DNA of 64,000 bases from Polyangium mundeleinium (lineage in GTDB: Bacteria > Myxococcota_A > Polyangia > Polyangiales > Polyangiaceae), in assembly GCF_028369105.1 (NCBI RefSeq), contig NZ_JAQNDO010000001.1:12122501-12186500 (forward strand), in the 5' to 3' direction. Made by a program: the position numbers and the translations under genes. Each line of letters opens with the position of its first letter. Position 1 is the first letter of the stretch. This document shows, piece after piece, positions 1 through 64,000 of this stretch. The notes beneath the pieces are model-generated. The model ran no database searches, was not told where the DNA came from, and worked only from the letters and a program-made list of their open reading frames with translations.

Positions 1-468
1 AAGTTCTGGGAGATGCACCATCTCCTCTTCGACAACCAGGATCGGTTGGAGCAGTCGGACCTCGAACGGTACGCGAAGAAGCTCGAGCTCGACGTCGCGA
101 AGTTCCGCGTGGAGATGAACTCGGACGACACGAGCGGCCGCATCGAGAAGGACAAGAAGCAAGCCGACGGCGTGGGTCTCCAGGGCACGCCCACGGTCTT
201 CATCAACGGCCGCGAGGTCGAGCTCGGCAAACTCACGGACCTCTACGGAGACCTCGAGGACTGGATCAAGCTCGACCTCGAGCTCGCGGGCATCAAGCCG
301 GCCCCGGCGCCCGCGAAGCCCGCAGCTTCGGCGATGCCCGCAGCAGGTTCGGCCATGCCTGCGGCTGGCTCCGCGATCCCCGCGGCGGGTTCGGCCGTGC
401 CTGCGGCTGGCTCCGCGATCCCTGCGGTTGGCTCGGCAGCTCCCTCGACGGCTCCCGCGAAGAAATGA
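1..468 (+). CDS. DsbA-family (thioredoxin-fold) oxidoreductase, C-terminal part
   Basis: The gene enters from the left edge, so its start and the CXXC active site are not visible. What remains is the helical insert and the last thioredoxin-fold strands. The GTPTVFINGR stretch carries the Thr-cis-Pro next to the active site in DsbA and Thioredoxin_4 proteins. The last ~55 residues are a low-complexity Ala/Pro tail of 7-residue repeats (PAAGSAM/I/V), which suggests an extracytoplasmic or envelope-spanning linker. Its stop overlaps the start of the next gene (ATGA), so the two are probably translationally coupled. Fold assignment is good; the substrate is unknown. Confidence 0.8.
   Translation, partial: KFWEMHHLLFDNQDRLEQSDLERYAKKLELDVAKFRVEMNSDDTSGRIEKDKKQADGVGLQGTPTVFINGREVELGKLTDLYGDLEDWIKLDLELAGIKPAPAPAKPAASAMPAAGSAMPAAGSAIPAAGSAVPAAGSAIPAVGSAAPSTAPAKK
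331..441 (+). repeat. 42-bp in-frame tandem repeat in the DsbA-like tail
   Basis: Two nearly identical 42-bp units (346-387 and 388-429), flanked by partial copies, encode two 7-residue AGSA(M/I/V)PA steps each. The period is a multiple of three, so expansion or contraction changes linker length without breaking the frame. Confidence 0.75.
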
Positions 469-1208
469 AGGTCGCCGATCCCTGCGGCTGTTTCCCGACC
501 GGGAGGCACTACCCCGGCATCGCGCACCTGCTCAAGGTGCGCGCCGTCGGCGTCGCCTCCGAGCTCGACGCGAGCGCGCCGTGGATCGATCACCCGATCG
601 CGTTCCTCGACGTCGAGACCACGGGCCGCAACGCCGCGCAGGATCGGCTCGTCGAGGTCGCCGTCGTCATCGGCCTCCGCGGCGACGTGGTCGCGCGGCA
701 TAGCTGGCTCGTGAACCCCGGCCGCCCGATCCCCGCCGAGTCCACCGCCGTGCACGGCATCCGCGACGAGGACGTCGCCGGAAAGCCCGCCTTCGCCGAG
801 GTCGCGAGCGAGATCCTCGCGACGCTCGCGGCCGCGATCCCCGCCGCGTACAACGCCGTCTTCGACCGCGGCTTCATGCTCGCCGAGCTCGAGCGCGCCT
901 CGATTCGTCCGGAAAACCCGCCGCCCGCGATGCGTCGCGAGGTCGACTGGATCGATCCGCTCACGTTCGCGCGCGAGCTCTACAAACACGAGGGCAGCCG
1001 TGCGCTCGGCGACATGGCCGCGCTGCTCGGCATCGAGCTCGTCAACGCGCACCGCGCCACCGACGACGCCGAGGCCGCGCTGCGCGTGCTCTACGCGCTC
1101 GCGAAGGACTCGCGTGTCCCGCGCGCCTACGGCAGCTTCATCCAGGAGCAGCGCCGGCTCCTCCGCATGCAGGACGAGGCTCGCGCGCGCTGGCGCAGGC
1201 CGAGCTAG
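465..1208 (+). CDS. DEDDh 3'-5' exonuclease (DNA polymerase III epsilon-like)
   Basis: A 247-residue protein whose exonuclease domain begins near residue 43. All three Exo motifs are visible: DVETT (Exo I), NAVFDRGF (Exo II, N-x3-D) and HRATDD (Exo III, H-x4-D), which supply the acidic metal ligands and catalytic His. No GIY-YIG or polymerase domain is attached, so this is a stand-alone DnaQ-like nuclease for 3' trimming or proofreading. The first 40 residues are a Cys-containing extension of unknown role. The ATG overlaps the preceding stop by four bases. Confidence 0.85.
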   Translation: MKVADPCGCFPTGRHYPGIAHLLKVRAVGVASELDASAPWIDHPIAFLDVETTGRNAAQDRLVEVAVVIGLRGDVVARHSWLVNPGRPIPAESTAVHGIRDEDVAGKPAFAEVASEILATLAAAIPAAYNAVFDRGFMLAELERASIRPENPPPAMRREVDWIDPLTFARELYKHEGSRALGDMAALLGIELVNAHRATDDAEAALRVLYALAKDSRVPRAYGSFIQEQRRLLRMQDEARARWRRPS

Positions 1209-1754
1209 GTGAGCACGGAAGACAAGAAGCGACGCCTGCCCCTCGTGCAAGCGGGCCCGCCGCCGGACGAGCCGGACGCCGAGGATCGGCCGCCGTGGCA
1301 CTGGTCCGGGATCGGCGCGGTCGCGACGTTCCTGGTCTGGCTGCCGCTCGCGGCGATCGCGGCGAAGCTCGGCGCGCGGCTCGTCGATCGGGCCGAGCTC
1401 GGCGTCCCCGCGCCCGCAGACGCAAAACTCGCGGTGCCGCTCTCGGCGCAGCTCGCGTTCATCGGCCTGCAGCTCGTGGGGTTTTTGATCGCCACGCTCG
1501 CGGGCGGATTTCTCGTGGGTCGGTTCGGCGGCAAGGCGGGGCCGAAGGAGGGCGCGGTGGGCGGCTTCGTCGCGGCCGCCCTCGCCTGGGCGCTCGCGGC
1601 GGCAGCGCCCACACCAGGCCCCGGCGCCCCGACGTGGGCTGCGCTGCTCGTCTTGCTCGGCGTGCTGGGCGCGCTCTTCGGCTTTCTGGGCGCCCGCCTG
1701 GGATATGCGCGCCGTCATCCCGCCGAAAAGCAGGCTCCGCAACGTCACGTTTGA
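1209..1754 (+). CDS. Four-helix membrane protein
   Basis: GTG start directly after the exonuclease stop, so the two are probably co-transcribed. The 181 residues begin with a charged, Pro-rich cytosolic segment (~1-30) followed by four hydrophobic segments near residues 35-55, 80-105, 115-135 and 140-160, with Gly-rich turns (GGFLVGRFGGKAGPKEGAVGG) between helices 2 and 3. The pattern resembles small TIGR04086-like or DUF-type integral membrane proteins. No catalytic motif is seen and I cannot assign a function. Confidence 0.6.
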   Translation: MSTEDKKRRLPLVQAGPPPDEPDAEDRPPWHWSGIGAVATFLVWLPLAAIAAKLGARLVDRAELGVPAPADAKLAVPLSAQLAFIGLQLVGFLIATLAGGFLVGRFGGKAGPKEGAVGGFVAAALAWALAAAAPTPGPGAPTWAALLVLLGVLGALFGFLGARLGYARRHPAEKQAPQRHV

Positions 1755-1904
1755 CCCCGCCAAACGAGTTTTTTCCTCGTCGGCGGAGTGATCGTACCGT
1801 CATTCTCCATTGTGGACGGAGCGACGGAGATGCCTCGTCGTGGCTGTGCTGTAGGCGGCGAAGGGCTTTTCCGACGCCGAAAGTCCGTGGTACCATGTCC
1901 CTCC

Positions 1905-2318
1905 ATGAATGCGAGCTCTCCCCGCGCGGCCGAGGTCGCGCATGCGATGTCCCAGTGCATGAACCTCCTCTTCATGTTCGCGGCGCCCCGCGTGTTCGCC
2001 TCCGTCCGCTCGGCCAGCCCCGAGGCGCTCGCCTCGGCGACGGAGACGCTCCGCGCGTTCGTGCGCACGGCAGAAGGGATCCGGTCTCGGAACGGCTCGC
2101 TCTCGGGGGACGTCGGCCGCGTGGTCGAGGCGGCGACGCTCGTCGAGGAGATCTGCGACGCGCTGCCGGGCGGCGCTCCCATCGAGGAGGAGTTGCCGCC
2201 CGGGGTCGTCGAGCCGGCGCGCCGGACGCTCGCCGTGCTCGGGTTCCCCGGCCCGCGTGAAGGCTGGGACGAATTCGAAGGTTTCTTCGTGCCGACGCCG
2301 CCGATGCCGAGGGCCTGA
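1905..2318 (+). CDS. Hypothetical protein
   Basis: A 137-residue product from the ATG at 1905; codon use and sense fall off upstream of it although the frame stays open to 1788. It looks helical and soluble, with an acidic C-terminal half and a Pro-rich end. No signal peptide or recognisable domain. It converges on the minus-strand gene that ends two bases beyond its stop. The ~150 bp before it holds no other gene. Confidence 0.55.
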   Translation: MNASSPRAAEVAHAMSQCMNLLFMFAAPRVFASVRSASPEALASATETLRAFVRTAEGIRSRNGSLSGDVGRVVEAATLVEEICDALPGGAPIEEELPPGVVEPARRTLAVLGFPGPREGWDEFEGFFVPTPPMPRA

Positions 2319-2320
2319 GG

Positions 2321-3538
2321 TCAGTAGCCTCGTTGCGCCTCGGCTCCCTCGCGGGGCCGCAAGATTCCGCTTTTCAAGCAGCCAGCCAGATCGATACGCC
2401 CGTCCTTGCGGAGCGGAATCGGCACGATGCCGGCCCGCACCACGAGCCCGTGGGCCTTCACGTCGTGGCGCGGCCAGATGCCCGTGATCCGGGAGGTGTC
2501 GTCTGAGAGCTCGATCGACTCCCCCGCGCGTAGCGTGATGTCGGGCAATTCGAGGGGACCTCCGAGGCGTACGGTCCAGCGCGTGGGCAAGAGATCGTCG
2601 CCCGGCCAGCATTGAAACCGGCTGCCGATGGGAAAACGACGGCCGGCCGCGCGCCCGTCCTTCGCCAGCGTGAATCCCATGAGCTCGCCCTCTTCATTGA
2701 ACGACAGCACGTCGCGTCCGTTCACCCAGGTCCCGTCGATCTCGACCTCCGACTCGAATGCGCCGCGCAGGCTCGACAAACGCCCCGACGGGGCGAACAC
2801 GAAGCTCGCCCCCGGGCGGACCGTCTTCCCGAGCAGCGGAATCGGCCCGCCGAGCACCACCTCGTGCAGCCGGTCCTCCCGGCGTGGATCGAGGAAGCGG
2901 TCTTCATTGAAATGAAACATCGACCCCGGCGGCACCTCGACCTCGCCGAGGTACACGGGCGAGACGGAGCGGACCCGTCGAAGGCGTCCTCGGTCGTCGC
3001 GAATCGCCCGGACGAGGTCGAACGCGCCCATCTGCGGGCCGAGCTTGAAATTGCGGAGCTCGGGCGGCACCGGCGCGTTCGCCGCGGCCGCGCGCATGGC
3101 TTCGAGCGCGTTCACGAGCCTCGCGTGCAGCCGAACGAGGCGCGTCTGGCCAAACCGAGGCCCGAACACGTCGGACTCGTTGTCGAAGCCGGGATCGGCG
3201 TACAGCTCGCGAATGACGAGCCCCCTGAGCTCCGCCACGTCGAGGTCGTGATGAAGGTCGATGTTCGCGTCGAGCAAGGAATGCCGCCGGTGGACGGGGA
3301 CGAGCCAGAAACGGTAGAGCGTCAGGCGAATGCCGTCCGGTCCGATCCGAATCGAATACCGGCAGCCCACGCACAACGTGACGACGATCCCGAGCACCCC
3401 GAGGCCCCAGAGCGAAGGTAGGGACAAGAGCACCGCGAGCAATCCCCCGAACACGAGCGCAAACGCGCCCCCGAAGAGCGCGCCGGTCTCGTCGAATCCC
3501 GCGCAGTGTGTCTCGCCATCGGTTGTCCAGACGAACAT
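2321..3538 (-). CDS. Hypothetical membrane-anchored protein
   Basis: About 405 residues from the ATG at 3538. A TTG at 3580 lies inside a promoter-like element, so it is a less likely start. The N-terminus has two hydrophobic helices (about residues 20-60) followed by a PH-like segment (YSIRIGPDGIRLTLYRFW). The rest is soluble, mostly beta, with repeated short phrases such as PPGSMFHFNEDRF and DVLSFNEEGELMGFTL that look like an internal duplication. Not recognised. The membrane anchor suggests the C-terminal part acts at the membrane surface. Confidence 0.6.
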   Translation of the reverse strand: MFVWTTDGETHCAGFDETGALFGGAFALVFGGLLAVLLSLPSLWGLGVLGIVVTLCVGCRYSIRIGPDGIRLTLYRFWLVPVHRRHSLLDANIDLHHDLDVAELRGLVIRELYADPGFDNESDVFGPRFGQTRLVRLHARLVNALEAMRAAAANAPVPPELRNFKLGPQMGAFDLVRAIRDDRGRLRRVRSVSPVYLGEVEVPPGSMFHFNEDRFLDPRREDRLHEVVLGGPIPLLGKTVRPGASFVFAPSGRLSSLRGAFESEVEIDGTWVNGRDVLSFNEEGELMGFTLAKDGRAAGRRFPIGSRFQCWPGDDLLPTRWTVRLGGPLELPDITLRAGESIELSDDTSRITGIWPRHDVKAHGLVVRAGIVPIPLRKDGRIDLAGCLKSGILRPREGAEAQRGY

Positions 3539-3551
3539 CGTTCCGAGGCAA

Positions 3552-3580
3552 ACTATAGGCACAGTGCTCACGTTTGACAA
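3552..3580 (-). promoter_or_regulatory. Sigma70-like promoter, TTGTCA-17-TATAGT
   Basis: Read on the minus strand, TTGTCA (3580-3575) and TATAGT (3557-3552) are separated by exactly 17 bp. The predicted transcript start falls only a few bases before the ATG at 3538, so the mRNA would be leaderless or nearly so. The -35 box overlaps an alternative TTG start, which argues against that start. Confidence 0.45.
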
Positions 3581-3737
3581 CCTCGACGTTTGTCCCGGGT
3601 CACGTTTTTTTCATCGGATGCGTCCCAGGGCAAACCTTGGGTACGTCCGGCCGAACCCGCCCGAGGCGCACGCGCGACCCCCGGGGTCAGCCGGGCGGTG
3701 CGTGGCGCGGACGGCGGCGGCGCGATAAGCTCGGGGC

Positions 3738-4448
3738 ATGTTGCCGCCGTGGGAGCACCCCGACTGGTACGACCTGCACGACACCACCTTCACGGCCGGA
3801 CCCGAGCGGGAACCCGAGCACTACCGAGAGCTCGTCCTTTCGCTCCCGCCGCTCGACGCCGACGATCACCTGGTCGACGTCGGCGCCGGCACGGGCAAGC
3901 TGACGCGCCTCATCGCGTCGGCGTACCCCGAGCTCGGCCGCATCACGCTGGTCGAGCCGAACATCCAGAAGATCATCCGCGCCGAGCGGTCGCTCGCGGA
4001 AGCCCTGACCCGCTCCTCGACACGCATCAAGTCGATCGCGCAGGGGCTCGGCGAAGGCGGGCTCGCCATCACGCCGCTCGCCACGGTCGTGACGGTGGGC
4101 AGCGTGCTCATGCCCATCATGGAGCTGCGCGGCGGGACGCTCCGCGACGGGCTCGCATGGCTCGATCGAGCGCTCGAAGAGCTCGCAGCCATGCTCGCGC
4201 CGAACGGGTCCTTGTTCCTGGCCGAGACGCTCGGCGCGCCCTGGGCCCGCGGCGGCCTCGACGGTCCCGTGCGCAGGCTCCAGCTCCCCGAGCTGGAAGA
4301 ACGCCTCGACGCGGCGGGCCTCTCGTCGATCGAGTGCACGTACCGCTTCCGCGACCGCGTCGTGCTCCGCGCCCAGCCGGGCAACGACGAGGGCGACGAC
4401 AATGCGACGCGGGTCATGATGAACGCCGGGTTGCCCGCGCGGAGCTGA
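3738..4448 (+). CDS. Class I SAM-dependent methyltransferase
   Basis: 236 residues. Motif I, VDVGAGTGKLTRL (about residues 43-55), is the glycine-rich S-adenosylmethionine loop, and LVEPN (~70) is the acidic post-I motif that contacts the ribose. The remainder fits the usual seven-stranded Rossmann fold, with a hydrophobic strand near TVVTVGSVL. The substrate cannot be inferred. It stands alone; the next plus-strand sequence is a decayed DNA-binding domain. Confidence 0.75.
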   Translation: MLPPWEHPDWYDLHDTTFTAGPEREPEHYRELVLSLPPLDADDHLVDVGAGTGKLTRLIASAYPELGRITLVEPNIQKIIRAERSLAEALTRSSTRIKSIAQGLGEGGLAITPLATVVTVGSVLMPIMELRGGTLRDGLAWLDRALEELAAMLAPNGSLFLAETLGAPWARGGLDGPVRRLQLPELEERLDAAGLSSIECTYRFRDRVVLRAQPGNDEGDDNATRVMMNAGLPARS

Positions 4449-4458
4449 ATACAGGGGC

Positions 4459-4618
4459 GTGGCGCCGGCGGCGATCGAGCGTCGACAGATCGACGAGGCG
4501 CTCGGTCAATGCGGAGAGAACCAGATCCGCGCCGCCGAGATGCTCGGGTATTTCGCGATGGACGCTGGTGGGAAGGCTTTTGGAGTACGGAAGGCTGCGG
4601 CTGCGCAGGAAGGGGTAA
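4459..4618 (+). pseudogene. Relic FIS-type helix-turn-helix (NtrC-like regulator C-terminus)
   Basis: Frame one reads IDEALGQCGENQIRAAEMLG; after a one-base shift near 4550 frame two continues ISRWTLVGRLLEYGRLR and stops at 4618. Together these make a good C-terminal FIS helix-turn-helix as found on sigma54-dependent activators (A-L-x-x-C-G-x-N-Q-x-x-A-A-x-x-L-G-I-S-R-x-T-L). The AAA+ and receiver parts are absent; the sequence upstream is the methyltransferase in another frame. This is best read as the last remnant of a deleted gene carrying an extra base. Confidence 0.6.
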
Positions 4619-4643
4619 AGGGCGCGCAGGGGGCACACGGCCG

Positions 4644-5635
4644 TCAATGACCGTTCGTCGCGGCAATCCAGGCGGCGAGGTCCTGCGGGGAGAGGTCGAG
4701 AACAGCGTCGCCGACCCGGTCAGGGCCGTCTGCGCGGATTCGCGCGAGCAACGTTGCTCGGGCTCGGTCAACGCGCGGCCGAGTCGGCGCTCGAAGAGGT
4801 GAATGAGCGGCCGGAGGCCCTCCTGGAGGCCTTCCTGGAGGCCCTTCTCGATCCCTTGCTCGATCCCCTTCTCGATTCCTTGCTCGATCCCCTTCTCGAT
4901 TCCTTGCTCGATCCCCTTCGAGTACCCTTCCTCCAGCCCTTCCTTGTAGATCCAGTTCTGCATCACCAGCTCCCTCGGCAACAGCGATCGTACCACGTCT
5001 CGTAATCCCCGCTCGCGTTGATCCGCTTCCGCCAGGACGGCCATGGCCGTGCCGAGCTCGTCGAACGTCGCGGGCGGGACACGCGCGCGAAGCTCGCCGA
5101 GCACGCGCTCGACGCTGCGTTCGTCCGCGTCCACGGCGAGTGGCGCGAAGGCGAGCCAGAAGCTCCCCCAGGCAGCAAGCTCGGCGATCGTCCGCTGGTA
5201 GACCGGCTCGATGCGGAAGTGGACCCCCGAAAACGGCGCGCCGCGCGGAGAAACCCGATAGGTGCCGTACAGGGGCCACGGCTCTTCGCGACCGCCCAAG
5301 AGGACGACGATGCTCTCGATGGGCGGTACGAGTTCCGGGCCGCTCTTGTTCTCTTCCGCGACCGCAAAGCCGAGGAGCGCCTGATACTCATAGGTCCGAT
5401 ATGGCATGTTCGAGGGCATCGCTGTCTGCCATTCCACGTGGAGGAGCCTCCTCTCACCGTCGATGCGCACATCGAGCGTTCGATCGAGCTCGCGGTGGCG
5501 CGAGGTGACCTGGGTCTCGAGCACGGTCGCGGTGAGCGGTCCCTCGCAGCCGAGCAGGCCGCGCGCGAGTTCGTCCGGGAACCGCTGCGAGATGTGGCGC
5601 AGGATCAGATCGACGCTGTCGTCTTCGGGGGACAC
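4644..5635 (-). pseudogene. Rpn-family PD-(D/E)XK nuclease, frameshifted near its C-terminus
   Basis: The N-terminal ~290 residues match the Rpn/YhgA-like family of recombination-promoting nucleases: a DVRIDGERRLLHVEWQT core (D...ExQ variant of PD-(D/E)XK) followed by a long domain. A G-I-E-Q-G-I-E-K repeat linker then leads to ALTEPEQ. One base is missing at about 4752, and the natural ending (TLLARIRADGPDRVGDAVL...AAWIAATNGH) lies in the next frame, stopping at 4644. Without correction the frame runs through unrelated sequence to 3866. The break sits inside a perfect 16-bp palindrome (4745-4760). It may be intact in the organism if the indel is a sequencing error. Confidence 0.7.
4845..4925 (-). 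repeat. 24-bp tandem repeat encoding GIEQGIEK
   Basis: About three copies of a 24-bp unit encode an 8-residue charged helical repeat linking the nuclease domain to its C-terminal tail. Such G-x-x-x-G repeats are common in Rpn/DUF4351-type proteins and vary in copy number. Confidence 0.7.
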
Positions 5636-5752
5636 ACGCGCCGTGTACCGATGGGGTGGGGTTCCGTCAAGTAAAACGTTTTACCGCGGACGCAGGCGCG
5701 GGGTGCCCCCCTCCGCGAGGAACCCGCGAGCGGCCCCGAAAATGGCGCAACG

Positions 5753-7384
5753 CTACTTGCCGTGCCCCGGGCCGAGCACGAGCTCCATCTTCGCCACCGG
5801 GTCGAAGTTCTCGACGTGCGGCGGGTGATGGCATTGCGAGACGCACGACTGCGGATCCGGCTTCAGGATGATGAGCCCCTCCGCATCCGGCTTCCTCGCG
5901 TGGAGCGACCCCGGCCCGTGGCACTCCTCGCATTGCACGTCCTTGAGTTTGTCCACGAACGTGACCGTCGAGCCTCCGGGTTTGTCGTAGCCCGTGACGT
6001 GGCAGCTCACGCAGTCGAGGTTGAACTCTTTGAAGTCCTTCTGCAGCGTCTCGTACGCCTTCGCGTGCGCCGTGCCGTCGTAGACCTTGCGCTCCTCGTC
6101 GTGGCAAACCGTGCACGCCTCGATGCCGATGAAGGTCGCCTTCCCCGCCGCCGCGGCCACGGGCTTGCGGTCGGCAAACGCCGTGCGGTTGTGCTCGTTC
6201 ACGCGCTTGTAGTAATCGACGAGCTTCGTCGCCATCGTCGGGTCGGCGCCGAGTTTTTCGCGCACCTCGACAAGCTTGTACCGGAAGAAGCTGCCCTTCG
6301 GCGCAGGCATCGGTGCTTCGAGCTTCGCCCGCTCGGCGCGCAGCTTTTCAAGGTCGGCCTTGCGCGCGGCGAGATCCTCGGCCTTCACCTTGCCGCCCTT
6401 TTCCCACGATTGAATGCGCGTCTCGAGGTCACGAACGCGGCCCGCGAGCGAGACGAGCTCCTCGGCGCGCTCGATGCCGCTCGCGTCCGCGAACGAGAGG
6501 ACTTCCGAATCCCGCGCGCGCACGTAGAGATCCACGACGCCCACCGTCTGCAGGTGGTTCGACGTCTCCACGACGAGCGTCGAGCCCACGCGCATCGGCG
6601 GCTTCGGCGCGTCGTTGTTATGGTCGGTCTCCTGTGGCTTGCCGAGCACCAGCACCGCGAGCTCAGGAATCGCGTCCGCGAGCCGCAGCGCCTCGCCGCG
6701 CGGGATCGCGGCGAGCCCCACGAGCACGCGCGCGCCCTGTTTTTTCGCCTCCGCGACCCCCGCCTTCATCGCGTCGAGCGCGGGCTTCGTGCGGATCCCG
6801 TCGGGCAGCTTCCCCGCGCGATCCCGCGGCTCGGCCACGCCGATGATCCCCACCTTCACGCCCGCGACCTCGCGCACCACAACGCCCGTCACGCCGGGCA
6901 CGCCGTCCACGTTCCCCGCGAGAAGCGCCGATCCCGCGGTCGACACGTATTTCGTGAGCGCCTCGCCGCCGGCCGCCCAATCGTTCAAGCCCGGCGCCCA
7001 CGCCACGAGCCCAAGCTCCTTCGCCGCCGCCGCGAGCGTCTCCGCCTTCCACGACTGCTGCGTCACCTCCTCGGGCCGGAGCGTCGGCTCGCCGAAGAGC
7101 ATCGGACCCGCGCCGAGAACCAGGCCCGCAGGCACGCCGGCCGACTCCGCGCGGAGGAACGCCGCCAGGTGATCGACCCCGCCGAGCTGATCCTTCGTGC
7201 AACCACACGGCTCGATCGCGCCGGCGACCGTGCTCAGGAGGTACAGGCGTATTGTCGGCTGCGCGGGGGCCGCGTCGTCCTCGGCCGTGACAGCGGGAGG
7301 CGTCCGGCAACCCTGACACGCGGCCACGGTGGCTCCGAGGACGAGGGACAGGATGAGAGCCGTGCTAGGAAGCGCGCGAGGCAT
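5753..7384 (-). CDS. Lipoprotein: metallophosphatase-like domain fused to a four-haem cytochrome
   Basis: 543 residues. A signal peptide ends near VAACQGC, a plausible lipobox. Residues ~45-300 resemble the 5'-nucleotidase/UshA-type metallophosphatase fold, including the EPCGC..QLGG opening seen in this cytochrome-linked subgroup. A coiled segment (~310-370) leads to a C-terminal cytochrome c-554-like part with CTVCH, CVSCH and CEECH plus a fourth site, CVSQCH, with CX3CH spacing. It is probably an outer-membrane or periplasmic redox protein. The catalytic His/Asp set of true nucleotidases is not obvious, so the phosphatase part may only bind ligand. Monocistronic. Confidence 0.75.
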   Translation of the reverse strand: MPRALPSTALILSLVLGATVAACQGCRTPPAVTAEDDAAPAQPTIRLYLLSTVAGAIEPCGCTKDQLGGVDHLAAFLRAESAGVPAGLVLGAGPMLFGEPTLRPEEVTQQSWKAETLAAAAKELGLVAWAPGLNDWAAGGEALTKYVSTAGSALLAGNVDGVPGVTGVVVREVAGVKVGIIGVAEPRDRAGKLPDGIRTKPALDAMKAGVAEAKKQGARVLVGLAAIPRGEALRLADAIPELAVLVLGKPQETDHNNDAPKPPMRVGSTLVVETSNHLQTVGVVDLYVRARDSEVLSFADASGIERAEELVSLAGRVRDLETRIQSWEKGGKVKAEDLAARKADLEKLRAERAKLEAPMPAPKGSFFRYKLVEVREKLGADPTMATKLVDYYKRVNEHNRTAFADRKPVAAAAGKATFIGIEACTVCHDEERKVYDGTAHAKAYETLQKDFKEFNLDCVSCHVTGYDKPGGSTVTFVDKLKDVQCEECHGPGSLHARKPDAEGLIILKPDPQSCVSQCHHPPHVENFDPVAKMELVLGPGHGK

Positions 7385-7440
7385 CGGACGGCTTGTAGCA
7401 CAGCGCGCGGCGCTTCGTCGCCGGCCGGCCGCCTCGCGCC

Positions 7441-8505
7441 TCAGCCCCGCGACCGCCGCGACGACTTCGGCAGCGCCGCATATTCGTGTCCGAAGACCTT
7501 CCGATCGAGCGTGCGGCCCCGAGCATCACGCAGGGAGACGCGCCAGCGGACATGCACGCGTTCGCCGAGGTCGAGCGTCGGCCCCCATACGATGTGGTCG
7601 GCGAGCACGCGCGAGGGCAAGCGAATGCGCTGGCGACCGACATGAACGTTGCTGTCGGGTATCACCACCACGTCGCCCTCGCCGAGCACCTCGTGGCTCG
7701 TATCTTCGAGCGCGTAATGCAGCGTCGTCGGCACGTGCGCCCGGCCTTCGATCGAATACCGCACCGTCGCGGAGAGACGCGTCCCGGCCGCGACGCCGAG
7801 GATGCTGCCTTTTCCGACCCCCGCGGCGGCCTGGCAACGCGATAACGGAAAATCACCGAATGTGCCGATTCGAACAGGTACATGGGTCGCGTGCCACCGC
7901 CGCTGCAAGATCCCCTGCGATTGGTCGAGCGCCCGCATATCCGAAATGTATTTCGCGCCCTGAAACTCCAGATCACCGTCGGACGTTTGCATCGCTTCGA
8001 GCAGCGCTCCGGTGAAACGCGCTCGCCCTTCCCCCTCGGTCCCCACGCCGATCCGCGTCGCCCGCGCCGCAGCCACCCGCAGGCCTTTGCGCGCCCGGGC
8101 CACCGCCTCGACCCATTTTGGCACCACGTCCTCGTCGGGCACCGCCCCGACCACGAGATCGAGGACGAAAAGCACGGACGGCGCAGACACGCGCTCGAAA
8201 TGGCGAGCGAGCGCCTCCGCGCCAATACACCCGTCCGCGACATGGAGCCCCTTGTCGCTGGCCCGACCTGAAAAATACACGACGAAGAACGGCGTGCTCT
8301 CGCGGGACGCCGCGTCGAATGCGCTGTTGACGGCCATTTTCGTGGCGTCCTCGCCCACGAGGCACGTCGCGACGGTGTCCGGCGGCCCGAGCGCGCCCGT
8401 GAACAGGCGAAACACGTCGCGGGCATTGGTCTCTTCGCACCCGAGCTGCGACACGCCGGGCACTCCGAGGCAAACGACACGATGACTGGCGCTGGGCGGA
8501 GCCAT
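7441..8505 (-). CDS. Caspase-like (peptidase C14) protein lacking the catalytic dyad
   Basis: 354 residues. Residues ~70-190 follow the caspase p20 layout: VVYFSGRA (77-82 region) where active orthocaspases have YFSGHG, and VLFVLDLVVGA (111-121) where they have LDACHSG. A late FTGALLEAM segment matches the FTxALLEAL helix of C14 proteins. Both catalytic residues are replaced (His by Arg81, Cys by Val118), so it should be proteolytically inactive. The C-terminal ~150 residues are beta-rich and unassigned. No signal peptide. It is probably a scaffold, decoy or binding protein. Confidence 0.65.
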   Translation of the reverse strand: MAPPSASHRVVCLGVPGVSQLGCEETNARDVFRLFTGALGPPDTVATCLVGEDATKMAVNSAFDAASRESTPFFVVYFSGRASDKGLHVADGCIGAEALARHFERVSAPSVLFVLDLVVGAVPDEDVVPKWVEAVARARKGLRVAAARATRIGVGTEGEGRARFTGALLEAMQTSDGDLEFQGAKYISDMRALDQSQGILQRRWHATHVPVRIGTFGDFPLSRCQAAAGVGKGSILGVAAGTRLSATVRYSIEGRAHVPTTLHYALEDTSHEVLGEGDVVVIPDSNVHVGRQRIRLPSRVLADHIVWGPTLDLGERVHVRWRVSLRDARGRTLDRKVFGHEYAALPKSSRRSRG

Positions 8506-8574
8506 GACGACTTCCCTGGCGCGCGCGAGCAGGCCCGAGCAGCACGACCGGGCGAGGCGCGACCTGGGCCGGAT

Positions 8575-8592
8575 ACTGAACGAAGTTTCAGT
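8575..8592. promoter_or_regulatory. Operator-like palindrome upstream of the caspase-like gene
   Basis: ACTGAA and TTCAGT arms enclose a 6-bp centre, 70 bp upstream of the caspase-like start codon. Size and placement suit a TetR-type operator, but no adjacent regulator gene supports this. Confidence 0.25.
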
Positions 8593-8707
8593 TCATGTCA
8601 ACGGGGCTCTCGATCCAGGTTCGGCGCGGGATCCACCGTGGAAAAACACCTGTGGTTCCAAGGGGACGAACGGACGTGCCGTTGGGCGGGATACGTTCTT
8701 CAGGGCA

Positions 8708-8768
8708 CCTCGACCGGAGGGAACAGGGGGCGGTTGTTCAGTAGTACAGCAAGTGCCTCCGGTCGAGG
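8708..8768. repeat. 13-bp perfect inverted repeat with 35-nt loop
   Basis: CCTCGACCGGAGG at 8708-8720 and its exact reverse complement at 8756-8768. No T-tract follows on either strand, so it is not a standard terminator, and no transposase lies between the arms. It sits beyond the stop of the secreted basic protein gene that ends at 8825. Confidence 0.6.
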
Positions 8769-8824
8769 CGGGCGTGAGGGGCGGGCAGGTTCAGGGAGCG
8801 AGGGCGCTGCGAGCGGGCGAAGGA

Positions 8825-9277
8825 TCAGGCCGCTTTTCCGGGCTTCCTGTCGTGGGCGCGGCCCTTCTTCTTGTCGTGGCCGCCCTGCTTGAGGCCCTTC
8901 GCGGCCTTGCGAACCTCCTTGGCCTCGTCCTTCGTGACGGTGCCGTCCTGCGCGACGCGCTTGGCGGCGGCGCGCACCTCGGTCGCGCTCGCGTCGAAGG
9001 CCTTGCGGCGCGCGGCGCGGTCGGCCTCGGGGAGGTTTTTCTCCTTCATGTGGCTCTCCATGCGCCCGCGGGCCTTCTCGATGCGCTTCTCCACGTGCTT
9101 CGTGAATTGATCGGCCGGGATCGGGAACGCGACGCGCTTCTTCTTGCCGGCCTCGTCCCTGGCCTTGGCGCCGGCCGGGGCGCTGCCCTCACCCGCGAAA
9201 GCGACCGTGGGCGCGGCGGCGAAAGCGAGGCAAAGAGCGACGGCGAGGGGGCGGAAGAACGAGGGGACGTACGTCAT
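8825..9277 (-). CDS. Secreted Lys/Ala-rich helical protein
   Basis: 150 residues from the ATG at 9277. A clear signal peptide (hydrophobic core, AFA cleavage) precedes a highly charged helical region (AARRKAFDASATEVRAAAK..) and a basic Lys/His-rich tail. The middle segment DQFTKHVEKRIEKARGRMESHM resembles small periplasmic helical proteins of the Spy/EF-hand-like type, but no family is certain. Probably periplasmic and possibly polyanion-binding. Confidence 0.55.
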   Translation of the reverse strand: MTYVPSFFRPLAVALCLAFAAAPTVAFAGEGSAPAGAKARDEAGKKKRVAFPIPADQFTKHVEKRIEKARGRMESHMKEKNLPEADRAARRKAFDASATEVRAAAKRVAQDGTVTKDEAKEVRKAAKGLKQGGHDKKKGRAHDRKPGKAA

Positions 9278-9462
9278 GGCTGGCTCCTTGGGACAGCGCC
9301 TGTCTCGGCGCTCGCGAGGAGGAATTGCACGCACCGTGCCGAGCCCGTTCGCGCGGCGGATCCGCGATTTTCGCCGGAAATTGGCTGCGGAGCGATCGCC
9401 GCGGGCGCGACGTGCGGAGAGATCGGCGCGGCGCAGGCTCCGCACCGCGCGCGGGATGGATG

Positions 9463-10947
9463 TCAGAAGACGGGCGGCGCGAAGGGGAGGATCGTCTTCA
9501 GGTCCTTGTCGTTGAAGCGGAGCTGAAGGCCGATGAAGTAGTCACGCCGGTCGGCGTTCAGGATGTCGTCCACGCCGCCGAGGAGCCACAGTTTGCGGAT
9601 GAACTCGTACGCGAGCGCGACCCTCCAGCGCGGCGAGACCTGCTCGCCGAAGCCGAAGAGGTCCTGGCGGAGCTCGAATCGATCGTCGAGCAGGTGCAAG
9701 TCGAGGCCGATGCCGCCCGTCGACTCCTTGATGCCGAAGCGGCCCGTGAAGGGGCCGAATCGCTTGGCGAACTGGAACGAGAAGCGAAAGGCGTTCGTCG
9801 TGACCGTCCGGACCTCGCGGTAATGCGGCGGGTCGTTCGGGTTCGTCGTGTCGACGTCGATCTGCTCGAACGTGGTGAGGCCGCGCGGGTCGTTGACGAG
9901 CTCGATGAGGTAATACTTGTCCTCGGACGGCTGGAGGCGCAGCTCGACGTAGCTCTTGATGGTGTTCGCGAGGAAGTTGTAATCGGTCCGCAGGCCGACG
10001 ATGGTCTGAAGCCGGCCCATGCCGCCGACGAGCTCGCCGACGTCGCCGACGGCGCTCTCGACCTCGTTGATGAGCGTCTCGTCCTTCGAGAGCTTGCCGA
10101 GCGTGCCCTCGCCACGATCGATCCGCGCCGCGACGTTGTCCGCGTGCGCGAGCGCGCTCTCGAGCGAGGTCGTCGCCTTGTCGATGCGCGCCGCTGCGTT
10201 CCGGAGCTCGCCCCCTTTGCCGTTCTCGCCGGGCGCACTCGTCATCTTGCGGACGTCGCCCGTCACCTGCCGCAGGTTGTCGAGGATCGCGTTGATGTTC
10301 GGCTGCGAGTTCTGCGTGATCGTGTTGATGTTGTTGATCGTGTCGCGGACCGCCGTGCGGTTCTCTTTGACGGTCTCGTTCAGCGCCTCGGTGACCTCGG
10401 CGAGGTTTTTCAGGATCTTTTCGAGCTGATCCTTGCCCGTGTCGCTGCCGACGGTGCCCTTCAAGGACTCGGTCACCGTTTTGACGTCCTTCAGGATCTC
10501 CGAGACCTGCCCCTGCAAGGACTGGATCGAGGGCTCTTCGATATAGTGCGTGATCTGCCCGCGATCCGGGATGCGCGGCGTGCCTTCCGTCCCGGGCGCG
10601 AGCACGATGTAGTATTCGCCGATCAGGCTCGTCGCGCGCTTGCCAATGGCAGCGTCGTCGAAAAGCGGGGCCGTCGGGAACATCTTGATGTCGACGCGCG
10701 CTTTGCCGCCGTCGAGCCAGATGCGGTCGACCGTGCCGACCTGGATGCCCTGGATCATCACGCGCGAATGAGGTGCGACGCCGGTCACGTCGGGCAAGTA
10801 CGCCCAGACGCGATAACCGTTCTCAGTGCCCGCATCGGGCGAGATGAAGCGATACGCGCCCCACGCCGCAGCCGCGAGCGCGACGGTCATCAAGCCGACC
10901 TTGGCGCCTTTATTGACCTCGATGCCCAAGCGAGCCGAGCGTACCAC
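9463..10947 (-). CDS. MCE/MlaD-family lipid-transfer protein with C-terminal barrel-like domain
   Basis: 494 residues from a GTG; a TTG six codons in is an alternative. One N-terminal membrane helix (about residues 18-36) is followed by an MCE domain (~40-130) containing VTGVAPHSRVMIQGIQVGTV, typical of MlaD. A long helical stretch (~150-310) follows, and then a Tyr/Phe-rich beta region ending in the aromatic terminus PFAPPVF, which suggests a domain that enters or contacts the outer membrane. MlaD proteins shuttle phospholipids between membranes. The MlaE permease and MlaF ATPase are not beside it, so partners must be elsewhere. Confidence 0.8.
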   Translation of the reverse strand: MVRSARLGIEVNKGAKVGLMTVALAAAAWGAYRFISPDAGTENGYRVWAYLPDVTGVAPHSRVMIQGIQVGTVDRIWLDGGKARVDIKMFPTAPLFDDAAIGKRATSLIGEYYIVLAPGTEGTPRIPDRGQITHYIEEPSIQSLQGQVSEILKDVKTVTESLKGTVGSDTGKDQLEKILKNLAEVTEALNETVKENRTAVRDTINNINTITQNSQPNINAILDNLRQVTGDVRKMTSAPGENGKGGELRNAAARIDKATTSLESALAHADNVAARIDRGEGTLGKLSKDETLINEVESAVGDVGELVGGMGRLQTIVGLRTDYNFLANTIKSYVELRLQPSEDKYYLIELVNDPRGLTTFEQIDVDTTNPNDPPHYREVRTVTTNAFRFSFQFAKRFGPFTGRFGIKESTGGIGLDLHLLDDRFELRQDLFGFGEQVSPRWRVALAYEFIRKLWLLGGVDDILNADRRDYFIGLQLRFNDKDLKTILPFAPPVF

Positions 10948-11039
10948 GGAAATGCTGAAGAGACGCGCTCGTTTCGCGTGGTCACCGGGGCGATCACCAG
11001 GGAGCGACAGGCGCGCCGAAATTTGCTACCACCTGAGGC

Positions 11040-12350
11040 ATGCGTGGCGTAGCTCGGGCAGCGCTCGTGACGTTCGCGCTCGGCGGGATGGGCTGCACCG
11101 GCGCCGCGCCGATGACGCCCGCCCCCACGGCGCCGGCCACAGAATCGCAAGCCAGAGGGGACAGGCCGGCGTGGCTCCCCGCGTACACGGATGCGCAGCG
11201 CGCGTTGCTCGCGCCAGTCGATACGCCGATTCAGGCGCCCGCATCGCGCGTGTATCCGGACCTGCATCGGTTCGAGTACGCAGGCCCCGCGCGCCTCGAC
11301 GATCTCAAGAGGACGCTCCGGTTTTCCACGTTGATCGTCACGGTGATCGAGAAGTCCCCGCGGCTCTACGCGCTCGACGACGCAGCCCCCGAGCTCGCGA
11401 ACCTGATCGCGCAGTACGGCCCGCCCCCGGCCGCAGAGCCGGATCCGTGGCAAACGGCGGAGGTGGTCCCCAAGAACCGCACGCTCACGCTGGCGCCGGT
11501 GAAGCTCTCGGACGAGGCGAAGGCGTCGCTCGCGACGGCCCGCGCGAAACGCGACGCGGGCGATACGAAGGCCGCCGTCGAGGCGTTTCGCGCGGCGCGC
11601 GGGTTCGCGCGGGCCGCGGGGATCGCGCTGGAGCTCGGGGAGATGCTCGTCGCGCAAAAGCAGACGCAGGAAGCACGCGAGGCCTTCGAGGATGCGGTCC
11701 GCATCGACCCCACGCTCGCGACGGCGCACCTCCGCCTCGCCGAGCTTGCCGAAAAACGAGGGGATCGCGACGAGGCGCGCCGCAGGCTCGCCGAGGCCAT
11801 CGCGTTCTGGCCCGCCTCGCGCCGCGCGATGGCGCTCGCCGACCGGCTCTCGAACGGCCTCGCCTCGTCGCGTCACACGCGCCTGCCCTTGTTCCAAGTC
11901 TTCTTCGACGTCGACAACGCGGGCGCGATCCACGTCGGCTCCTCGGGCGGCGATCCCGCGCGGATCTACGCTGGTTGCCGCGCCGTGATGCGCTACGAGC
12001 CCGAGATCCGCGCGCGGATCTTCGAGCAGCCCGAGGACGTGCCCTACCACCTCACGATGATGGAAGAGCTGATCTGCCTGGAGTCCGCGATCGGGACGTA
12101 CGTCGCCGCGCGCATGTCGAAGGAGCGCGCTCCCGCGGATCCGGCGATGGACGCGCTCCTCGAGGTCGCCCACGAGGAAGGGCTCGGCGGGTACGTCATG
12201 ACCGAGATCCTGGGCCGGCACCGTCCCGAGCGGGCGCGGGTCGCGCCACGGGAGGTGCATGAGGCCATGGTGCGGTACGTCGAACGCACGATGCTCGGCG
12301 CGCCGCTCGTCGCCGACCCCGCGCAAGGGGTGTACACGGCGGCGCGTTGA
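11040..12350 (+). CDS. TPR-containing lipoprotein
   Basis: 436 residues with a signal peptide and lipobox LGGMGC, followed by a Pro/Ala linker. Residues ~160-275 form about three tetratricopeptide repeats (AKRDAGDTKAAVEAFRAAR; LGEMLVAQKQTQEAREAFEDAV; LRLAELAEKRGDRDEARRRL). The C-terminal third is a mixed domain of unknown type with a catalytic-looking but unassigned HLTMMEELICLE segment. Probably an outer-membrane lipoprotein used as a protein-binding scaffold. It is followed 20 bp later by the CAP-domain gene. Confidence 0.65.
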   Translation: MRGVARAALVTFALGGMGCTGAAPMTPAPTAPATESQARGDRPAWLPAYTDAQRALLAPVDTPIQAPASRVYPDLHRFEYAGPARLDDLKRTLRFSTLIVTVIEKSPRLYALDDAAPELANLIAQYGPPPAAEPDPWQTAEVVPKNRTLTLAPVKLSDEAKASLATARAKRDAGDTKAAVEAFRAARGFARAAGIALELGEMLVAQKQTQEAREAFEDAVRIDPTLATAHLRLAELAEKRGDRDEARRRLAEAIAFWPASRRAMALADRLSNGLASSRHTRLPLFQVFFDVDNAGAIHVGSSGGDPARIYAGCRAVMRYEPEIRARIFEQPEDVPYHLTMMEELICLESAIGTYVAARMSKERAPADPAMDALLEVAHEEGLGGYVMTEILGRHRPERARVAPREVHEAMVRYVERTMLGAPLVADPAQGVYTAAR

Positions 12351-12369
12351 CACCACCCGGAGATCGTCG

Positions 12370-13578
12370 ATGAACGCTCATGCGCGCCGATTGCACCGAG
12401 GTCCGTCCCTCCTCCACGCGCTCGTTTGCTCGCTTCCCGCCCTGGCCGCCCTGGCGCTGCCGCTCGTCGCCTCCGCGGAAGCCGGCGCGCTGCGCGTCAC
12501 CTGGAAGCAAGCCGTTTCGTCCCCGCACCCCGCCGCGAAGGCCGGGCCCCGCGAAGCCGCGCTGCTCGGCCTTTGCGGGCCCGCTGACAGCGCGCTCATG
12601 GAGGTCGCGGGCCTCGTGGCGCGGCGCCAGCTCGACGGGGCGAGCGCGCTGACAGCCGACGAGCTCGCCTTCGCGCTGCGCGCCGCGGGAGACCCGCACG
12701 TGTGGCCGAAGGCATGGTCCTTGTCCGGGGTGAACCTCGACGACGCGGACTCGGAGACGCGTTTCAAGGGGTGGATCGGCGGGCTTCGGTCGCTCGGCGC
12801 GCGGCGGTGCGGGGTCGCGAAGCTCGACGGCGAAGCAGGGGCTTCGGTCGCAACGGTGATCACGTTCGACGCGCTCGCGGACATGGCGCCGGTGGCGACG
12901 ACGGCGCGCGTGGGGCAATGGATCACGCTGGAAGGGACGATGCTCGTGCCGGCCTCGGGCGTGCAGGTCGTGCTGCTCGGGCCACGCGCAGCGCCGCGCA
13001 CGGTGCCGAGTTCGCTGTCGGGCGGGAAGATTCGCTCCACGTTCGCGGTGGACCAGCCCGGCGCATGGCTCGTACAGGTGCTCGCGACGGTGTCGACGGG
13101 GCCGCGGCCCGTGCTGGAAACGACGATTTACGCCGGGCAAAAGCCGCCGAGCGAGTTCGTCCGAGCCGCGGTGCCAGGCGAGGAGGCGGCGGCGGGCGCG
13201 AAGGACGACGCGGACGCGATGCTGCGCATGATCAACGCGGCGCGGATCGCCGAAGGTCGCAAGCCGCTCGTGCGGGACGCGGCGCTCGACAAGGTGGCGC
13301 GGGCGCACTCGGAGGAGATGATGAAGGCGCGGCTCGTGGGCCACGACGTGGGCGGCGGCGATCCACGCAAGCGCATCGAGGCCGCGGGGATCCAGGCGGC
13401 GATCGCCGGGGAAAACGTGGCGAGTGCGAGCTCGCTGCCGAACGCACACCGGGCGCTCTGGGCGAGCCCGTCACACCGGGGCAACCTGCTGCTGGAGCGA
13501 TTTTCGCGCGTAGGGGTGGCGGTGTCGCGCGGGACGGATGGGTCGTACTGGGTGACGGAGCTGTTCTCGGGGTCGTGA
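12370..13578 (+). CDS. Secreted CAP/SCP-domain protein
   Basis: About 402 residues from the ATG at 12370, which begins a signal peptide (LAALALPLVASAEA). Residues ~30-270 are a beta-rich region resembling the FlgD/Ig-like N-terminal parts of some CAP proteins. The last ~120 residues are a CAP domain: MLRMINAARIAEGRKPL, the HSEEMM helix, GHDVGGGDPRKRIEAAG, GENVASA and the HRALWASPSHRGNLL metal-site segment with the paired His. These extracytoplasmic proteins bind lipid or act on the cell wall. Probably in an operon with the TPR lipoprotein. Confidence 0.75.
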   Translation: MNAHARRLHRGPSLLHALVCSLPALAALALPLVASAEAGALRVTWKQAVSSPHPAAKAGPREAALLGLCGPADSALMEVAGLVARRQLDGASALTADELAFALRAAGDPHVWPKAWSLSGVNLDDADSETRFKGWIGGLRSLGARRCGVAKLDGEAGASVATVITFDALADMAPVATTARVGQWITLEGTMLVPASGVQVVLLGPRAAPRTVPSSLSGGKIRSTFAVDQPGAWLVQVLATVSTGPRPVLETTIYAGQKPPSEFVRAAVPGEEAAAGAKDDADAMLRMINAARIAEGRKPLVRDAALDKVARAHSEEMMKARLVGHDVGGGDPRKRIEAAGIQAAIAGENVASASSLPNAHRALWASPSHRGNLLLERFSRVGVAVSRGTDGSYWVTELFSGS

Positions 13579-13581
13579 CGC

Positions 13582-14658
13582 TCAGTTCTTCCCTTCGTTG
13601 GAGGTCGAAGGATTTTCCCCCTGGGACTTGCGGCGGAGGGGGACGAGCTGAGGCTCGGAGGAGGGCTCGGGCTGGATGGTGCAGTGCTCTAGGGCGTGGG
13701 CCTCGCGCATGCGCGCGGCGACGGCCTGGACGACGTCGGTGCCGTGGAAGCCACGCGCGATGACGATGTGCACCGTGAGCACGTCGAAGCCCTCGGAGAT
13801 CGACCAGACGTGCAGGTCGTGAAAGCCCACGACGCCAGGGACCTGCAGGAGCGTCTCCTCCACATGCGCGATGTCGATCTCGATGGGGCTGCCCTCCATG
13901 AGCACATGCGAGGTGTCGCGCACGAGCTTGAAGCCGCCCCAGCAGATCAAGAGCGCAATGACGGCGCTGATGACCGGGTCGGCCCGGGTCCAGCCGAGCG
14001 AGAGGACGAGCACGCCGCCCACGATCGCGCCGACGGAGCCGAGCGCGTCGGAGAGCACGTGCGCGAGCGCGGCGCGGGTGTTGATGTTGTGCCCCTTGTC
14101 GCCCAGCGAGAGCACCGCCGCGGCGAGGAGGTTGACGACGAGGCCGGCCACCGCGGTCGCCGTCATGGCCGTGCCGTCGATCGAGCGCGGCTCCTGGAAG
14201 CGCTGCACGGCCTCGCCGAAGATCCACACGGCCGTGAGCGCGAGCGCGACGCCGTTCGCGAAGGCCGCGAGCACCTCTGCGCGGCGATAGCCGTACGTGC
14301 GGGCGCGCGTGCGCTGCTGCGAGGCGATGCGCTGCGCGATCATGGCCAGCGCCAGCGCCGCCGCGTCCGCGAGCATGTGGCCCGCGTCCGCGAGGAGCGC
14401 GAGGCTGCCCGACAGGAAGCCGACGACCGCCTCGACGACCATGAAACCCGCGGTGATCGTGAACGCCACGACGAGCCGCCGGATCGGCGTGCGCCGTAGC
14501 TCGCTCAGGCCATGCGCGTGGCCGTGGTCGTGGTCGTCGTGCGCGTGGCCCTTCGTGCGTTTGTCGTGATCGTGGTCGTGATCGTGGTCGTGCTCATGAC
14601 CGTCGTGATGCGCGTGGTCGTGATGCGCGTGGTCGTCGGGGTGCGCCGCACGGGCCAT
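13582..14658 (-). CDS. Cation diffusion facilitator (zinc/cobalt/cadmium exporter)
   Basis: About 358 residues from the ATG at 14658. The first ~50 residues are a His/Asp-rich metal-binding leader. Six transmembrane helices follow with the CDF signature positions SLALLADAGHMLADA (HxxxD in helix 2) and LAHVLSDALGSVGA (HxxxD in helix 5), which together form the tetrahedral transport site. The C-terminal cytosolic ferredoxin-like domain (VVGFHDLHVWSISEG) dimerises on metal binding. This is the CzcD/ZitB type, exchanging Zn2+ for H+. Divergent from orn. Confidence 0.92.
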   Translation of the reverse strand: MARAAHPDDHAHHDHAHHDGHEHDHDHDHDHDKRTKGHAHDDHDHGHAHGLSELRRTPIRRLVVAFTITAGFMVVEAVVGFLSGSLALLADAGHMLADAAALALAMIAQRIASQQRTRARTYGYRRAEVLAAFANGVALALTAVWIFGEAVQRFQEPRSIDGTAMTATAVAGLVVNLLAAAVLSLGDKGHNINTRAALAHVLSDALGSVGAIVGGVLVLSLGWTRADPVISAVIALLICWGGFKLVRDTSHVLMEGSPIEIDIAHVEETLLQVPGVVGFHDLHVWSISEGFDVLTVHIVIARGFHGTDVVQAVAARMREAHALEHCTIQPEPSSEPQLVPLRRKSQGENPSTSNEGKN

Positions 14659-14792
14659 GGCCGGGAGGGTAGTCCATCCACGAGCGGGCGAAGACACCGA
14701 TCGACGCGCTCGGGCCTCGGGCGCTCCGCTCGGGCGGGCCGAGCGGGTCAAAACTTGGCGGGGGATGGGCTTCGTTGACTATGCTCCGCCCC

Positions 14793-15347
14793 ATGGCCGA
14801 ACCGTCGGACCGCCTCGTGTGGGTGGACCTCGAGATGACCGGGCTCGATCCACAGCGCTGCGCGATCGTCGAGATCGCGACGATCATCACGGACTGTAAC
14901 CTCCGCGTCGTGGAGGAGGGCCCGAACCTCGTCATCCACCAGCCGCCCGAGGTGCTCGCCACCATGAACGACTTCGTCCGCGACCTGCACGCGCGCTCGG
15001 GGCTGCTCGAACGGATCCCGACCTCGAAGGTCACCCTCGACGACGCCGCCGCGCAGACGCTCGCCTTCGTACAGAAGCACGTGACGAAAGGGACGGCGCC
15101 TCTCTGCGGAAACTCCGTCTGGAAGGACCGCGAGTTCCTCGATCGCTACATGCCCGCGTTCGTGGCGCACCTGCATTACCGCATGATCGACGTGTCCACG
15201 CTGAAGGAGCTCGTGAAGCGGTGGTGTCCAGAGCGGCAGGCGCCGAAGAAGAAGGAGACGCACCGCGCGCTCGACGACATCCGTGAATCGATCGAGGAGC
15301 TCGCCCATTATCGGTCGCTGCTCTTCGCCCCCCTCGCGCGCGCTTGA
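14793..15347 (+). CDS. orn: Oligoribonuclease
   Basis: 184 residues from the ATG at 14793; in-frame ATG 14781 and TTG 14775 are less conserved in context. Diagnostic motifs are WVDLEMTGL (Exo I), CGNSVWKDREFLDRYMP (Exo II) and HRALDDIRESIEEL (Exo III, with the catalytic His). It degrades 2-5-nt RNA and the pGpG intermediate of cyclic-di-GMP breakdown. Length is normal for the family. The short divergent spacer to the CDF gene probably holds both promoters. Confidence 0.93.
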   Translation: MAEPSDRLVWVDLEMTGLDPQRCAIVEIATIITDCNLRVVEEGPNLVIHQPPEVLATMNDFVRDLHARSGLLERIPTSKVTLDDAAAQTLAFVQKHVTKGTAPLCGNSVWKDREFLDRYMPAFVAHLHYRMIDVSTLKELVKRWCPERQAPKKKETHRALDDIRESIEELAHYRSLLFAPLARA

Positions 15348-15416
15348 TGATCGCCGTGTAAGGCGAAGGCTCGAGCCTCGTTCTCCTGCACACGCCACGG
15401 AGAACGGATACCCGCC

Positions 15417-16301
15417 ATGATCGCCCGCACGCGCTTCGCCTCGACAATCGCCCCCGTCCTCGCCTCGATCGCCCTGCTCGCCGGCTGCGGCGGCGCGCCT
15501 GCGCCGATGGCCGACCCCCAGGCCTACGCCGCCGCGCGGCCCGAAATGGTCGCGCCCGCCGCGCCCGCACTCCAGCGCTCGTACTTCACGAAGGACGTCA
15601 CCGGCGCGCTCACCGAGCAGGACCTGCAAACCGTGCTCGAAGCGCCGATCGATCTGCAGCTCCCCGCCCGCATCGGCGTGATTCCCCTGGCCGAGCCTTT
15701 TGATCCGAAGGGTTCGCCCTCCCTCGGCCTCCGCAACACCGCGTCACACCATTTCGCCAAGGCACTCGCGGGAAATCCCCATTTCTCGCAGGTCACCGAC
15801 ATCTCGACCGATCTCCCGAACGTGGGCGGAATCGAGGGGCTGCGCGTGATCGCCGCTCGCTACCGCCTCCGGTATCTCGTCCTTTATTCGGAGCGCTTCG
15901 AGGACAGCACGCACCTGAACGGCTGGGCGTGGCTCTATCCGACCGTGATCGGCATGTTCCTCGCGCCCGGCGTGACGGTCGAGAGCCAGGGGATCGCCCA
16001 GGCCGATTTCCTCGACGTGCGCACGGGGACGATCCTGTTTTCGGTGACCGAGCCGCTTCAGGTGTCGAAGAAGGAGCAGATGATCGGCGCAGCGCGCTCC
16101 CACCGCGACGAGCAAGGGAAGATCGCCGCGGACGGGGCGCGCTCGCTCGCCAAGCGCGTGCACGTCCAGACGAACGCGCTCGTCGCCTTCGCCGAGGCCA
16201 CGCACGGCATGCAGCCGAGGCCGAAGCTCCTGCCCCCGCCCGTCGTCGCGTCCTCGCCCGGGACGGGTGTGGCCTCGGAAATGGGCCTCGCCAAACCCTG
16301 A
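15417..16301 (+). CDS. Lipoprotein of unknown function
   Basis: 294 residues with a signal peptide and clear lipobox LLAGC. The mature part begins with an Ala/Pro stretch. Its core (RIGVIPLAEPF ... HFAKALAGNPHFSQVTDIS ... YRLRYLVLYSERFED) resembles lipoproteins whose alpha/beta domain looks like the N-terminal region of TolB or of the CsgG group. The mid-region WAWLYPTVIGMFLAPGV is hydrophobic and may touch the membrane. No partner genes are evident; the next gene converges. Confidence 0.6.
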   Translation: MIARTRFASTIAPVLASIALLAGCGGAPAPMADPQAYAAARPEMVAPAAPALQRSYFTKDVTGALTEQDLQTVLEAPIDLQLPARIGVIPLAEPFDPKGSPSLGLRNTASHHFAKALAGNPHFSQVTDISTDLPNVGGIEGLRVIAARYRLRYLVLYSERFEDSTHLNGWAWLYPTVIGMFLAPGVTVESQGIAQADFLDVRTGTILFSVTEPLQVSKKEQMIGAARSHRDEQGKIAADGARSLAKRVHVQTNALVAFAEATHGMQPRPKLLPPPVVASSPGTGVASEMGLAKP

Positions 16302-16302
16302 A

Positions 16303-17001
16303 TCAAGCGCGCCAGAGCGCGAGCACCCACAAGAAAACACCGACGAGCGCGACGAAGACGCCCGCCCGCGCCCGCGCGAGTTCGAAGACGCCCGACGACG
16401 CGCTCGAACGGCGCAGGGCCCACGCCGCGCCGCCCGCCCACGCGACGAACGAGACGAGCAGGAGCACGACCCACGGCGTGCGCGGGGCCTCGTCGCGGAG
16501 CAACGCCGCGAGTTGCTTTTCCTCGATGCGCTGCGGCGGCTCGGTCCGCGTGCCCGGCGGGCGCGGCGCCGCGGCCTCGATCCGCGCGATGGCCACGTTC
16601 GCGCGGTCGAGGTCCTCCTTGTGCGGCACGAGCAGCCAGCGGGTCTCGAGCGCCGCCGTGCGGACGCCGCGCCAGGCGAGGAGCGCGAGATCCCGATCGC
16701 CGAGACCTTCCGCCGTCGTAGCAATCGACGCGAGCCGCTCGTAGGCGACCCGCACGTGCGGCGCGCCCGGCGCATACCAGCCCGCGGCCCTCCGCGCCCG
16801 CACCGTCGCCTCGTACGCATCGCCGCGCCGCAAGGCCGCCGTGCTCTCGGCGATCTCCGATTCGCCCGACCACACGACACGCGCCGTCACGGCGCCGAGC
16901 AAGAGCCCGACGATCGCCACGGCTCCGAGCGCGCGCACGACCCGCGTGACGAAGCGCGCGCGCGCCGGCGAAATCGAGGGCGAAGGGGCCGCGTCGCTCA
17001 C
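16303..17001 (-). CDS. Membrane protein cotranscribed with ABC-2 permease
   Basis: 232 residues with one N-terminal helix (~25-42) and two C-terminal helices (~175-195 and 212-230). The helical soluble part between them (ALRRGDAYEATVRARRAAGW...) is TPR-like. Its start overlaps the stop of the permease gene upstream (16998-17001), which implies coupling. Not a known ABC component; possibly an accessory subunit. Confidence 0.55.
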   Translation of the reverse strand: MSDAAPSPSISPARARFVTRVVRALGAVAIVGLLLGAVTARVVWSGESEIAESTAALRRGDAYEATVRARRAAGWYAPGAPHVRVAYERLASIATTAEGLGDRDLALLAWRGVRTAALETRWLLVPHKEDLDRANVAIARIEAAAPRPPGTRTEPPQRIEEKQLAALLRDEAPRTPWVVLLLVSFVAWAGGAAWALRRSSASSGVFELARARAGVFVALVGVFLWVLALWRA

Positions 17002-17942
17002 AGGAAATCACGCTCGTTGAAGACGAGCGCAGCCACGGCCAAAAGCCCCAAAGACCAGCCGAGCGACGTGAGCGAGGCCATGCCGAGGTACGAAGAGAGC
17101 TTCACGTCGATCGCCTCGCCGACGAGCAACGGCCGCGGTGGCACGAAGATCTGCAGGTTCGGGACAATCTTCGAAAGCCCGACACCCATGTCGTGAATCG
17201 TTTGTCCGAATTGCTTCACCGGCAGCCGCGCCAGGTTGTCGGCGTACCGGCCCACGATCCACACCCCGAGCGTGAAAAGCGCCGACAGAAACGGCGTGGA
17301 GAACGATGCGAAGAGCGTGGCAGCCGCGGCGACGATCGCGATCTCGAGGAGCGTGAGCGCGCTCGACGCGAGCACCACGCGCCGCTCGTCGGGCGCGACG
17401 TCCGAGAGCACGACGCCGAGCACGAGCATGCCCGCGGCCCACGGGATCACGCCGTAGGTGCGCATCGTCGGGATCCGCCAGCCGACGAGGACCATGAGCA
17501 AAAGCCAGCCGAGCGGCCCGCCCACGATGCGATAGAGGTGCACAGCCGAGTCGGGCGCGCCGAGGCCCGCGCTGAGCAGGAGCACGAGGCCCGCGTCGGC
17601 CATCACGAAGACCGCGATCGTGAGGAGCGTGCCGAGGTACTTGCCGACGAGGTACTCGCCGCGGCGGATCGGCCGGGCGAGGATGGGAAAAAGCGTCTTC
17701 TGTTCGAGCTCGCGGTAGAGCGAGGTCGCGCCGATGACGATCGCCACGAGCAAGCTGAAGATCGAGATCGAGGCCGCGCCGAGGTCGCTCACGACGCGCG
17801 GCGCGTTCTTCAGTGTGAAGGCGCCGACCACGAGCGCGAAGAGCGACACGAAGAAGGCCATGACCGCGAGCCCGAGCAAGATGCGCGCGCGCACCGACTC
17901 GCGGTACGTGTTCAGGGCGATGACGCCGATCCGGCCGAACAT
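16998..17942 (-). CDS. ABC-2 type transporter permease
   Basis: 314 residues, six or more membrane helices. The opening ALNTYRESVRARILLGL and the cytoplasmic phrase LYRELEQKTLFPILARPIRRGEYLVGKYLG match ABC-2/NosY-like permeases that move polysaccharides, lipids or drugs. No ATPase gene adjoins it, so the nucleotide-binding subunit must be encoded elsewhere. Substrate unknown. Confidence 0.8.
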   Translation of the reverse strand: MFGRIGVIALNTYRESVRARILLGLAVMAFFVSLFALVVGAFTLKNAPRVVSDLGAASISIFSLLVAIVIGATSLYRELEQKTLFPILARPIRRGEYLVGKYLGTLLTIAVFVMADAGLVLLLSAGLGAPDSAVHLYRIVGGPLGWLLLMVLVGWRIPTMRTYGVIPWAAGMLVLGVVLSDVAPDERRVVLASSALTLLEIAIVAAAATLFASFSTPFLSALFTLGVWIVGRYADNLARLPVKQFGQTIHDMGVGLSKIVPNLQIFVPPRPLLVGEAIDVKLSSYLGMASLTSLGWSLGLLAVAALVFNERDFL

Positions 17943-17973
17943 GGCGCGGAACGTATCACGAAGCGATCGGTTG

Positions 17974-18540
17974 TCAGACCTTGCGTACGCAGCCGCCGCC
18001 CACGTCGAGGAAGCGGCCCCGCCGCAAGGCCGACTCGAGCGCCGCGTCGAGGCCCGTCAGGATCGATCCGCCGCGCTGCAAACGCGCAAACGACAGACCC
18101 GTGTTCGACGCGGCCCAGTAGGCCGCGAAGCGCAAGGCCGCGTCGCGATCGGTCGGCTCGCGGTCGAGCGCGTTCACCAGGCAGAGCGTCCAATCCTCGG
18201 ACGAATAATCCTTCGCGTCGGTACGAATGGCCCGGATCTGGCCGCGCTTCGGCCGATCGAAGCGCCCCGCGCGCAGGCCGTTGTCGATCGCTCGCTCGAC
18301 GGCGACGCGCGCTTTGGCCTTCTTGGCTTCGTCCTCCTCGTCGGCGAGACCGAGCAGGACGAGCGCGTCGAGCGCTTGCCCGACGGCGTCGTCCCTGTCG
18401 AGCGCGCCCTTGCCGAACAGGATCTCGAAGACCCAATCGACCTGCGCGTCGCGGCTTGCGAGCACGAAGCCCGGCTCGCCGTGGTTTTCCGATTCCACCC
18501 GAGGAGAGGCCGACCTTCGCCGATTTCGAGGAGGTGTCAT
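17974..18540 (-). CDS. Hypothetical helical protein
   Basis: About 188 residues from the ATG at 18540; the frame is open to a TTG at 18669, but that upstream part has atypical content. Helical, with an acidic/Lys-rich segment (LLGLADEEDEAKKAKARVAV) and a repeated logic of AL-D-R-D-A helices, resembling small alpha-alpha repeat proteins. No signal peptide. Function unknown. It ends 32 bp before the permease start on the same strand. Confidence 0.5.
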   Translation of the reverse strand: MTPPRNRRRSASPRVESENHGEPGFVLASRDAQVDWVFEILFGKGALDRDDAVGQALDALVLLGLADEEDEAKKAKARVAVERAIDNGLRAGRFDRPKRGQIRAIRTDAKDYSSEDWTLCLVNALDREPTDRDAALRFAAYWAASNTGLSFARLQRGGSILTGLDAALESALRRGRFLDVGGGCVRKV

Positions 18541-18723
18541 TTTGCCCGTTCCAGCCCCGGATCGAGGCCGAGCGAGCGGCGTATGTACTTCGGTGTGGGC
18601 GCGCCGTCGAGCCCCCACGATGCACCCCAGGAAAAAGCTTTCCTTCGCGTCGTCGCGTGATGTGGGCAATATTTCACGGGTTCGGCGCGACGCGCGCCCC
18701 GACCCGGAGGTGCGTCACGGCGA

Positions 18724-19659
18724 ATGGTTTCGCTCGACGTCGCTCGCCTCGTCACTACCCTCGGGCGCGTGGTCGTATCCGGTGGTCAGGGTCAGGGGCG
18801 TTCGCAGTCGTTTCCGTTCCCTACGCGCTTCGCCGCGCTCCGCCGTGGGAACGTCGCTTACTTCGACGCCGGAGAGGGTGAAAGCGTGGTGTTCGTCCAC
18901 GGACTCGTGGGTGATTTCACGCACTTCGAACATCTCATGAAGCCCCTCGCCGGACGATTTCGCCTCGCAGGGCTCGATCTTCCGGGCTGCGGGCTCTCGT
19001 ACAAACCGAGGACGCGAAACACGATCGCGGGATACGCCGATACGCTCCTGGAATGGTTGGATGAGCGTGGGATGCATCGGGTGACGCTCGTCGGGCACTC
19101 GGCCGGAGGGCAGGTCGTTGCACAGGCGGCGCTCCAAGCACCGGATCGGGTCGAGCGGCTCGTGCTGATCGGCGCGGCGGGGATGCGGCGGTACCCCCCC
19201 GGAACGCCGTGGCTCGCCGAGACGCTCCTTCAGCCTTGGCTCCTGTCGCGCACGCTCGACCGGCTCGCGATGCCGATGCTCGACCACGTGTTCGTCGCGC
19301 GAAACGCGTATACCGAGAAATTCGTAAAAGACTCCCTCGACAGACCGATTCACCCGACCATGGATGAAATGGCGAAGGTGTTTCACGACCTGGCAAAGGA
19401 TCTGGTGTCCCCGACGATCCTGGAGAATGCGCACCTCTTCCGCATGCCAGTCCTGGTCGTCTGGGGAGAGCGGGACCGACTGATTCCGCAGGAGAGCGCG
19501 GCCGAGGTGGCAGCCAAGCTACCGAAGGTTATAATGAGAGTCATTCCTGGGTGCGGCCACTTGCCCATGATCGAATGCCCGGACGAGGTCGTCCGGACGA
19601 TCGATGGCTTTTTCGGCTCCGTGATCGTGCCCGAGGTGACGAGGACGGCCCCCGCATGA
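18724..19659 (+). CDS. Alpha/beta hydrolase
   Basis: 311 residues. The oxyanion-hole strand VVFVHGLVGD, the nucleophile elbow GHSAGG (Ser near residue 124), an acid in the WGERDRLIP strand and a late His in GCGHLPMIECP complete the fold's catalytic set. The lid region is hydrophobic. The frame has a ~35-residue N-terminal extension and the true start may be slightly later. Its stop overlaps the acyltransferase start (ATGA), so the two enzymes probably act on related acyl substrates. Confidence 0.85.
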   Translation: MVSLDVARLVTTLGRVVVSGGQGQGRSQSFPFPTRFAALRRGNVAYFDAGEGESVVFVHGLVGDFTHFEHLMKPLAGRFRLAGLDLPGCGLSYKPRTRNTIAGYADTLLEWLDERGMHRVTLVGHSAGGQVVAQAALQAPDRVERLVLIGAAGMRRYPPGTPWLAETLLQPWLLSRTLDRLAMPMLDHVFVARNAYTEKFVKDSLDRPIHPTMDEMAKVFHDLAKDLVSPTILENAHLFRMPVLVVWGERDRLIPQESAAEVAAKLPKVIMRVIPGCGHLPMIECPDEVVRTIDGFFGSVIVPEVTRTAPA

Positions 19660-20534
19660 AATCCGAAGACGCGCAGCATTCGAGCGCGCCGCGAAACTCC
19701 CGAAAATACGGACATACCGTCCCCGAGATCCGGACCGACGTCGTCCGTCGCTCGCACCGCATCATCTCGCGGATCGTGAAATCGTACTTTCGCAGCGAGA
19801 TTCGAGGCGCCGAGCGGCTCCCGTCGTCCCAGACGATCATCGTCTCCCACCACGACGGCGGCGTGCTGCCGATCAATGGCCTTTGCCTCGGCGTCCACTG
19901 GTACGACCATTTCGGCTTCGATCGTCCGCTCTACGTCCTCACGCACGATCTCCTGCACAGCCTGTGGGATCCGTTCTCCCGCCTGCTCGCAGATTCGGGC
20001 CTGCTCCGCGCTGACCGCAACGCCATGGACGCCGTGCTCGAGCGCGGGCAATCCGTCCTGATCTTCCCGGGCGCCGCGCGCGAGTCGTTCCGCCCGTTCT
20101 GGCACCGCAGGAACATCGACCTCGGCGGCCGCAAGGGCTTCATCGCGCAGGCGATCCGTTGGGGGCTGCCCATCACGCCCGTGGTCTCCGCCGGCTCGCA
20201 CGAGACCGTCGTCGTACTGTCGGGTGGCCACGATTTCGCGAAGATGCTCGGCATCCCGAAAATCGTTCGCTCCGCCGATGTATGGCCCCTGCTCGCAGGG
20301 CTGCCGTGGGGCGTGTGGGCGCTGCCGTTCCTGCCGCAAATCCCGTTGCCTGCGAAGATCACGACCGAGGTCCTGCCCCCGATCCACCTCTCCGAAGCGC
20401 TCGGCCGTGACTTGAAGCCCGATCATGCCTCCGATCCGGAGATCGTGCAGGCCGGCTTCGACCTCGTCGTCGGCCGCATGCGCAAGCGCCTCGGCGAGCT
20501 CTACGACGAGCGCAAGTACCCCGTCCTCGGCTGA
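19656..20534 (+). CDS. Acyltransferase of the MGAT/DGAT-like (LPLAT) type
   Basis: 292 residues from the coupled ATG at 19656. SHHDGGVLPING is the His-x-x-Gly-x-x-Pro active-site form of the MGAT-like lysophospholipid acyltransferase subgroup. FPGAARESFRPFW matches its second conserved block, and PITPVVSAGSHET matches the substrate-pocket block. Likely reaction: acyl transfer from acyl-CoA or ACP to a lysolipid, diacylglycerol or alcohol at the inner membrane. Translational coupling to the hydrolase suggests a lipid remodelling pair. Confidence 0.78.
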   Translation: MKSEDAQHSSAPRNSRKYGHTVPEIRTDVVRRSHRIISRIVKSYFRSEIRGAERLPSSQTIIVSHHDGGVLPINGLCLGVHWYDHFGFDRPLYVLTHDLLHSLWDPFSRLLADSGLLRADRNAMDAVLERGQSVLIFPGAARESFRPFWHRRNIDLGGRKGFIAQAIRWGLPITPVVSAGSHETVVVLSGGHDFAKMLGIPKIVRSADVWPLLAGLPWGVWALPFLPQIPLPAKITTEVLPPIHLSEALGRDLKPDHASDPEIVQAGFDLVVGRMRKRLGELYDERKYPVLG

Positions 20535-20538
20535 TTCT

Positions 20539-21099
20539 TCAGCGCTTGCGTGGCGAGCACCACTCGCGGCGGAGCAAGCCGTAGACGCACTGATCGATGC
20601 GGCGGCCGTGGATCATGAAATGCTCGCGCAGCGTGCCCTCGTGCACGAAGCCGAGCTTCTCCGCGAGCTTGCGCGAGGCGCGGTTCGGCTCGCTGATGAA
20701 CGCGTAGAGCCGCGCGAGGTCCGTCTGCTCGAAGACCCGATCGACGAGCGCCGCCACCGCCTGCGTGGCGATGCCCCGCCGATGGTGGGCCTGCGCGACG
20801 TGGTAGGAGAGCTCGGCATGGCCGAGGCGAAAGCTCGGCCGCAGGATCGAGACGATCCCCACGCACTCCTCCTGCCACTGCACGATCCAGCGATGCTCCT
20901 GCTTCTCGGGATCCGCGAGGTCCGGCGTCGACGCAACGAGGCGGCGGCGCAGCGCATCCACCGACCAGGGCTCGATCGGCATGTGACGCTGGGCGTGCGC
21001 CTCGCTCCGCCAGCCGAACCACAGCGGCGCATGCGCGGCGCGCGGCGGCACGAGCTGGACCTGGGAAGCACGCGGGACCGCAGAGATGGACATCGTCAT
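20539..21099 (-). CDS. GNAT acetyltransferase, RimJ/RimL-like
   Basis: 186 residues from the ATG at 21099 (ATG 21093 is possible). The acetyl-CoA loop HHRRGIATQAVAALVD (motif A, R/Q-x-x-G-x-A/G) and the C-terminal NRASRKLAEKLGFVHEGTLRE segment are typical of Acetyltransf_3 enzymes, which acetylate protein N-termini or small amines. Single gene converging on the acyltransferase. Confidence 0.82.
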   Translation of the reverse strand: MTMSISAVPRASQVQLVPPRAAHAPLWFGWRSEAHAQRHMPIEPWSVDALRRRLVASTPDLADPEKQEHRWIVQWQEECVGIVSILRPSFRLGHAELSYHVAQAHHRRGIATQAVAALVDRVFEQTDLARLYAFISEPNRASRKLAEKLGFVHEGTLREHFMIHGRRIDQCVYGLLRREWCSPRKR

Positions 21100-21258
21100 C
21101 GCAAGAAACGCGGTGGGGGTCCGGAGAGGCGCGATGCTAAGGGCAGTCGCCTTCGCGCGCAATGGGCGCAGTAACGTTCAAGACGATCCTTCTCGAATCC
21201 CACGTTTCACGATATCTCTCGGGGCTGTTCGAATCCTTCAAAAACCCGGGAGCTTGCC

Positions 21259-22449
21259 ATGTTCACCCGCGTTCGGCCTCGTCGCACATTGCGTCTCTCT
21301 GTCATCGCGTCCACTGCCCTGGCAGGTGGTGCGCTCACTCTCCTCGGCGCGTCGCTCTTCGGATGCGGCACCGATACGTCTGGCGTGTTTCAGACCGGCG
21401 GGAGCGCCGGCGCAGGAAACAACACGAACACGGGCTCCGGCGGCTCGGCCGGGGCCGGTGGGCAAGCCGGTGGGGGCGGGCAAGGCGGCAACGGCGGCGG
21501 GCAAGGCGGCGCGGGCGCCGGGATGACCGGGTCCGAGGACTGCCTCGACGGCAAGGACAACGACGACGACGGCGATGTCGACTGCGAGGACGACGATTGC
21601 ACGGCAGGGTTTACCTGCGTGGACGAGGCGCCCTCGGGGTGGTCGTACGCGTGGACCGCGGAAGGGGACACGCCGCCCCCGTCCTGCGGGAACGGCCCTG
21701 CGCCCGAGGAGCTCTTCACGGATCCCGCGGGCGCAGCCGCGTGCTCGGCGTGCACCTGCGGGGATCTGCAAGGCGCGGCGTGCTCGATGCCGGGACTGCA
21801 ATGTCATCCGAACTCGAACAGCTGTTTCGGCGGCGGCGAGAGCTGGACGAGCGCGTTCCAGAACGGCGCCACCTGCGTGAAACCGACGGACCTGCTCGGC
21901 TTCGCAGGCCTGCTCTCCTGCCGCCTGAACGGGAGCGCGATGGTGACCACGCCCGGGATCTGTCCGCCGTCCGCGAGCGATTTCCAGAACAAGGAGCCCT
22001 TCGCCGGACGGATCCTCGCGTGCGCCGCGAAGACCTCGAACGGCGGATGCGGCGCCGGCGCGGCCTGCGCGCCGAAACCCGCCATGGACACGGAGAGCCT
22101 GTGCATCCGGCAGGAAGGCGATCACGCCTGCCCCGACGGCTTCAGCCAGGTCGTGAGTTACAAGAGCGCCACGGACACGCGCGCGTGCAGCGCGTGCTCG
22201 TGTGCGCCCCCGACGACGTGCACGGGCGGGCAGTATCGCTTCTTCGACTACGACATGTGCACGGAGGGCGGCGACAATCCCATCGCCGTCGACAGCAACA
22301 CGTGCAGGAACGTGGGCGCGTCGCTCGACTCGAACACGTGGTCGATCCAGCAAGTCCTGGCCACGCCGAGCGGCGTCTGCACCGCCACGGGCGGCCAGCC
22401 GATCGGCGAGCTCAGCCCGGAAGGCGCAGTGACCTTCTGCTGCAAGTGA
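21259..22449 (+). CDS. Cys-rich secreted lipoprotein, myxobacterial family
   Basis: 396 residues. The signal peptide ends in LGASLFGC, a plausible lipobox. A Gly/Asn/Ala linker (~50-95) leads to an Asp-rich block, CLDGKDNDDDGDVDCEDDDC, which looks Ca2+-binding, and then a Cys-rich domain. The C-terminal pattern (CIRQEGDHACP...ACSACSCAPPTTCTGG...SGVCTATGG...FCCK) recurs in the lipoprotein encoded at 38455-39545. Surface-exposed with many disulfides; function unknown. A strong terminator follows. Confidence 0.7.
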   Translation: MFTRVRPRRTLRLSVIASTALAGGALTLLGASLFGCGTDTSGVFQTGGSAGAGNNTNTGSGGSAGAGGQAGGGGQGGNGGGQGGAGAGMTGSEDCLDGKDNDDDGDVDCEDDDCTAGFTCVDEAPSGWSYAWTAEGDTPPPSCGNGPAPEELFTDPAGAAACSACTCGDLQGAACSMPGLQCHPNSNSCFGGGESWTSAFQNGATCVKPTDLLGFAGLLSCRLNGSAMVTTPGICPPSASDFQNKEPFAGRILACAAKTSNGGCGAGAACAPKPAMDTESLCIRQEGDHACPDGFSQVVSYKSATDTRACSACSCAPPTTCTGGQYRFFDYDMCTEGGDNPIAVDSNTCRNVGASLDSNTWSIQQVLATPSGVCTATGGQPIGELSPEGAVTFCCK

Positions 22450-22482
22450 GCCCGGCTTTGGAAGGATGAACGGGGGGAAGGA

Positions 22483-22513
22483 GGGGCTCGGCGCGGAAGG
22501 CCGAGCCCCTTTT
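22483..22513. terminator. Rho-independent terminator between convergent genes
   Basis: A 10-bp perfect stem (GGGGCTCGGC / GCCGAGCCCC), 7-nt loop and TTTT on the plus strand. It ends the Cys-rich lipoprotein transcript and may also block the converging surface-protein transcript. Confidence 0.85.
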
Positions 22514-22521
22514 GCCTTGTG

Positions 22522-26463
<3,942 letters not shown>

Positions 26464-26580
26464 TCATCCTCTCCAAGCAATCGGATGGTCACCTTGGTTA
26501 TGTTCAAGTTTCGTACCAGCAGTGGATGCGCGCGTCATCCCCAAGAACCGCGCACTCTTCCTCGATGAAGAAAGATTCAT

Positions 26581-26602
26581 ATCGATGCCTGTAGGCATCG
26601 AT
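26581..26602. promoter_or_regulatory. Perfect 10-2-10 palindrome between divergent genes
   Basis: ATCGATGCCT-GT-AGGCATCGAT lies 118 bp upstream of the surface-protein start and 77 bp upstream of the histidine phosphatase start. Perfect symmetry over 20 bp in a divergent promoter region suggests a dimeric repressor or activator site. Confidence 0.45.
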
Positions 26603-26678
26603 CCTGTGCGGCCCGTGGTCCTCACCCCGCGCAGAGGCGTTATGCTCGCCGCGCGCCACAGGGCAACGTTCTCATACC

Positions 26679-27302
26679 ATGCACATCGAACTCATCATCG
26701 TTCGCCACGGCCAGTCGGAGGGAAACCGTGATCGTGTCTTCACGGGGCACGGTCCCTCACCGCTCACCGAACGCGGCCGTCGCGAGGCTGACGCCGTCGC
26801 GCGGAAGATCGCAGAGAAGCCAGTCTCGGCGATCTTCGCGAGTGACCTGCCGCGCGCCCTGGAGACAGCAGCGCCCCTCGTCGAGAAGACAGGCGTAGAG
26901 CTCGTCGCGGATCCCGCCCTGCGGGAGCGCAACTTCGGCGATCTGACGGGCACCTCGTTCGCCGACATCGAAGCACGCCACCCCGACGTGTGGCGGGCGC
27001 TGCTCGCGCGTGACCCGCTCTTCCGCCCGCCCGGCGGCGAGTCGAACGCCGACTGCCGGGCCCGGATCGCAGGCTTCGTCGAGGCCCTCTTCGCCCGCGG
27101 CGCCGAGGGTCGGATCGTGCTCGTGAGCCACGGCGTCGCGATCAACCAGCTCCTCTACCACCTGCTCGGCGTGCCGGTCGAAGCGCCGCCGCCGGTCGTC
27201 TTCCGCGTGGACAACTGCTCGGTCCAGCGCGTCGAGCGCCACGACGACACCGTGCGGATCGTCTGCATCAACGACCGCAGCCACCTCGAAGGTTTGACCT
27301 GA
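26679..27302 (+). CDS. Histidine phosphatase family protein
   Basis: 207 residues. RHGQSEGN is the phosphohistidine loop and LVSHGVAIN carries the second catalytic His; Arg and Glu (LRERNFGDLTG) complete the pocket. Such proteins dephosphorylate small metabolites (CobC/GpmB/SixA-like); which substrate is not decidable here. No cobalamin genes adjoin it. Followed by a hairpin shared with the converging gene. Confidence 0.85.
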   Translation: MHIELIIVRHGQSEGNRDRVFTGHGPSPLTERGRREADAVARKIAEKPVSAIFASDLPRALETAAPLVEKTGVELVADPALRERNFGDLTGTSFADIEARHPDVWRALLARDPLFRPPGGESNADCRARIAGFVEALFARGAEGRIVLVSHGVAINQLLYHLLGVPVEAPPPVVFRVDNCSVQRVERHDDTVRIVCINDRSHLEGLT

Positions 27303-27310
27303 AAACGATA

Positions 27311-27344
27311 CGGGCCCCCGGACGAACGCTCGTCCGGAGGCCCG
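27311..27344. terminator. Hairpin between convergent genes
   Basis: A strong GC stem (CGGGCC and CCGGACGA arms with one bulged base) spans the 64-bp gap. On the minus strand it is followed by TATCGTTTTC, so it best serves the DUF4360 gene; the plus-strand side has only a weak T-tract. Confidence 0.6.
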
Positions 27345-27366
27345 TGGTTCGTTCACGAGAAGCGCG

Positions 27367-28002
27367 TCAGCACTTGCGCCACGCGAGACCGTACGTCTGC
27401 CGCACGACGAGGCTGAGCGTGTCGAGGGTCATGAGACCGCTGCCCGCGCGGTTCGCGAGCGTCGAGACGGCCGCCTGCGTGTTGATGTTGAGCGGACGGG
27501 TCGCGCCGCACGGCGACCACACCGCGGCCTCGAGCGCGAGGTTGTCGCGGCGGAAGTAGTTCTCCGAGAAGGGCCCGACGATCTTCGTGCGGAACGTGTA
27601 CCCGAAGCCGCCGGTGAAGTAGTAACTCGACGTCTGCGTCCCGACGACGGCCGCCTGAAGGTCGGCGTAGCCGCGGTAGTCGCCCGAGACGAGCGAGAAG
27701 CTGTAGCCTTGCGGGAAAGCCAGATCGACCGTGATCTGACAGAACTTGCGCGCCTCGCTCGGCAACCCGACCTGGCTCGCCTCGGCGGTGAACGCCCCGA
27801 AGATGAGTTCCAGGGCCTTGCGGTCCTCGGAAAGGGTGCCGGCGACCGAGCTCTGCGGGCAACCTGTCCCGTTGTACACGAGCCCGCGGATCTGGACGCC
27901 CTCGGGTGCGTCGACGAGGTCGTAGGGCTGTGCATCGGCCTGCGAAGAGATGCCGAGGACTGCCGAACTGGCCGCGACGAGCGCAACGAGCAGCTTCTTC
28001 AT
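27367..28002 (-). CDS. Secreted DUF4360-family protein
   Basis: 211 residues from the ATG at 28002, preceded by a good GGGGGT ribosome site. Signal peptide ends ISSQADA. The mature protein shows the DUF4360 pattern: NGTGCPQSSVAG, FGAFTAEAS, FCQITVDLAFPQGYSF, then GDYRGYADL and SSYYFTGGFGYTF. The family consists of small secreted beta proteins of unknown role found in myxobacteria and fungi. Confidence 0.78.
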   Translation of the reverse strand: MKKLLVALVAASSAVLGISSQADAQPYDLVDAPEGVQIRGLVYNGTGCPQSSVAGTLSEDRKALELIFGAFTAEASQVGLPSEARKFCQITVDLAFPQGYSFSLVSGDYRGYADLQAAVVGTQTSSYYFTGGFGYTFRTKIVGPFSENYFRRDNLALEAAVWSPCGATRPLNINTQAAVSTLANRAGSGLMTLDTLSLVVRQTYGLAWRKC

Positions 28003-28244
28003 TCTGATACCCCCCTTGTTCGATCGCTCGCGGGTGACGACCCGCGGCGGTGCATGGGCACGACGAAAGCGCAGGGGTCCGCCCAGACCGCCCCCGCCGT
28101 GCCGTCCGCTGGCGAACCTGTGGAGGCGAGCAGGCAGCCGCAAGCCTCGGACGGCGCTCGCCGCGCGCTTCCTTTCCCGCGTTTTCGAAGGCGCCGGCCT
28201 CAGCCCCGGCCGTCTCCGGGAGGGAGAGGGGAATGGAAAACGAA

Positions 28245-28277
28245 AAACGCCGTGTTCCAGACTGGAACACGGCGTTT
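28245..28277 (-). terminator. Rho-independent terminator of the tRNA transcript
   Basis: A 16-bp perfect inverted repeat (AAACGCCGTGTTCCAG and its complement, one central base), with TTTTTCGTTTT following on the minus strand. It sits 24 bp beyond the tRNA 3' end. Confidence 0.9.
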
Positions 28278-28300
28278 CTTTTCGCTGCGGGTCTTCTTTG

Positions 28301-28373
<73 letters not shown>

Positions 28374-28389
28374 GTCAGCGACTCGCGGG

Positions 28390-28417
28390 ACTCTACTGAT
28401 AGAGCTTCGCGAGTCAA
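28390..28417 (-). promoter_or_regulatory. tRNA promoter, TTGACT-16-TAGAGT, flanked by an 8-bp inverted repeat
   Basis: On the minus strand TTGACT (28417-28412) and TAGAGT (28395-28390) are 16 bp apart, with the tRNA starting 16 bp further on. GACTCGCG (28380-28387) and CGCGAGTC (28408-28415) form a perfect inverted repeat around the -10 region. Confidence 0.5.
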
Positions 28418-28445
28418 GACGAAAGTTTTCGTTTCGGCCGTTCGG

Positions 28446-30476
28446 TCAGCCCCCAGGCCTCGGCTGGCTGCGAGCGGCGGGGTTCTCGAAGGAGAACAGC
28501 TTGTTCTTCTCCAGCTTGTACGACGCGGTCTTGCCGAAGGGCGGGTTCATGTCCTGCACCCAGTACACGTCCCCCGAGACGATCGTGTCCTCCGGGCGCC
28601 CCGTGCGCTCCGGGTAGCGGTAGATGAAGTCCCGCATCGCGTCCCGGTACGCCGTGTTCGCCGGCAGGTGCATGCGGTTGAAGTAGTCGCTCCAGATCTG
28701 GTTGTACCGGAGGCTCTGCGCCTTCGTGAGGTCGAACTCCGGCGGCTTGCCGGTGAACGGGTCGATCGAGCGGCCGTCGACGGTCTTCGCGTCGACCACG
28801 ATCGTGCCGTCGTCCATCACGGGGTTCGGCGAGAACATGAACCAGCCCTGGAGGTACCTCATCTTCTGCGCGAGCACGCGCAGCGGCTCCGGGTGCGGCA
28901 CCTTCACGCGGCGGTTGATGACCCAGAGCTCGACCATCGCCTGGTTCACCGCGCCCGCGAGCATCGCGACGACCGCGAGCTCGCGCAGCGTCACGACGAA
29001 GCGCCCCACCTTCCGGCGAAGCGGCGAGGGCTCCGTGACGATCACCGCGCCCGGCGCGCGCGGGACACGCAGACCGAAGATCCGCGACACGTCGCGCGCC
29101 GTGACGGCCTTCCAGATCGCGTCGACGAGGTGCGAGAAACCAGGCACGCGGAGCAGCCAGGCGATCGTGGGGCCGAGCGGCAACGCGGCGACGATGTCGG
29201 CGAGCGCGGCGCTCCGTTCGAGGCGCGCGTGGTCCTTGGGATGCTCGACGGTGATGCCCCGCGTCAGGCCCTCCTCGGCGCGGAACGTGAGCAGCTCGTA
29301 GAGGTCGAGGCGCTTCAGCACGCGGCAGAGCCAGAGCGAGGCGCCGGACGAGGCGTCGAAGAGGACGACACGCGCGCGGTGGGCGCGGCGCATCGTGCGC
29401 GTCGCGAGGTCCCAGTCGTCGGAGGTGAAGAGCAGCGTGGAGAAGACGCACATGGCCCAGGCGAAGGGACCGAGGACGAACGTCGCGCCGAAGCCGATGT
29501 GGAGGATGCACATGAGCGCGACGGCGAGCCTTCGGGCCCAGGCGCGGCCGAGCGGCGAGGCGAGGCAGATCGGGATCGTGGCCTCGGCCATCAAGACGAA
29601 CTTCGTGCCCACGATGATGAGCGCCGGCGGGACGAGGCCCCGCACGGCCGCCACGATCGGGGTGACCATGCGGTCGACCCAGAGCACGTAATGGACCGCG
29701 GTACCGTTTTTCCAGGCCGCCCCGGTCTTGTGAATGACGTTGAAGTAATAAATGGCGATGATCTGGAGGAGGATCACGCCGGCCACGAGCGAGACGTGGG
29801 GCGCGAGTCGCCGCGGATCGATGACGTTCGTGCGGTCGTTGAGCTCGTCCGCGTTCGCCTCTTTGCGGCGGCGCATCGAGTCGAGCAGGGCGTCGACGGA
29901 GAAACGGTCCCCCATCGGGAGGAACGCGGTCCACATCACGAGGAGGTTGAAAACGACGTATCCGCCATTCTCGATGAGGAGGATGCGGCCATTCATGCTG
30001 GCCACGAAGATCGCGGCGAGCGCGTGGGCGATACGCGTCTTGTAGCCGACGAAGACGCAGAGGAACGTGACGAGGAGGACCGCCCAGAGGGCCCATAACT
30101 CCGGGGCGGTGGAGAAGGCATTGAAGAGGGTGAACGCGCCCCAGGCCTGCGGGCGGAAGAGGTTCAGGTGCGTCGGCAGGACCCCCTTGTCGGAGTACAT
30201 GTGGAGCCAGTCCGGCGTGCGCCGGATGAGGTCCGTGACGAGGAGGAAGCCGAGCATGAGCCGGGCGAAGCCGAGGGTCCGCCGGTCGATGGTGAGGTAG
30301 ACGTCGCGGAAGATCGTCCAGTAGCCCTGGAGGTGCCACGAGAGCCACCCGAGCCCCGTCGGCTTCTCGGCCGCGCCTGCGGGCGTGTCTTCTACAGAAG
30401 GCTCTTCCGGCGCTTCTTCGAGGGCCTCGGAGGCCGTGCTTGCGTCGATGGGCGGCTGGCCGGTAGCGGAGCTCAT
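28446..30476 (-). CDS. HTTM-domain integral membrane protein
   Basis: About 676 residues from the ATG at 30476, chosen because GGGGGAGCG lies eight bases before it. After an acidic 45-residue leader, ~10 hydrophobic segments carry the HTTM (horizontally transferred transmembrane) pattern also found in vitamin K-dependent gamma-carboxylase: LGFARLMLGFLLVTDLIRR, LFNAFSTAP, NGRILLIENGGYVVFNLL, YYFNVIHKTGAAWKNGTA. The C-terminal ~170 residues are soluble (FMFSPNPVMDDGTIVVDAKT). True carboxylase activity is unproven for HTTM proteins. Confidence 0.8.
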   Translation of the reverse strand: MSSATGQPPIDASTASEALEEAPEEPSVEDTPAGAAEKPTGLGWLSWHLQGYWTIFRDVYLTIDRRTLGFARLMLGFLLVTDLIRRTPDWLHMYSDKGVLPTHLNLFRPQAWGAFTLFNAFSTAPELWALWAVLLVTFLCVFVGYKTRIAHALAAIFVASMNGRILLIENGGYVVFNLLVMWTAFLPMGDRFSVDALLDSMRRRKEANADELNDRTNVIDPRRLAPHVSLVAGVILLQIIAIYYFNVIHKTGAAWKNGTAVHYVLWVDRMVTPIVAAVRGLVPPALIIVGTKFVLMAEATIPICLASPLGRAWARRLAVALMCILHIGFGATFVLGPFAWAMCVFSTLLFTSDDWDLATRTMRRAHRARVVLFDASSGASLWLCRVLKRLDLYELLTFRAEEGLTRGITVEHPKDHARLERSAALADIVAALPLGPTIAWLLRVPGFSHLVDAIWKAVTARDVSRIFGLRVPRAPGAVIVTEPSPLRRKVGRFVVTLRELAVVAMLAGAVNQAMVELWVINRRVKVPHPEPLRVLAQKMRYLQGWFMFSPNPVMDDGTIVVDAKTVDGRSIDPFTGKPPEFDLTKAQSLRYNQIWSDYFNRMHLPANTAYRDAMRDFIYRYPERTGRPEDTIVSGDVYWVQDMNPPFGKTASYKLEKNKLFSFENPAARSQPRPGG

Positions 30477-30600
30477 GGGGCGCTCCCCCATTAGCGCGAA
30501 TTTCGAGCCGCCGCACCTCTTCCCTTCCCCTCCCCTTCCCGGGCATGGCCGTTTGCGTTAGGCTCGGCGCGCCCGTGGGTATCCAGCGCGGGGCTATCGC

Positions 30601-30879
30601 ATGCTAGACGCTACGGAACGGAAGACCCTGGCCTGGTGCACGTTCATCGCAGGGGTGTTATGCCTGATCCCCGGCGAGACGCCCCGCGGGCCGCGGGTAT
30701 GGGACTTCGCGCGGCAGGTCCTCCTCGACCGGCTGCTGGACCATCGAGCCACGCAGATCGCGTGGGCGCTTTGTGCGATCTGCGTGATCCATCATCTGTG
30801 GAAATGTCGGACCGAAGCGGTTTCCCCGCCTGCCGCCCCCGCGCCACCCGCGGAGAGCGCTCGAACGGACGGGGCGTAG
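30601..30879 (+). CDS. Small two-helix membrane protein
   Basis: 92 residues with hydrophobic segments at ~10-24 (LAWCTFIAGVLCLIPG) and ~50-66 (ATQIAWALCAICVIHHLW), then a Pro/Ala-rich tail. Divergent from the HTTM gene with a ~125-bp spacer. No known family. Confidence 0.45.
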   Translation: MLDATERKTLAWCTFIAGVLCLIPGETPRGPRVWDFARQVLLDRLLDHRATQIAWALCAICVIHHLWKCRTEAVSPPAAPAPPAESARTDGA

Positions 30880-30912
30880 CGGGGGGATCTCGGTTGGTTC
30901 TTGACAAGTCGG

Positions 30913-31321
30913 TCAGAGGAAAAACCTGCCGGCGACCGCGGGTTCCACGCTGACGCCGGTCCACGCGAGCGTTCGGAGGAAGCGCACGCCGCACGCCGCG
31001 ACAAGGGCCAGGTGCTTCGCCAGCGTGTAGGCCATCCCGAGATGGATCGAGGATGCCCATCCAGGCTGCGTCACGGAAGAGGCCAAACGCTCCGAGATTC
31101 GCGCCGAGGGCGAGGGAAACGTTTTCGCGCAGGGCAAAGGAGCGGCGGGCGGAGAAGGAAGGCATGAGGCCGCCGGTCGAGCGCTTGGCGTGGTCGCCGA
31201 GGACCACGTAGGAGGCTTTCACGTCGAATTGCCAGGCATTGGGCTCCGCGTGGGCCGAGCCCGCGTGGAGGGACGCGGCGAGGAAGGGCGCGCAGAAACC
31301 AATCGTGGCGCGGGGGATCAT
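30913..31321 (-). pseudogene. Small outer-membrane-barrel-like protein, frameshifted
   Basis: From ATG 31321 a signal peptide (LAASLHAGSAHA) leads into barrel-like strands (WQFDVKASYVVLGD, FALRENVSLALGANLGAFGLF). Around 31050 the sense moves to another frame (IHLGMAYTLAKHLALVAACGVRFLR), ending in the aromatic terminus GRFFL at 30913. Restoring one base gives ~136 residues, short for a barrel. The start overlaps the stop of the upstream gene (ATGA). Confidence 0.5.
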
Positions 31322-32033
31322 GGTTTGTAGGGCTTTGGCAGAACTTCGCGGGCCTGCGGATCGCGGCGAGCCAGGCTTCCGAGGGGCGGGGCGGCTCCTT
31401 TCGCGTGCAGGCCGCATACACGGCGAGGGCCGCCGCGAGCGGCTCTTGCTCGGGCTCCTCGGGCTTGTCGATCATCCGATCACCGACCCAGTAGAAGGCG
31501 TCCGGGAGGCGGGTCGCGAGCGCCTTCTCGTCGACCGGTATGCCTTCGGTCTCGCAATACGCGCGGTAGGCGAACTCAGCGGCGATCTCGCTGCACGCGG
31601 CGCGTATTCTTCGTAGGAGGCCACGCTCACCCTTCCGATGGGCACGGGCCCACTCCGCGTCCTCCTCGGAAATGGGATCTTGCTTCGCCCGGCGATCGAG
31701 CTCCAGGAGTTCCGCGAGCAGCGCCTCCCCCGAAGACACTCCAAGAGGTGCCAGACGAGCCAGCTGTCCTCCTCGTCATGCCATTCTGTCCACTGGTTGC
31801 CGGCCTTGAAACGGCACTGGAGCTTGCCCAGTTGATCGCCCTCCGGCTTCACGCTGAAGTAGTTGACCCCCTTCACGTTCATGGGACGTCCGCCGCAAAT
31901 GGAGGATGTCGTCCGGCGCCATCGCGGCGAGACGATCACGCAGCGCCTGGCGATCATCCGGATCCATGATCGAGCCGCTTGGGAGAACGAAGGCGAGCAT
32001 CCCGATCGCCGCAGCGCGGGGGAGCCGTTTCAT
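31318..32033 (-). pseudogene. Hypothetical gene broken over several frames
   Basis: Coding-like stretches follow one another on the minus strand in changing frames: MKRLPRAAAIGMLAFVLPSG...DDILHLRR (32033 to ~31890), GVNYFSVKPEGDQLGKLQC...DSWLVWHLLE (~31885 to 31740), SSGEALLAELLELDRRAK...EAWLAAIR (~31735 to 31345), and AREVLPKPYKP ending at 31318. GC at third positions stays high only along this path. Corrected, it would be a ~238-residue protein of unknown function. Either a decayed gene or one with three indel errors. Confidence 0.45.
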
Positions 32034-32089
32034 GCGGGTAGGTTCACACGGGGTCGACAAGAGCGTCAACCCCGCCCCCCCCCAGCGCA

Positions 32090-32875
32090 TCACCCCTCCG
32101 GCGTCCCGGCCCCTTGCTTTGCCTTCGCGGCCCGCTTCGCGCGCCTCCGCGCGGTCGCCTTCTCCGCCGCCGCGAGCAGCGGTGCGCGCATAGCGTCCAC
32201 CACCGCAGCGGGCGCGGTCGATTGCTCCAGGTTCGCGAGAATCGTCTCGGCGACCGCGGCCCAAGCGCGCATGCGCTTTCGGACCTCGGCCGGCGTGATT
32301 GCGATTTTCTGCGCCTCGGCGGCGGCCTGCGGCTTCTGGTTCTCGACGGCCCCGAGCTTTTGTCCCGTCTCGCCGAGCTGCAAGGCGAGGTCCTTGGCCG
32401 ACGTCCCCTTATCGACGTGAATGACCTCGAGCAGGGGGGCGAGCTCGCCCTCGGCGAGCTTCGCGATCTGCGCGGCATTGCCAGCTTCCGCCTGGTACGA
32501 GGCAGAAACGATGTTGAGACGCTGGGGGAAGAGCGCATCCCGTCCGCTCTCGATGGCCTCCGCGGCCGCTTCATTGGGCACGGGCTTCCCGAGCTCGTAA
32601 TGCTGGGCCGCGAGCATTGAATAAAAGAGCGCGCGCGAGAGGTGGTCGTGCCGATCGTCGAGGTCCTCGGCCTCCTCGCCGAGGGCGCGGAGCACGGACG
32701 CCGAGGAGTCGCCGTCCCGCGCCGCGACGAGGTTCACGTGCACGGTCTCGATGCGCCCGACGAGCGGCGCGATCTCCGGGATGGCGAGGAGGGTCGGTTT
32801 GTGTTGGGGATCAAGCCAGTGCGCAGAGACACTGATCATCTCCCCGATTTGTAGGTCACGGACGGAAGCTGTCAT
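32090..32875 (-). CDS. Hypothetical helical protein with basic tail
   Basis: 261 residues from the ATG at 32875. Mostly helical, Ala/Glu-rich, with an acidic middle and a Lys/Arg-rich C-terminus (ATARRRAKRAAKAKQG) that could bind nucleic acid or acidic lipids. No signal peptide or known domain. The 43-bp repeat array begins 73 bp upstream of its start. Confidence 0.55.
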   Translation of the reverse strand: MTASVRDLQIGEMISVSAHWLDPQHKPTLLAIPEIAPLVGRIETVHVNLVAARDGDSSASVLRALGEEAEDLDDRHDHLSRALFYSMLAAQHYELGKPVPNEAAAEAIESGRDALFPQRLNIVSASYQAEAGNAAQIAKLAEGELAPLLEVIHVDKGTSAKDLALQLGETGQKLGAVENQKPQAAAEAQKIAITPAEVRKRMRAWAAVAETILANLEQSTAPAAVVDAMRAPLLAAAEKATARRRAKRAAKAKQGAGTPEG

Positions 32876-32948
32876 GGTGTGGGACTGTACGGCCTACACG
32901 GAACGGTTGGCAAGGGAAGGATGACAGGGTGGGATGGATACGGGAGGA

Positions 32949-33247
32949 ACCTCGGAGGTTGGCTTCGAGCGCCACGCCGAGCTCGAAGGTGACCTCGGAC
33001 GTTGGTTCAGGGCTCGCCGCGGACCTCGAAGCCAACCTCTGAGGTCACCTTCGAGCGCCCGTTGCCGTCCGAATCGACCTGGGAGGTTGGCTTCGAGCGC
33101 TGCGCCGAGCTGCGTTTCGACCTCGGAGGCGACCTTCGAGCGTCGCGCGACACCTCGATCCGACCTCCGAGGTTCCCTTCGAGCTCCGCGATGCGCTCGG
33201 ACCCGACCTCGGAGGTCGGTTCCATCACCTCTGACTCGGCGTCACCC
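32949..33247. repeat. 43-bp tandem minisatellite, seven degenerate units
   Basis: ACCTC blocks start at 32949, 32992, 33035, 33077, 33120, 33163 and 33206, so the steps are 43, 43, 42, 43, 43 and 43 bp. Each unit opens with an 11-13-bp palindrome (A/GACCTC-N-GAGGTT/C), followed in most units by a CTTCGAGCGC block; the remaining ~19 bp vary. A half unit follows at 33227. The period is not a multiple of three, so no protein explains it. The whole ~475-bp gap (32876-33350) contains no convincing gene. Confidence 0.8.
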
Positions 33248-33350
33248 GCTCGGTCCGCGGCGAGCTGACGACGGATCCGCCCCGTTGACGCGTGGTGGCT
33301 CCGCGTCGCGGAGGGCCTGAAACGGGGGAGCCGTTGGATGTCCTTGCGGG

Positions 33351-34499
33351 TCAGCAGGAAGGGGAACGGCGTGGCAGGCGCATCACAAAGGTTGTCGTGC
33401 CGCCGGCAGAGTGCGCCTCGAGCGTACCGCCGTGCGAGAGCACGATCTCGTGGGCGATGTAGAGGCCGAGGCCGAGATTCCCGGTCGCTGACTTCTCCTG
33501 CGGCTTCGCTCGGCGAAAGGGCTCAAAAATGAACGGGTGCACGTCCGCGGGAATGTCATTGCCCTGATTGCTGACCTCGACGACGACCTCCGCTCCTTCG
33601 GCGTGTGCCTTGATGCGTGCGACCGTTCCCCGCGCGGCGTGCTCGATCGCGTTGCCCGCGAGGTTCGAGAGGACTTCCGCCAAGCGATCCTGGTCCCATG
33701 CGCCTGTCACGTCGCCTTCCACCTCCAGGTCGACGGTCGCATCGAATTCCTCGACGACGTTTCGGCAGACATCACCCATATCGGTCGGCTGCGGTTCGAG
33801 CGGGAACCCGCCGCCAAGACGAGCGCGCGTGAAATCGAGCATCTGGCTGATCATTCGGCTCATGCGTTGGCTGCTGCGGATGATACGCGCGGCCGTCTTG
33901 GCGTCGTGCTCGTCGAGGTGGCCGCGCCGAAGCAGCGCGGCGGCGGACGTGACGATCGACGCGAGCGGGTTACGCAGGTCGTGCCCGAGGATCCCCATGA
34001 ACAGCTCCCGGAACTCCGCGATCCTACGGAGCTCGCGCGCGCTCTCCTCTGCGCGCTCCATGGCCGCGTCCGCCTCGTCCGCCAGCTCGTGCGCACGAAT
34101 CGCCGCGCGGACCATCTGCGCGTTCGCTTCGCGCTGGTCGACGAGCAGCGTATCGACGTGAGCCCGTTCGCCGGTGAGATCCTCGTCGGTGGCTTGGCGT
34201 TCGTGCGCCAGAATGCCGGCCAGGTCACGCCTCCGCTCCGCGCGCTCGTGCGCGAGCATCGCATCCGCGGCGGCTCGCTGGTCCAAGGGCTCCAGCGCCT
34301 CCGCGTCGCGGTCGTCGGCCTTGTCCCGTTCAATCCGCAGGCTCTCGTCCGTACGGGCGCGTCGCTGGTGGTCGGGGCGGTGCACGGCTTCGCTCACGGA
34401 ATCAGCCAGCCGCACGAGCACTTCGTTCGGCTGGCCGAGCACGGCCAAGGAACGGATCGTCTCGTCGTCCAGCTCGACGACGATGCTTTGCTTCGCCAT
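33351..34499 (-). CDS. Cytosolic sensor histidine kinase
   Basis: About 382 residues from the ATG at 34499. No membrane helices. A long charged coiled-coil (~50-165) precedes HisKA with the H-box GHDLRNPLASIV and a HATPase_c domain with N-box NLAGNAIEHA, a G1-like QGNDIPADV and G2 NLGLGLYIAHEIV. It autophosphorylates on the H-box His. No response regulator adjoins it. It lies just downstream of the KaiC-like gene on the same strand, a pairing also known for KaiC/SasA-type systems. Confidence 0.85.
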   Translation of the reverse strand: MAKQSIVVELDDETIRSLAVLGQPNEVLVRLADSVSEAVHRPDHQRRARTDESLRIERDKADDRDAEALEPLDQRAAADAMLAHERAERRRDLAGILAHERQATDEDLTGERAHVDTLLVDQREANAQMVRAAIRAHELADEADAAMERAEESARELRRIAEFRELFMGILGHDLRNPLASIVTSAAALLRRGHLDEHDAKTAARIIRSSQRMSRMISQMLDFTRARLGGGFPLEPQPTDMGDVCRNVVEEFDATVDLEVEGDVTGAWDQDRLAEVLSNLAGNAIEHAARGTVARIKAHAEGAEVVVEVSNQGNDIPADVHPFIFEPFRRAKPQEKSATGNLGLGLYIAHEIVLSHGGTLEAHSAGGTTTFVMRLPRRSPSC

Positions 34500-34591
34500 G
34501 ACTCGCGCCCCTCGTGCGCCGACATCTACATTACTCGGTTCGCGCGTCAGGTGCACCGCCCTTCACGAAATCCATCGTGAGCGGGCGGTTC

Positions 34592-36094
34592 TCAGCGCGT
34601 CCTGCGCCTCTTTCTTCCGCCTTTGCCCCTCTCCCCACCGCTCGGACGCCCCGTGAGAAGGCCCTCGTATCCTTTGAGCGCTCGGCCGACGACGACCTCG
34701 CCATCCGACGAAATTTCGTACTCTCTCAGGTCTTTGCTGTGCTGGCTGGAGCGCACCTTCACGACCGCCAGCGCTCGCTTGAGCTGCCCGTCAATCTCGA
34801 CGTAGCGCTGCATGATGATGGCGTCCGTCAGGAACGCGATGCCCTGTGGGCTGAATCGAAGATCGCCGTAGGAGTCTGCGTGCTCGACCGTCGCCATGAC
34901 CGTGACGCCGAGCCCCGTCAGCGCTCCCATCATTCGGTACAGCGATTCGCGGAAGTCCTCTCGGAACGTGGGGGCGAGCGCCAGCTCCAAACCGGACAAC
35001 GAATCGATCACCGCCCGCTTCGCGCCGAGGCGCTTCACGGCACCTTGAATCTCCAGCAATGTCTCGTCGATCGAGAGATCCAGCGGGCGCAGGTAAATGA
35101 CTTCCAACTTTTTCTGGCGGACCAGCTTCTCGAAATCCTCCCCGTGCGGCGTCGTATGCAGATAATCGTTGGGCCGCTTTTCGAAGATGGCCACGATGCC
35201 ATGTTCGCCACGCGCGGCTCCCTCGAGGATGAATTGATTGGAGAGCACCGTCTTGCCCGAGCCGGAAGGGCCGGCGATCAGCGTGGAGTACCCGCGCGGG
35301 ATGCCGCCTCCCATCATCTCATCGAGGCCCTCTACGCCGGTCGAGAGGCGATGTTCGAGAGGGCGCTCGATGAGGACTTCCATCGGCTTGAGGAGCCGCG
35401 GGAAGACGCTGTAGCCCTCGTCCGTGATGCGGGCCGTATGGAGTCCGGGGATCTGCCCCTGGCCGCGCGACTTCATCACCTGCACCTTGCGCACGACGGA
35501 GTTGCGCTCGACAGCCTGGTAAAGCCAGATGAGCCCGTCGGCCACCGTGAACACGGCGCTGTCGTGCTCGCCTTCTGCATACTCCCCGATGAGGAAGGAG
35601 GTGGCCTCGTAGCCCGTGAGCGCCAGCGCGAGGCGCTGCATGAAGTCCGTCAGCTCCAGCTCGCCGGTCGGCCCAGAGGCGAGCGTGCCTCGCACCATGG
35701 ATCGAAAAGAGTCCACGACGACGATTCCCGGATTTGACGCTTCGACCTCCTGCGCGATGGCCTCCAGCACCTTCGTCATCCCTCCGTCGAGCGCCTGCTT
35801 GCCGAGGTGGATGAAACGAACCGAGCCGTCGCCCACTTTGGTCGCGTCGAAGAACGTGTACTGCTGCTGATAGCGAAGCATCTTGATGGGAGGTTCGCCG
35901 ATGATGGTGAAGTACACGGCCCTCCGCTCGGGGCTCGCGTTCGCGAACATGATCTGATGTCCCAAGGTCGTCTTGCCGCACCCTGGGCCGCCAGCGATCA
36001 GATTCAACGAGAACTCCGGAATCCCACCGCCCAATACTTCATCGAGGCCCGGCACCCCGGAGGACAATCGTCGAATCGGAACGCGGTCGATCAT
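34592..36094 (-). CDS. KaiC-like double-domain RecA-type ATPase
   Basis: 500 residues from the ATG at 36094, which overlaps the previous stop. Two KaiC/RadA-type domains: Walker A GGPGCGKTT (35-43) with Walker B IVVVDSF (124-130), and Walker A AGPSGSGKT (274-282) with an AVIDSLSG Walker B. Where cyanobacterial KaiC has the Glu-Glu pair after the strand, these have IIGEPP and IFEKRP, with one Glu each. A basic tail ends the protein. No KaiA or KaiB is present, so it is probably a signalling ATPase rather than a clock. Confidence 0.85.
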   Translation of the reverse strand: MIDRVPIRRLSSGVPGLDEVLGGGIPEFSLNLIAGGPGCGKTTLGHQIMFANASPERRAVYFTIIGEPPIKMLRYQQQYTFFDATKVGDGSVRFIHLGKQALDGGMTKVLEAIAQEVEASNPGIVVVDSFRSMVRGTLASGPTGELELTDFMQRLALALTGYEATSFLIGEYAEGEHDSAVFTVADGLIWLYQAVERNSVVRKVQVMKSRGQGQIPGLHTARITDEGYSVFPRLLKPMEVLIERPLEHRLSTGVEGLDEMMGGGIPRGYSTLIAGPSGSGKTVLSNQFILEGAARGEHGIVAIFEKRPNDYLHTTPHGEDFEKLVRQKKLEVIYLRPLDLSIDETLLEIQGAVKRLGAKRAVIDSLSGLELALAPTFREDFRESLYRMMGALTGLGVTVMATVEHADSYGDLRFSPQGIAFLTDAIIMQRYVEIDGQLKRALAVVKVRSSQHSKDLREYEISSDGEVVVGRALKGYEGLLTGRPSGGERGKGGRKRRRTR

Positions 36095-36513
36095 GGTTCG
36101 TTCTCCGTGGGCGGCATCTCTTCGATCCTCGGCCAAGCGCTGCGTAGCACCTGGGTCGTGAGTCGCTCTCCGATGAAGGTCGTGAGCAACGCGATGAAGG
36201 TTCCAAACAGGGCCGTGGCCGCCGCCATGGCGACGGCGGGATCTTGTGCCTGTAAACACGCGCAGAGCTCCGTCGAGCCTTCGAGGCGGGAGGACTCAGC
36301 GAGGCAAGCGAACTCACCTTGCGTCAGCTTCGCGCTACGCGCGAACAACAACTGGACGCCGGCGACGCTCACAAGAGGGACCATGTGAGCATGGAGCTTC
36401 TCGTAGACGCGGCCGGCGGCCGTCGCAGTACGCTCGTCCGCGACGCGGGCCGCACCCTCGTACACCAGCAATCGCCTGGCTGTCTCCAGCTGCGCCGGGG
36501 TTGGTCGGTTCAA
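36091..36513 (-). CDS. Small protein coupled to the KaiC-like ATPase
   Basis: About 140 residues from a TTG at 36513 with a GAGGCGG site before it; no ATG fits the coding-like region. Helical, with one hydrophobic segment near residues 100-118 (AVAMAAATALFGTFIALLTTF). The stop TGA overlaps the KaiC-like ATG. Probably a membrane-associated partner of that ATPase. Family unknown. Confidence 0.55.
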   Translation of the reverse strand: MNRPTPAQLETARRLLVYEGAARVADERTATAAGRVYEKLHAHMVPLVSVAGVQLLFARSAKLTQGEFACLAESSRLEGSTELCACLQAQDPAVAMAAATALFGTFIALLTTFIGERLTTQVLRSAWPRIEEMPPTENEP

Positions 36514-36711
36514 GGATCCGCCTCGAGCATGGGACCTCTCGCCCTCATCTCTGCCCTGTTCATGCCGCGGGAGCAACCGTCGTGATCGTATCAGGTGCGA
36601 ATGGTCGGCCCCGACCGCCCCTCCTCGACCTCGCCGTCTCGCCGTGGCATATCGCATGCGCGATCGTTCCCCGCCAGGCGTGGAACACATCCGGTGTGAT
36701 CCGCACCGATT

Positions 36712-37116
36712 CTACGCCGCGCGCTTCCGCGCAAACACCTCCACCGTGAGGTTGAACGCGGCGCGGTGCATGACATCGGCCGCGCGCATCGCTTCCTCCG
36801 CCGTCGCAGCAAAGCCGCGGAACACGTCCCGGCCTTCCGCATCGATAGCCCCCTCCTCCACGTAAATGCGGCCATCACTCCCGAGCGCGAGCGTGTGGAG
36901 CATGGCCCACGCGAGCAAGTCCGCCGCGCTGAACTTCACGGCTTCTTCCGCATGCAATGCATAACCAACGAATACCGGACGCCCCGGAGGCGGCTCGTCC
37001 TCGAACTGGAAATAAAGCTTGCCGTCGCTGGCAAGCGCGAGCTCCGTGGCCAGCTTCTCAGGTTCGGACGGCTCGTGCTCGGCGGGGACCATTCTCTTGC
37101 TGGGCTTCCTGGGCAT
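36712..37116 (-). CDS. Hypothetical protein
   Basis: 134 residues from the ATG at 37116, preceded by an AGGAGG site. It contains two similar halves: DGKLYFQFEDEPPPGRPVFVGYALHAEEAV and DGRIYVEEGAIDAEGRDVFRGFAATAEEAM. The internal duplication, each half with strands and a helix, suggests a two-lobed fold. No known family. Confidence 0.6.
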   Translation of the reverse strand: MPRKPSKRMVPAEHEPSEPEKLATELALASDGKLYFQFEDEPPPGRPVFVGYALHAEEAVKFSAADLLAWAMLHTLALGSDGRIYVEEGAIDAEGRDVFRGFAATAEEAMRAADVMHRAAFNLTVEVFARKRAA

Positions 37117-37282
37117 GGCTCTACCTCCTGAACGAACGTCAAAGGGGACGATGGAGACCACGCGCCCAGGGCGTGCAGCCTCGTTCGCCCTCTTTGCGGG
37201 ACGTTTCCTTCGGCCCGTCGTTGTGGCGGGCCTACTTAGGGGGATTGGTTCGGCCGCGGCGAAAGGACACCCAAAAGTTCAC

Positions 37283-38410
37283 TCAGCGCGCGGCCTTCAC
37301 GATTTTCCCGAGGAGCGCTGCCCTCACCTTGGGGAACGGGTTCGCAGGGAAGCGGCGATCGTAACGAGCAAGCGCCTCTCGGGCATCCGCGATATCGCCC
37401 CGCTCCAAGGCGCCTCGGGCCCGATCCAGCAAGGCGCGCGCCTCCAACAGGGGATCCGCCGGTGGATGCCCCGCAAGGAGTTTCCGCGGTGTCGCCGCTG
37501 GCGGCATGATTGGCTGCTGCATAGGCATCGCGTCCACGGTCGGGACGTGCGGGACGCGCTCGTCGAACTGCGCCCGTGCAGCCACCGGCACGGGGGCCGA
37601 CGCGGTCTGCATGAGGAGATAGACGATCGCCCCACCCACAAGACCGCCCGTGAAGTTTCCGCCGACAAACGAGCCGACATCCGACCCGCCAGACGTGGGC
37701 GCATCGGCATTCGGCGCGGCATCCGGAACCGCTGGCCGAGCCCCCGACGCGGGGCTCTGCTCGACGATGGCGCGGAGCTGCGCGAGCTGATCCTCCGGCA
37801 CCTGCTCCGTGCGAGCGCGAAGGAACGCGAACAGCCCGTCCACCGCGAAGGGCAGGACGACGAGCCCGCGGTCGCGCATCTTCCGCTTGATCCGCCGGGA
37901 AAAATCCTGCCGCGCCCGTTCCAGCCGATCCTTGACCGTTCGTTTCGAGCCCCCGATGAGCTGCGCCGTCTCCTCGTAGCTCAGCTCCGCGAGCTCCACG
38001 GCCGTGAGCACCTCGCGGAGATCCTCGTCCATTTCCCCGATGGTCTCGTGAACGAGCCGCTCGTACTGCGCTGTCGCCATGGCTTCCTCGGGGTTTCTCG
38101 TGCCCACCGGCAGGATGGTCACGTCTGCATCGTCGGTGAAATCGCTCCGATAGTCCTCGCGCTGGCGATGATCGCGCGCCATCCGCCTCGTGATCACGTA
38201 CAGCCAGACGCCCAGCGATCCCTTGGCCGGATCGTACCGCGACAACCCAGCGACGGCCGCGACAAGCACCTCCTGCGCGAGGTCTGGGATGTGCTCGTCG
38301 GCGACGGGCCCCCACGGGGGCGCGAGACGGGCCAACCAGATCGGGACGCGGCGCGAGAGCTGCACGAGCTGGTCACGAGTCGACGTGTTCGAGGTTCGTT
38401 CCTGGGTCAC
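37283..38410 (-). CDS. ECF-type sigma factor with a membrane-anchored C-terminal extension
   Basis: 375 residues from the GTG at 38410. Sigma region 2 spans ~25-90 (HIPDLAQEVLVAAVAGLSRYDPAKG; VWLYVITRRMARDHRQR) and region 4 ~115-175 (LTAVELAELSYEETAQLIGGSKRTVKDRLERARQD). A Pro/Ala linker and a Gly-rich hydrophobic segment (~247-268, VGGNFTGGLVGGAIVYLLM) follow, then a helical tail with a TPR-like GALERGDIADAREALARY. ECF sigmas normally end after region 4, so the tail may hold an inhibitory or sensory part. It lies downstream of an envelope gene pair on the same strand. Confidence 0.8.
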   Translation of the reverse strand: MTQERTSNTSTRDQLVQLSRRVPIWLARLAPPWGPVADEHIPDLAQEVLVAAVAGLSRYDPAKGSLGVWLYVITRRMARDHRQREDYRSDFTDDADVTILPVGTRNPEEAMATAQYERLVHETIGEMDEDLREVLTAVELAELSYEETAQLIGGSKRTVKDRLERARQDFSRRIKRKMRDRGLVVLPFAVDGLFAFLRARTEQVPEDQLAQLRAIVEQSPASGARPAVPDAAPNADAPTSGGSDVGSFVGGNFTGGLVGGAIVYLLMQTASAPVPVAARAQFDERVPHVPTVDAMPMQQPIMPPAATPRKLLAGHPPADPLLEARALLDRARGALERGDIADAREALARYDRRFPANPFPKVRAALLGKIVKAAR

Positions 38411-38454
38411 ATCTTCGGGGATTGGGTCGAGCCCCCGAGAGGGACACCAAAATC

Positions 38455-39545
38455 CTAAGGGCGACAGCAAATCGTCGATGGGCGGAGGCGCTCTACCTCG
38501 CCGGTGGACGCGCCGCCGATCGGCTGACACGTGCCCGGGTGGTACTTGACGTCCGACACGGCCTTGCTCCCGAGCGCCGGTCCGGGTGGCGTCAAGGGCA
38601 AACACACCTCGTCCAGCGACGAGATCGGGTATCCCGAAATCACTGGCGTCAGACACATGCTGTCCGAGTAGATCGAGGCGGTCGCTGTACACAGACTGCC
38701 GGCGACCTCGGGCGAGCACGTGCAATCCGTGCAGGTCCGCTTGTCGTCGTAGCCGGTATAAATGACGAAGCGCTCGGTATAACTTTCGCCTCGCAGGGGA
38801 CGTCCCCCTCCTGATACACGCAGACGCGGAACGCGGGCGGGGGCGCGGGCGCGGGGGCACACTTCGCCGCGGAGCCGCACCCCACCTCCCCACCTTCCGG
38901 GAAGCCCTCGCAGCCAAGGACCGTGAGCCCCCATCTCGGCACGTCGGAGGTTCCCGTGAGGATGGGATCCTCCTCCACCTCGCAGCCTTCGTCCACGGCT
39001 TCCATCGGGCCAATCGTGAGGGATTCGACGCACGCCTTCCCGTCGCATTGTTTACCGGCAGCGACTGCGCTCGCGTTCGAGCAGGCTCCATCCCACGCGG
39101 TCGGAGGATCAAACGACGTCACGACGGCTCCCGGCGTGGAGCAGGCGGCGTTTGACGCGGTCATCGTCGCGGGGAGCTTGCATGTCCCGGTGGATGGCTT
39201 GCAGCCACAGGCGCAGTTGAGCGGCCCCGCGATCAGCTCAGCGTACTTGGTAAAATGGTGTACGGGCGCCTCCGGTGGGCATTCGAGGGGGTGCCCCGGC
39301 GACAGTGCGACGAGAATGGGGTCGCTCCATCCGAGGGGCCGCAAAGGGACGCACTGCCCCCCTCGTGCCTCGCATGATTTGGCCTCGACGCCGCCGTCGT
39401 CGCCGTCTTCCTCGCCGCCATCGTTCGCTCCGGCGTCCTCGGCGTCCGGTCCGGCGTCGACGTAGGGATAAACTTCGAAGGTCCCCGTGTAACATGCGGT
39501 CAACAGGGTAGACAATACAACAATGAACGTTCTATGCCTCATCAT
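38455..39545 (-). pseudogene. Cys-rich lipoprotein, frameshifted
   Basis: From ATG 39545 there is a signal peptide with lipobox LLTAC, an Asp/Glu-rich linker, and Cys-rich repeats to CVYQEGDVPCE. Near 38790 one base is missing, and the family's usual ending (RTCTDCTCSPEVAGSLC ... PGTCQPIGGASTG ... ICC) continues in the next frame to the stop at 38455. It is paralogous to the secreted protein at 21259-22449, which shows the intact layout. The start overlaps the stop of the barrel gene (ATGATGA). Real decay or a sequencing indel; the rest is well preserved. Confidence 0.65.
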
Positions 39546-40639
39546 TCCGGTTGCCTCATCATTGACGGCTGCCACGTCACACCTATTCCGAAAGAAGGCA
39601 AAAATCCCGGCGTGCTCCAAAATCGTTGCGCGTCAGATTCGCCCATAAATACAGCCGCTTCGCTTCTCGTTCCCGCGAACAGGAGCTCCAGATATCCGCG
39701 CACCCACACGTTCGTAGCGACTGGATGATCGTACGAGCCTCGTAGGCCCGCGCCGAAGAATGGTTGGGCTATGCCATCGGATTTTCCAAACGCGTCGCCC
39801 AAATTGAATTGATACCACCCTGCCGAAATGGGGGTGCAGATGCGTCCCCGCGCCCCAAGCACGAGGCACGGAACAACTGCACCGGTTGCAAGCGACGTGC
39901 GGACCGGGACACCCTCCACCTCCCCCAAAAGATCGATCACACCCCGCAGCTCGGCGCCCAGCGTTACCCATTCCCAGCGTATCGCGACCTGGAAGGCTCC
40001 GCCGAGCGCAACATTCGGAGTGTCGAACGGTCCGAACACGGCGGCCGCAGACAGCTCGGTCCGGAACGGCGGACCGTCGGGAGCCGAGGGCGTTGAGGGC
40101 GTTGAGGGCGTTGAGGGTGGGAACAGGGGCTCCTCATAAGCCCGCCGACGGAGCTGCGGTAGGGGCACCGCCATGCTCGGCGGCGGGGGCTTGGGTGCCT
40201 CCGGAGGCGCCGGTGGGGCAAGGAGTGTCCACGCCTCCGGCGTCTCCCCCTTCACGGTGACGAAACGCGCCGCCACCATGAGCGCGACGTCCTCGACGAG
40301 ATCAATACACTTCCCTCGGGGCGTCGCCGTCTCCTCCCATTGCAGCGTCCCCTGCTCGTCTCGCGCGGTGAGCACGGCCTCCAGTTGGCCCCCGGCACGC
40401 CGCACCGTGACGGAGAGGGACGCACGCGCCGATTCCGGGAAGACGTCGTAGCGGAACTTCGCGCTCGTCAGCTCGGCAAGGGCCGCCTCCGTGGGACATC
40501 GAACGTCCGCAGGAACGACATACGCCAGACGAAACGCGATCCGCTGGTCCACCGACGTATCGTCAGCCATCGCAGGCGTCGCAGGCGTCGCAAGCGCGAC
40601 GACGGAGGCGGTGAGTAACTTTACACCGGGGTAGCGCAT
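39542..40639 (-). CDS. Predicted outer-membrane beta-barrel protein
   Basis: 365 residues. Signal peptide (VVALATPATPAMA). An N-terminal ~120-residue periplasmic-type domain (VDQRIAFRLAYVVPADVRCPTEAAL) resembles those in myxobacterial envelope proteins. A Pro-rich linker with STPSTPSTPS follows, then alternating amphipathic strands (TELSAAAVFGPFDTPNVALGGAFQVAIRWEW; SFGIGVTWQP) typical of a small barrel. First gene of a coupled set with the Cys-rich lipoprotein and probably the sigma factor. Confidence 0.65.
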   Translation of the reverse strand: MRYPGVKLLTASVVALATPATPAMADDTSVDQRIAFRLAYVVPADVRCPTEAALAELTSAKFRYDVFPESARASLSVTVRRAGGQLEAVLTARDEQGTLQWEETATPRGKCIDLVEDVALMVAARFVTVKGETPEAWTLLAPPAPPEAPKPPPPSMAVPLPQLRRRAYEEPLFPPSTPSTPSTPSAPDGPPFRTELSAAAVFGPFDTPNVALGGAFQVAIRWEWVTLGAELRGVIDLLGEVEGVPVRTSLATGAVVPCLVLGARGRICTPISAGWYQFNLGDAFGKSDGIAQPFFGAGLRGSYDHPVATNVWVRGYLELLFAGTRSEAAVFMGESDAQRFWSTPGFLPSFGIGVTWQPSMMRQPE

Positions 40640-40943
40640 CGAGTCCGTGGACGAACCTTGATGCTATCAGGAAACGTCTGGAAACGACAAGGGGGGAGGC
40701 GCATGGTTCTGTCACGACGAACCTCCGGGCCCACTCGGACCAACTCCATATCGTCGTCGGACCGACGAGCACGGCGTGGGACAAACCTGACTGCCGTGCG
40801 ACGCACGGTCGAGGACAAGCCGTTCCATACACCGTCGGTGTCACGACGGGGGCGGGCGAGGTGGTACGTTTGATCAGATTCGCCGCGTTCTTCGATATCG
40901 ACGCGCCGTAGGCCGCCCGGCCCGAGCGCTCCCCTGTGCGGCG
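40640..40943. promoter_or_regulatory. Upstream region with three short palindromes
   Basis: About 300 bp with no credible gene. Three odd palindromes lie in a row: TCGTCGG-A-CCGACGA (40754-40768), CCGTGCG-A-CGCACGG (40794-40808) and ACACCG-T-CGGTGT (40829-40841). The decamer TGTCACGACG occurs twice nearby. The position upstream of the barrel operon makes operator or activator binding plausible. Confidence 0.35.
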
Positions 40944-42461
40944 TCAGGGTACGAGGATATTCGACAAGGCATCTGCCTGCGCGAATTTTGCGGCGGAGCG
41001 GAACGGATGGGTCGTGATGTCGACATCCGACACATGGGCTGCGACACGGACATAGAAGGCGCTCACGTCATCGAGGATGCCCGGAGGGAGATCGATCCTC
41101 GTGTCCTTCGTGCGCAGGTTCGCGATAAGCGTCCCGAACGAGCCCCCGTCGGGCTTCAAGATATCGATCGTGTAGTGCGTCGGCGTCCCGACGGCCGGCG
41201 CCGTCCAGCTCAAGCGTGGTGTCCGGGTGACGCCCGTCTGATCGCTGAACGCGTTTTTCCCGTTGACCTCGAGGTCCTGGACCGGGCTCACCAGCGGCTC
41301 GATGGGCCGCCCGCTGACGCTCGCGACATCACGGCTGAACATGATGACACCGAAGTCGTTCCACGGCGTCGCCACGCCGGGCGCGGTATAGGCCACCAGG
41401 CCATAGTGGTAGACGAACACGGAGCTCCCCCAGGCCGCGGGATACGGGTTTCCATACGGGATCGCTCCCAGATTCACGTCGGCGGGTCCGGGAGCGATGC
41501 CGAGGGTGAGAAGCGTCGCGGAAGCGCCGACGGGGGCGTACGTGTTGCCGGGCCGCGTGCGGATCTCGACGAAGGTACCTTGGTCGACGGCCTTTGGGTT
41601 CACCGCTGTGACGTGGCTCGTGAATTTCGTTGTATGGACATCGAGCGAGACGCTCACGTTCGACGGGACGCTGGTGAACGCGCCGCTCCTCGAGACGGTA
41701 CTCCCGTCGGTCTGCGTGATATCGTCGAAGCTCGCGAATCGCGTGACGATGGCGTAAGGCACGCCGGAAGCGCCCGTCTGCTGTGAGAGCTGGGAGACCG
41801 TGAGGACATCCCCCTTGCCCGCGTCGATGAGGCTGCCCCAGGCGAAGCCCGACCAGTTCACGGTGAACCTCTCGAGCTTGGTGTCGCCGACCGCAGGCCA
41901 GTTCTCGGCGCCCGAGCCCGAGCCGAACATCCTCTGCCCTGCACCGCTGTTGGGCACGAACAATTGGATGTCATCCTTGGCCTGCCAAGGAGCGAGGTTC
42001 GTGATGTCCAGGACGAGGTTGGTCGGAACGACCGTCGCGCGCGGCGCACCCTTGCGTCCAGCGATTGCGCCGCCGAGGTCGACGACCCTGGCCGAGGTAT
42101 AGATATATTCGAACTCGCCCACGCGGAGGACATAGGGGCCCTCGGGGACGCCGGGAATGAGGACCGAGCCATCCGCCTTGCCCGTGCCTTTGAATGTCTG
42201 CCACTGCCCGCCGCCCATGGGAACGAGGGCCTCGATGGGGGTCGTGCTGAGGTCTCGGGGGGCCTCGACGGTGGCGGTTTCTCCGATCCAGACGTCGACC
42301 GCGCTGACGGACACGGCGCCGCGCTCGCCGCCGCTCTCCGAGGGGCTCGGGGGCCTCGACGATGGCGGGCCGCCTGTGCCTTCGCCATTGCCGCCGCAAG
42401 CAGGGAAGAAAGCTAGAGCAAAAAGGGTCGCGGCGTGTGCTACGTGGGTACGTTGGAGCAT
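40944..42461 (-). CDS. Large surface lipoprotein
   Basis: About 505 residues from the ATG at 42461, with GGAGGAGAAGG just before it. Lipobox FFPAC follows a signal peptide, then a Ser/Pro/Gly linker. The mature protein is beta-rich. The C-terminal third (TPRLSWTAPAVGTPTHYTIDILKPDG ... FYVRVAAHV) looks like a fibronectin type III domain. It lies ~200 bp downstream of the peptide-modification operon on the same strand, but a functional link is not shown. Confidence 0.65.
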   Translation of the reverse strand: MLQRTHVAHAATLFALAFFPACGGNGEGTGGPPSSRPPSPSESGGERGAVSVSAVDVWIGETATVEAPRDLSTTPIEALVPMGGGQWQTFKGTGKADGSVLIPGVPEGPYVLRVGEFEYIYTSARVVDLGGAIAGRKGAPRATVVPTNLVLDITNLAPWQAKDDIQLFVPNSGAGQRMFGSGSGAENWPAVGDTKLERFTVNWSGFAWGSLIDAGKGDVLTVSQLSQQTGASGVPYAIVTRFASFDDITQTDGSTVSRSGAFTSVPSNVSVSLDVHTTKFTSHVTAVNPKAVDQGTFVEIRTRPGNTYAPVGASATLLTLGIAPGPADVNLGAIPYGNPYPAAWGSSVFVYHYGLVAYTAPGVATPWNDFGVIMFSRDVASVSGRPIEPLVSPVQDLEVNGKNAFSDQTGVTRTPRLSWTAPAVGTPTHYTIDILKPDGGSFGTLIANLRTKDTRIDLPPGILDDVSAFYVRVAAHVSDVDITTHPFRSAAKFAQADALSNILVP

Positions 42462-42664
42462 CCTTCTCCTCCTGGGTGAAGCCATCCGCAGGGGCCATGC
42501 CACGGGGAGCCCGAATCTCTGGAGGGCGGCAAAAACGACGAACGTCCTCGCCTCTCCCCACGGCATACGAGCCATGGCTACGGCGAGTGCGCGACAGGAA
42601 AGCCCAGCCTGTCGGCTCGAGCAGGCCAGGGCGCCCGTTGAACCGGCGAAACCCCCTGCTCGAG

Positions 42665-43741
42665 TTATATGGATGGTTCGACGAGGATCCGGGCCTGGTA
42701 GAACGTGAGGAGGAGATCGTCGGGGATACTTACGCCCTTTTCCTGCGCCAGCCGAACTCGGTTCTCCGCGACGGTCTGGTCCCCGCGGAAGTCGCGGAGG
42801 ACCTCTTGATGCTCCAGGGACAGGAAGAAGGTTTCATAGCGGCTGTAGCTCTTCACATAGATGCCGCCGTTCGCGGGGATGCCGACCATATGAGAATTCA
42901 TCACGAGGCGCTCGGGCAAGGTCGGCGCCGTGGCCTGCCGGTAAGCTCGGACCGCTTCGTCGAGCAGAGCCCGGCCATCGCCATTGTTTACAACGGCCTC
43001 GAATTCTTGACTGTTGGTGGCGGCGACGTGCTCGTGGCAGCGGAGATACAGCTCCTCCTCGCGTCCTTCCCACTCGCTCCAGCACGCGGAATAGTGGGCA
43101 GGAGGCCGGTCTTCGAGGTCCTCCAGGGTGAGCTCGCCGAGCGTAGCTGCGGGCTCGCGGAGCTGAGGCGCGACGCGCTGTAGCGCGTGCTCGGCGAGCC
43201 TGCTCTCCACGTGAGATAGGTAGCTGCGCATGGCCGTCCAGAAATTTGCGCCATCTGCGCCTGCCGAATACCGGCAGAAGAACGTGGAGCAAGTCGACTC
43301 ACGGTGCCGCCATACGGTGCAAAGGCCGCTCTCGACCTCGTAATAGGGGCAGCGCAGCACGAGCGATCGGCCAAAGCTCGTGCGGCGGGTGGCCTTCAGC
43401 AGGAGCTGCGTCTTGGCGGGAGGCGCGAGCCATTGTGGCGTAACGCCGGAGCGCGCGGCGATCTTGGCGCGGATGCGGCTGCGCCCCTCGGCCATGTCAG
43501 GGCTGTTGTCCGCCAGGATCGCGCCAACGAGATAATTGGGGAGCCTGGGGTGGAAACTGCAGCACTTGACATCGGGACGAAAACGGACGGCGCCTGGCAA
43601 GGCACGGCCGCCCTCAGCGGCCGGGGCCATGGCACAGCGGTCGCACGTGGCCTTGTCTTCCCGGGGCGCAGGCTCGTCGAAGAACGAGGGCAGGAAGCTC
43701 CAGTAAAGTGGAGGGAAGACGCTACGCAGTATTTCGTTCAT
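42665..43741 (-). CDS. YkgJ/FliB-like eight-cysteine protein of the MNIO peptide cluster
   Basis: 358 residues; the ATG overlaps the MNIO stop. Cysteines occur at 33, 36 (CDRC), 60, 61 (CC), 131, 141, 151 and 156 in a YkgJ-type arrangement (KCCSFHPRLPNYLVGAIL; LRCPYY ... LCTVWRHRESTCSTFFC). The YkgJ family binds Zn or Fe-S through such clusters, and FliB, the flagellin lysine-N-methylase, shares this domain. Given the Cys-Lys repeat of the neighbouring peptide, a role in modifying or metallating it is a reasonable but untested inference. Confidence 0.7.
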   Translation of the reverse strand: MNEILRSVFPPLYWSFLPSFFDEPAPREDKATCDRCAMAPAAEGGRALPGAVRFRPDVKCCSFHPRLPNYLVGAILADNSPDMAEGRSRIRAKIAARSGVTPQWLAPPAKTQLLLKATRRTSFGRSLVLRCPYYEVESGLCTVWRHRESTCSTFFCRYSAGADGANFWTAMRSYLSHVESRLAEHALQRVAPQLREPAATLGELTLEDLEDRPPAHYSACWSEWEGREEELYLRCHEHVAATNSQEFEAVVNNGDGRALLDEAVRAYRQATAPTLPERLVMNSHMVGIPANGGIYVKSYSRYETFFLSLEHQEVLRDFRGDQTVAENRVRLAQEKGVSIPDDLLLTFYQARILVEPSI

Positions 43742-44643
43742 GCGACTCCCTCCATGGCGCCGCCCGGCAGGTTTGGCCTCGGAGACTCGAATCGCTGGGC
43801 CGCCTCTCTCTGCTTGCGCGCCGTCTCCAGGATATCCCGCGCCTTGGTTATCTCCACCAGCAGCTCCTCTATCGGCGGGTAGTTGTCGTCCCGCTCGATG
43901 ATCACGCCCTTGACGTCGGTCCGCAGCGCGAGCGCCCGAAGCACGTCCCAGCTCCCCTCTTCGACCGCATGGGAGTGCGAGTCGAAGAGCAGCCCGCCCG
44001 CCCGAACGCCGCCGGCCATGTGCACCTGTATGACCCTGTCGAGCGGTATCTGCTCGAGGAAGTGAATGGGGTCATAGCCATGGTTGGTCGCGTTGGTGTA
44101 CAGGTTGGTCGCATCGAGGAGGAGCCCGCAACCCGTGCGTTCCACGATTTCGTTCAACAGATCCGTATGGGAGAGCTCGCCTTGAGGGATATCGAAGAAG
44201 TAGCTTATATTTTCGACAATCAGCAGCTTGCCCGTATGGTCCTGCACGGTCGAGATGTTGCGTACGATGCTCTCGAGGCTGCTTCTGGTGAGCACAATCG
44301 GCGAGAGATGTCCGAGATCGATGCCTGGTGCGGAAGTGATCGCCAGATGGTCGCTGTAGTAGGGAGCGCCGGTCACTTCGAGAACTTTCTTGATACACCG
44401 CAGATATTCCGTCGTAGGTGGCGCCGTCGAACCGACCGAGAGCTGGAGCCCGTGGGGCACGCAGGGCAGGAGGGCACAGAGCGCCTCGAGCTCGTCGAGC
44501 TGGCGCGGCGTCATGAAATGCTCCGTCGTGATCTCGATGAAATCGATGGAGTCCCTATGAGCCAGGATGGATGATTTCATCCGGCGCCGAAATCCGAGGC
44601 CGGAGCCGAGGTGCGGGATCGCATGAGCGGAGGACTGTAACAT
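43738..44643 (-). CDS. DUF692 / multinuclear non-haem iron oxidative enzyme (MNIO)
   Basis: 301 residues, normal for the family, folded as a TIM barrel. The expected metal ligands are visible: HG at 64-65 (PHGLQLSVG), SDH 97-99, EN 144-145 (VENISYF), LLLDATN with D177 and N180, NHG, VHMAGG with H208, LFDSHSH with D221 and H223/H225, and E250. Known relatives (MbnB, TglH, BufB, the aminopyruvatide enzymes) use mixed-valent iron and O2 to rewrite Cys or Asp residues of precursor peptides. It sits 4 bp after its partner gene and overlaps the next, in one operon with the precursor. Confidence 0.92.
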   Translation of the reverse strand: MLQSSAHAIPHLGSGLGFRRRMKSSILAHRDSIDFIEITTEHFMTPRQLDELEALCALLPCVPHGLQLSVGSTAPPTTEYLRCIKKVLEVTGAPYYSDHLAITSAPGIDLGHLSPIVLTRSSLESIVRNISTVQDHTGKLLIVENISYFFDIPQGELSHTDLLNEIVERTGCGLLLDATNLYTNATNHGYDPIHFLEQIPLDRVIQVHMAGGVRAGGLLFDSHSHAVEEGSWDVLRALALRTDVKGVIIERDDNYPPIEELLVEITKARDILETARKQREAAQRFESPRPNLPGGAMEGVA

Positions 44644-44647
44644 TGCT

Positions 44648-45514
44648 TTAGCTCCTGAGAATTCCTATCGACGCCATGTGTCCCAGCGCCTGAATCAGAT
44701 CCTCCATGAGGCCTTCAATAGCAAGCTGATGTTCGAGCTCAGCAACGATACCCCGCACGGTCCGCACGCCATCACACAGGTCGAGCAGGCTCCCAAGAGC
44801 CTGGTTTACCTCGAATACGCGCGGAGGCGAAAGCCCTGCCAGATGTTGAAATACGATCCAAACTGGGGCCTTTTCGATGCGGCAGGGGAGCTCATCGTGA
44901 CGCAGCGAGGATACGATGTCCGTGATGTTGTATTCGAATCCACCAAAACAAACGCCGCTCTTCACGACGGGGCAGGCGTCTATTGAAATGCCACCGGCGG
45001 GCGCCCCGGCGCCCTCTACGTCGTCGTCCGTTCGCGTCGGCGGGAATCCGGCTGCGCAAAAGAGGCGCTCATAACGGGCGAGCTCCGCGGCGTATGTCGG
45101 GACATCCTCATCCCCCCGAAGCGTCTCTTCCAGAAACGTGCCAAAGCTCCCGAGGTACTCCTGCGTGGAAGCATGAGGTCTCGCCGGGAAAAGCTGGTAG
45201 AATCGATCGGTATAGCGATCCATTGCGGCGGGGACGAGGCGGCCTGTGAGCGGGTAGTTTTCCTGGATCCGCTCGAGTCGCTTTCCCTTCAAAGAGGCCG
45301 CGAACGTTTCGAGCATGTCGCGGTCGATCTCCGTAACAGCCCGACCCTCTTCAGGCGAAAGCGCGTACATGTGAAGCGTCTTTTCTGGAGCTATATGGGA
45401 TAACATCCGAAAACAATCGTCCGTGTACAGGCGGACGAGGTAACGCTGCATTTCGCTGAGGCTCACGAGCCACCTCTTCCATTTCGGAGGAGGGGCGAAC
45501 GGCTGCGTTCTCAT
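44648..45514 (-). CDS. MNIO partner protein with C-terminal PqqD-like (RRE) domain
   Basis: 288 residues from the ATG at 45514 (a TTG at 45526 also fits). The N-terminal ~200 residues are helical, of the kind seen in MbnC/TglI/DUF2063-type partners (YPLTGRLVPAAMDRYTDRFYQLFP; GSFGTFLEETL). Residues ~229-288 read as a PqqD-like RiPP recognition element: LSPPRVFEVNQALGSLLDLC, DGVRTVRGIVAEL, and a final helix ending GILRS. It should bind the leader peptide and present the core to the MNIO. Confidence 0.75.
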   Translation of the reverse strand: MRTQPFAPPPKWKRWLVSLSEMQRYLVRLYTDDCFRMLSHIAPEKTLHMYALSPEEGRAVTEIDRDMLETFAASLKGKRLERIQENYPLTGRLVPAAMDRYTDRFYQLFPARPHASTQEYLGSFGTFLEETLRGDEDVPTYAAELARYERLFCAAGFPPTRTDDDVEGAGAPAGGISIDACPVVKSGVCFGGFEYNITDIVSSLRHDELPCRIEKAPVWIVFQHLAGLSPPRVFEVNQALGSLLDLCDGVRTVRGIVAELEHQLAIEGLMEDLIQALGHMASIGILRS

Positions 45515-45586
45515 GGCATCGCGCAATCCATTGTGCGACAGGCCCAGGGCGCAGCCGCTCCCCCACGACTCTATGCTAGAGATCGT

Positions 45587-45718
45587 TCAATCGCTGAACG
45601 ACTTGCACTTGCACTTGCACTTACAGTCTTCCCAGTCGAGGGGCTTCTGCGTTTCTGCCGCAGCGTTCACCTTGGCCGAGACCTCTTTGAGCTGAAAAAT
45701 ATTCTTGTGCGTGGACAT
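45587..45718 (-). CDS. RiPP precursor peptide with CKCKCKCK core
   Basis: 43 residues, preceded by an AAAGGAGG ribosome site, the strongest in the cluster. The leader (MSTHKNIFQLKEVSAKVNAA) is charged and helical and contains an FQLKEV block typical of RRE-bound leaders. The core region DWEDCKCKCKCKSFSD has Cys at 32, 34, 36 and 38 alternating with Lys, from a repeated TGCAAG hexamer. In an extended strand all thiols lie on one face and all lysines on the other. It is the first gene of the MNIO operon. No transporter or protease gene is attached. Confidence 0.85.
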   Translation of the reverse strand: MSTHKNIFQLKEVSAKVNAAAETQKPLDWEDCKCKCKCKSFSD

Positions 45719-46094
45719 GTGGTGCCTCCTTTGAACCGCGTGATTCATCTCGCGAATCCACGGGTGCATTCGATTCATCGAGCCATCGATTGCATCGTCA
45801 AGGGCGAAGGCAGCCTCATCCTCGAAATTTTCGGAGCACGGGTGCGGGACTTGTTGCCAAGTTTTGCGATTGACGTGCGCATGGCCTCGACAGCCTCTGC
45901 CGATAGGGATTCTCTGTATGGCTTCATGGCCGCCCTTCTTGAACGACGGCCTCGGCGGCACTCCCTCAGGAACGGCAGCGAGCGACGGCTCTCACGGCGG
46001 GCGCGCGAGTTTCGCGCAGCCGGGTGGGCCGCTTCACGTCGATCACCGACTTCGACGGGAAACACGATTTCGATTGGGCGGTCTTTGACACCCT
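45719..46094. other. Precursor upstream region with a possible decayed plus-strand gene end
   Basis: About 375 bp without an intact gene. The promoter of the peptide operon should lie near 45719-45800, where the imperfect symmetry GATTC-N7-GAATC is seen. On the plus strand one frame reads protein-like text (AALPQERQRATALTAG ... VGRFTSITDFDGKHDFDWAV) from ~45955 to 46100 with no start and no full length, which may be the tail of a lost gene. Confidence 0.3.
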
Positions 46095-46619
46095 TCACCG
46101 GACTTGCTGCCCGAACGCCTCGTCCGCAAGGTCCGCCTCGGCGTCGGCCTTCGTCTGCTGGACCCGCCCGGGGATGTGGTTCGGGGGCGCGTAGAGCGTA
46201 TACAGCTTGAGCGGCGTCTTGCCCGTATTGATGAAGTTGTGGCGGACGCCGGGCGTCACGAGCACCACGTCACCAGGTCGGAACGGCGACGCGACGCCAT
46301 TGAGGACGACTTTTCCTTCTCCCTCGACCAGGACCAGGACCTGCTCGACCCGCTTGTGCTGCTCCTGCCCGACTTCACCACCCGGCGGGATGCTCATGGC
46401 CACCACCTGCATCCGCTTCGCCGTGAAGAGCACGCGACGATAGGCTTCATTCTGCCGGGTGAGCGCGTCGATGTTCGCGTGAAACGTCACCCCGGCTCGC
46501 GGCGCGCGTTGCGCCTGGGCCTGCTGCCGAGCATCGGCCTGCGCCGAGGGCGAGACAGACCCAACGACACCGAGCACGCTTGCGAACGCGAGAAGACCCG
46601 CCAATAGAGTACGCGTCAT
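46095..46619 (-). CDS. Secreted cupin-domain protein
   Basis: 174 residues with a signal peptide (VLGVVGSVSPSAQA) and a Gln/Ala-rich linker. The cupin core is clear: PPGGEVGQEQHKRVEQVLVLVEGEGKVVLNG (motif 1, with E and H ligands) and PGDVVLVTPGVRHNFINTG (motif 2, with H). Exported cupins bind a metal and act as enzymes or binding proteins. It lies upstream of the peptide operon on the same strand, ~375 bp away, probably separate. The ~210 bp beyond its start holds nothing I can support. Confidence 0.8.
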   Translation of the reverse strand: MTRTLLAGLLAFASVLGVVGSVSPSAQADARQQAQAQRAPRAGVTFHANIDALTRQNEAYRRVLFTAKRMQVVAMSIPPGGEVGQEQHKRVEQVLVLVEGEGKVVLNGVASPFRPGDVVLVTPGVRHNFINTGKTPLKLYTLYAPPNHIPGRVQQTKADAEADLADEAFGQQVR

Positions 46620-46832
46620 GAGCCCCTCCTCGTGGAACGTATCCTTTGCGGAGGAACGTAATGCAGCCAGACCGGGTCGTCAGCCGTCCCTACGAGATCA
46701 CGCGTGGGGCTGAAGGAGGGTCAGAGGAGCCGCATTGCGCGGAGTCGAGAAAATACGGAGATCGAGACGGGAATGAACTGAACGGCGAGATCGCCGCCAC
46801 GATGTCTCGCGATGGGAACCGCGCTGGCGCAG

Positions 46833-47336
46833 CTACTTACAGGCGCCGCTGATGCAGGACTTCCCGGTGGGACAATGCTTGTCGCAAACGCACTGCGGGT
46901 AGGGCTTGAAGGCAGTGCCGCAGACTCCGTTGGAACAAATCCTGGAGACGCCGCAATCACAATTGCTACTGCAAGGCTCCGTCGGCGCCTCGCAGGAGCC
47001 ATAGTCTCTCTCGGAAAAGAAGACACAGCTCTTGGAACCCGTACACTGGCATGAGGCTACGCAAAAGGGGCTCGGCGGGGGCGGACTGACATTATTGATC
47101 TTCGAGCATACCTTTTGACCGGATTCATTCGCCTTGCAGGCCGTGCCCAGCTCGCATTGACAGTTCGACGAACACGGGCTGCCCGCTGGCAGCAGCAGCT
47201 CGCTGCTCGCCTGGTCGGTGTCCTCCTCGACACTCTCCTGCGGGTCGGGGCTCCTCATGAGACATGCAGCCGGGGCAGCGCAGAAGAGCACGAGCGCGGC
47301 CAACGGTTTCATCAAAGTGGCGAATCGACGAAGCAT
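46833..47336 (-). CDS. Lipoprotein with four Cys-rich repeats
   Basis: About 167 residues from the ATG at 47336 with GGGAGG before it. Lipobox APAAC. Four similar Cys-rich motifs follow: CSSNCQCELGTAC, CVASCQCTGSKSC, CSSNCDCGVSRIC and CVCDKHCPTGKSC (C-x3-C-x-C or related), spaced 25-35 residues apart like small EGF-like or Dickkopf-like knots. Exported and disulfide-rich. Three tandem operator-like palindromes lie 141-191 bp upstream. Confidence 0.65.
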   Translation of the reverse strand: MLRRFATLMKPLAALVLFCAAPAACLMRSPDPQESVEEDTDQASSELLLPAGSPCSSNCQCELGTACKANESGQKVCSKINNVSPPPPSPFCVASCQCTGSKSCVFFSERDYGSCEAPTEPCSSNCDCGVSRICSNGVCGTAFKPYPQCVCDKHCPTGKSCISGACK

Positions 47337-47476
47337 GCTGAACCTCCCAAACAAATCCACGAGGTGACGACGGCGCCATCCCGGGACGTGGAAGCGACGG
47401 CAGGTACCATACCAACCACGGGGACGTCGAATTTGGGGAGGACGTCCATCGGCACACGGCCCCGCCATGGCCTCAA

Positions 47477-47527
47477 ATGCACGGTTCGCGCATTGCGCTA
47501 CTTGTGCAAATTGCGCGACTGGCGCAA
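47477..47527. promoter_or_regulatory. Three tandem 6-5-6 palindromes (NTGCGC-N5-GCGCAN)
   Basis: ATGCAC-N5-GCGCAT (47477-47493), TTGCGC-N5-GTGCAA (47493-47509) and TTGCGC-N5-GCGCAA (47511-47527), with centres 16 and 18 bp apart. The third copy is perfect; each of the others has one mismatch. Repetition of the same half-site in an upstream region points to a cooperative dimeric regulator. Confidence 0.6.
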
Positions 47528-47555
47528 CACGAACGTGGCAAGCAGCGATATCTCA

Positions 47556-47577
47556 CCCGTGGCCTCGGGGCCACGGG
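47556..47577 (-). terminator. Hairpin after the haem-lipoprotein operon
   Basis: A 9-bp perfect stem (CCCGTGGCC / GGCCACGGG) with a 4-nt loop, directly downstream of the last operon gene on the minus strand. No T-tract follows, so termination strength is uncertain. Confidence 0.5.
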
Positions 47578-47580
47578 CCG

Positions 47581-48177
47581 CTAAGGATGCCCGAGCTCGA
47601 CCTCACACTGCGTCGTATCGGTATTCCCCGTCAGCCAATTGGTCATGCACACGTCCCCGGGGTCGCCCTTGTTCCACAAGAGCCCGCCCTTGTGTTTCTC
47701 GCGCAATCGCGCCTTTCGCACGATCGACAGCACCTCGGGGTCCGCGGTCTTCGCGAATACCTTCGCTGCGAGCTCCGGTTCGAGCGCCAGAATCGAGCGG
47801 TAGTTGTCCTCCAGCTCGGCGATCGTCGTGGGCTCTTTCCCGCCGGAATAGTATTCGTCGTAGTTCTCGACGTTCGGCGAGGTTCGCTCCTCGTACCGGC
47901 GCAGCCCGTACTGGCCATACAGCCGCAGCGGCCGCGCGGCGTGGCCGTGGCAATCGAGCGTGCCGCAACGGCGCTCGAGGACCGCAGAGACCGCGCGGAA
48001 CGAGGTCGGGTCGAAGGGCGGGGCCACGATTTCATTCACGGCAGGGCCCAGGTCGCCGCAACCAGCGGCGACGAGAATGACGCCGCAACCAGCGGCGACG
48101 AGAATGACGCCGCAGCCCGCGACGGCGAAGCGCGCCACGCTGGAGCAAAAGAGGCTCGCCTTGCGTCGTGTGTTCAT
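47581..48177 (-). CDS. Haem-motif lipoprotein with duplicated lipobox
   Basis: 198 residues from the ATG at 48177, which overlaps the upstream stop. The N-terminus repeats VILVAAGCG, giving candidate lipid-attachment cysteines at VAGC, AAGC and AAGC. The mature part has CGTLDCHG, a CX3CH site like those of Planctomycete-type cytochromes, and LEDNYRSILALEPE with a later CMTNWLTG that could supply a Met ligand. Probably an outer-membrane c-type cytochrome. Last gene of a five-gene operon. Confidence 0.65.
   Translation of the reverse strand: MNTRRKASLFCSSVARFAVAGCGVILVAAGCGVILVAAGCGDLGPAVNEIVAPPFDPTSFRAVSAVLERRCGTLDCHGHAARPLRLYGQYGLRRYEERTSPNVENYDEYYSGGKEPTTIAELEDNYRSILALEPELAAKVFAKTADPEVLSIVRKARLREKHKGGLLWNKGDPGDVCMTNWLTGNTDTTQCEVELGHP
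48055..48108 (-). repeat. 27-bp tandem duplication in the lipobox region
   Basis: Two identical 27-bp units (48055-48081 and 48082-48108) encode the repeated nine residues of the signal peptide end. No mismatch separates them, so the duplication is recent or under conversion. Confidence 0.85.
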
Positions 48178-48758
48178 TTCGCAGCTCCCGGGCAGGCGGG
48201 GTCTTGCGGCGGGAACGGAGGATTCGTCTCGGCGGCGGCGCACGTCACCCACCCGGGCGAACCCTGGTTCGGATTGCCCACGTGGCACCCCGCGCAGGAT
48301 CCGTCGCGGCTGATGCGCGTCGACATGACCACACGTTTCGTGCTCTCCAGGGCCCCAGGCACGGGGTACTCGATCTCGGCGCGCAGCGGAAAGGCCGGGT
48401 CCCACTTGTCCGTTTCGATGAAGAAGTTGCCCGCGCAGTTCGTGCCGACCTCGTATTGCTCGCCGAACGAATCGGTCAGCTTGACCTTCACGCCCTTGAC
48501 GGGAAGCGGCTTCTGCTCGGGCGTCTGCGTCGGATACGCATAGATCGTCCCGCCGACGCTCATGACCGGGTTCTCCCGTAGGTACTCGCCGTGGCAGAGC
48601 ACGCAGGGCTGTCCAGGGCGATGAAACTCGCCCACGGGGACATTCGGATCCTCTTCGCCGAGCGCGGCGATACGCTCGTCGACGGCGCGGTTGCCGCAGC
48701 CGACGAGCATGCCAAGCACAACGAGCGACGAGGCGAGGGCGGTCTTGGCCGTCATCAT
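48174..48758 (-). CDS. Two-haem cytochrome lipoprotein
   Basis: 194 residues with lipobox MLVGC. Haem c sites CVLCH (near 52) and CAGCH (near 158) bracket a beta domain (GGTIYAYPTQT ... VKLTDSFGEQYEV ... CAGNFFIE) that resembles a carboxypeptidase-regulatory or prealbumin-like fold. Start and stop overlap both neighbours (ATGA), so it is made in step with the DUF3570 barrel and the next haem lipoprotein. Probably an extracellular electron carrier docked on the outer membrane. Confidence 0.75.
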   Translation of the reverse strand: MMTAKTALASSLVVLGMLVGCGNRAVDERIAALGEEDPNVPVGEFHRPGQPCVLCHGEYLRENPVMSVGGTIYAYPTQTPEQKPLPVKGVKVKLTDSFGEQYEVGTNCAGNFFIETDKWDPAFPLRAEIEYPVPGALESTKRVVMSTRISRDGSCAGCHVGNPNQGSPGWVTCAAAETNPPFPPQDPACPGAAK

Positions 48759-50944
48759 TCGACGTCGACCTCCAGCGTGAGCGCGCCGAAGTAGCCGAAG
48801 CGCTGCAGGATGAAGAGCGTGTTCAAGAAGCGCGTGTAAATCACGTCGCCGCTCACGATGAGGCCCCAGTTCTTGGCCTCGCCAAACGCGATGCGCGTGC
48901 CGAGTCCGCCGGTCACGCCGATCAGCGGGCCGAGCTCGCGGTCGCCGGTGCGCAGCGCAGGCACTTGCAGGCCCGTGGGCGTCCGTTCGGACACGTACGC
49001 GAGTTGCCAGAAGGCCGCGCCCGTCTGCGCGTGGAACCGGAAATGCGGCCAGATGCGCACGTTCTGGCTGATGTCGTAGAGGTACCGGAGGTCCGTCGTC
49101 GTGGCCTTGAGGCCCCAGCTATCCGCGTAGAGCCGCTCCTCGGCGCGCAACGTGCTCGCGGAGAAGCGGCGCGCGTAGCGGGCGGCGAACGCGAAGCGCT
49201 GGCGGCTCAGCGGGAGCTGTTCGAGGATGCGCTCGGGGTTCCGGTAAAAATTTACCGTCGCGAGCGACTGTCCCGGCAAGACGCGCGGGGCGATGTCCGG
49301 CGCGAACGTCGGGATGTAGCGGTAGGGCTTGGAGCTGTCGCCCGCCTCGATCACCGCGCTGAAGTTCGTGGTCAGGATGGAGTTCTTGTCGAGCACGAAC
49401 GACGAGGAGAGGTCGAGCGCGTGGCGCTGGATGCGCCGCGAGAAGACCTCGTAGCTCGTGCCCGATCGGCCCGCGATGTCGTACGAGAAGTCGTAGCTCA
49501 GGCTCGGCGTGACCGTCTTCTGGCGCAGGTCGATCGCGACCGTGGTGCCGACGCTCGTCGCCAGGTAGTCGGGCTCGATCGACATCGCGGTGTGAAGGTT
49601 CACGTCGACGTCGCCGAACTTCTTGTGGCCGCCGAGCGCGGGCACGTACCGCTGCTCGGTCCAGCGCGGCGAGGCCGTGGCCACGATGTCGGTCGACGCG
49701 GCCGTGACGACGTCGACGAGGAACGAGCCACCAAACCCCCAGCCGCTCGTGGGGTTCTCGACGTTGAAGAAGACCGTCGGGCTGACGACGTCGACCTTGT
49801 CGGAGTCGTGGTACGCCGAGAACTCCAGGCCGAACTTGAGGTTCAACGGCAGCTTGCGGTTCTTCGCGATGCACTCGTCGAACTGGTCCTGCGTCTGCGC
49901 GTTCTGCATGCACTGGACGAGCGCGCGGTCGATCGCCTTGCCCTTCGGCACGAGCTTGACCTCGACCGTCGCCGTCTCGCCCTCGCCGACGTTCACGCTC
50001 TGCTCGAAGGACTGCTCGGCGCCGTTCACCTTGCCCGTCGCGATGATCGTGCGCTCGCCGGGGTTTACGGGGATCTCGGCGCCGAGCTGATCCTCTGCGA
50101 GCTCGACGCCGTTCACGCGAACCTTGAGGTCGGTCGCGTTCGCCGGCTTCTGGACGATGATCTTCGGGATCTTGGCGCGGAGCTCATCGGCGCGGCTGCG
50201 CGCCTGCGCGGCCATCTGACGGATGTTCTTGCGCGACGCGGCCTCGGCGGTCGCCTCGTAGTCGGAGACGGCCTCGACCCAGAGGCCGGCGCGCGCCTCG
50301 CACGCGGCGACGAGGAAAAGCGTCGAGGTGCGATCCTCGGCCTCGTACGACGCGCGCCCGTACGCAATGCAGTCGAGCCACTCGCGCTCCTTCTCGGCCT
50401 TGGTCGCGAGTTCATAGTAGAACGAGCCCTCGCCCGTGCGCCAGCCACGCGCCGGGGGCTGCCCCTCGTACGTGGCCTTGAGCTTCTTCGAGCCGCCCGA
50501 CGCGGCCTTCGCCTCTTTCGTCTCCGGGTTGCCGCCGCTCGGCGAACCGGCGCTGCGCGCCTCGCTCCACGCCTTCTCGATCTCGCGCGAGGTGAAGTCG
50601 GGGAAGAGCGCGATGGTCGGATCTTCCTTGATCGCCGTGGCGAACGCGGCCTTCGCTTCGCTCGACTTCTTCATGCCGCCGGCGAGCACGGTGCCGAGCG
50701 CGACGTAGAGCTTCGCGCGGACCTTCGAGCTGCACGCGCTCTTCTTGGCGCACGCTTGTTTCGCCAGGTTCAGCGTGTCGAGCGCCTCCTGGTACTTGCC
50801 TTCCTTGTAGCTCGCTTCGAGCACCGTCTGGACGAGGACCTCGACCTCCTCGTCGTTGGGCGCGGCGCTCGCAGGCGCGGGGGCCAGCGTGAGCGCAGCG
50901 GCGACGAGCGGGGCGAGGAGGGCTTGTGCGAGGCGGCGGATCAC
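48755..50944 (-). CDS. DUF3570 outer-membrane barrel with N-terminal TPR region
   Basis: About 729 residues from a GTG at 50944 that starts the signal peptide (LVAAALTLAPAPASA); the frame is open further upstream. Residues ~25-260 are TPR-like helices, then a PEGA-like segment (VRVNGVELAEDQLGAEIPVNPGERTIIATG). The C-terminal ~370 residues are the DUF3570 beta barrel (FGLEFSAYHDSDKVDVVSPTVFFN ... GYFGALTLEVDVE). In other bacteria DUF3570 genes sit with DUF4266 lipoproteins and thioredoxins, as here. It may form a pore for the haem lipoproteins next to it. Confidence 0.8.
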   Translation of the reverse strand: MIRRLAQALLAPLVAAALTLAPAPASAAPNDEEVEVLVQTVLEASYKEGKYQEALDTLNLAKQACAKKSACSSKVRAKLYVALGTVLAGGMKKSSEAKAAFATAIKEDPTIALFPDFTSREIEKAWSEARSAGSPSGGNPETKEAKAASGGSKKLKATYEGQPPARGWRTGEGSFYYELATKAEKEREWLDCIAYGRASYEAEDRTSTLFLVAACEARAGLWVEAVSDYEATAEAASRKNIRQMAAQARSRADELRAKIPKIIVQKPANATDLKVRVNGVELAEDQLGAEIPVNPGERTIIATGKVNGAEQSFEQSVNVGEGETATVEVKLVPKGKAIDRALVQCMQNAQTQDQFDECIAKNRKLPLNLKFGLEFSAYHDSDKVDVVSPTVFFNVENPTSGWGFGGSFLVDVVTAASTDIVATASPRWTEQRYVPALGGHKKFGDVDVNLHTAMSIEPDYLATSVGTTVAIDLRQKTVTPSLSYDFSYDIAGRSGTSYEVFSRRIQRHALDLSSSFVLDKNSILTTNFSAVIEAGDSSKPYRYIPTFAPDIAPRVLPGQSLATVNFYRNPERILEQLPLSRQRFAFAARYARRFSASTLRAEERLYADSWGLKATTTDLRYLYDISQNVRIWPHFRFHAQTGAAFWQLAYVSERTPTGLQVPALRTGDRELGPLIGVTGGLGTRIAFGEAKNWGLIVSGDVIYTRFLNTLFILQRFGYFGALTLEVDVE

Positions 50945-51018
50945 GCGGCGGCCAAGATAAACCCGTCCCCGGGAAAAAGGATCCGACAAGATGGCGACCT
51001 TCGGCTCGGAGGAGGAAA

Positions 51019-51273
51019 TCAGTTGCAGCCGCAACCGCTGCCGGTGCCGCCGCTGCCGCCGACCGCGCCCTCGGTGATGGCGCGCAGGTGCGACTCGCCG
51101 AAGCCGGACATGTCAGCGGCCGTCATCGTCGGGTGCGCGAGCTTGCCGCGCTCGTACGGCGCGACGGGCGCGCAGCCGGTGCTCGCGAGCAAGCCTCCGC
51201 CGAGCACGAGGACCACGAGGAGCGCGCGACCGGCGCGCACGACGAGCGAGGCAGAGGTGTCTTCGTTCAGCAT
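51019..51273 (-). CDS. DUF4266 small lipoprotein
   Basis: 84 residues from the ATG at 51273. The signal helix ends in ASTGC (lipobox). The DUF4266 signature CAPVAPYERGKLAHPTM is complete, and the protein ends in a Gly/Cys-rich GSGCGCN. This family accompanies DUF3570 barrels; the pair is presumably assembled together. Confidence 0.85.
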   Translation of the reverse strand: MLNEDTSASLVVRAGRALLVVLVLGGGLLASTGCAPVAPYERGKLAHPTMTAADMSGFGESHLRAITEGAVGGSGGTGSGCGCN

Positions 51274-51352
51274 CGCGGGAAGCTCCGGTTTTCTCTTGTA
51301 TAACGGGGTTTTTCTCACCCCGCGTCAAGATTCTTCCAGCGCCGCGTGTTCC

Positions 51353-51952
51353 TTACGGCCCCGCGTCCCCGCCGCCGCCCGTCCGCCGCAGGCCGCAAAG
51401 CGCCCACTGCTCGATGATGGCGTAGTCGGTGTCGGACAGGCCGCTCGGGGGCGGCATCGGCGCGCCGCCGCCCGGCGTGCCTTGCAGGTTGCAGAGGATC
51501 CACGACCGCGAAGGGTCTTCCTCGTTGATGTAGGGATACCCTTGCGCGCCCGAGTACCCCTTGAGCTCGTCGTAAAACGCGTCGGAGCTGTCGGCCGAGA
51601 GGAAGATGCCGCGCGCGCCCGGGGCCGCGCCGTGACAACCGCCGATCGTGCAGCCCGCCGAGGGGCCCGTGAGGATCGAGTAGACCTCGGCCCAGGTCGG
51701 GGCCGTGGTGCACGCCGAGGGGTCGAGGATCGTGAGCTCGGGGCAGCCGGTCTCGCGGACCTTGGGGCCTCCGGGCGGGCCGTAGGGGCAGGCGTCGTCC
51801 TTGTCGTTGACGATCGACTGCTCGGTGCACGCCTGGTCACCCACGCCGATCTGGCAGCCGGCAAACGCGCCAAGCGCGAGGGCGGGGATCAGGGCGAGGG
51901 CGGCGCGGAAGGTGCGGCGCGACCGGGCCCTGGGCGAGGTTCTCGCGGTCAT
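51353..51952 (-). CDS. Cytochrome-like lipoprotein with CX4CH site
   Basis: 199 residues. Signal peptide with lipobox GAFAGC. CTIGGCHG gives a CX4CH haem motif, and the later GGGAPMPPPSGLSDTDYAIIEQWALCG matches the Met-containing distal part of Planctomycete-type cytochrome c domains. It is the first gene of the run that includes DUF4266, DUF3570 and two more haem lipoproteins, and so is a likely terminal or interface electron carrier. Confidence 0.65.
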   Translation of the reverse strand: MTARTSPRARSRRTFRAALALIPALALGAFAGCQIGVGDQACTEQSIVNDKDDACPYGPPGGPKVRETGCPELTILDPSACTTAPTWAEVYSILTGPSAGCTIGGCHGAAPGARGIFLSADSSDAFYDELKGYSGAQGYPYINEEDPSRSWILCNLQGTPGGGAPMPPPSGLSDTDYAIIEQWALCGLRRTGGGGDAGP

Positions 51953-52124
51953 GGCCCCGCATGGTGCCCTCGGTTCGTCACAAAGTCGACTGGGTGGGTT
52001 TGGGCTGAGGTAAGCTCGCGCCGTGCGCGCGGTTCGAAGGATCGGTCGTGCTCTCGCGATCGAGGCCCGACGCCGCAGTTTCCGAGCGCAAAGAGCGCCG
52101 TCTTAGCAAAACCAGGAGACCTGA

Positions 52125-52694
52125 ATGAGCTCGAGATCGTCGATTGTCCGCACCCTCAGCGCGCTCGTCATGGGCGCGGCCCTCTCGCTCACCGTCGCGG
52201 CGTGCGGCGGCGGCGCCGCGTCGGGCGGCGGTGCAGAGACCGGAGGCGCCGAGGGCGGCCTCGTCGGGAAGCCGGCGCCCGAGTTCACCGCCGAGGCGGT
52301 CACCGGCGAGGGCCCGAAGAGCGTGAAGGAAGCGGCCGGCAAGGTGACCATCATCGACTTCTGGGCGACGTACTGCGGCCCCTGCAAGAAGTCGTTCCCG
52401 AAGTACCAGGAGCTCGTCGATCAGTTCGGCGGCGACCTCAGCGTCATCGCGGTGAGCGTCGACGAGGAGGACACGGACAAGGCCAAGCTCGAGGAGTTCG
52501 TGAAGGCGACGGGCGTGAAGTTCTCGGTCGTGTGGGACAAGGACAAGAGCGCCGCGAAGGCCTACAGCCCGCCCAAGATGCCGACCGCGTTCGTCGTCGA
52601 CAAGACGGGCACGATCCGCCACATCCACGCCGGCTACGGCGAGGGCGAAGAGGACAAGATCGCCGAGGAGATCAAGGCCCTGATCGGGCAGTGA
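52125..52694 (+). CDS. TlpA-like thioredoxin lipoprotein
   Basis: 189 residues. Lipobox TVAAC followed by a Gly-rich linker, then a TlpA/ResA-type domain with WATYCGPCKKSFP (redox CXXC), VDEEDTDKAKLEEF, and the cis-Pro loop PKMPTAFVVD. It reduces or exchanges disulfides outside the cytoplasm, often those of apocytochromes before haem attachment, which fits the adjacent haem proteins. Its 3' end overlaps the converging OtsB gene by 23 bp. Confidence 0.88.
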   Translation: MSSRSSIVRTLSALVMGAALSLTVAACGGGAASGGGAETGGAEGGLVGKPAPEFTAEAVTGEGPKSVKEAAGKVTIIDFWATYCGPCKKSFPKYQELVDQFGGDLSVIAVSVDEEDTDKAKLEEFVKATGVKFSVVWDKDKSAAKAYSPPKMPTAFVVDKTGTIRHIHAGYGEGEEDKIAEEIKALIGQ

Positions 52695-53475
52695 TCGCAG
52701 CACGAGCGTCGGCGATCCGCGCGAGCAACTCGGCCCACGCCCGTGGGCCGGGCAGCACCAGGTCCGCCCCGACGTTCGGCGTCGGCCGCTCCGCCGAGGC
52801 CACGTAAATCCCTACCCCATCGCGCTGCCGGGCGAGGGCAATCGCGCCCTCGTCGGTGGTGTCGTCCCCCGCGTACACGACGAGCGTGCGGGGCGGCAAG
52901 CGCGCGAGCAACTGCGCGAGCGCCGTCTGCTTCGTGGCGCCGGGGTCACGCGCCTCGACGACTTGTCGCCCCTCGATGATCTCGAACCCCGCAGCGACCG
53001 CGGCCTTGCGGAACGCGTCGAGCACCTCTGCCGCGGCCTCGCGCATCGCAGGCTCGACCTCGCGCACGTGCACGGCGGCGCCGACCGACTTGCGCTCGAA
53101 GCGCATGCCGGGGACACGCGCATGGTTCGCCTCGACGAAGTCCCAAAGAGCGGAGCGGCCGGCCGCGCGCCCGGGGTGCGTGCCCCCGATCGTGCCTCCG
53201 TCAGGGCCCTCGATGAACGCGCCGTGTTCGGCGACACGGTAGATCGACGCGAGGGCGCCCGTTCGTTCGTGCAGGCTCTCCATCGTGCGTCCCGAGACGA
53301 CGGCGACGTGCACGCCGGGCGCGCGCGTGAGCCTGGAAAGCGCGTCGAGCGCGTCGTTTCGAGCGTGGGCTTTGTCGGGATCCGTGGCGATGTCCGAGAT
53401 CGTTCCGTCGAAGTCGGTGGCGACGAGCAGCGACGCAGCTCGGGCGATGCGGGAGAGGAGCGCGGGCTCGTCCAT
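52672..53475 (-). CDS. otsB: Trehalose-6-phosphate phosphatase
   Basis: 267 residues of the HAD superfamily. Motif I DFDGTISDI with the nucleophile Asp, motif II SGR, GHRV-like segment ASIYRVAEHGAFIEGP, and GDDTTDEGAI for motif IV with the TPP-type DDxTDE. It releases trehalose from trehalose-6-phosphate. The synthase otsA is not in the window. Confidence 0.85.
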   Translation of the reverse strand: MDEPALLSRIARAASLLVATDFDGTISDIATDPDKAHARNDALDALSRLTRAPGVHVAVVSGRTMESLHERTGALASIYRVAEHGAFIEGPDGGTIGGTHPGRAAGRSALWDFVEANHARVPGMRFERKSVGAAVHVREVEPAMREAAAEVLDAFRKAAVAAGFEIIEGRQVVEARDPGATKQTALAQLLARLPPRTLVVYAGDDTTDEGAIALARQRDGVGIYVASAERPTPNVGADLVLPGPRAWAELLARIADARAAITARSGP

Positions 53476-53540
53476 GCCCCGAGCGTCCCCCGAAGGAGCG
53501 TCCCGCGCAAACGTGCGAGCGCGGTGGTAGCGTCGGGTGC

Positions 53541-55802
53541 ATGTGGCGTCCCGGGAAACACGCGCGTCTCGCCTCGGCCTCGATCGTGGTCACGGCCGCC
53601 GCCAGGATGCTCTCCGGCTGCGGCGAAGCCGAACCCGCGGGCGTAGGTGGCGCAGGCGGGCAAGGCGCGGCCGGGTCCGTGTCGTCGTCGTCGTCTTCAG
53701 CGGCAGTGGGTCCGACGACGGGCGCGGGAGGCGCGTTGCCCGAGGTGTTCCCCGTGACGGGCGTGGTGACGGACGGCGCGTCGCCGCTGCCCGGCGCGAT
53801 CGTGATGCAAGGCGGCGGCGCGCCTGCGCTCGTGACGGGGCCCGACGGTGCGTTTTCGATCGAGCTCTCCACGTCGATCCCGGGCGCGCCCACGGTGGTC
53901 GCGGCGAAGGTGGGCTACCGGAGCGCCGGCATCGAATTCGACGCGCTGCCCGAGGGGCCGATCGAGCTCGTCCTGCACGAAGCGGCGCCGCCGGACAATG
54001 CCGACGGCTACAAATTCGGCACGCCGGGCGTCGGGGACGAGAACCTCGACGCGACGACGGCCATTTGCGGGCACTGTCACACGACGCTCGTCGCGCAGTT
54101 CCAGCAATCGGCGCACGCGAAGGCGACACGGGATCCGCTCGTGCAAGACCTTTATGCGGGGACGTCGCGCGCGCACGGGGACGCGGCGTCGTGCGCGGCG
54201 GCGGGCGGGGAATGGCGGACGGGGCGGGTGCCGGGCACGATGATGGGCACGGCGTCGCGTTGTTATCTCGGCGGCGGGGTTTTGCCGGACCTCAATGGTT
54301 GCGGCGCGAAGGGCGCGCTCGCCTGCGACGATCCGGCCTTGCCCGCGGCCGAAAAGCCGACTGCGTTCGGCGCGTGCGCCGATTGCCACGCGGCGGGGCT
54401 CGACGGAAAGGCGGGCGGCCGTGATCTGCTGGAGGCAACCGGGATCGCGTTCGAGAACGGGAACCATTGCGACACGTGCCACAAGGTGCGGGACATCGAC
54501 CTGACGAAACCGCCGGGAACCGCAGGCCGGCTCCTTTTGCAGCGGCCGAGCGAAAAAGTCTCCAGTGACCCCCTGGCCAAACTCCGCCAGGTGATGTTCG
54601 GCCCGCTGCCGGACGTGCCGAACGAGTTCATGGGTGGGAGTTATCAACCGAAATTCTCCGAGGCGACGTTCTGCGCGGGCTGCCACGAGCAGGCGCAGCC
54701 GGCGCTCCTCCCGGGCCAGGTCGTCGATCCGGCGCGCTTCCCCGGCGGCCTGCCCGTGCATTCGACGTTCGCGGAATGGTCGGCGAGCCCGTGGGCGGAG
54801 GCGGGCGCGCCTTGCCAGCATTGCCACATGCCGCCGAACGAGGGGCTCTGGAACACGCTGGACAAGACGACCCCGAAAAATGGAGGCATCACGTTCGGCT
54901 TCGTGCGGCCGCCGGAGCAGATTCGGTCGCACGCCTTTCGGGGGCCCCTCGCGGGGACGCCGCGGCTCCTGGGTCTGGCGCTCGGGATGTGGATGACGGC
55001 GAAAACCGCGGGAGGCGTGGTCGACGTTTCGGTGACGCTCTCGAACCAGGGATGTGGTCACGCCTTGCCGACGGGCGAGCCGATGCGATCCCTCGTGCTC
55101 GTGATTCGCGCCGAGGCCTGCGGCGAGGTGCTCGTGGCGAGCGCGGGGCCGACGGTGCCGGACGTCGGCGGCGCGTGGGCGGAGGGGGGGATCGGGCAAG
55201 GCGTGGCGGTCGTCGGGACATCCTGGTCCTGGCCGGAGGGCGCGGCCCGCGCGAAGCCGGGGCAGGTCTTGCGGGTGGTGCGGGAGACGGGGAATTGGCT
55301 GGACTACCCGGGCATCGGCGTCTTCGCGGATCCTGCGCTTTCTCCGGCGGACAAGGGAATACCGATTCGTGTACAGGTCGCGGAGGTGAACGTTGTATCG
55401 GCGGCGAACGGGCAAATCGTGGCGGCGGGCGTGGCGGAGGTGATGCCCGGGGATCGGGTGTTCCTCGGGGATGGGCTCGCGGCGGAGGTGATGGACGGAT
55501 CGGGCTCGGCGGCGCTCGCGGGGGCGCCGGGGCAGGCGTTCGCGCGGGTGCTCGTGGACGCGGAGGGAAACCGGTTCGTCCCGCATTACCGTGCGGTGGA
55601 CATGGCGAGCGATAGCAGGCTGCCGCCGTTCACGCCGGTGACGAGCCTGCATTCGTTCGTGCTGCCGGCGGGTTGTCCGGGCGCAACGGTGACGGCGACG
55701 GCGCTGTATCGGCCGGTGCCGGTGGTGATGGCCAACGAGCGGGGATGGGAAGCGCGGGATTGGGTGGTGGCGGTGCGGAAAGAGGTCGTCAGCGCGAACT
55801 AG
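53541..55802 (+). CDS. Five-haem cytochrome lipoprotein
   Basis: 753 residues. The signal peptide ends in MLSGC (lipobox), followed by Gly/Ser linkers. Residues ~70-150 form a carboxypeptidase-regulatory-like domain (TGVVTDGASPLPGAIVMQ). Five haem c sites follow: CGHCH, CADCH, CDTCH, CAGCH and CQHCH. The C-terminal ~260 residues are beta-rich without haem sites (DVSVTLSNQGCGHALPTGEP). The layout resembles extracellular cytochromes with a cytochrome c-554-like core. Its end overlaps the converging RCC1-like gene by 14 bp. Confidence 0.8.
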   Translation: MWRPGKHARLASASIVVTAAARMLSGCGEAEPAGVGGAGGQGAAGSVSSSSSSAAVGPTTGAGGALPEVFPVTGVVTDGASPLPGAIVMQGGGAPALVTGPDGAFSIELSTSIPGAPTVVAAKVGYRSAGIEFDALPEGPIELVLHEAAPPDNADGYKFGTPGVGDENLDATTAICGHCHTTLVAQFQQSAHAKATRDPLVQDLYAGTSRAHGDAASCAAAGGEWRTGRVPGTMMGTASRCYLGGGVLPDLNGCGAKGALACDDPALPAAEKPTAFGACADCHAAGLDGKAGGRDLLEATGIAFENGNHCDTCHKVRDIDLTKPPGTAGRLLLQRPSEKVSSDPLAKLRQVMFGPLPDVPNEFMGGSYQPKFSEATFCAGCHEQAQPALLPGQVVDPARFPGGLPVHSTFAEWSASPWAEAGAPCQHCHMPPNEGLWNTLDKTTPKNGGITFGFVRPPEQIRSHAFRGPLAGTPRLLGLALGMWMTAKTAGGVVDVSVTLSNQGCGHALPTGEPMRSLVLVIRAEACGEVLVASAGPTVPDVGGAWAEGGIGQGVAVVGTSWSWPEGAARAKPGQVLRVVRETGNWLDYPGIGVFADPALSPADKGIPIRVQVAEVNVVSAANGQIVAAGVAEVMPGDRVFLGDGLAAEVMDGSGSAALAGAPGQAFARVLVDAEGNRFVPHYRAVDMASDSRLPPFTPVTSLHSFVLPAGCPGATVTATALYRPVPVVMANERGWEARDWVVAVRKEVVSAN

Positions 55803-56931
55803 GAAAAGCGGCCGCCCCGTTCTCCACGGGAAACGCCTGCATGCGCGGCTCGCCATCCTGCGCGTCGATTCCCCACATCACGATCACCCCGTCCCGACGC
55901 ACCGCCCACGTCCGCCCGGGCATTGCCTCGATGGCGACGGCGCCTTCGATCTCCTCGAGCCTCACCGGCACCGGATGCCCCTCTTCCTTTTTCGTCGCCT
56001 CCCGGCCCGCCTCGCCCGTCTCTCCCTGCTCCGAACGGCCCCAGCACCACACGCCGCCCTGCTCGTCGATCGCACAGGCATGCTGGCCCGACGTGGCTAC
56101 GTCCACCACGCGCGGCAATCCGACCACACGCACAGGTTTGTCGTGACGTTCGCGCGTGCCGTCGCCGAGCTGGCCGAATTCGTTCGGACCCCAGCACCAC
56201 ACGCTCGCGTCGTCGCGCAGGAGGCAGCCCACGATATGGTTGAAGCCGAGGTCCGCGACCTCCGCCCGGACCACCCGGTCGAGCAAGAGCGGAGACCTGT
56301 CCGGGTCGTTCGTCATTTGCGGACCTCCGAGGACGAAGCGGCCGTCTTCGAGCAGCGCCGCCCTCCCCTGCGCATACAAATTCCGGATGGCGCCGAACGC
56401 CTCGAGCTCCCCGTAAATCACCTTCAGGTCCCGCGGACAACGAATGTCGCCGGCGCCCGCCACACAAACGAGCGCCCACGCTCGCCCGGTGACCTCGACG
56501 AGCCGCTTCCCGCCTTTCACCTCGAACCCGACTCTCCCCTCGGTGAAATCGTCGTACGGCTTTTCGGGTCCAATGCCGGATGCCTCGAAATATCGATGCA
56601 CCACGCGGCCATCCGGGAGGAGCAGCATGATGTCGTTGTCGCGGCACAAGAAATCGACCACCGGCGCCTCGGACACCCCGTTCGACCGCAGGATCACTTG
56701 ATCCGACCCACGCCAGATCGACGCCACCGCCACGCGCCCGTCCGCGAGGCGCAAGCAACGGAGATCCGACCAGACCCGCGGCGGCGCCTGAGAGCCCGCG
56801 GAGACCGGCGGAGGCGCTGCCGGGACCGCCGGACCCGGGCCCACGTCGCGACGCGCCCCGCAAGCCGCGGAGAGCACGGCGAGCGTCGCAACACACGCGA
56901 GGGTTGGAAAGGTTCGGCGCGCGTTCGTCAT
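55789..56931 (-). CDS. RCC1-repeat lipoprotein
   Basis: About 380 residues from the ATG at 56931. Lipobox LSAAC. The C-terminal half has RCC1-type blades (VWCWGPNEFGQLGDGTRERH; CAIDEQGGVWCWGRSEQGETG; WAVRRDGVIVMWG), the N-terminal half weaker ones, consistent with a beta-propeller of six or seven blades. Exported RCC1-like lipoproteins are numerous in myxobacteria; roles are unknown. Confidence 0.78.
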   Translation of the reverse strand: MTNARRTFPTLACVATLAVLSAACGARRDVGPGPAVPAAPPPVSAGSQAPPRVWSDLRCLRLADGRVAVASIWRGSDQVILRSNGVSEAPVVDFLCRDNDIMLLLPDGRVVHRYFEASGIGPEKPYDDFTEGRVGFEVKGGKRLVEVTGRAWALVCVAGAGDIRCPRDLKVIYGELEAFGAIRNLYAQGRAALLEDGRFVLGGPQMTNDPDRSPLLLDRVVRAEVADLGFNHIVGCLLRDDASVWCWGPNEFGQLGDGTRERHDKPVRVVGLPRVVDVATSGQHACAIDEQGGVWCWGRSEQGETGEAGREATKKEEGHPVPVRLEEIEGAVAIEAMPGRTWAVRRDGVIVMWGIDAQDGEPRMQAFPVENGAAAFPSSR

Positions 56932-56980
56932 GGGCTTCGCGGCAAGGAGGTTACCACGCCCGGCTCCGGCGCCGAAAAGA

Positions 56981-57012
56981 GGAAGAGCCTGCCACACCGG
57001 GCAGGCTCTTCC
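56981..57012 (-). terminator. Rho-independent terminator
   Basis: A 13-bp perfect stem (GGAAGAGCCTGCC and its complement), 6-nt loop and TCTTTTC on the minus strand, just downstream of the small gene at 57041-57190. Confidence 0.8.
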
Positions 57013-57040
57013 GAAGCCTCCTCTTCATTTCCAATCGCCT

Positions 57041-57190
57041 TCATGACTCCCCGATATTTACCTCCGCGAAGAGCTCGCCGCCCCATCGCCAGAAGGCCAC
57101 GGTGCGGCTGAACAACAGGACCACTTCGAGGCCCAGGCCGCTGTCGAATTCGACGCGCCAGCGACCGGGGTCGACTTCGAGGATGCGCAC
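57041..57190 (-). CDS. Short hypothetical protein
   Basis: A 49-residue frame from a GTG: it begins MRILEVDPGRWRVEFDSGLG and ends with AFWRWGGELFAEVNIGES. GC at third positions matches real genes here, and a strong terminator follows 29 bp on. No ribosome site precedes the GTG and the frame is open for ~20 codons upstream without ATG, so the start is unsure. It looks like a compact beta protein. The ~175 bp between it and the NUDIX gene holds nothing clear. Confidence 0.5.
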   Translation of the reverse strand: MRILEVDPGRWRVEFDSGLGLEVVLLFSRTVAFWRWGGELFAEVNIGES

Positions 57191-57366
57191 GAAGGTCAGG
57201 GGTGCAATCGATGGGCCACGTGGCCTCGGCGTGGCGCGCGGATTCCCACGTCCCTCACATGCAATTCATCCGTCCCAAACAAAGGGACCGCTTCCCGATG
57301 CGCGGCCCTTGCACGGGCATTGCGCAGGCCTCTGGCATGGCGCGCGGACGATCCCGCCATCCGACC

Positions 57367-57780
57367 TCATTGCAAGACGAGCGCCCGGGTCACGACCCGC
57401 CGAACGGCCTCCGTCACCCCGAGACGGCCGAGATCGTCCACACGCGCGAGAATCACCTCGCTCGCGTCATCCCCCGCCCGTAGGTCGCCGCCCGTCCGGA
57501 GACACGCATAGTCGAGGATCACGTAATGGTAGGGGGGATCAACGACCTCGACGACCTCGACGAGCGGACCCACGCGTACGACGAGCCCCGACTCCTCGAT
57601 CACCTCCCGAGCGACCGCGACCTCCAGCCGCTCGCCCGGCTCGACACGTCCCCCCGGTAGCGACCACGTCCCGGCCATCGGAGGATGCGCGCGGCGGACG
57701 AGCAAGATACGCGGCTCGCTCTCACCACGATCGATCACGGCCGCGCCGACGGCCAGGCGAGGCGCGCCGTCGACGAACAC
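57367..57780 (-). CDS. NUDIX hydrolase
   Basis: 137 residues from a GTG at 57780. The complete Nudix box runs from GGRVEPGERL through AREVIEESGL (G-x5-E-x7-REVxEExG), which binds Mg2+ and cleaves nucleoside diphosphate-X bonds. MutT-like size. Substrate unknown. Confidence 0.88.
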   Translation of the reverse strand: MFVDGAPRLAVGAAVIDRGESEPRILLVRRAHPPMAGTWSLPGGRVEPGERLEVAVAREVIEESGLVVRVGPLVEVVEVVDPPYHYVILDYACLRTGGDLRAGDDASEVILARVDDLGRLGVTEAVRRVVTRALVLQ

Positions 57781-57800
57781 CTAAGGCTCGCCTCGCTCGG

Positions 57801-59447
57801 TCACTTGGTCTCCCCCGCCCCGCAACGCGCGCCGCCCGGCGTGCGCATCACGAGCTCGTACTCGCCGAGCGAGAGCTCGCGCGGGATGACGACAGGCCCG
57901 TTGTACGTGCCGCGATCGTCGGTGGAGAGCGAGCCGACGACGATGCCCTCGGGCGCGTTCCTGCTGCGCAGGACCACGTCGACGCGCACGTTCGGGCAGG
58001 CGCTGCCGCCGCTCTTCACCTCGCCGCGCAGGATCACCGGCAAGCCACGACGCACGTCCCGGCCGACCTCGCCCACCGTGATCTCCGCGGGCGGCGCGTT
58101 CGGATCCGTGGGCTCCGTGGCGCTCGGCGCGGGCTCGGGCGGGGCCGCGCTGGACGACGTCGTCGCGCTCGGCGAAGGCGTGGCGCCGTTCGTCCCGCCA
58201 TTCTGCGCGTTCCCGCTCTGACCGCCGGCGTCGTTCCGTGCGCGGTCGGCCATCTCCTGTCCGGAGTCCTGGCTCTCCGGCCAAGCGTAGGGATCGGGTG
58301 GCGGCTGGTGCGCAGGCCGATCGTCCTGCTGCGACTCCATGTTCAGCGCGGCGCCGCCGAGGTCGATGCGATGCCAGATGTTGCCGTCGAACGCCTCGAC
58401 CCACGCGTGCGCCTCGTTGACGACCATGCGCGCGGGCAGGCCGATGTTGAGGGCGGTCACGAGGAACGCGAACGAACGATGCCGACAGACGCCTTTCCGC
58501 GTGAGCGCGAGGTCGAGGTAGATGTCCTCGCGCCCGCGCGGCGGATCGTCGGAGGGCTCGAACGAGCGGAAGTAGCCGACCATCTTTTCGAGCACGTCGC
58601 GCGGACGCATCGCGCGTGAGATGCCGATCGCGTCGGCGACCTGGGCGAAGGCCGTGCGGTGCGTGGTGGGCTGCGGCGGCACGAGACGATCGAGCTCGGT
58701 CCAGCCTACGTCCGCGAACGCGCTGCCGAACGCGGCGCGCGGGATGCCGAGCTGGACCACGAGGCGCACCTCCTTGCGATCGTGTCCACGGACGAACCAG
58801 TTGTCGGCGCCGTCGCGAAGAACCTCGATGCGCGTCTCGGGATTCGAGCTCAGCCGGAGCAGCCGCGAGCCAGGCCCGACGTTCGGGATGCGCACGGGCT
58901 GTTCGGGGATGAGGCCGACGGAGAAGTCGCCGTAAAAGGTCTCCTCGCCGGGCGCGAGCGTGCCGCCGATGGGAACGGGGCGGAGGGTCTTGTCGCGAAC
59001 GGCGAGGGTGTAGTCGTCGAGGACGGCGTCGAAGGCGCGCAGGCGCTTGAACGGCGCGGTGGAGGGCGTGAAAGGATCTTCGTAGTTCTCGACGTTGGGG
59101 CGGCGCGTGTCCCGGTCGGGCTCGTAGGTGGACTCGGGGGTGTCGTCGGTCGTGGAGCCGCCGTAGAGGTTCCGCGCGTCAGGCGGCCGTCGCGGGTCGG
59201 GCGCGGTGGCGATGCCGCTCGGCGTCTGCACCGCGGCGGGCAAGTCGCCGTCGATGGTCGTGGTGCTCCACGAGAGGTTCTCCTGCGGATCGGGCGGGAG
59301 AAACTCGTGCAGGATCGAGCTCTGCTGCGCGTCGACCGTGCCCGAGAGGGCGATCGTCGCGGCGAGGACGAAGGGCACGAAGGGCAGACGCGCCAGAGCG
59401 CGTCGAAGTCGCGAGCGGGCGGGGAGCGGAGGAGGAGCCACGCGCAT
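57801..59447 (-). CDS. Secreted transglutaminase-like protein
   Basis: 548 residues with a signal peptide (ATIALSGTVDAQ). The transglutaminase core carries a Cys-His-Asp triad: RKGVCRHRSFAFLVTALN (Cys), NEAHAWVEAF (His) and WHRIDLG (Asp). After a Ser/Pro/Thr-rich linker (~400-450) the C-terminus is an Ig-like or carboxypeptidase-regulatory-like beta domain (GLPVILRGEVKSGGSACPNV). Such enzymes cross-link or cleave peptides outside the cytoplasm. Confidence 0.8.
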   Translation of the reverse strand: MRVAPPPLPARSRLRRALARLPFVPFVLAATIALSGTVDAQQSSILHEFLPPDPQENLSWSTTTIDGDLPAAVQTPSGIATAPDPRRPPDARNLYGGSTTDDTPESTYEPDRDTRRPNVENYEDPFTPSTAPFKRLRAFDAVLDDYTLAVRDKTLRPVPIGGTLAPGEETFYGDFSVGLIPEQPVRIPNVGPGSRLLRLSSNPETRIEVLRDGADNWFVRGHDRKEVRLVVQLGIPRAAFGSAFADVGWTELDRLVPPQPTTHRTAFAQVADAIGISRAMRPRDVLEKMVGYFRSFEPSDDPPRGREDIYLDLALTRKGVCRHRSFAFLVTALNIGLPARMVVNEAHAWVEAFDGNIWHRIDLGGAALNMESQQDDRPAHQPPPDPYAWPESQDSGQEMADRARNDAGGQSGNAQNGGTNGATPSPSATTSSSAAPPEPAPSATEPTDPNAPPAEITVGEVGRDVRRGLPVILRGEVKSGGSACPNVRVDVVLRSRNAPEGIVVGSLSTDDRGTYNGPVVIPRELSLGEYELVMRTPGGARCGAGETK

Positions 59448-59508
59448 GACGTTCCGCTAGTGAACCACGACGGGCGCGGAAGTTCCACGCGATGCGCGTG
59501 AGATCGCG

Positions 59509-59964
59509 TCAGGGCGAGGAAAAGTGGACGACGATCGAGGCGATCTTCCAGGCGCCTCCTACGCGACGGTACTTTTCCTCGTAGCTGCCGAAATACGTGA
59601 GCCGCGCGGCGTCCTTCGGTTCGCGCGGGACGCTGTGCGCGACGAACGCCCACGTCCCCTCTGCGGTGTCGCCGTCGACTGACAGGATGGGGTTCATCAC
59701 GTGGTGGGCGGCCCAGCGCGCGCTCGCGGGCAGCACCTCGGCGAAGGCGTGGAAGAGGGCCTCCTTGCCGGAGAACGTGCCGAAGAAGCCGTAGTCGGTG
59801 GTGGCGTCGTCGGTGAACAGGTCCGCGAGCGCGCGGGCGTGCTCGACGCTCGGCGCGACGAGACAACGATCGGCGAAGACGGCGTACTGCGCCTTGAGCG
59901 TGCGGATCGCCTCCAGCGATTCGAGCCGATCGATGCGCGAGGGAAGGTCGTTCGAGCTGGTCAT
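59509..59964 (-). CDS. SnoaL/NTF2-like protein
   Basis: 151 residues from the ATG at 59964, preceded by AGGAGG. The cone-shaped NTF2-like pattern is visible: IRTLKAQYAVFADRC, DLFTDDATTDYGFFGTFSGKEALFHAF, HHVMNPILSVDGDTAEGTW, YEEKYRRVGGAWKIAS. Members include SnoaL-like cyclases, dehydratases and ligand-binding proteins. Exact role open. Confidence 0.8.
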   Translation of the reverse strand: MTSSNDLPSRIDRLESLEAIRTLKAQYAVFADRCLVAPSVEHARALADLFTDDATTDYGFFGTFSGKEALFHAFAEVLPASARWAAHHVMNPILSVDGDTAEGTWAFVAHSVPREPKDAARLTYFGSYEEKYRRVGGAWKIASIVVHFSSP

Positions 59965-60026
59965 CGCGGGTCCTCCTGTCGTGCGGGACACGCGCGAAGC
60001 GTACCAGAGCGATCCGCGTGCTGGGC

Positions 60027-61349
60027 CTATCGCCGTCCGCGATGGGACGGATGCGGCCGCTCGCGATGGTGGTGGTGCGGCAGCGACGATGTCGAAGGCG
60101 CGGAGCCGCGAAACCGTTCGAGCGCGGCCGTGGGCTCGCCGCGGGCCGTCAGGTCGGCGAAGGCGACCTCCAGGGCCGCCTGGAAGAGCTCGGTGCGGGC
60201 GAAACGACCGGCGCGGCCCGTCGAGAGGCGCGGCATGACGCCGATGATGCGGCGGATGCCGTCGGCGTACCTGCGCGAGAGCGCGAGCCGCTCGATGAGC
60301 GGTTCGAGGAAATCGGCCACGGCGGCGCCCCGGTCGCGCGCGCCGTCGCACGCCTCCTTGAGCGGTTCGAGCAGGAGCAAGGTCCAGAGGACGGTGTCGT
60401 CGAGCCCGCCCACCTCCACGCTGCGCTGATCGATGTACTCGAGCAAGCGCCACTGCCGAATGCCCGGGCCGTCCTCGCGTTCCTCGTCGTAGAGCAGCGA
60501 GGAGAGCTCGGGCAGCAGCACGTCGAGCACGCCCGTCTCCCAGGCCAGGTAGATCGTCCGGCGCGCCTGACCGCCGCGCAGCAGGCGCAGAATCTCCTCC
60601 GACAGACGCGGACGCGCTGCGAGCGCGAGCGCCTCGCGGCAGAAGACGATGGCGTCGTAGACGTCGGGCGTGATCCCGAAGCCGAGCCTCCCTGCGAACT
60701 TGAGCGCGCGCAGGATGCGCACCGGGTCTTCGCGGAAGCGCGTCTCGGGGTCGCCGATCGTGTGCACCACGCGGCGCTCGACGTCGGCCATGCCGCCCAC
60801 CCAGTCGAGGATCTGGCGCGCCTCGATGTCGTAGAACAGCGCGTTCATCGTGAAGTCGCGCCGCATGGCGTCCTCGCTCGCGACGCCGAAGACGTTGTCG
60901 CTGCGGATGAGCAGCTCGGCGGACTCGTCGCCGTCGTCCTTCGGGTTGCGCCGGAACGTGGCGACCTCGATGACCTTGCCGCCCTGGAAGAGGACGTGCA
61001 CGAGGCGGAAGCGTCGGCCGATGATGCGGGAGTTGCGGAAGAGCTCGCGCACCTCCTCGGGCCGCGCGCTCGTCGCGACGTCGAAGTCCTTGGGGCTCCG
61101 ATCGAGCAGGAGGTCGCGGACGCAACCGCCGACGAGGTACGCCTCGTGACCGTGACGCGTGAGGCGCCGGATCACCTTCTGCACGTCCGGGTCGATGCGC
61201 GCCTCGTCGAAGGAGACGTCGTATCGACGCGCAGGCTCGCACAGCGGGAGCGGCGCCGGGCCGACGGTGTAACTCGGCTCGAGGTCGGCCTCGGCGTAAT
61301 CAGGGAGGGGATTCAGAGGAGAGGGGGTCGTTCGCCCCATGGCTTCCAT
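60027..61349 (-). CDS. pcnB: Poly(A) polymerase I / tRNA nucleotidyltransferase family
   Basis: 440 residues. Class II nucleotidyltransferase motifs: EAYLVGGCVRDLLLDRSPKDFDVATSA (GG and DxD), RRDFTMNALFYD and EDPVRILRALKFAGRLGF. The insert and helical C-terminus after residue ~250, with a basic His/Arg-rich end, favour PcnB over a CCA-adding enzyme. It adds 3' poly(A) to RNA and promotes decay. Starts at ATG 61349 or 61340. Confidence 0.82.
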   Translation of the reverse strand: MEAMGRTTPSPLNPLPDYAEADLEPSYTVGPAPLPLCEPARRYDVSFDEARIDPDVQKVIRRLTRHGHEAYLVGGCVRDLLLDRSPKDFDVATSARPEEVRELFRNSRIIGRRFRLVHVLFQGGKVIEVATFRRNPKDDGDESAELLIRSDNVFGVASEDAMRRDFTMNALFYDIEARQILDWVGGMADVERRVVHTIGDPETRFREDPVRILRALKFAGRLGFGITPDVYDAIVFCREALALAARPRLSEEILRLLRGGQARRTIYLAWETGVLDVLLPELSSLLYDEEREDGPGIRQWRLLEYIDQRSVEVGGLDDTVLWTLLLLEPLKEACDGARDRGAAVADFLEPLIERLALSRRYADGIRRIIGVMPRLSTGRAGRFARTELFQAALEVAFADLTARGEPTAALERFRGSAPSTSSLPHHHHRERPHPSHRGRR

Positions 61350-61480
61350 GCGGCTCGTGGGAGTGTTGCTCGGCTCGTCCGAGCGATTTGCACGTCCAGG
61401 GCCGCCCTTCGAGAGGATTCACGGCGTCTAGCAGGGGACGGCCCCGGGGGCAAATGTCCACCGCAGAATCGTGAGCACTC

Positions 61481-62440
61481 TCACCGCAAACAGCGTCCCT
61501 CGGGGGTGTCGCGCAGGGCCTCGGCCATGGCGGCGGCGGAACCGTAACGCCGGGCCGGGTCCTTTTCGAGCGCACGAACGACCACGGCTTCGAGCGCGGT
61601 CGAGGCTTCGAGCGCGGCGTTCACCATGCGGAGCGGCGGCGGGCGCTCGACGGCGTGCCTCTCGGCGACCACCGCGGGCGGGCCGACGAACGGCGGAGCG
61701 CCGGCGAGCATCTCGAAGAGCACGACGCCGAGCGCGTAGATGTCGGCGGTCGGCTCCGCGAGCTCGCCCGCGGCCTGCTCCGCCGGCATGTACTCGGGCG
61801 TGCCGACGGCCGAGCGTCGCGACGTGAGACGAAACGAGTCCTTCAACGCTTGGGGCATCGGGTCGCCTTCGGCGCCCTGCGCCCCAAACCCCGGGCCGCC
61901 CGGATCCCCGTCGATCCATGCGGAGCCGAAGTCGAGCAACTTGACGAGCTCGCGCCCGTCCGGCGCGTGCACGAGGAAGATGTTCTCGGGTTTGACGTCG
62001 CGGTGCACGACGCCCGAGGCGTGCGCGGCGGCGAGGGCGAAGGCGGCATCGACGGCGATGCGCGTGGCGCGGACGGGCGTGAGCGTGCGCGCGTAGGAGA
62101 GCGTGTCGGCGAGGTCGAGCCCGACGAGGTGCTCGGCCACGAAGTACGGCAAGCCATTCGGCAAGGTGCCGGAGTCGTGAATCTGGAGGACGCGTGGATC
62201 GGCGACGCGGCACGCGGAGGCGATCTCGCGATGGAAGCGCGCGCGCAGCATCTCGTTCGACTGGTGCTCGGAGCGCAGCACCTTCACGGTGACGCGAGGA
62301 CCGTTGCGCCCGCCGCGCAGCCCTTCGGCGACGTAGACGTGACCCACGCCTCCGCTGCCGAGGTACTGGATGACGCGGAAGCGCTTGTCGATGACAGCTC
62401 CGATGAGCGCATCGGACGTGGCGGAGCTCTCGCGGTGCAT
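61481..62440 (-). CDS. Hanks-type serine/threonine protein kinase
   Basis: 319 residues, all kinase domain. Gly loop LGSGGVGHVYVAEG, ATP Lys in VTVKVLR, catalytic loop HRDVKPENIFL, DFG in LLDFGSAW, and GTPEYMPAEQAAG. The activation segment is extended by ~35 residues between DFG and GTPEY. No sensor or membrane segment, so it is a soluble kinase, one of many expected in a myxobacterium. Confidence 0.9.
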   Translation of the reverse strand: MHRESSATSDALIGAVIDKRFRVIQYLGSGGVGHVYVAEGLRGGRNGPRVTVKVLRSEHQSNEMLRARFHREIASACRVADPRVLQIHDSGTLPNGLPYFVAEHLVGLDLADTLSYARTLTPVRATRIAVDAAFALAAAHASGVVHRDVKPENIFLVHAPDGRELVKLLDFGSAWIDGDPGGPGFGAQGAEGDPMPQALKDSFRLTSRRSAVGTPEYMPAEQAAGELAEPTADIYALGVVLFEMLAGAPPFVGPPAVVAERHAVERPPPLRMVNAALEASTALEAVVVRALEKDPARRYGSAAAMAEALRDTPEGRCLR

Positions 62441-62452
62441 CGGCGGGGAATC

Positions 62453-63406
62453 TTACCGCGCGACGATCGCCGACACACGCACGGATTCGCGCGGCAAGCG
62501 AGACCAGTCGAGCGACGCGGCGAGCGCTTCGAGCGGCGCATCGGCGTCACCGACGTCGTGGCCGTACGCGCGGGCGATGGCGCGCACGAGCGCGCGCGGG
62601 TCGCGCCCCGCGGCGCGATGATCGTGGAGCGGCATGAGCTTGTCCCGCTTGGCGAGGCGGCTGCCGTCGTCGGCGACGAGCAAGGGGACGTGCGCGAACG
62701 TGGGAGGTGCTCCGCCGAGCAGCCTCGCGAGGAGGATCTGCCGCGCGGAGGAGCTCGCGAGGTCGCCGCCGCGCACGACGTCGGTGATCTGCATGTGGAG
62801 GTCGTCGACGACGACGACGAGCTGATACGCGAAGACGCCGTCGCCGCGGCGGAGGACGAAGTCGCCGGTCACGTGGCCGACGTGCTCGGTGTACGTGCCG
62901 AGCACGCGGTCGTGGACGGTGACGATCGCGCGGTCGTCGTCGGGCACGGCGAGGCGAACAGCGGGCGGGCGGCGGAAGTCACGCTTCTGCATGCCGAAGG
63001 GCCTGCACGTGCCGGGGTAACGAGGTCCTTCCTCGCCGGCGTGTGGCGCGCTGGCGACGCGGGCGATCTCGGCGCGGGAGCAGTCGCAGTAGTAGACGAA
63101 CCCGCGCGCGGCGAGCTGCTCGATGGCGGCTTCGTAGAGGGCGAGGCGCTCGGATTGCACGTACGGCGCGAAGGGGCCGCCCTGCGCGGAAGATTCGTCC
63201 CAGCGAAGGCCAAGCCACGCGAGGTCGTCGAGCAGGGCCTCGGCCGCGCCGGGGACGACACGCGGGCGGTCGATGTCTTCCATGCGGAGGACGAGGGTGC
63301 CGCGCGCTTGCATGGCGGCGGCGGCGCAAAAAAGGGCGGCGGCGGCGCTGCCGAGGTGGAGGGCGCCGGTGGGCGATGGGGCGAATCGGCCGCGGTAGGC
63401 GGTCAT
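62453..63406 (-). CDS. gluQ: Glutamyl-Q tRNA(Asp) synthetase
   Basis: 317 residues from the ATG at 63406. A class I synthetase core without anticodon-binding domain: RFAPSPTGALHLGS (HIGH-like), SRLAKRDKLMPL (KMSKS-like), and Cys at YYCDCSRAE and YPGTCR for the zinc site. It attaches glutamate to queuosine 34 of tRNA-Asp. Length is normal. The 43-bp repeat array lies directly upstream, leaving ~20 bp for its 5' leader. Confidence 0.9.
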   Translation of the reverse strand: MTAYRGRFAPSPTGALHLGSAAAALFCAAAAMQARGTLVLRMEDIDRPRVVPGAAEALLDDLAWLGLRWDESSAQGGPFAPYVQSERLALYEAAIEQLAARGFVYYCDCSRAEIARVASAPHAGEEGPRYPGTCRPFGMQKRDFRRPPAVRLAVPDDDRAIVTVHDRVLGTYTEHVGHVTGDFVLRRGDGVFAYQLVVVVDDLHMQITDVVRGGDLASSSARQILLARLLGGAPPTFAHVPLLVADDGSRLAKRDKLMPLHDHRAAGRDPRALVRAIARAYGHDVGDADAPLEALAASLDWSRLPRESVRVSAIVAR

Positions 63407-63424
63407 GGTGGGGCGAGAGGGACT

Positions 63425-63639
63425 GAACCACCCGCGAGGCGGGTCGTCGAGGGTTCGAAGGGGTCTCGAACCACCGGCGAGCCAGGTCGGCGGCGGTTCC
63501 AGGTGGTTCGAACCACCGGCGAGCCGGGTCGGCGGCGCTTCGAAGTGGTTTCGAACCACGCGAACGCCGGGTCGGCGGCGCTTCGAGGCGGTTTCGAACC
63601 ACGCGAACGCCGGGTCGACGGCGCTTTGAAGTGGTTCGA
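63425..63639. repeat. Second 43-bp tandem minisatellite, five units
   Basis: GAACCAC blocks start at 63425, 63468, 63510, 63553 and 63596, steps 43, 42, 43 and 43 bp. Junctions carry palindromes, the best being GGTGGTTCGAACCACC (63503-63518). It fills the gap between gluQ and the next CDS. The reverse complement shares a TTCGA-GCGCC-CGCCGA-like core with the array at 32949-33247. Confidence 0.85.
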
Positions 63640-64000
63640 CTAGGCCTTTTCGGGGACTTTGGCGGCGGGGGCGCTCCTCGCGCGTGCGTCGGCCTTCTTC
63701 TCCGCGTCGCGGAGCGGCCCGAAGACGAGCGCCTCGGTGGCGGGCGCGAGCTCGGCGAGCTCGGCGTCGGCGACGAAGGCATTGACGACCCGGATCCACC
63801 GATTGCGCGCCTTGACGAGCGCCGACCCGGTGGCGAGCTCGGATTGCTCGGCGAGGAGGCGCCCTTTTTCGTCCTCGCGCTCGCCGAGCTGCTTGCCGAG
63901 GAAAATCCACTCTTCGAGGTACGCCGTGAGGGATTTCTGCGCGGGCCCCTGGCCGATGAAAATGGCATTCGTGCGCATCTTGAGCGCGGGCGTGAGGCGA
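63640..64000 (-). CDS. Hypothetical protein, 3' part
   Basis: The frame runs off the right edge; an ATG at 63978 exists, but sense continues upstream (LTPALKMRTNAIFIG). The visible ~120 residues are helical and charged, with WIFLGKQLGEREDEKGRLLAEQ and a basic Ala-rich tail ending at the very edge of the repeat array. No known domain. Confidence 0.5.
   Translation of the reverse strand, partial: RLTPALKMRTNAIFIGQGPAQKSLTAYLEEWIFLGKQLGEREDEKGRLLAEQSELATGSALVKARNRWIRVVNAFVADAELAELAPATEALVFGPLRDAEKKADARARSAPAAKVPEKA

Follow-up and report, generated by a model that had tools for sequence, protein, structure and literature searches.

What is made by a gene cassette in which a very short peptide with alternating cysteines and lysines is encoded beside a DUF692 enzyme? 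The question is raised by a 64,000-nt stretch of the genome of the soil myxobacterium Polyangium mundeleinium (contig NZ_JAQNDO010000001.1, positions 12,122,501 to 12,186,500; hereafter the window), where four genes run on the minus strand from 45718 to 42665 in the order peptide, partner protein, MNIO/DUF692 enzyme and YkgJ-like protein. Its product is very likely a chemically modified peptide with an alternating Cys/Lys tail, and the cassette represents a new branch of a known peptide family in which iron enzymes carry out the modification and copper is often bound. In the explanation we consider best overall (probability roughly 0.6), the MNIO and its RRE partner would oxidize the four cysteines of the peptide, most likely to thiooxazole-type groups, to give a copper-binding product.

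A four-gene cassette shared by two Polyangium genomes

The cassette comprises the following features (window positions).

42646..46046, no strand: discrete homologous block (cassette) in common with Polyangium fumosum; blastn, 90.3% over 3406 columns in a single segment
45725..45730, minus: Shine-Dalgarno-like AGGAGG ahead of the precursor ATG; AGGAAGG in P. fumosum
45587..45718, minus: precursor peptide, 43 aa, without a signal-peptide-like stretch by hydropathy; ORF with a P. fumosum ortholog (L010:1932-2063)
45602..45625, minus: core repeat Cys32-Lys39 (CKCKCKCK), from sequence
44648..45526, minus: MNIO partner protein (PME-type 2-like), 292 aa from TTG, first ATG at 45514; ApyI, PqqD and Os17/NHLP matches below cut-off
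45287..45454, minus: Os17/LigA-like helical region at the partner N-terminus, residues 25-80; NF038399 and profile comparison with LigA-domain/SonA chains
44657..44833, minus: PqqD/RRE-like region of the partner, residues 232-290; Pfam and NCBIfam profile matches
43738..44643, minus: MNIO (MbnB_TglH_ChrH family) enzyme, 301 aa; PF05114 match, separate lineage in the tree
43885..43890, minus: MNIO Asp252-Asp253, putative catalytic base and 'Cys-Lys' specificity position; alignment to 3BWW and the rule of PMC13097082
42665..43741, minus: YkgJ-like protein, 358 aa, with 8 invariant Cys; ORF and 46-row alignment
43274..43645, minus: Cys-cluster region of the YkgJ-like protein (C33, C36, C60, C61, C131, C141, C151, C156)
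42668..42949, minus: tentative RRE/PqqD-like region at the YkgJ-like C-terminus, residues 265-358; hhalign of excised regions

An earlier note on this DNA had placed the genes on one strand in this order, which the ORF coordinates bear out, with 4-bp gaps or overlaps throughout. The spacing holds for the gap between partner and MNIO (4 bp) and for the overlap of the MNIO and YkgJ-like genes (4 bp), but the peptide and partner genes lie 60 nt apart from the TTG start, or 72 nt from the first ATG. Because of its overlap with the MNIO gene, the YkgJ-like gene is probably translated with it. These four genes are the only ones called in the block, and no transporter, protease or metal regulator was found there.

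The 3.4-kb block was aligned by searching window positions 38001-50000 against the P. fumosum copy (L010), in which gene order and junctions are kept. That copy occupies a different genomic location; the cassette has changed place between genomes. No clean empty site could be read in other Polyangium genomes: the two flanks fell on different contigs in G086 and G088, G087 gave a weak partial match to one flank, and G089 contained one flank only.

The peptide ORF, reported earlier as 43 residues with a C-terminal DCKCKCKCKSFSD, was confirmed at 45718-45587, with AGGAGG 6 nt upstream of its ATG. Start, length and all four cysteines are conserved in P. fumosum, where one Lys is replaced by Glu (CKCECKCK) and the C-terminal residue, Asp43 in the window, is Ser. 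Two of the four Cys codons differ synonymously, and dN/dS for the peptide is approximately 0.33 (NG86). Replacements number one among the 8 core residues and nine among the other 35, too few to test. The earlier note had made its reading depend on conservation of the cysteines in homologs. All four are present in the single ortholog, whereas more distant relatives keep Cys clusters but not the lysines; as only one ortholog is known, conservation rests on two sequences.

DNA coding for C[K/E]C[K/E]C[K/E]C was found at 15 places in 11 of 356 Myxococcota genomes, that of the window included. Hexamer repeats encoding (CK)n or (CE)n, some of them pure arrays, are present in other Myxococcota, as would be expected if the repeat were a functionless (TGCAAG)n microsatellite. 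We regard this as the least probable reading: the P. fumosum copy has an equal repeat number, is interrupted by silent changes (TGC to TGT, AAG to AAA) and has lost no Cys, a good ribosome-binding site precedes the peptide, and at the 14 other places the flanks examined, about 1.5 kb or less on each side, gave no match to the MNIO, the partner or the fourth gene. A wider region around one of them (L215, in G351) also had neither MNIO nor partner. The earlier note had proposed a search for small (CK)n ORFs near DUF692 genes; in these 356 genomes, the scan showed no further MNIO with a (CK)n repeat next to it. Nor did any RiPP paper found in our literature search have a (CK)4 core by title, in agreement with the earlier statement that no characterized RiPP with a CKCKCKCK core was known.

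Relatives of the MNIO at 40-41% identity in other Polyangiia (G100, G103 and G312) follow short precursors with Cys tails and have a related partner nearby. The same neighbors were seen in G101 and in G099, which has two tandem precursor copies. These precursors end in Cys clusters such as CCRCC, HCHCC, CCHCC and others. Judged by hydropathy comparison, without a dedicated predictor, the seven precursors compared lack a signal-like stretch, with best 12-residue values of 0.26-1.03 (0.32 within the first 35 residues of the window precursor) versus 2.02-2.34 in six bufferin-type controls. All seven leaders contain the pattern [FLI]x[FLI][KE]x[VILT], matched by 0.6-4.7% of shuffles of each leader, although this is suggestive only, the pattern having been derived from the same seven precursors. 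No convincing precursor was seen at L206, L208, L210-L214, L085, L093 or most others of the 45 frames surveyed, and L207 gave no MNIO match.

Short Cys-rich peptides can bind metal unmodified, and the (CK)4 peptide might simply be a metallothionein-like or redox peptide, with the MNIO acting on some other protein. We consider this improbable given the tight coupling of the peptide with an MNIO and an RRE-like partner and the side-by-side placement of precursor, MNIO and partner in the relatives. A precursor gene ahead of the MNIO and partner genes is also the arrangement of bufferin clusters (PMC12452194). We are instead highly confident that this is an MNIO RiPP cassette with the 43-aa peptide as substrate; the MNIO profile match, the PqqD-like partner and the gene order conserved in P. 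fumosum all support the earlier assignment to an MNIO-type cassette with an RRE-type partner.

An MNIO with Asp at the specificity position

The enzyme matched PF05114 at 1.7e-77 (260.7 bits; cut-off 25), placing it in the MNIO superfamily. As had been claimed for its ligands, H64, H99, E144, D177, N180, H208, D221, H223 and E250, which we take to be metal ligands, are all present at family-aligned positions, and the metal-site residues align with those of the 3BWW, TglH and MbnB chains. It scored below the cut-off of every curated NCBIfam subfamily matched: BufB (208.8/310 bits), HvfB (200.3/360), ApyH (124.8/400), MbnB (48.6/325) and ChrH (32.4/600). The first two of these scores, together with the lack of a DUF2063 partner and of a Sec-like stretch in the precursor, speak against membership among the bufferins/captophorins. 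Methanobactin membership was rejected on the MbnB score and because, at E up to 1, none of the four proteins matched an MbnC family. Phylogenetically, the enzyme forms a separate lineage outside the group containing the sampled bufferin/captophorin-type enzymes (bipartition 96/89).

A passage of PMC12257519 calls it impossible to predict the outcome for an MNIO without high homology to one already studied, and the low subfamily scores and the tree would both accommodate another Cys chemistry, such as oxazolone/thioamide formation (methanobactin), carbon excision (pearlins) or macrocyclization (chryseobasin). We judge such alternatives unlikely as a group, while giving them more weight than any other rival. 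MbnB and ChrH are the poorest of the five NCBIfam matches, and among solved chains 3BWW scores 127 bits, TglH 79 and MbnB at most 51. Pearlin chemistry requires a Cys at the C-terminus, which the window peptide does not have. 3BWW is grouped with PME1-linked MNIOs (PMC13097082), and the Asp marker described next is published for captophorin-type Cys-Lys enzymes.

PMC13097082 reports a specificity residue that is Phe in MNIOs acting on Lys-Cys and Asp in those acting on Cys-Lys. With D252-D253, the window enzyme has Asp directly after the ERD motif, and its putative substrate has Cys followed by Lys, as in the 'Cys-Lys type'. Its nearest relatives (~40% identity) have Ala or Gln. In a tally of Myxococcota loci that includes L205, Asp was found wherever a CK precursor was accepted (four of four: window, P. 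fumosum, G030 and G023), Asn at all three KC loci, in contrast to the published Phe, and Ala or Gln at all five others. Among plasmid-borne MNIOs, Asp occurred at five of six CK loci and at none of four others. An exception to the rule is a Thiothrix CK locus with Gly, and three Asp-bearing MNIOs had no identified precursor, one of which, G443, groups with the window enzyme in the tree. For this survey of 45 frames, the crude-filter candidates at L089, L096, L103, L113, L114 and L115 and two of three at L097 were removed by eye as spurious frames. Given where the window MNIO sits in the tree, its Asp cannot be put down to belonging to the bufferin-2 clade. The FonBC enzyme did not process Cys when the next residue is charged, which implies that Cys-Lys needs a dedicated enzyme.

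The partner and the YkgJ-like protein

The PqqD-like C-terminus attributed to the partner (45526-44648) was recovered by matches below cut-off (PF05402, 20.2 bits versus 23.4; TIGR03859, 7.5e-5). Its N-terminus matched NF038399 (7.2e-6, under the cut-off) and, by profile, LigA-domain/SonA chains (E of about 0.01-0.02), and no DUF2063 match was found in Pfam at E up to 1. A helical N-terminus and an RRE-like C-terminus, without DUF2063 and beside an MNIO, would agree at the sequence level with PME-type 2; AlphaFold models built from two-row alignments were both unusable (mean pLDDT 34.6 and 34.1). A study of adjamnio-type precursors reportedly modeled one PME-type 2 protein of Plesiocystis pacifica, a myxobacterium. 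On plasmids, the partner had no match at E up to 0.01.

Over most of its length the partner also weakly matched ApyI (NF050149, 3.9e-5, under the cut-off), and the window peptide ends in Asp, as an ApyH-like reaction at a C-terminal Asp would require. That this is the reaction here seems very improbable: the Asp is Ser in P. fumosum, no cytochrome P450 is among the four genes, and the cut-offs for both ApyH and ApyI are missed. Aminopyruvatide membership was rejected because the C-terminal Asp is not conserved.

The fourth protein (43741-42665), noted earlier as a YkgJ-like 8-Cys protein, fits that description, with a PF03692 score of 15.2 bits (below the cut-off of 23) and 10 Cys, eight of them invariant in 46/46 aligned rows. 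FliB, the flagellin lysine methyltransferase, likewise has 8 conserved Cys and a PF03692-like cluster. NCBIfam includes a FliB model. A FliB-type identity was rejected, as the fourth protein has CX2C with CC 23 residues on rather than CX4CX3CC, and neither it nor 25 family members gave a FliB match there.

The fourth protein may also have an RRE-like domain, which would be the second in the cassette. When its C-terminal region and the partner RRE were excised and compared by hhalign, the score was 31.1 (probability 80.6%, E 1.3e-5), versus at most 12.4 for 30 column shuffles and 10.6-19.0 for three other domain pairings; the whole-profile comparison gave a probability of 5.2 and E of 0.0075, the excised region having been chosen afterwards. 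A Pfam search with 25 family members at E up to 1 gave no PqqD match. In 377 Myxococcota searched, the family occurs away from any MNIO in 32 other genomes, judged from the stretches around homologs. Outside Polyangium, none of 44 homologs had an MNIO or partner in these stretches, many of which end at contig ends. No peptide partner was found for them, small ORFs being shared only between closely related pairs (13 pairs), and no common neighbor gene was apparent by eye (two loci lacked a gene call). On plasmids, no fourth-protein homolog was found at E up to 0.001.

Proposed chemistry and relation to known systems

In the mechanism we favor, the catalytic steps and the metal are all inferred. 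The partner would use its RRE-like C-terminus to bind the leader segment FQLKEV, a putative recognition segment, so that the MNIO is presented with the C-terminal CKCKCKCK. Oxidation of the four Cys by the MNIO would follow, each Cys preceding a Lys that Asp253 may recognize by analogy with BufB2. That the cysteines are the modified residues is probable. The likeliest chemistry is a four-electron oxidation of each Cys to 5-thiooxazole, with 4 H lost per Cys and at most about -16.1 Da in total; this product type is put forward tentatively, and a copper-related role slightly more so. Alternating heterocycle-thiols and lysines would form a soft-metal ligand, probably for Cu(I). The YkgJ-like protein could handle the same peptide through its own RRE-like domain, as a second modifying enzyme or an iron-sulfur/redox protein.

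Bufferin 2 and the Cys-Lys captophorins (BufA2B2C2) are similar in that an MNIO with Asp after ERD modifies several Cys that precede Lys, and in having the precursor gene first. Unlike the cassette, they combine a precursor bearing a Sec signal peptide with a partner of the DUF2063 (PME-type 1) kind; the window MNIO is in another branch, the partner gene precedes it, and a YkgJ-like gene is added. The EGKCG-repeat captophorins (fontiphorin, oxazolin and gonophorin) share a repeated short Cys/Lys motif, an MNIO and an RRE partner, but their Cys follows Lys and precedes Gly, with Phe at the specificity site, a Sec signal peptide and a PME-type 1 partner. Loss of 4 H per Cys has been shown for fontiphorin. 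Aminopyruvatide (ApyA/H/I) resembles the cassette through the weak ApyI similarity of the partner and differs in acting on Asp. As far as they are described in the main text of PMC12452194, adjamnio-1, -2 and -I and TIGR04222, which have PME-type 2 partners, are like the cassette in having precursors with a Cys motif and no signal peptide and partners without a DUF2063 signature, and the adjamnio-7 precursor also lacks a signal peptide; that text describes no (CK)n motif and does not mention YkgJ. The label 'undescribed' given to the operon stands, as far as searched, for the precursor and the four-gene arrangement, but not for the combination of a signal-peptide-less Cys precursor, MNIO and PME-type 2 partner (PMC12452194), nor for Cys-Lys substrates, known in bufferin 2 (PMC13097082).

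With its four nearly identical Cys-Lys sites side by side, the peptide offers a tiny and self-contained substrate on which to ask whether an MNIO works processively, and the system is suited to asking if a single Asp in the enzyme determines Cys-Lys specificity beyond the bufferins. The comparison also brings to light a group of very short MNIO precursors with Cys tails in Polyangiia that we did not meet in the literature consulted. Finally, the cassette links an uncharacterized 8-Cys protein family to RiPP biosynthesis. More speculatively, and with low confidence, the YkgJ-like protein might be the first recognized member of a new RiPP enzyme class, probably an iron-sulfur protein equipped with an RRE, whose role would be to modify the Lys between oxidized Cys (for example by FliB-like methylation) or to supply electrons or iron to the MNIO. 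If so, the product would be a strict alternation of modified Cys and modified Lys, and the family members found away from any MNIO would represent enzymes, as yet unexplored, that modify peptides or proteins.

A four-gene cassette in two Polyangium genomes

The operon occupies the minus strand of the window (G000:C1:12122501-12186500; genome size 13.25 Mb) and has a counterpart in Polyangium fumosum DSM 14668, of the same genus (genome G085, locus L010).

Genes of the operon
45718-45587, minus strand: precursor, first gene
45526-44648, minus strand: partner, second gene (P. fumosum L010:2125-3003)
44643-43738, minus strand: MNIO, third gene (P. fumosum L010:3008-3913)
43741-42665, minus strand: YkgJ-like protein, fourth gene (P. 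fumosum L010:3910-4986)

The earlier note had placed 4-bp junctions between all genes. This holds for the partner/MNIO gap and the MNIO/YkgJ-like overlap, both present again in P. fumosum, but precursor and partner are separated by at least 60 nt.

The partner had matches in five of 108 family genomes, those of the window's genome and P. fumosum being the only strong ones. A contig search with the MNIO, reaching close relatives only, returned one locus, that of P. fumosum (91%). A five-row partner profile matched 14 of 317 class genomes at 1e-6 or better and six below 1e-100 (G000, G085, G099, G100, G103, and G312); as five of these six are rows of the profile, G099 is the only new strong match. 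MNIO matches at 1e-40 or better occurred in 141 of 377 Myxococcota genomes; the best from outside the genus had 41% identity, and the enzymes of G100 and G103 (one genus) were equally close to that of the window. From the partner and MNIO searches, two genomes are therefore known to carry the four-gene form, within a wider but sparse Polyangiia set. Three more MNIO-family matches lie in the window's genome (G000:C1:5805460-5806167, 11054983-11055789, and 5261091-5261663), the first of which (L088) scored 312.8 bits against the BufB cut-off of 310.

Comparison of window 38001-50000 with L010 revealed one common segment (window 42646-46046, 90.3%) and nothing common in its flanks. The genes flanking the operon in the window are on other contigs in P. 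fumosum. Either the cassette itself has thus moved, or its surroundings were rearranged. A tyrosine-recombinase-like gene (named by eye; L010:12-1553) sits directly upstream of the P. fumosum cassette, 48 bp from the block edge, with no significant relative in the window by tblastn. Upstream of the window's cassette, outside the common block, 46833-47468 (minus strand) encodes a protein that by eye is rich in Cys and probably secreted.

The precursor and its relatives

The precursor ATG stands 6 nt behind AGGAGG. Its P. fumosum orthologue, MATHKSIFQIKEVSTKVNAAAGTQKTLDWESCKCECKCKSFNS, is equal in length, and of its 44 codons, counting the stop, 34 are unchanged or synonymous (dN 0.12, dS 0.37). 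The eight-residue core differs by one replacement (K35E) and three silent changes, of which two affect Cys codons. For a pure DNA repeat, such retention of copy number and reading between the two species would be unexpected. A longer, 124-aa reading of the precursor (GTG at 45961) has no counterpart in P. fumosum, whose open frame begins at L010:1851, 27 codons ahead of the precursor ATG. Hexanucleotide arrays (TGCAAG or TGCGA[A/G] repeats) coding (CK)n or (CE)n, part pure and part interrupted, occur at four loci of other Myxococcota (L165, L166, L167, and L192), and no MNIO was found near them.

Short peptides were also identified in related Polyangiia genomes.

Precursors upstream of related MNIOs
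G100: MNSDTSGFDLEMITPDDPIELEVREVALCCRCCYGRVSDE
G103: MNTEFAGFDFELIVGDEGTDLEAMEMPHHCCHCCHH
G099: two tandem copies, MNTDKSGFDFEMITPEDP[T/A]ELEVREVALHCHCCGYVNDE
G312: short peptide with end CLSCYCGSGCLCGSIGSKLGG
G101: short peptide with end WCACAGRCNCFCGNCAACSISPN

These relatives are ordered precursor-MNIO-partner, whereas Polyangium has precursor-partner-MNIO-YkgJ. The feature common to the precursors is C-terminal Cys clustering; Cys-Lys alternation is particular to Polyangium. By hydropathy, a signal-peptide-like stretch was absent in all seven precursors, among them both Polyangium peptides (best 12-residue values of 0.26-1.03, vs 2.02-2.34 in six bufferin-type controls). All seven contain the leader pattern [FLI]x[FLI][KE]x[VILT], which, because it was found after the fact, is only a hint of common recognition.

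Following MNIO and partner, G101 (L209:5822-7780) and G312 (L121:6842-8812) encode proteins that resemble glycosyltransferases and have an RRE-like region at the C-terminus. The L121 protein is weakly matched by the HvfC and PqqD models, and the frame of the L209 protein is matched by the partner profile. A further gene of G101 resembles asparagine synthetase (named by eye; L209:7809-9542). Within the same RiPP family, these loci may represent glycosylated relatives. Two other Polyangiaceae loci (L099 in G030, L112 in G023) have longer Cys-Lys precursors with NECKG-type motifs; their MNIOs carry EWD-D and were placed in the bufferin-like branch.

A literature search, conducted mostly outside subscription papers, returned no RiPP paper by title for CKCKCKC or CKCKCK, none at all for CKCECKC, and nothing for YkgJ together with RiPP or for Polyangium together with RiPP, biosynthetic gene cluster, or precursor peptide. 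The terms myxococc, polyangi, YkgJ, CxxCxxCC, and PqqD are absent from the accessible main text of PMC12452194.

Partner and YkgJ-like proteins

The partner combines an Os17/LigA-like N-terminal region with a PqqD-like C-terminus, all family matches falling below curated cut-offs. This domain make-up fits PME-type 2 partners (those without the DUF2063 signature), which accessible portions of PMC12452194 tie to precursors lacking a signal peptide; the same paper models a partner from Plesiocystis pacifica. Residues 25-80 (window 45287-45454) resemble the LigA/Os17-type domain found in SonA, a RiPP precursor (five-row profile, E about 0.01-0.02); the partner may therefore reuse a domain of precursor type.

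YkgJ-like homologues were present in 33 of 377 Myxococcota genomes, a count that includes the window's own, with eight Cys and one Arg invariant in 46 of 46 aligned rows. Outside Polyangium their gene contexts were variable, and none of 44 loci had an MNIO or partner within the stretches searched. Whole-profile comparison with the partner was weak (probability 5.2, E 0.0075). Alignment of excised regions, picked after this lead, paired YkgJ-like residues 265-358 with the partner's RRE region at an hhalign probability of 80.6% and a score of 31.1 (at most 12.4 in 30 shuffles and 19.0 in other domain pairings). None of 25 YkgJ-like family members matched PqqD in Pfam at E up to 1. FliB, described in PMC8598068 as a [4Fe-4S] lysine methyltransferase, also has eight conserved Cys, although motif spacing differs and no family-model match links the two. 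Since Cys and Lys take turns in the core, the analogy with FliB is suggestive, but a FliB-like role for the fourth protein is a bold reading and no more.

Specificity residue and placement of the MNIO

In the accessible text of PMC13097082, captophorin precursors fall into three types (Lys-Cys, Cys-Lys, and DUF2282), and the catalytic Asp is reported to be followed by Phe in Lys-Cys enzymes and by a second Asp in Cys-Lys enzymes. The window MNIO has ERD-D (D252, D253), aligned to ERD-F of the solved chain 3BWW. Across 45 Myxococcota MNIO frames (L205 added; seven without readable motif, no precursor identified for most others, candidates at six loci dropped by eye as spurious frames), this position was Asp in 4/4 loci with an accepted Cys-Lys precursor, Asn in 3/3 with a Lys-Cys precursor, and Ala or Gln in 5/5 others; for another three enzymes with Asp, no precursor was identified. 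Asn in the Lys-Cys enzymes departs from the published Phe. Among plasmid MNIOs (two of 11 fetched records left out), Asp occurred in five of six Cys-Lys loci (the exception, Thiothrix, has Gly) and in none of four others, one with a doubtful precursor. In both sets, the counted loci are not independent of each other.

A maximum-likelihood tree of 34 MNIOs (midpoint root) grouped the window enzyme in 12 rows with those of P. fumosum, G099, G100, G101, G103, G312, G032, G499, G443, G222, and Streptomyces, apart from 22 rows holding the bufferin/captophorin-type and TIGR04222-linked enzymes sampled (bipartition 96/89). The G443 enzyme (precursor not identified), of the window enzyme's group, also has Asp. 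The marker, read from sequence, is thus present here outside the bufferin clade.

For fontiphorin, the same portion of PMC13097082 shows seven 5-thiooxazoles, with 4 H lost per Cys. Products of distant MNIOs cannot be predicted, according to the part of PMC12257519 available, and because of this caution a thiooxazole is weighted down as the putative product here, given the enzyme's distance. Bufferins have a signal peptide, a DUF2063 partner, and scores reaching family cut-offs, whereas the window system has none of these, and for this reason we do not call its enzyme a bufferin. The data support a predicted enzyme that works like a Cys-Lys MNIO.
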